Shown here: piece by piece, positions 1 to 17,151 of the stretch
How positions within the stretch are numbered: the stretch's first letter is position 1
How the letters are laid out: each line of letters opens with the position of its first letter
DNA from: Lachnospiraceae bacterium
GTDB taxonomy: Bacteria > Bacillota_A > Clostridia > Lachnospirales > Lachnospiraceae
Direction of reading: 5' to 3'
NCBI GenBank assembly: GCA_017613595.1
Contig: JAGADM010000145.1
Coordinates: 1 to 17,151 of the forward strand
Length of the DNA: 17,151 nt
Program-made: the position numbers and the translations under genes
Notes under the pieces: generated by a model
What the model was told of the DNA's origin: nothing
The model's input: only the letters and a program-made list of their open reading frames with translations
Databases searched by the model: none

Positions 1-339
1 GAAGAACCATACGTAAACCGGCAGATTGTCGGTGTCGCTCTTCGCGTTGGTCCATACGTTCAGGTACAGGCAGTCCTCGTCCATCGGAATCTCCGGATCC
101 ACGTGCCACTCACGGCAGTAGATGTCGGTTCCGAGACCGGGTGTGTCCTGCATCGAGATCGGTCCGAACGTGTAGCAGTCACGCACGCCTTCCCAATCGG
201 CTGCGGGCTGCGGCGCACGCCAGCGGTTCTTTCCTACCGGCGGTGCGGCAAAGGGAATCCCCTTGAATACGCTGATGCGGGTGTTGTTGCCCGGCAGGCC
301 GCGTACCAAACCATTTTCCGTTTTTACTACTTTTAACAT
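1..339 (-). CDS. Type-B carboxylesterase, N-terminal part (cut by window edge)
   Basis: This is the first 113 residues of a carboxylesterase/lipase of the alpha/beta-hydrolase type-B family (PnbA and cholinesterase relatives), which hydrolyse carboxylic esters. The N-terminal signatures are clear: a GIPFAAPPVGKNRW segment near residues 22-35, then RAPQP, and an EDCLYLNVW motif near residues 87-95, with the family's paired Cys positions (C46 and C89). The catalytic Ser, Glu and His lie beyond the window. The ATG at 339 has a GGAGG at 346-350 with ideal spacing and a strong promoter further upstream. No signal peptide is visible, so a cytoplasmic enzyme is likely. The natural substrate cannot be told from this fragment. 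Family assignment is firm. Confidence 0.9.
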   Translation of the reverse strand, partial: MLKVVKTENGLVRGLPGNNTRISVFKGIPFAAPPVGKNRWRAPQPAADWEGVRDCYTFGPISMQDTPGLGTDIYCREWHVDPEIPMDEDCLYLNVWTNAKSDTDNLPVYVWFF

Positions 340-380
340 AAATATCCTCCTTGTAACGGACTGGGGCCCGTACTCCTTTC

Positions 381-409
381 AGTATAGCAAAGATATTCAG
401 ATGTTTCAA
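381..409 (-). promoter_or_regulatory. Sigma-A promoter of the carboxylesterase gene
   Basis: Read on the minus strand there is TTGAAA (404-409), a 17-base spacer, and TATACT (381-386), with a TG one base before the -10 (extended -10). It lies about 40 bases upstream of the ATG at 339 and just downstream of the preceding terminator. Confidence 0.75.
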
Positions 410-455
410 TGAATAAATATTTTAAAAACATGTTGTTTTTTATCCGAAAAATGAA

Positions 456-482
456 AAAACGCCGGCACAAAACCGACGTTTT
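456..482 (-). terminator. Rho-independent terminator of the membrane-protein pair
   Basis: Arms 456-465 and 473-482 form a 10-base-pair stem (one G-U pair) around a 7-base loop. On the minus strand the second arm ends in a T run and continues T-rich. It sits 10 bases past the stop of the 492-1226 gene. Confidence 0.8.
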
Positions 483-491
483 AAAGTCCTG

Positions 492-1226
492 TTATTCCGC
501 TTCAGCGACAGGTTTCCGAACCTTCGCCGAACGGCGTTTCCGCTTCGGCAGGTCCGCCGAAAATCTTGATGCCGCGATCGTGTAAAACGCGGCCTGAAAG
601 AGCAGCGCCATTCCTGCACAGATACCATCCCAGTCGCCTGCCATAAAATCCGAAGGAAGCGGGACGAAAAATGTCACCGCGTACACGTGTAGCAGTACAA
701 TTGCTATGATTCCGGACTTCAGCAGCTTCTCCTGCGGATGCGCCTTTTTGCATACCCATATCGTGCCGATTGTCATGATCATATAGCCGATATAGATGAG
801 CGCGATCACAACCGGATTGAGTTCCCCTCCGCCCACTGCGAACGCAATGACAGCGGCGGCAAATGCAATAACCGGTCCCAGATAGACGGGAAACTCCTTT
901 ATCGCCTTGACCAGGCGGTACATCACCAGGCACATGAGGACGACAATGAACATATTGAGAAGAAGGAACGCCGTTTCAAACTCCCCGAGTCTGTCCGTAT
1001 CTGAAACGGAACCGCTACCCGTTCTGTCAAGCGCTCCGACAAATACGAAAAGAACCATGAATATGAGCAGGTACACGGAATAAAACATTGCCCCGATCGA
1101 CAGCCACATGGAACGGCACGTGCTTCGAAGAAGTTTTGCCGTAAGCGGATAACGCTTCCGCTCCTCCTGTGTTTCCGCCGGTGCATCCGGATTGACTTCG
1201 GTTACAAAAACTCTTTCCTGTTCCAT
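492..1226 (-). CDS. Six-helix integral membrane protein, unknown function
   Basis: A 244-residue protein that I do not recognise. A polar N-terminus of about 35 residues is followed by six hydrophobic segments, at roughly residues 43-70, 86-108, 117-138, 143-165, 175-195 and 209-228, and a basic C-terminal tail (KRKRR). No catalytic or transport motif stands out. The ATG at 1226 was chosen over an upstream in-frame ATG because a GGGGGAG ribosome site lies 4 bases ahead of it; that site follows directly on the stop codon of the preceding gene. This close packing points to translational coupling with the 1237-1977 membrane protein, and the two may work as a pair. A strong terminator follows. 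Confidence is in the gene, not in any function. Confidence 0.8.
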   Translation of the reverse strand: MEQERVFVTEVNPDAPAETQEERKRYPLTAKLLRSTCRSMWLSIGAMFYSVYLLIFMVLFVFVGALDRTGSGSVSDTDRLGEFETAFLLLNMFIVVLMCLVMYRLVKAIKEFPVYLGPVIAFAAAVIAFAVGGGELNPVVIALIYIGYMIMTIGTIWVCKKAHPQEKLLKSGIIAIVLLHVYAVTFFVPLPSDFMAGDWDGICAGMALLFQAAFYTIAASRFSADLPKRKRRSAKVRKPVAEAE

Positions 1227-1236
1227 TTGTCTCCCC

Positions 1237-1977
1237 CTATTCATCTTTGAACACATCATCCGTACGCTTAAAAAAGCGGTAAAGGATGAAAAAACCGATT
1301 GTCGAAGCAAGTGCCGCGAGCACTGCGGTTACATTGTCCAGCCAATCCGCAGACTCACCGCCCGCAGATGCCTTTACGGCAATCATGCCCACTGTCAGAA
1401 CAACTCTCACGACGGCTGTGATGAGCCATATCCGCCTTGTTCTTCGCCCGAATTCAGCCAGTTCCTCATGACCGATTGCGCCGCATACCGTGATGGTCGC
1501 CGATACGGTCAGGAACATTACGGCAATCGGGATCAGGTCGAAAATCTGCGAAAGAATACCGCCATCAATCTGTAAGACGATCCTCATGACAAGATCGGCG
1601 ATATAGACGGCCACCGCCCCGAGAGCGAACAGGTATCCTTTGAATTCATTCTTTCCGCGGTTCAGCCCGATCAGTATGTTGATGTATCCGTAGATGGATG
1701 CCGCGGAAGCACCGAACAGAATCAAACCGAGCACCGTTATGAACAGCTTTTTTGTAAGCTCAGGGAAAGCCGTCAATCCGTTAAGGACCACAATGACAGC
1801 CGACGCGATTGCTAAAAACAGCAGGGCCTCGGTAATCTTCTCCACACAAAACGCGGTCTCGGGATAACGGTGCGCGGGCGGCTCCTTCTTTCCTCCTGCC
1901 CCGCCTGCTCCGTTCTCCGACGGAACCTTTTCCGCCAGACCGTCATGATAAAAATCCGACCAGTCGTTTCCCACCAT
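1237..1977 (-). CDS. Six-helix integral membrane protein, unknown function
   Basis: A 246-residue protein with a polar, Gly/Ala/Lys-containing N-terminal segment of about 43 residues and then six predicted membrane helices (about 46-68, 77-101, 112-135, 142-167, 180-200 and 215-236), ending in a short charged tail. It resembles its downstream neighbour in size and layout, though I cannot claim sequence homology by eye. The ATG at 1977 is preceded by GAGGGGGG with close spacing. A weak promoter-like pair, TTGTTA (2046-2051) and TAACCG (2023-2028) with a 17-base spacer, lies upstream. First gene of a two-gene unit. The function is unknown; the protein is not a recognisable transporter. Confidence 0.78.
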   Translation of the reverse strand: MVGNDWSDFYHDGLAEKVPSENGAGGAGGKKEPPAHRYPETAFCVEKITEALLFLAIASAVIVVLNGLTAFPELTKKLFITVLGLILFGASAASIYGYINILIGLNRGKNEFKGYLFALGAVAVYIADLVMRIVLQIDGGILSQIFDLIPIAVMFLTVSATITVCGAIGHEELAEFGRRTRRIWLITAVVRVVLTVGMIAVKASAGGESADWLDNVTAVLAALASTIGFFILYRFFKRTDDVFKDE

Positions 1978-2061
1978 TCATCCCCCCCTCGCTGATTTGT
2001 TCCCGTTCCATCGGAAATTCGCCGGTTAGGCGTGCGTATCTCCGATAACAAACCGGCTCTT

Positions 2062-2087
2062 CGGCCGCCCGTTTAACCGGGCAGCCG
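2062..2087 (-). terminator. Probable terminator after the GH27 gene
   Basis: A GC-rich 10-base-pair stem (2062-2071 with 2078-2087, one G-U pair) with a 6-base loop, 10 bases past the GH27 stop. The following T run on the minus strand is poor (AAGAGCCGGTTTGTT), so termination may be incomplete and read-through into the membrane-protein pair is possible. Confidence 0.5.
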
Positions 2088-2097
2088 GCCGGATGTT

Positions 2098-3249
2098 TTA
2101 TTTCACCAATCTTACGCGGAACATCAGGCTGTCATGCGGTTCTACATTAGTAGAATAGCGTTCCTTATATGTTCCGACAACCTTATGCTGATAGCAGTCA
2201 TAGAATTCAAGCGACATGCCGCTCGCGTACGGAAGTCCGATGTCGAAGAATTCGAGAGACATCTCGCCCGGATGCTCACCGAAGTTGAACATGCCGACTG
2301 CGTAATCACCGTTGCTGAGCGCTCTCACGAGCGTAAAGATATTCTTCGGATTGTTCCACTGGTTCACACGGTAGAAGCTCCGGCACTCCTTATCCTGGTT
2401 GATCGCGATCACGTCGCGGTTCATCAGAATGTCGGCGGTCGCCGGTGTCATGTCGCGGATGTCGCAGCCGATCATCAGCGGGCTTCCCATAATTGACCAG
2501 AGCGCGAAATGCGTCCGGTACTCGGCGTCGCTGCAGCCGCCGATCTTCTCGGCGATCCAGGTGTTGCAGCTGCGTCCGTACATACCGACCACAAGCATGT
2601 CCATATCGTTATGACAGTATGCCCCGCCGTAAGGCGCCTTATCCATCTGTGACTCCGCGAGAGCCTTGATGGATTCCCATTTGTCCTGGATGTCGCCGGT
2701 CGAACGGAACAGCTGCGCTCCCGAAGAGCGGATCCAGCCGTGCACGTCGTCGGCTCCCCAGTTGCAGGCGCTGAACACGATGTCGCGTCCGCAGTTGCGA
2801 AGCGCCATCGCCATGCGGCGGTACAGGTTCGCGCCGTCCGCGGTCGCGGGCTTATAGCAATAGTCGTACTTCAGATAATCCACGCCCCATTCGGCAAATG
2901 TGGCGGCGTCGATGAACTCATGCTCAAAACTTCCCGGATACCCTGCGCAGGTGTGTGTTCCGGCGCATGAATACATACCGAACTTAAGTCCCTTCGAGTG
3001 GATGTAATCCGCCACTGCCTTCATACCGTTCGGAAACTTCTCCGGGTCCGGAACGAGCCGTCCGTTCTCATCGCGCTCACGGAGACTCCAGCAGTCATCA
3101 ATAACGATGTACTCGTAGCCGGCATCCTTCAGACCGCACTCGACGAACTTGTCGGCGGTCGTACGGATCAGCTCTTCGTTGATGTTCCAGCTGAATGTGT
3201 TCCAGGAATTCCACCCCATCGGCGGGGTCGGTGCCAGTAAATGTTCCAT
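2098..3249 (-). CDS. GH27 family alpha-galactosidase-type glycoside hydrolase
   Basis: A 383-residue glycoside hydrolase of family 27 (clan GH-D), which removes terminal alpha-linked galactose (some members alpha-N-acetylgalactosamine or beta-arabinopyranose) with retention. The (beta/alpha)8 barrel shows MGWNSWNTF (residues 11-19), the IDDCW motif (50-54), LKYDYC with nucleophile D129, and LFRSTGD with acid/base D186. A C-terminal beta-sandwich follows from about residue 290. There is no signal peptide, so it likely acts on imported oligosaccharides. The start at 3249 is preferred to the in-frame ATG at 3264 because AGAGG lies in good register before it. It sits just downstream of an AraC regulator that probably controls it. 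No sugar transporter is next to it. Substrate within GH27 is not resolved. Confidence 0.92.
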   Translation of the reverse strand: MEHLLAPTPPMGWNSWNTFSWNINEELIRTTADKFVECGLKDAGYEYIVIDDCWSLRERDENGRLVPDPEKFPNGMKAVADYIHSKGLKFGMYSCAGTHTCAGYPGSFEHEFIDAATFAEWGVDYLKYDYCYKPATADGANLYRRMAMALRNCGRDIVFSACNWGADDVHGWIRSSGAQLFRSTGDIQDKWESIKALAESQMDKAPYGGAYCHNDMDMLVVGMYGRSCNTWIAEKIGGCSDAEYRTHFALWSIMGSPLMIGCDIRDMTPATADILMNRDVIAINQDKECRSFYRVNQWNNPKNIFTLVRALSNGDYAVGMFNFGEHPGEMSLEFFDIGLPYASGMSLEFYDCYQHKVVGTYKERYSTNVEPHDSLMFRVRLVK

Positions 3250-3327
3250 AATCTTACCTCTCATATACGCTAATCAGGTTTTACGCAACGGCGGATGCAA
3301 ACCGCAGCCGCATCAACCCATAAGAGT

Positions 3328-3356
3328 ATCATAACATAAAAAACAATGCAGGGCAA
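3328..3356 (-). promoter_or_regulatory. Promoter of the GH27 gene, overlapping the AraC terminator
   Basis: On the minus strand TTGCCC (3351-3356), a 17-base spacer and TATGAT (3328-3333). The -35 lies inside the loop and first bases of the terminator hairpin of the upstream AraC gene. The leader to the ATG is about 70 bases. Confidence 0.6.
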
Positions 3357-3371
3357 CTGCTCTGCATTGTT
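3342..3371 (-). terminator. Rho-independent terminator of the AraC-family gene
   Basis: A perfect 10-base-pair stem (AACAATGCAG at 3342-3351 with its complement at 3362-3371) and a 10-base loop. On the minus strand the stem ends in TT and runs into TTTT. It lies about 60 bases past the regulator's stop. Confidence 0.8.
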
Positions 3372-3429
3372 CCTTTTCATCGCTCGTTTTCTTTCCCATG
3401 TCCGCTGCTCATTTCCTGCGGTGCCGCGC

Positions 3430-4263
3430 TTATACTTTGTAACGTTTACGGTAGTTGTTGGGCGTCATGTTTTCGTATTTGCCGAAAACCGTGGAAAAAT
3501 ACGACGCGCTGCGGAATCCGCACTTCTTCGCGATATCCGCCATCGGCGTGTCGGTGTTGAGGATCATATCCATCGCCATATTGAGGCGGATCCTTGTCAC
3601 ATACTCCGTGTAATGTACGTTCAGATGCTCGCGGAATATGCGGCACATATGCTGCTGCGAGATGCCGATATGGTCGGACAGCTCGCGGAGCGTTACGTCG
3701 CGGGTCACATTGTCCTTGATGTACTCAAGTGCCATGCCGAGTATCTGCTGGCTGTTCTTGCGGTAGCGGTTCATCTCATTGAGAAGGATTGTCTGCTTGA
3801 ACCACAGGATCAGGTCATATACATATCCGGAAGCGATTTCCTGTCCGAATACATTGCCGGAATTGACATTCACATAAATGCTCGTAAAGAGCCATTTAGG
3901 CGTTGTGTTATCGTTGATTGATACAACTGTCGGGCGATCCAGTCCGAGATTCTTTAAAAGACTCTCACAGGCGTCGCCGCCGAATACAACCCAGTTCGTC
4001 TCCCACGGCTCCACCGTAGGATGATATTCATAAGGGTATCCTGCAGGGATCAGAATGAAATCCCCGTCGTGCAGCATGGTCGGCACGCCGTCCGCCACAA
4101 GGACGCCCTCTCCTTTGCCGCAACGGATGATCTGATGCCAGTTCAGTCCTTCCTCCCGCACAACCTTCAGCTGTGCATCCGTTCCGCCTACACCGGCAAG
4201 AAAAATAGGCAGATATTGAGTCCCCGAAATGTCGGGATATAAGTTTCTTCCGGGTTTCGCCAT
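3430..4263 (-). CDS. AraC-family transcriptional regulator with N-terminal cupin-like domain
   Basis: A 277-residue regulator. The N-terminal part (about 15-110) looks like the AraC-type cupin ligand-binding barrel, with a GDFILIPAGYPYEY segment typical of that fold. The C-terminal part (about 175-277) holds the two helix-turn-helix motifs: VTLRELSDHIGISQQHMCRIF, then MADIAKKCGFRSASYFSTVF and the closing TPNNYRKRY. Such proteins usually activate sugar-use genes when a sugar binds. The neighbouring GH27 gene, in the same direction, is the obvious target (inference). The ATG at 4263 has an AAAGGAGA ribosome site. The gene has its own near-consensus promoter and terminator. Family assignment is firm; the ligand is unknown. 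Confidence 0.93.
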   Translation of the reverse strand: MAKPGRNLYPDISGTQYLPIFLAGVGGTDAQLKVVREEGLNWHQIIRCGKGEGVLVADGVPTMLHDGDFILIPAGYPYEYHPTVEPWETNWVVFGGDACESLLKNLGLDRPTVVSINDNTTPKWLFTSIYVNVNSGNVFGQEIASGYVYDLILWFKQTILLNEMNRYRKNSQQILGMALEYIKDNVTRDVTLRELSDHIGISQQHMCRIFREHLNVHYTEYVTRIRLNMAMDMILNTDTPMADIAKKCGFRSASYFSTVFGKYENMTPNNYRKRYKV

Positions 4264-4285
4264 ACATTTCTCCTTTCACGCGCTC

Positions 4286-4309
4286 AAAAAACGGAAAATC
4301 CCGTTTTTT
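4286..4309 (-). promoter_or_regulatory. Hairpin at the very 5' end of the AraC mRNA
   Basis: A perfect 9-base-pair stem (AAAAAACGG with CCGTTTTTT) with a 6-base loop, A-rich before and T-rich after, lying between the AraC promoter and its ribosome site. The predicted transcription start (about 4305) falls inside the first arm. It may cap and stabilise the mRNA, cause early termination, or stop plus-strand transcripts. Confidence 0.45.
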
Positions 4310-4311
4310 TT

Positions 4312-4340
4312 ATTATCCCTTGCGCCATTTTGAAAGTCAA
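4312..4340 (-). promoter_or_regulatory. Promoter of the AraC-family regulator
   Basis: Minus-strand TTGACT (4335-4340), 17-base spacer, GATAAT (4312-4317): close to the sigma-A consensus. It lies about 50 bases upstream of the ATG. Confidence 0.75.
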
Positions 4341-4375
4341 GGAACAATTTAGAAATATGAATCAGACCAAAAGAA

Positions 4376-4408
4376 AAATGCCGTATATCATTGCGCTATA
4401 CGGCATTT
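4376..4408 (-). terminator. Rho-independent terminator of the LtaS-like gene
   Basis: A perfect 12-base-pair stem (AAATGCCGTATA at 4376-4387 with 4397-4408), 9-base loop, followed on the minus strand by TTCTTTT. It lies about 30 bases past the stop at 4441. Confidence 0.85.
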
Positions 4409-4440
4409 ATTTGCATTAATTGAATGAAAATATTGAAATC

Positions 4441-6738
4441 CTATTGCATCCACCACAGCTTGTCCGCGATGGTCTTGTAGTAGTTGTTATTTAAAATCGC
4501 ACGCGAGATGTTGAATTTGTTCTTAACGATCGTCTTATAGGAATCGAGGTACATCTTCTTGTATCCGTCGTCCCATGTGTCGGCGCCGAGCAGCCACTCC
4601 GCCGCGCCGGTGTTCGCGTTGTAGCGCACGTAATCGGTGATAAAGCTGTAATCCTTGAACTGCACGAGACCGAGTGAATCGGAGAAGATATCGGTACCCA
4701 TGTACAGTCTCGAATCGTACTCGATACCCATCAGGTTCAGAACGGTAGGCAGAATATCAAGGCTGCATGCCGCCTTTGAAATCGTCTGCGGGCGGATATT
4801 CGGATTCCAGATGATCAGATGCTCCTTATACCGCTCAAAGGTCGGATCGATCTTATGTCCCGCGAGCTCATTACGCGATGCTTCGGGAAGTCCGTACGGA
4901 TAATGGTCGCCGGACATGACGATCAGCGTATTGTCAAGGACGCCGGCTTCGTCCAGTTTGGTGATCAGGTAATTGACCGCGTTCTCCAGCTCGATATTGC
5001 AGGCGAGATAGCATTTGGCCTGTTCGCTGTAAGGAAGATCCTTGACCTCGTTGCGGTGCTTGCGGCCCATCGCGTTGTCGCCCCACTCATATACCATATG
5101 ACCGCTCATGGTCATGAAGTACACGTGGAAATGCTCTTCGTTGATAAACATCGGAATCGCCTGCTCCATCATCTCGAGGTCGGATTCCGGGAACTGTTCG
5201 GTAATGTTCAGACCGCGGCCGCGGGCGATAAATTCATAGCCCATGTTGGGGTGGGATTTGTCGCGGTCATAATAGGTCGCGGAATGGTTGTGGAACGCGT
5301 AGGTCGTGTAGCCCATCGCGTTATAAATGTGCCCAAGGCAGCAAGCCATCACATTCCTCGAAGAACGGCTGAAGCTGCTCGACTGCTGGATATCCGGAAG
5401 CAGACCCGTGCACACCGTGTACTCGCCGTCACTCGTACTCGTGATCCAGTAAGGCGTATAGAAATTGTCAAAGTAGAAACCGCTGTGAACCATGCGGTAA
5501 AGCGTCGGCGTCGTATCCTCGCGGATTGCCAGCGGATGGAACGTTTCGCAGGTCATAACGATGAGGTTATACCCTTCGAACATTCCGGTATATTCGTTCT
5601 TGTTGGTCGGCGTTACATTGGCCAGATACTCGTTGATAGTCTTGATCGCGCTGCTCGAGGACGTCGAAGCCATGTAGCTGAAATCGAGGTCAAGCACGTG
5701 AGGCGAACGGTCAACCGGCGTCGGTGTAGGCGTCGGCGTCGCACCCGGGTCACGGTTTGGCTCGGGCGTCGGTTCCTCGGTCGGAGCCAGAGTCGGCGTC
5801 GCAATCGGCGGAATCACGATCGTAACGGCGTCGGTATCGACATCACCCACCGCCTTTTCATCGTACGTGATCTTACGGCATACATCCTGGATCAGACCGA
5901 CCATGATGCCGTTCTGACGGACACACCGGTCGGGCTGCCAATCTTTATAAAAGGAACTGAACCGGCCGTTCAGACGGGCTCCCTTGCTGTCGATCATGGA
6001 AAATACGATACCCGCGCACAGTGCTCCCATGCCTACGGCACGAAGCATAAACCGGCCGGGAAGTCTCTTGTGACGGTAGCCCTTCCGCCGAAGGACCGCA
6101 TACGCGATAAGCGGAATAAGAAGCAGCAGAACAAGCGGCATTCTGGACCACAGCGCGCTTAAGCCCGCCTTCCAGAATTCCTTCGCGTCACCCGCGTTAC
6201 CCATTACGGAAAAGGTGAGATAGTTATTAAAAATCTGGTGATAAGTAGCCTGCACGGTGAACCAGACGGTGATTGCTCCGAGCATGGACCAGCTTACAAT
6301 CTTAGCCGCGAAATCCTTAAGGAATCCGGCCGCAGCCGCATACAGAAAACCGATCGCAGCCGCAAAGAAAAGAATATAGAAAACAGAACTGTCATGTATT
6401 CCCTTATTCAGATAGATATGGAACATCACCTCGTCCCATACAAGAACTGCCGAAGGAAAGAACAGCTGCAGAAGAACCGACCGGAAAGAGATCTTCTCCT
6501 TTTTCGCAACCGGCGGTGCGTCCGGAAGATCATCAATCGACTCTTTCAGAACATCCGGAAGCGAGCTCTCGTCAAAAAGGACCGTCTTAAGGTCAATATC
6601 ACCGTCAAAGGAGTCTTCGCACGAAACCTTCTCCGACATATCATCGACGGCATCCAACTCCGGGAACGCATTGAAGATTACGATCTCGTCGTCGAGGATT
6701 TCCTCCAGTTCTCTGTTGTCCCTGTTGTTATCCGACAT
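4441..6738 (-). CDS. LtaS/sulfatase-fold membrane phosphoglycerol transferase
   Basis: A 765-residue membrane enzyme of the lipoteichoic-acid synthase family (alkaline-phosphatase/sulfatase fold), which moves glycerol phosphate from phosphatidylglycerol to a cell-surface acceptor outside the membrane. Layout: an acidic cytoplasmic tail (1-75); five hydrophobic segments (about 86-110, 118-140, 147-166, 199-216 and 230-249); a Pro/Thr-rich linker with PT repeats (311-345); and the catalytic domain (about 388-700). Family motifs are present: LIVMTCETFHP with metal ligand E398, a WITSTSDGEY segment carrying the nucleophile region (T433-T435), MTMSGHMVYEW, and MSGDHYPYG with D611/H612. It is longer than typical LtaS (about 640) because of the tail and linker. 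The ATG at 6738 has AGAGG ahead of it. A single-gene unit. The exact polymer made (LTA or other phosphoglycerol decoration) is not settled. Confidence 0.85.
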   Translation of the reverse strand: MSDNNRDNRELEEILDDEIVIFNAFPELDAVDDMSEKVSCEDSFDGDIDLKTVLFDESSLPDVLKESIDDLPDAPPVAKKEKISFRSVLLQLFFPSAVLVWDEVMFHIYLNKGIHDSSVFYILFFAAAIGFLYAAAAGFLKDFAAKIVSWSMLGAITVWFTVQATYHQIFNNYLTFSVMGNAGDAKEFWKAGLSALWSRMPLVLLLLIPLIAYAVLRRKGYRHKRLPGRFMLRAVGMGALCAGIVFSMIDSKGARLNGRFSSFYKDWQPDRCVRQNGIMVGLIQDVCRKITYDEKAVGDVDTDAVTIVIPPIATPTLAPTEEPTPEPNRDPGATPTPTPTPVDRSPHVLDLDFSYMASTSSSSAIKTINEYLANVTPTNKNEYTGMFEGYNLIVMTCETFHPLAIREDTTPTLYRMVHSGFYFDNFYTPYWITSTSDGEYTVCTGLLPDIQQSSSFSRSSRNVMACCLGHIYNAMGYTTYAFHNHSATYYDRDKSHPNMGYEFIARGRGLNITEQFPESDLEMMEQAIPMFINEEHFHVYFMTMSGHMVYEWGDNAMGRKHRNEVKDLPYSEQAKCYLACNIELENAVNYLITKLDEAGVLDNTLIVMSGDHYPYGLPEASRNELAGHKIDPTFERYKEHLIIWNPNIRPQTISKAACSLDILPTVLNLMGIEYDSRLYMGTDIFSDSLGLVQFKDYSFITDYVRYNANTGAAEWLLGADTWDDGYKKMYLDSYKTIVKNKFNISRAILNNNYYKTIADKLWWMQ

Positions 6739-6809
6739 AAAAACCTCTGGTACTTTCTATCCGCAGCACCGGCATACATAATACACCGATGATATATTAC
6801 AACTCTCGT

Positions 6810-6838
6810 ATTATAGCTTATGGAAGAAGCTTTTCCAC
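6810..6838 (-). promoter_or_regulatory. Promoter of the LtaS-like gene
   Basis: A perfect minus-strand -10 TATAAT at 6810-6815. The -35 at the best distance (GTGGAA, 6833-6838) matches only three of six consensus bases. The leader to the ATG is about 65 bases. Confidence 0.5.
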
Positions 6839-6894
6839 CAATTTAACAAAAATATCATATTTTTTTCATGAAAGCAAGTGGGGATAACGAAAAA

Positions 6895-6920
6895 CTGCAG
6901 GCGGTCAAATCCGCCTGCAG
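6895..6920 (-). terminator. Rho-independent terminator of ald
   Basis: A perfect 10-base-pair GC-rich stem (CTGCAGGCGG at 6895-6904 with 6911-6920) and 6-base loop, followed on the minus strand by TTTTT. It lies about 24 bases past the ald stop. Confidence 0.88.
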
Positions 6921-6944
6921 TCATTAACTTATCCTTGCATTGTA

Positions 6945-8060
6945 TCAGCCGATCAGACTCTTCAGATCGGTGTACTCATATCCGTGAGCATCCGCAACAT
7001 TCTTGTTGGTGAGCTTGCCGGCGTAGCAGTTTACACCGGAGCAGATAACGGGGCTCTTCTTACATGCCGCCTCAAGGCCGGCCTCGGCAATCTGAAGGCC
7101 GTAACGAAGTGTCGCGTTGGTAAGAGCGATCGTACTCGTTCTCGGAACCGCACCGGGCATGTTGCCTACGCAGTAGTGAACAACGCCTTCCTCGATGTAA
7201 ACCGGATCGTCATGAGTCGTAACATGGCTGCTCTCACCGCATCCGCCCTGGTCGATCGCAACGTCAACAAATACCGCGCCGTTCTTCATCTCCGGCAGAT
7301 ATTTCTTCTTAAAGAGCTTCGGTGTCGAAGCACCCGGGATCAATACGGAACCGATTACAAGGTCCGCATCCTTAACCACGCGCTCAATATTGCTGTCGGT
7401 GGAAACGAGTGTCTGGATATGCGCGCCGAACATGTTATCAAGCTGCTCAAGGCGCTTCAGATTTACGTCGAGAATGGTTACATTTGCCCCCATACCGACT
7501 GCTATCTTGCATGCGTTCATACCGACGGTACCGCCGCCGAGGATGACTACGTTAGCCTTCGGTGTTCCGGGTACTCCGGCAAGGAGGATACCCTCGCCGC
7601 CGAAGCGCTTCTCAAGATACTTCGCGCCTTCCTGAATGGAAAGACGGCCCGCAATCTGCGACATCGGAGCAAGAAGCGGAAGGGACCGGTCGGTCTCCTG
7701 CAGCGTCTCGTAGGCAACAGCCTTAACTTTGCCGTCAAGCAGAGCATCCATCTGCTGCTTGTCCGCAGCGAGATGCAGGTATGTATAAAGGATCAGACCG
7801 TCATGGAACAGCGCGTACTCCTCTTCAAGCGGTTCCTTAACCTTAACCATCATATCAACGAGGTTCCATACGTCCTTCGCGTTGTCGATCAGGGAAGCTC
7901 CCGCGTCCACATATTCATTGTCGGAGAAGCCGGATCCGATGCCCGCGCCCTTCTCCATGTAAACATGGTGACCGGCCGCAACATAGGCCTTAACATTGTC
8001 CGGTGTAAGCCCCACACGGAACTCGTTGTTCTTGATTTCTTTCACACATCCGATTTTCAT
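6945..8060 (-). CDS. ald: Alanine dehydrogenase
   Basis: A 371-residue NAD-dependent L-alanine dehydrogenase (EC 1.4.1.1), interconverting L-alanine and pyruvate plus ammonia. With the start at 8060 the known functional residues fall exactly on the family numbering: R15 in EFRVGLTP, K75 in MVKVKEP, H96 in YTYLHLA, D198 (NAD ribose) in VTILD, and D270 in VDVAIDQGG. The Rossmann motif GGGTVG is at 175-180. The length is standard. An ATG at 8078 in the same frame lacks a ribosome site, whereas GGGTGG precedes the ATG at 8060. It is a single-gene unit with its own promoter and a strong terminator. It probably serves alanine catabolism or nitrogen and redox balance. Neighbours give no further hint. 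Confidence 0.97.
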   Translation of the reverse strand: MKIGCVKEIKNNEFRVGLTPDNVKAYVAAGHHVYMEKGAGIGSGFSDNEYVDAGASLIDNAKDVWNLVDMMVKVKEPLEEEYALFHDGLILYTYLHLAADKQQMDALLDGKVKAVAYETLQETDRSLPLLAPMSQIAGRLSIQEGAKYLEKRFGGEGILLAGVPGTPKANVVILGGGTVGMNACKIAVGMGANVTILDVNLKRLEQLDNMFGAHIQTLVSTDSNIERVVKDADLVIGSVLIPGASTPKLFKKKYLPEMKNGAVFVDVAIDQGGCGESSHVTTHDDPVYIEEGVVHYCVGNMPGAVPRTSTIALTNATLRYGLQIAEAGLEAACKKSPVICSGVNCYAGKLTNKNVADAHGYEYTDLKSLIG

Positions 8061-8153
8061 TATATATCCACCCTTCATGTTATTTTGTAAGGTCCTCCGA
8101 GCCGCGCCCCATACAGTCCCAATGCGGGCGGGAAATGACCTTAACTGTTATCC

Positions 8154-8182
8154 ATTGTAACAAAAGGAAGGGATAAAGGCAA
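8154..8182 (-). promoter_or_regulatory. Promoter of ald
   Basis: Minus-strand TTGCCT (8177-8182), 17-base spacer, TACAAT (8154-8159). It gives a leader of about 85 bases before the ald ATG. Confidence 0.7.
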
Positions 8183-8235
8183 ATATTTTTCGCCTTATTA
8201 TGCGGAGTCCCTGCAAAAGGATTCCCGGAAATGAA

Positions 8236-8269
8236 AATTGCACACCGCCCTTACGGACAATGTGCAATT
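8236..8269 (-). terminator. Terminator after the MATE gene
   Basis: A 9-base-pair stem (AATTGCACA at 8236-8244 with 8261-8269) with a short inner CCG/CGG helix, followed on the minus strand by TTCATTT. It lies about 42 bases past the stop. The T run is modest. Confidence 0.6.
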
Positions 8270-8311
8270 CACGCTATATAATATGTTTTTCCTTTGGCAA
8301 ATGTAATCCCG

Positions 8312-9691
8312 CTATGACATTTCCCGCCGCATAACGGGGCGCCCGCCGGGTTCGGAAACGGGGGCCATCTTCCGCTTCTTGTAGGAAATGTAGCGTAAGA
8401 GTGCCGAGCCGCCGGCCATACTCCATACGATGCCGACCGACCACCAGATTCCCCATACGCCGATGGCGGCAAAGCCGGTCAGAATGAACGGGAACGTGAA
8501 ACGGCCGATTACTTCCACAATACCGTTTAACAGCGCGAAGAACGCGTCGCCGAGACCGTTCAGCACGCCTCGCACAACGTAGATGGAACCGAGGCACGCA
8601 TAGAAAAGACTTGTGATGCGGAGCGCCCGCGCGCCCATCTCAATCACCTCAGTCTCCTCCTTCCGCACGAAGATACGGATAATGTTATCGCCGAACAGCT
8701 GCATTACCGGAAGCATCAGCAGGGAAAATGTGATCATAATGAGGAACGCCTTGCGGAAACCGGCCGACACACGGTCATACCGGCGCGCGCCGTAGTTCTG
8801 TCCGGTGTAGGTGGAAAGCGCGGTACCGAGCGTCTGGTACGGCTGGTGAATAATCTGTTCCATACGGCTCGTCGCAGTAAATGCGGCCATCGCCACGCTT
8901 CCGAACGAGTTTACGACACGCTGCAGCGCCATGCAGGACACGGCGATCAGCGAGAACTGCAGCGACAGCGGAACACCGAGCCGGATCACGCGGGACGCGA
9001 TCTTGCGGTCGAACTTCATCTCCTCCCGTTTGATGCGGAAATGCTCGTTCTTCTTAACCGCGTAAATCAGGCATGTGATACCCGACATGAACTGCGAAAT
9101 AACCGTCGCGACGCCGGCACCCATAACACCCATGCCGAACACATACACGAACAGCAGATCAAGCACCGCGTTCAGGATGCAGGAGAATATCAAAAAGTAA
9201 AGCGGCGTCCTGGAATCACCGAGCGCCCGCAGCATCGCTGACGCGAAATTATAAAGGGAGACAAATACGATGCCGACACACATGGTGCGCATGTATTTGA
9301 GCGACTCCGAAAGCACATCGGCCGGCGTCTCAAGAAGCCTTAAAAGCGGCCCCGCGAGGCAGAACGCGATGATTCCGACAAGCAGCGGGAACACCAGCAT
9401 GATGAACGCCGTATTTACGATACAGGCTTTGACTTCTCTCTTATCTCCGCGCCCGAAACTCTGCGACGTAATGATTCCGCCGCCGTTACCGATACCGTTG
9501 CAGAGCGCGAAGAACAGAAACGTCGCCGACGTCGTCGCGCCGATTGCCGCGAGAGCGTCAGACCCGACAAACTGTCCTACAATGATGGAGTCCACCAGGT
9601 TATACACCTGCTGGAACAGATTCCCGATCAGCATGGGAATCGAAAACTTTACGAGAAGGGCGGTCGGATTGCCCTCCGTCATGTTAAGCAT
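8312..9691 (-). CDS. MATE-family multidrug efflux transporter
   Basis: A 459-residue twelve-helix exporter of the MATE family (MOP superfamily), which expels cationic compounds using a sodium or proton gradient. The start LNMTEGNPTALLVKFSIPM and the following IGNLFQQVYNLVDSIIVG are the usual opening of this family in Firmicutes. The two MatE halves split near residue 225, with KFDRKIASRVIRLGVPLSLQ opening the second. Start choice is uncertain: the frame stays open to 9799, but the promoter (9771-9799) lies inside that extension, which rules out the longest form. ATG 9691 has AAGGAG 12 bases ahead, a long spacing. TTG 9712 and GTG 9721 are alternatives with weaker sites. Substrate cannot be predicted. 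Confidence 0.88.
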   Translation of the reverse strand: MLNMTEGNPTALLVKFSIPMLIGNLFQQVYNLVDSIIVGQFVGSDALAAIGATTSATFLFFALCNGIGNGGGIITSQSFGRGDKREVKACIVNTAFIMLVFPLLVGIIAFCLAGPLLRLLETPADVLSESLKYMRTMCVGIVFVSLYNFASAMLRALGDSRTPLYFLIFSCILNAVLDLLFVYVFGMGVMGAGVATVISQFMSGITCLIYAVKKNEHFRIKREEMKFDRKIASRVIRLGVPLSLQFSLIAVSCMALQRVVNSFGSVAMAAFTATSRMEQIIHQPYQTLGTALSTYTGQNYGARRYDRVSAGFRKAFLIMITFSLLMLPVMQLFGDNIIRIFVRKEETEVIEMGARALRITSLFYACLGSIYVVRGVLNGLGDAFFALLNGIVEVIGRFTFPFILTGFAAIGVWGIWWSVGIVWSMAGGSALLRYISYKKRKMAPVSEPGGRPVMRREMS

Positions 9692-9770
9692 CGAAGACTT
9701 CGTCTCCTTCAAAAAACTCACTTCTTTCTCAATTATGCGCAAAAACTCTTTTCCTTCATGTTTCGACACT

Positions 9771-9799
9771 GTTATATAAAAAGAAAAAGGAAAACACAA
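9771..9799 (-). promoter_or_regulatory. Promoter of the MATE gene
   Basis: Minus-strand TTGTGT (9794-9799), 17-base pyrimidine-rich spacer, TATAAC (9771-9776). It overlaps the 5' part of the open frame and therefore limits the possible translation starts. Confidence 0.6.
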
Positions 9800-9855
9800 T
9801 CGTATTTTCCTTCCAAAAAGATGTATTATGCTATACAGTTTCCCAGACGTGAGGT

Positions 9856-9885
9856 AAAGTGAATGCTACTTGAAGATTTCACTTT
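9856..9885. repeat. 8-base-pair inverted repeat between MATE and nucleotidyltransferase genes
   Basis: AAAGTGAA (9856-9863) and TTCACTTT (9878-9885) flank a 14-base loop. A T run follows only on the plus strand, where no gene ends. It may weakly terminate the minus-strand gene at 9938 or block antisense transcription. It is the only structure seen between 9800 and 9937. Confidence 0.35.
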
Positions 9886-9937
9886 TTTCACATGTTTCAG
9901 GATTCTTGATGCGCGGAATCACTGCATGGGGCACGCT

Positions 9938-11119
9938 CTACTTGTTCGCAGCAGCATCCTCTTCCTCATGCGGAATCCCGAGTTTCTCAAACAGCTGCTT
10001 CTGCTTGCGGTGTTCCTTATAATTTGCGACAACACCGGCCGAATTCTTGTCGCGCTTAAGGCCCTTTCTGATATATCGGCATATCTGATAGATCCAGGCA
10101 AACGGACGGAGGATCTTGTGCTTTTGGGCGGCAGGCCAGTGAGACAGACCTCTCTGCTGAAGCTTCCTGATTGTGATGCCTTCATTTAATATGGACGTAG
10201 TCAGGTTATCCTTCCGCACACGGCTCTGGCCGAAGTTCCCGGCTTCACAGATCAGATCAAACAACTGCTTGCACACCTTCTCATCAGCATCCGCGCACCA
10301 TGAATGTGTCGGCGCTCCAAGAAACAACTCGCCCATTCTTGTCACAGCTTTTGCGAGTGTCTCCACTCCGGTTGAGGCCGCAATCGGCTGCAGCCGCTGC
10401 TGCCAGAACTCATCTGTCACAACCGCGTTCACATACATAAGCCAGTCGATAATCTGTCGGAATCCGAGACCGGAATATAAATGCGATGAAATATGATGCA
10501 GAAAGACGAGCCCGTTCACTTCGTCCGGAAAAGAATAAAACCGGTATGAGCCGAAACTTTCAATCCGCTTTTCTACCGTGGTAGAATCATTAATTATTCT
10601 ATCGAGCAGCAATTCTTCCTGGTTTCTCTGATGAGAAAAATACCGGTGCATTTCAAGTTCCAGTTTCCCTTTGCGGAATTCGAGATGACGTTCCATCCGG
10701 TCTTCTTCTTTATATCCAAGTCCCTGCAGAACCGCTCTGGCCTTCTCGAAAGTTTCCTCTGTTCTCGGGAATACCATAAAATCGATATCTCCCATCCTGC
10801 GAAGGCCCGGTTCCGGATAATACATGGCAGCAGAAGCACCTTTGAGAACAGCTGCCGTACAGCCTGCCTGAGAGAGTTCGTCCATAATCTTATTCTGTTC
10901 ACTCATATAAGCGGAGAAAGAAGTCATCTGATGCGCCAGAGCCTGCTCCACCTCTTCCTGAACACCGGGCTCGGCTTCATACTTTGAAATCGCATCTGCC
11001 GCCAGTGCGAGAATCATATGCCCATTCAATTGCCGGATAGTTTCTTTCGTAACCTTACCGGCAGCCGGCGGCCGATGATACAATGCAGTTTTTAAAATGT
11101 CTATTGCTAATTGATCCAT
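9938..11119 (-). CDS. Nucleotidyltransferase-fold family protein (PF14907-like)
   Basis: A 393-residue protein resembling the uncharacterised nucleotidyltransferase family PF14907, often found in polysaccharide gene clusters. The core is recognisable: VLKGASAAMYYP (91-102) carries the KG motif, and LRRMGDIDFMV (106-116) holds the D111-x-D113 metal pair of the polymerase-beta nucleotidyltransferase fold. LELEMHRYF (153-161) supplies a third acidic strand. The C-terminal half is helical and ends in a very charged tail. The donor nucleotide and the target are unknown for this family. The ATG at 11119 has AAGGAT ahead of it. It is transcribed divergently from the HTH-UDP-glucose-dehydrogenase operon, with the two promoters back to back, so joint control is plausible. 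Confidence 0.78.
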   Translation of the reverse strand: MDQLAIDILKTALYHRPPAAGKVTKETIRQLNGHMILALAADAISKYEAEPGVQEEVEQALAHQMTSFSAYMSEQNKIMDELSQAGCTAAVLKGASAAMYYPEPGLRRMGDIDFMVFPRTEETFEKARAVLQGLGYKEEDRMERHLEFRKGKLELEMHRYFSHQRNQEELLLDRIINDSTTVEKRIESFGSYRFYSFPDEVNGLVFLHHISSHLYSGLGFRQIIDWLMYVNAVVTDEFWQQRLQPIAASTGVETLAKAVTRMGELFLGAPTHSWCADADEKVCKQLFDLICEAGNFGQSRVRKDNLTTSILNEGITIRKLQQRGLSHWPAAQKHKILRPFAWIYQICRYIRKGLKRDKNSAGVVANYKEHRKQKQLFEKLGIPHEEEDAAANK

Positions 11120-11188
11120 TAGAATAAATCCTTTTATAGAAACTTTCAGCCTGTTCCTGCTGATTTCCGCACATCAATATTCCCTATA

Positions 11189-11218
11189 ATAGTACCAAAA
11201 GAACGCGCCTGTTGGCAA
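11189..11218 (-). promoter_or_regulatory. Possible promoter of the nucleotidyltransferase gene
   Basis: Minus-strand TTGCCA (11213-11218), 18-base spacer, TACTAT (11189-11194). Its -35 is the inverted copy of the -35 of the plus-strand promoter, 22 bases away. Confidence 0.45.
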
Positions 11219-11240
11219 TCGTTTTTTCATAGATTAACAG

Positions 11241-11269
11241 TTGCCATTTCTGTCAATATTTGTTATCAT
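11241..11269 (+). promoter_or_regulatory. Main promoter (P1) of the UDP-glucose dehydrogenase operon
   Basis: TTGCCA (11241-11246), 17-base spacer, TATCAT (11264-11269). The expected start is near 11276, giving a leader of about 67 bases that contains the palindrome at 11305-11321. If a protein binds there it would act as a downstream roadblock for P1. Confidence 0.65.
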
Positions 11270-11303
11270 ATGCTTGTGTGTATTATCGAGGTAGACGAAT
11301 CTT

Positions 11304-11331
11304 TTGTCACTTAAAGTGACATTCATATAAT
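11304..11331 (+). promoter_or_regulatory. Possible second promoter (P2) overlapping the palindrome
   Basis: TTGTCA (11304-11309), 16-base spacer, perfect TATAAT (11326-11331). The match is strong, but the -10 touches the ribosome site GGAGG (11333-11337), so a transcript from here would be almost leaderless. The palindrome covers its -35. Confidence 0.35.
11305..11321. promoter_or_regulatory. Perfect palindrome, candidate operator for the HTH-fused enzyme
   Basis: TGTCACTTAAAGTGACA: two perfect 8-base half-sites around a central A. It lies 21 bases before the GTG of a gene whose product starts with an XRE helix-turn-helix, the class that usually binds such dyads, often in front of its own gene. 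It overlaps the -35 and spacer of P2. As RNA it could form only a short tight hairpin with no T run, so a DNA site is more likely than a terminator. Confidence 0.6.
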
Positions 11332-11342
11332 CGGAGGTTCTT

Positions 11343-12851
11343 GTGAAAAAACTATCCCTTCCGCTTCTTTCCGAAACGGTTATCTCCCGAAGAAAAACAC
11401 TGAAGATTACGCAGGCGCAGCTGGCACAGATGACCGGCATCCACAGAGGCCTTCTTTCCAAACTTGAATCGAAGAATTTTACACCGTCCATCGAGCAGCT
11501 GCAGGCACTTGGAGAAGCCCTTCAGTTTGAACCGACCGACATGTTTGTAAATCCCGAAACCGCTTCCGTGAACGAGTCTTCCCTTCCGTCCATGCGGATT
11601 GCTGTCGCGGGTACAGGTTATGTAGGTCTGTCACTCGCCGTACTGCTTGCTCAGCACAATCAGGTTACCGCAGTTGACATCATTCCGGAAAAGGTGGACA
11701 TGCTGAATCAGTTCCGCTCCCCCATTCAGGATGAGTATATTGAAAAGTATCTCACGGAAGCCGCCCGAGGTGAGCGCGAGCTTTCCCTCACAGCGACGCT
11801 TGACGGCGAGTCCGCATATTCCGCTGCCGATTTCATTATCGTCGCGGCACCGACCAACTATGACCCCAAGCAGAATTTCTTCGATTGTTCCGCGGTCGAA
11901 GGCGTATTAACACTCATAAAGAAAGCAACAGCAAGCAGGAAGGATAAGCCTTCCATTATTATCAAATCCACTGTCCCTGTCGGTTTCACTGCCCATATCC
12001 GCGAGAAACTCGGCATGGATAATATTCTGTTCAGCCCTGAATTCCTGCGGGAGTCCAAAGCCTTGTACGACAATCTCTATCCGAGCCGGATTATCGTCGG
12101 ATGTGACGCGCAGACCGAGAAGGCAGCGCACACATTTGCCTCCCTCCTGCAGCAGGGAGCCCTCAAGGAGGATATCGAAACGCTCTTCATGGGCTATACC
12201 GAAGCAGAGGCTACCAAGCTCTTCGTCAACACTTATCTCGCGCTTCGTGTCAGCTACTTTAATGAGCTCGACACCTATGCCGAAGTAAAAGGACTTCAGA
12301 CTGCGCCGATCATTAAGGGTGTGTGCCTTGATCCGCGTGTCGGCGACTACTACAACAACCCTTCGTTCGGTTACGGCGGATACTGCCTCCCGAAGGATAC
12401 GAAGCAGCTTCTCGCGAATTATCAGGATGTGCCGGAGAATCTGATCCAGGCCATCGTGGAAAGTAACCGCACAAGAAAGGATTTCATTGCAGACCGTGTA
12501 CTGGAAATCGCAGGCACTTACGGGAACAGTGAGTCCTATTCGGCCGCGAAGGAGCATCGCCAGAAAGAGATCGTTGTCGGCGTATACCGGCTTACCATGA
12601 AGTCCAATTCGGACAACTTCCGCCAATCTTCCATTCAGGGAGTCATGAAGCGGATTAAGGCCAAAGGTGCCTCAGTTGTCATTTACGAACCCACGCTTGA
12701 AAACGGTTCTACCTTCTTCGGAAGTCTTGTCGTAAACGATCTGAAGAAGTTTAAAAAGATGTGCGGATGCATTATCGCGAACCGTTATGACGCGGTTCTA
12801 GATGATGTTAAGGAAAAGGTGTACACAAGAGATCTGTTCCGAAGAGATTAA
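11343..12851 (+). CDS. ugd: XRE-type HTH domain fused to UDP-glucose 6-dehydrogenase
   Basis: A 502-residue fusion. Residues about 10-70 form a complete XRE/Cro-type helix-turn-helix ([20 protein letters not shown], then [16 protein letters not shown]). After a short linker, residue 84 onward is a full HasB-type UDP-glucose 6-dehydrogenase, which oxidises UDP-glucose to UDP-glucuronate with two NAD+. The Rossmann motif GTGYVG (90-95) and the NAD-binding D112 in VTAVDI are intact. So are [15 protein letters not shown]292 and N296 in ATKLFVNTY, and catalytic C348 with D352 in [12 protein letters not shown]. An extra stretch (about 388-409) is absent from the paralogue. The GTG start has GGAGG 5 bases ahead. 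No ribosome site precedes the internal ATG (11592), so the fusion is translated whole. It likely binds DNA and controls its own operon (inference). Confidence 0.93.
12351..12403 (+). repeat. 53-base exact repeat, copy 1 (copy 2 at 13670-13722)
   Basis: The 53 bases coding for [18 protein letters not shown] are identical in both dehydrogenase genes, silent positions included. Other equally conserved protein blocks of the two genes differ at many silent positions. Confidence 0.85.
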
Positions 12852-12895
12852 ATAAAACTTAAAGTCTGCATCAGCAGCGGAAAGGGATTAAAGAC

Positions 12896-14119
12896 ATGAA
12901 GATTACAGTTGCTGGAGTCGGATATGTGGGTCTCTCACTCGCAGTCCTTCTCGCCCAGAAACACGAAGTAACGGCAATCACCACAACGGAGAAGAAAGCC
13001 GAAAAGCTGAACAAGTTCCTGAGCCCCATCCAGGACGATGAGATTGAGCGTTTCTTCAAAGAAGCACGCGAAGGCAAGAGAACCCTTAACCTTCATACGA
13101 CGACCGATAAGGCAGCCGCTTATGGCAGCGCGGATCTCGTAATCATTGCCACTCCGACCAACTACGATGACGAGCATCACTTCTTCGACACAAGCGCCGT
13201 TGAAGATGCCATTGAGTGGACGATGAAGGTTAACCCCAACGTTATGATGGTAATCAAATCCACCATTCCGGTCGGATATACCGAAAGCGTTCGTGCGAAA
13301 TACGGTATCCGTAATATCATCTTCAGTCCGGAGTTCCTTCGCGAATCCAAAGCTTTGTACGATAATCTTCATCCGAGCCGCATCGTTGTCGGATGTGATG
13401 ACGATCAGAAGGATGTTGCACAGCAGTTCGCCGATCTTCTCTTAGAGGGGGCCCGTACCGAGGAACAGAGAGCCGGTCAGGCTCCTCAGAACATTCCGGT
13501 TCTTCTTGCACACCTTACTGAGGCAGAGGCAATCAAACTGTTCGCCAACACCTATCTTGCCGTACGTGTCAGCTACTTCAACGAGCTCGATACTTACGCA
13601 CAGATCAAAGGTCTCGACACACAGATGATCATCGACGGCGTCTGCATGGATCCGAGAATCGGCGGACATTACAACAACCCTTCGTTCGGTTACGGCGGAT
13701 ACTGCCTCCCGAAGGATACGAAACAGCTTCTTGCCAACTATCAGGGTGTTCCGCAGACCATGATCAAGGCCGTTGTGGAATCCAACATTGTGCGTAAGAC
13801 CTTCATTGCAGATCAGATTCTTTCTAAGAATCCCGACACCGTCGGTGTATACCGCCTTACCATGAAGAGCAACAGCGACAACTTCCGCGCATCCGCTATT
13901 CAGGACATTATGAAGCAGATCAAAGCCAAGAATGTTCCGATCATCATTTATGAGCCCACTCTCGAGGACGGCAGTGAGTTCTTCGGATGCAAAGTTGTGA
14001 ACGACCTCGCAAAATTCAAAGGCGAAAGCGATGTCATTCTTGCCAATCGTTTTGATCAGGATATTTTGGGAGATGTTGAAGAAAAGGTTTACACAAGAGA
14101 CCTGTTCAGAAGAGATTAA
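12896..14119 (+). CDS. ugd: UDP-glucose 6-dehydrogenase, HasB type, without HTH; unusual cofactor site
   Basis: A 407-residue dehydrogenase of the standard length of Streptococcus HasB, closely related to the preceding fused copy and ending in the same YTRDLFRRD. The Rossmann GVGYVG (7-12) is intact, as are the active-site residues K214 and N218 in AIKLFANTY, catalytic C270 and D274 in [12 protein letters not shown]. The segment that normally reads VxIVDI reads VTAITT here, so the acidic residue that binds the NAD ribose (D29 in HasB) is T29. This may shift it toward NADP+ or weaken cofactor binding. A GGAAAGGG lies about 9 bases before the ATG. It is 44 bases downstream of the fused copy and clearly in the same operon. 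Confidence 0.95.
13670..13722 (+). repeat. 53-base exact repeat, copy 2 (copy 1 at 12351-12403)
   Basis: Second copy of the identical block spanning the catalytic cysteine motif. See copy 1. Confidence 0.85.
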
Positions 14120-14154
14120 GACCGCCGTCTAACCCATCCAGGAGGAATTTACGC

Positions 14155-15258
14155 ATGAGCAAAGTCCATGTTGATCTCAACAATAAGACAATCCTTGTGA
14201 CCGGTTCTCCCGGTTTTATCGGTGCGAACCTTGTCATTCGTTTGCTGAAAGAAATGACGGGCGGAACAATCATCAGTTTCGACAATATGAACGATTACTA
14301 CGATCCGGCTTTGAAAGAGTACCGGCTTGGATTGATTGAGGAAGCGGCCGGGAAATCCCCCGTGAAACATGTCTTTGTCCGCGGCTCGATTGCGGATAAG
14401 GAACTGGTCGACAGGACATTTGCCGAATATCGTCCTTCCATTGTCGTAAACCTCGCCGCGCAGGCAGGAGTACGGTACAGCATCGATCATCCGGACGTTT
14501 ACATTGCAAGCAATCTGATTGGCTTCTACAACATTCTGGAAGCCTGCAGAAATTCTTATTCGTTAAGTACCGACGATGGATACAGCGGCGTTGAACATCT
14601 CGTGTACGCGAGTTCCAGCAGCGTATACGGCGGCAACAAGAAAGTTCCTTTCAGTACGGACGACAAAGTGGACAACCCGGTCAGTCTTTATGCCGCTACC
14701 AAGAAAAGCAATGAGCTTCTCGCACATGCCTACAGCAAGCTATATAACATTCCTTCAACAGGTCTTCGGTTCTTCACCGTTTACGGACCTGCCGGACGGC
14801 CGGATATGTTCTATTATTCCGCGACACAGAAACTGGTCGCAGGCGGAACAATCAAGATTTTCAATTACGGAAACTGCAAACGTGACTTCACATACGTTGA
14901 TGATATTGTGGAAGGCGTATTCCGTGTTATGCAGGGTGCTCCTGAGAAGAAGGACGGCGAAGACGGACTTCCGCTTCCGCCCTACGCCGTATACAATATC
15001 GGCGGCGGGCAGCCGGAAAATCTGCTCGATTACATCTCCACCTTGCAGGAGGAACTGGTTCGCGCAGGTGTCCTTCCCGCAGACTATGATTTTGAAGCGC
15101 ATCGCGAACTCGTCGGCATGCAGCCCGGCGATGTTCCGGTAACATTTGCGGACTCCGAGGCGCTCGAAAAGGATTACGGTTTCACGCCTCGTATAGGCAT
15201 TCGGGCGGGATTACGTTCCTTCGCGGAATGGTATTACAGTTACTATAAAAATTCATGA
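14155..15258 (+). CDS. UDP-glucuronate 4-epimerase (NAD-dependent epimerase/dehydratase)
   Basis: A 367-residue extended short-chain dehydrogenase most like UDP-glucuronate 4-epimerases (CapI/LspL type), which make UDP-galacturonate for capsule or exopolysaccharide. Visible: the NAD-binding motif GSPGFIG (17-23); SFDNMNDYYDPALKEYR (41-57); the NLAAQAGVRYSIDHP block (99-113) typical of this subfamily; the catalytic serine region YASSSSVYG (151-159); and YxxxK at Y179/K183. GNCKRDFTYVDDI (239-251) binds the nucleotide sugar. It is about 30 residues longer than usual through small insertions (about 135-147 and 260-275). AGGAGG lies ahead of the ATG. Last gene of the operon, it would use the product of the two dehydrogenases, which supports the assignment. 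Confidence 0.92.
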   Translation: MSKVHVDLNNKTILVTGSPGFIGANLVIRLLKEMTGGTIISFDNMNDYYDPALKEYRLGLIEEAAGKSPVKHVFVRGSIADKELVDRTFAEYRPSIVVNLAAQAGVRYSIDHPDVYIASNLIGFYNILEACRNSYSLSTDDGYSGVEHLVYASSSSVYGGNKKVPFSTDDKVDNPVSLYAATKKSNELLAHAYSKLYNIPSTGLRFFTVYGPAGRPDMFYYSATQKLVAGGTIKIFNYGNCKRDFTYVDDIVEGVFRVMQGAPEKKDGEDGLPLPPYAVYNIGGGQPENLLDYISTLQEELVRAGVLPADYDFEAHRELVGMQPGDVPVTFADSEALEKDYGFTPRIGIRAGLRSFAEWYYSYYKNS

Positions 15259-15270
15259 AGCCCATAACAC

Positions 15271-15306
15271 AAGCCCCGCGCTTTCCTTTGGGAGAATGCG
15301 GGGCTT
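15271..15306 (+). terminator. Terminator of the UDP-sugar operon
   Basis: A perfect 9-base-pair stem (AAGCCCCGC at 15271-15279 with 15298-15306), 18-base loop, 12 bases past the epimerase stop, followed by ACTGATTTATTT. The T tract is imperfect. It may also stop the convergent flippase transcript. The rest of the convergent gap to 15396 shows nothing clear. Confidence 0.65.
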
Positions 15307-15396
15307 ACTGATTTATTTAACTGTTTTATCTGACTTGTCGGGACGTTTTACTCGTAAATTCATCACGACCTTCGAACAGAGAGCACCCCAGCAATC

Positions 15397-16998
15397 TCAC
15401 GTGCGGACTGCCCTTTTAATCCAGGCTAATGCTTTCTTACACAGTCCGCTTCTGTGCCATATAAGCCACCATAAAGCCACAGACAAAGCAGAACAGATTC
15501 CAAGTCTTCCTACCAGACATAGAACTCCGATTGCCCTGCTTTTCTCTGCCAAATGCATTGGCAGCAGGATATCACACGAAAGCCAACTCACTCCGGACGT
15601 TATCAGCATAGTAACCGTATAGGCGAGATGATCCGTCCAATATTCTCTAAGCTTCCCATTCTGAAAGTAATGATGGAACAAGACTCTCGGACACAGAAAG
15701 CAGTTCGTAACGAAGACCGATATTACTGTAGCGAGCACAATTCCCAGTACCCCCAGCACTTTGCAAAGTACAATATTCATCACGGTATTGGCAACGGCCT
15801 CTCCAATCATAATGTACCGGCATTCATACCACAGCCCCGCTCCTTCATGGTAAACCCAACGGATATCTCCGGACTTGAGCACATAAAAGTATACGCAGAA
15901 AGCGATTACGACAGGCATCCCGAACAACATGCCCTTCCCCAGCCACACTTGAATAAACGGCTGATAAAGACATAACAGACATACCGTGCCCCATCCTGCA
16001 ACAGCCATATAGATAAAGTCGAAGAGTCTCATATCTTCATAGTTCTTCGCCTTGCTTTCCGACGCGATGCTGTTGCCCACGCTCGACATCATGGAATTCA
16101 GAGCTATCGTACTTACCGAAATCACAGCCGCCATGATATGGTAGTATATACTGTATACTCCCGTAATCGTTAATCCGACAAAAGCCGAAATACAAAGCGT
16201 ATCAATGCTGTTTCGGGACACTCCGGTTACCTTTCCGATGATCAGTCCGGACACTTTCTTGGTAAGATCTTTCTTTTGATCCCCGTCAATTTCCCCTCTG
16301 CATCTCAGTTCGGGGTAACGTCTTCTTATCACATGCGCAGTGACAAGATTGCGCACGATTGTCAGTACGGGAATCGAAAGCAGATAGAAATAGAAATTCC
16401 AGCTGACGAGTAACAGGAGAAGTTTTACCAGACACTGAGGGACGCTGAACCACAGATTTATCTTACTTAAGACATCTCTTCGCTGATAAGCCAGCGGAAT
16501 CGAAGTCATATAACCGAAGAGCAGATAGCTGATTACCGCATCGCTTAAAAAGATCAGGTAGCACAGGTATAAATTGAGACCGCCGGGAAGTGTCTGCTCC
16601 TTAACGAAGAACCGAAGAAACGGCATAAGGATCGATCCCACAACTAAGATTGCCGTTCCGATCAATGCGTACATTTTTCTGTAATAAGCAAGGTAACGGC
16701 ATACCAAGTCCGTATCATTGTCCGCAACCGGCTTATACATACTGTACACAACAGCAGTCCCGAAGCCGAGTTCCATAAGAGACAAGACACTAAGAATAGA
16801 TGTAAAAAGACTGCTCAGTCCAAGGTAATCGGCTCCGAAACGATAGATAATGATTGTTCTGAGAACAAACGGCAGCAACTGAGAAACGGTAACCTGCAGC
16901 AGCCCATAGAACATGTTCCGCTTGGTATTCACAATCCGTCCTGTTTTCCCGGTATTCTTCTCCATACTCCTGCCATTCATCCGCTCACAACACTTCAT
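15397..16998 (-). CDS. Wzx-like polysaccharide flippase (MOP superfamily)
   Basis: A 533-residue membrane protein of the oligosaccharide/polysaccharide flippase type, with about twelve to fourteen hydrophobic segments and no soluble domain. It would move lipid-linked sugar repeat units across the cytoplasmic membrane. The opening, NTKRNMFYGLLQ, then FVLRTIIIYRFGADYLGLSSLFTSIL split by short loops, and LMELGFGTAVVYSMYKP are characteristic of Firmicute flippases in exopolysaccharide clusters. Start choice is uncertain: ATG 16998 follows the upstream stop by 21 bases without a clear ribosome site, and ATG 16980 or 16965 are alternatives, the last with AGGAG placed too close. It is in the same direction as the partial gene at the edge, so probably one operon. 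It converges on the UDP-sugar operon. Confidence 0.85.
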   Translation of the reverse strand: MKCCERMNGRSMEKNTGKTGRIVNTKRNMFYGLLQVTVSQLLPFVLRTIIIYRFGADYLGLSSLFTSILSVLSLMELGFGTAVVYSMYKPVADNDTDLVCRYLAYYRKMYALIGTAILVVGSILMPFLRFFVKEQTLPGGLNLYLCYLIFLSDAVISYLLFGYMTSIPLAYQRRDVLSKINLWFSVPQCLVKLLLLLVSWNFYFYLLSIPVLTIVRNLVTAHVIRRRYPELRCRGEIDGDQKKDLTKKVSGLIIGKVTGVSRNSIDTLCISAFVGLTITGVYSIYYHIMAAVISVSTIALNSMMSSVGNSIASESKAKNYEDMRLFDFIYMAVAGWGTVCLLCLYQPFIQVWLGKGMLFGMPVVIAFCVYFYVLKSGDIRWVYHEGAGLWYECRYIMIGEAVANTVMNIVLCKVLGVLGIVLATVISVFVTNCFLCPRVLFHHYFQNGKLREYWTDHLAYTVTMLITSGVSWLSCDILLPMHLAEKSRAIGVLCLVGRLGICSALSVALWWLIWHRSGLCKKALAWIKRAVRT

Positions 16999-17019
16999 CG
17001 GGGGGCGAACCCGTCAAAG

Positions 17020-17151
17020 TTACGCCCGAAAACCTCTGTAGGCTTGTTTAAGCTTATGAATTATTCCCTTTTCTTTTATGATCTTATCCTCATATTGCTT
17101 ACAAAAACGGTATACGTCTGCTGCCATCAGGCGTTCCGTCTCATCAATGAA
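17020..17151 (-). CDS. C-terminal end of an unidentified protein (cut by window edge)
   Basis: A frame open from the window edge to a TAA at 17020-17022 gives 43 residues, very rich in Lys, Glu, Arg and aromatic residues (ending KLKQAYRGFRA), with the look of a helical tail. It stops 21 bases before the flippase ATG, so it is almost surely the upstream gene of the same operon, probably another polysaccharide enzyme such as a sugar transferase. The fragment is too short to name a family. Confidence 0.6.
   Translation of the reverse strand, partial: FIDETERLMAADVYRFCKQYEDKIIKEKGIIHKLKQAYRGFRA

Follow-up and report, generated by a model that had tools for sequence, protein, structure and literature searches.

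Can a nucleotide-sugar dehydrogenase that carries its own DNA-binding domain also set the transcription of the operon that encodes it? The question is raised by a gene in the 17,151-nucleotide stretch of Lachnospiraceae DNA analyzed here (the window), in which a helix-turn-helix (HTH) domain and a predicted UDP-glucose 6-dehydrogenase (UGDH) share one reading frame. The gene and its parts are the following.

11333–11337, plus strand: Shine-Dalgarno-like GGAGG, 5 bases before the GTG start, read directly from the sequence
11343–12851, plus strand: predicted HTH–UDP-glucose 6-dehydrogenase fusion gene, 502 amino acids, GTG start (open reading frame, translation, Pfam, NCBIfam, 80 homologous genome loci)
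11388–11537, plus strand: XRE/Cro-C1 HTH, residues 16–65 (Pfam HTH_3, E 7e-9; P22 C2 match; purifying selection)
11550–11591, plus strand: variable linker, residues 70–83 (pN/pS 0.75; model pLDDT below 50 at residues 73–79)
11592–12848, plus strand: complete predicted UDP-glucose 6-dehydrogenase domain, residues 84–502 (Pfam, NCBIfam, PDB relatives, invariant active-site residues)

Architecture and spread of the fusion

The HTH_3 profile matches the fusion protein above its Pfam cut-off (36 bits versus 23), and three Pfam dehydrogenase domains follow in order, all above cut-off (UDPG_MGDP_dh_N at residues 84–261, the central domain at 287–376, and the C-terminal domain at 413–489; PF03721, PF00984, and PF03720). 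Among PDB sequences, residues 7–67 align with the P22 C2 repressor and residues 83–502 with solved UGDH chains, best with 3phl and 3pid and then with 1dli. These matches bear out the initial annotation, which had read the gene as an XRE-type HTH fused in frame to a complete dehydrogenase. In NCBIfam, the UDP-glucose 6-dehydrogenase equivalog PRK15057 spans residues 84–502 (E 4e-157). Because its score of 523 bits misses the curated cut-off of 757, whereas the score for the nucleotide sugar dehydrogenase subfamily NDP-sugDHase passes (295.5 versus 189.8), the enzyme part is filed as a nucleotide sugar dehydrogenase, with UGDH as its most likely predicted identity.

Residues K292, N296, C348, and D352, which we take to be UGDH active-site residues, are invariant in 81 of 81 aligned fusion-family proteins. 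D112, which had been counted with them as catalytic, does not belong in that list: it is conserved in 77 of the 81 proteins and, going by UGDH structure, is presumably the NAD-binding aspartate. The HasB/Ugd enzymes (Klebsiella 3phl and 3plr; Streptococcus 1dlj; Campylobacter Cj1441 7kws) can be aligned with residues 83/84–502 along their whole length and share these active-site residues. Unlike in those enzymes, an HTH part is present, and no dehydrogenase among the 33 matched PDB sequences covers it. The fusion itself is not rare.

Nothing resembling a Shine-Dalgarno sequence precedes the in-frame ATG at 11592 (Met84), in agreement with the earlier remark that no internal ribosome site would allow the enzyme alone to be made; the dehydrogenase is for this reason presumably produced only in fused form. 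Over 694 pairs, pN/pS was 0.35 for the HTH, 0.75 for the linker, and 0.15 for the enzyme (rough values, with synonymous sites saturated), and R17, R35, E42, P48, and Q52 of the HTH are invariant in a 43-sequence alignment. These ratios indicate that the HTH is kept by purifying selection and the linker much less so. A sequencing or assembly artifact, which had been named as a possible refutation, is very unlikely because relatives at 80–97% identity share the identical architecture and because the HTH is under purifying selection; the fusion is genuine. The AlphaFold model of the whole protein is of modest confidence (pLDDT 74.3, pTM 0.51), and a Foldseek search with it gave nothing but sugar-nucleotide dehydrogenases among the 50 matches listed, which is uninformative on how the HTH is arranged.

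In a search of predicted proteins, the 7994 candidates with the most shared words were scored, all significantly, and the best 120 were listed, one being the window's own protein. The other 119, the closest relatives among those listed, all have the HTH family together with the dehydrogenase families (80–100% identity, 98–100% coverage). A genome scan yielded 591 confirmed matches, of which the best 80 were taken as loci; most come from MAGs of Lachnospiraceae, Oscillospiraceae, and other Clostridia, and individual MAGs bear other labels (L011, L061, and L079 among them). Some match occurs in 261 of 397 genomes of one family; among the matches listed there, at least 36 are fused (the match begins in the first 10 residues) and many others are HTH-less (it begins near residue 80). 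Since the fused architecture recurs across the protein, genome-scan, and 397-genome listings, these comparisons indicate that the HTH–dehydrogenase fusion is an established family, common in Clostridia, and no accident.

A tree of the enzyme part with 143 rows (109 fused, 34 not) needs five changes of the fused or bare label, of which starred branches force only one; repeated gain or loss of the HTH among dehydrogenases is suggested by this topology. Short, duplicate, or interrupted loci (L070, L081–L084, L090, L093, L102, and L110) were dropped from the tree and from the held-out set described below. No description of an HTH-fused UDP-glucose dehydrogenase was found in the open PMC literature, a library without preprints and most subscription journals.

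Two further genes follow the fusion.

12896–14119, plus strand: second UDP-glucose 6-dehydrogenase, without HTH, after a 44-bp gap, probably in the same operon (Pfam, NCBIfam)
14155–15258, plus strand: NAD-dependent epimerase/dehydratase family protein, after a 35-bp gap (Pfam)

The second dehydrogenase likewise stays under the PRK15057 cut-off (529 bits versus 757). Its sequence has diverged strongly (end branch 0.74, best identity 68%), which sets it apart from the other HTH-less homologs in the tree, and its substrate could differ. In the PDB, the epimerase-family protein is closest to 5u4q, a structure deposited as a dTDP-glucose dehydratase, followed by 6zl6 and MoeE5, which we take to be UDP-glucuronate epimerases; the protein is probably a UDP-glucuronate epimerase, its exact activity being predicted from such relatives. 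Of 81 loci, 41 have an epimerase-family cluster, 17 a GHMP/galactokinase-like kinase, and 16 a sugar nucleotidyltransferase; in about 10, a second dehydrogenase lies downstream of the fusion. These counts, taken from an automatic ORF table, are lower bounds because the fusion ORF was left unpicked in 5 of the 81 loci and some picked ORFs look antisense. The neighbor set would fit a pathway that both builds UDP-uronates de novo and salvages them. Elsewhere in the window, the minus strand encodes a sulfatase/lipoteichoic-acid-synthase-like protein with a TPTPTPTP stretch ahead of its catalytic domain (4441–6738) and a large protein with no Pfam family and a weak, below-cut-off O-unit flippase-like match (15397–16998), likely a polysaccharide flippase.

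A candidate operator upstream of fused genes

Three features of the region before the fusion gene are relevant to its control.

11241–11269, plus strand: likely promoter, TTGCCA and TATCAT separated by 17 bp, the –10 preceded by TG (consensus match only)
11304–11331, plus strand: second promoter-like match, TTGTCA-16-TATAAT, 11 of 12, overlapping the candidate operator (consensus scan)
11305–11321, no strand assigned: candidate operator TGTCACTTaAAGTGACA, a perfect 17-bp palindrome with 8-bp arms around one base

The candidate operator is the sole match to its sequence in the window within three mismatches, where 0.05 are expected, and it falls inside 11220–11342, the region earlier proposed for footprinting. 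It sits between a promoter-like site and the fusion start codon: the match at 11241–11269 ends 35 bp before it, a layout shared with many two-site relatives. The stronger-looking TTGTCA-16-TATAAT was rejected as the operon promoter and is probably not used as such, because its predicted +1 falls beyond the Shine-Dalgarno sequence. No second operator site above the threshold was found by a motif scan of the window. The fusion gene shares a 223-bp intergenic region with a divergent gene (9938–11119, minus strand) for an uncharacterized nucleotidyltransferase domain, NTP_transf_5, which might be co-regulated from the same candidate operator.

Same-frame palindromes occur in the upstream regions of many other fused loci. 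The motif was defined as TG[TA][TC][GA][CT]T-NNN-mirror, with at least 13 of 14 positions matching and at least 5 of 7 symmetric. Of 79 testable fused genes (L068 and L070 were excluded, their upstream sequence being too short), 58 have it within the 300 bp upstream. The same holds for 2 of the 535 other genes in these loci, and dinucleotide-shuffled upstream sequences give an average of 0.45 of 79 and at most 2; the remaining 831 kb of the fused loci contain 13 matches. The count of 58 of 79 is optimistic because the motif was defined after the first 80 loci had been seen. Held-out loci, fetched after the definition, give a fairer figure: the motif precedes 18 of the 29 fused genes there and none of the 32 genes for HTH-less UGDH (Fisher, 2.6e-8), although part of the held-out set is closely related to loci of the first set, as L095 is to L077. 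The 32 HTH-less genes, at 69–77% identity, are examples of the many Lachnospiraceae homologs that, unlike the fusion, are HTH-less; L142 (72 bases upstream) and the window's second dehydrogenase were not included. Of the 108 non-redundant fused loci that could be tested, 76 have a motif site and 32 have none at the motif threshold. The threshold misses some sites, since near-motif palindromes occur in loci without a match, as upstream of the L024 gene.

At least two sites occur in 40 of the 76 loci that have one. Most proximal sites start 21–50 bases before the start codon, most distal ones 150–200; the distal second site of many relatives lies about 110–165 bp further upstream, and the recurring spacings are 33 (five times) and about 127–152. 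Where the outermost sites are 90–170 bp apart (33 loci), the best sigma-70-like match between them averages a score of 9.3, compared with 8.2 after shuffling, and exceeds the locus's own shuffled mean in 29; its –10 ends 25–37 bp before the proximal site in 21 of the 33. A site overlaps a promoter-like match in only 12 of 58 loci. Three operator-like sites each are found in L011, L016, L047, L049, and L077, with the two distal ones constantly 33 bp, or about three helical turns, apart; this constant spacing suggests cooperative binding at the distal sites of these loci.

Pattern scans covered 27 distinct genomes, 12 with TGTYRYTNNNARYRACA and 18 with a wider pattern. TGTYRYTNNNARYRACA was matched in 7 of its 12 genomes. 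All of its matches lie at the fusion gene in G001, G003, and G009, as do two of five in G004; G002, G007, and G008 have zero matches there, and G007 has 8 overall compared with 3 for the reversed pattern. With the wider pattern, every match is at the fusion gene in G009 and G409, while G408, G410, and G411 combine perfect TGTTGCT palindromes at the fusion gene with one or two imperfect matches elsewhere. Most other genomes contain further matches to it among those listed, up to 15 in G415 versus 7 for the reversed control. The scans give no support for a large regulon, though a small one may exist: in 4 of the 27 genomes (G001, G003, G009, and G409) every exact pattern match is at the fusion gene, although most others hold more. 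A role as a local regulator is suggested, perhaps with some additional targets.

Recognition helix and half-site

If the fused HTH reads the palindrome, its DNA-contacting residues might be expected to vary with the half-site. The relevant segment is given below, followed by the residue pairs at positions 34 and 36, which vary with the half-site.

11442–11468, plus strand: recognition helix, residues 34–42, HRGLLSKLE (81-protein alignment, half-site table), presumed from likeness to Cro/C1 proteins
N34 S36: half-site TGTTGCT, 38 loci
N34 A36: half-site TGTTATT, 11 loci
N34 G36: half-site TGTCGTT, 8 loci
H34 G36: half-site TGTCA[CT]T, 6 loci, the window included
N34 T36: half-site mixed, 7 loci
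Other pairs at 34 and 36: 6 loci

With kinship ignored, Fisher tests associate S36 with G5 (9e-9), G36 with C4 (3e-7), and H34 with A5 (0.003). With kinship allowed for, three independent pairs on supported branches bear on G36 and C4, on average 2.2 changing the same way and 0.0 the opposite way; the corresponding values are 1.6 and 0.0 of three pairs for S36 and G5 and, more weakly, 1.6 and 0.5 of three pairs for H34 and A5. Significance is lost under this treatment because the 3 to 5 independent pairs per test are too few. For some half-site bases, correlations that are equally strong or stronger are found with several columns of the enzyme and with HTH columns beyond the recognition helix (for example, 50). 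The covariation of residues 34 and 36 with the half-site is thus supporting, not decisive, evidence that the fused HTH would read its operator. The table also predicts which residue swaps should alter specificity.

Fusions with a MIGR recognition helix, in place of LLSR or alike, have no canonical site in L075, L078, L092, L094, L096, L100, L104, and L106; other MIGR-type fusions (L073, L089, and L146) do have one. Some MIGR-type fusions may use a different operator.

Models of regulation

In the reading that we prefer and regard as probable on this comparative evidence, the fusion is a dimeric trigger enzyme that binds the 17-bp palindrome and represses its own UDP-uronate operon. The fusion probably controls that operon, given the matching palindrome before its gene here and in many relatives. 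The initial annotation had proposed a trigger enzyme setting the operon's transcription, and this is supported in part, the comparative support for it being strong: the operator-like palindrome, its enrichment in the family, and its absence upstream of the HTH-less homologs speak for it. The protein would make UDP-glucuronate, its predicted activity, and its dimer, which we assume for this type of UGDH, would contact the palindrome through two Cro/C1-type HTH domains. Once bound, it would repress the operon of dehydrogenase, second dehydrogenase, and epimerase, with the candidate operator just downstream of the operon promoter as the repression site. Repression rather than activation is inferred from the proximal site, which falls downstream of the point where transcription is predicted to begin. 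In loci that have a distal site as well, it may help repression, with looping between the two sites.

DNA binding would finally be coupled to ligand. Occupancy by the product, UDP-glucuronate, with NADH is put forward tentatively as the co-repressor, whereas release of DNA by the substrate-bound enzyme seems rather doubtful. Less likely than not is a general picture in which a widespread trigger-enzyme family of Clostridia would read the UDP-glucose/UDP-glucuronate pool directly, at the first committed step toward uronates, and loop DNA between promoter-flanking operators, with helix and operator coevolving and the HTH module gained or lost among close dehydrogenase relatives.

Known systems offer partial parallels. 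NadR carries an N-terminal XRE-type HTH. Together with PutA and BirA, also of Escherichia coli, it is described as a trigger enzyme with DNA-binding function in PMC8249747, where PutA is said to bind only the putA–putP spacer, that is, its own operon region. Like these three proteins, the fusion by its sequence combines a metabolic enzyme and a predicted DNA-binding domain (PMC8249747); unlike them, it is a nucleotide-sugar dehydrogenase of another pathway, and its sites often flank a promoter-like match. It is by predicted architecture only that the fusion can be placed among the trigger enzymes, and for control of expression the support is comparative. With P22 C2, a Cro/C1-type repressor, it shares an HTH sequence match and a palindromic site of 17 bp. 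Such repressors have their own C-terminal domain; in the fusion, by contrast, the C-terminal part is an enzyme.

The alternative closest to the preferred model is that model minus its ligand step: the HTH would steady the enzyme level by negative feedback, and the dehydrogenase domain would sense no metabolite. The linker, which is short, variable, and probably flexible, could uncouple the two domains in this way. We nevertheless consider this sub-case unlikely, since a DNA-binding domain joined to an enzyme whose active site is invariant (81 of 81) is the layout of ligand-coupled trigger enzymes (PMC8249747).

That the fusion activates the operon instead of repressing it is improbable. Distal sites upstream of the predicted promoters, as seen in many loci at mostly about 150–200 bases before the start codon, would suit an activator, but the site found most often, like the window's single site, falls after the predicted start of transcription (the promoters being consensus matches only).

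Likewise improbable is a separate XRE regulator, encoded elsewhere in the genome, that owns the palindrome while the fused HTH is vestigial or otherwise used. Such an owner would be compatible with the abundance of XRE regulators, whose binding sites are palindromes of this kind, with the presence of sequences like the palindrome elsewhere in most of the genomes scanned, and with the 32 of 108 testable fused loci in which no motif reaches the threshold. It would leave unexplained why none of the 32 HTH-less homologs has the motif, why the half-site tends to shift with the fused protein's own recognition helix, and why the HTH, with its five invariant residues, is under purifying selection.

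A reading of the palindromes as leader RNA hairpins that control mRNA stability or translation, rather than as protein-binding DNA sites, would fit the position of most proximal copies within the predicted leader but was rejected as having next to no likelihood, because 107 of the 144 arm mismatches over 123 sites are non-pairing and 37 are G-T (the motif definition allows both), because uneven sites often pair two valid half-sites, for instance TGACGCT and TGTTGCT, so that a DNA half-site is kept while an RNA stem is broken, and because the distal copies precede the predicted promoter.

In the sources, the fusion is named merely nucleotide sugar dehydrogenase or UDPglucose 6-dehydrogenase; the present finding suggests a regulatory role for it. 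UDP-glucuronate supplies bacterial capsules, exopolysaccharides, and wall polymers. If the repressing trigger-enzyme model is true, an enzyme that produces UDP-glucuronate and sets the transcription of its own operon would be a simple, built-in controller of that supply.
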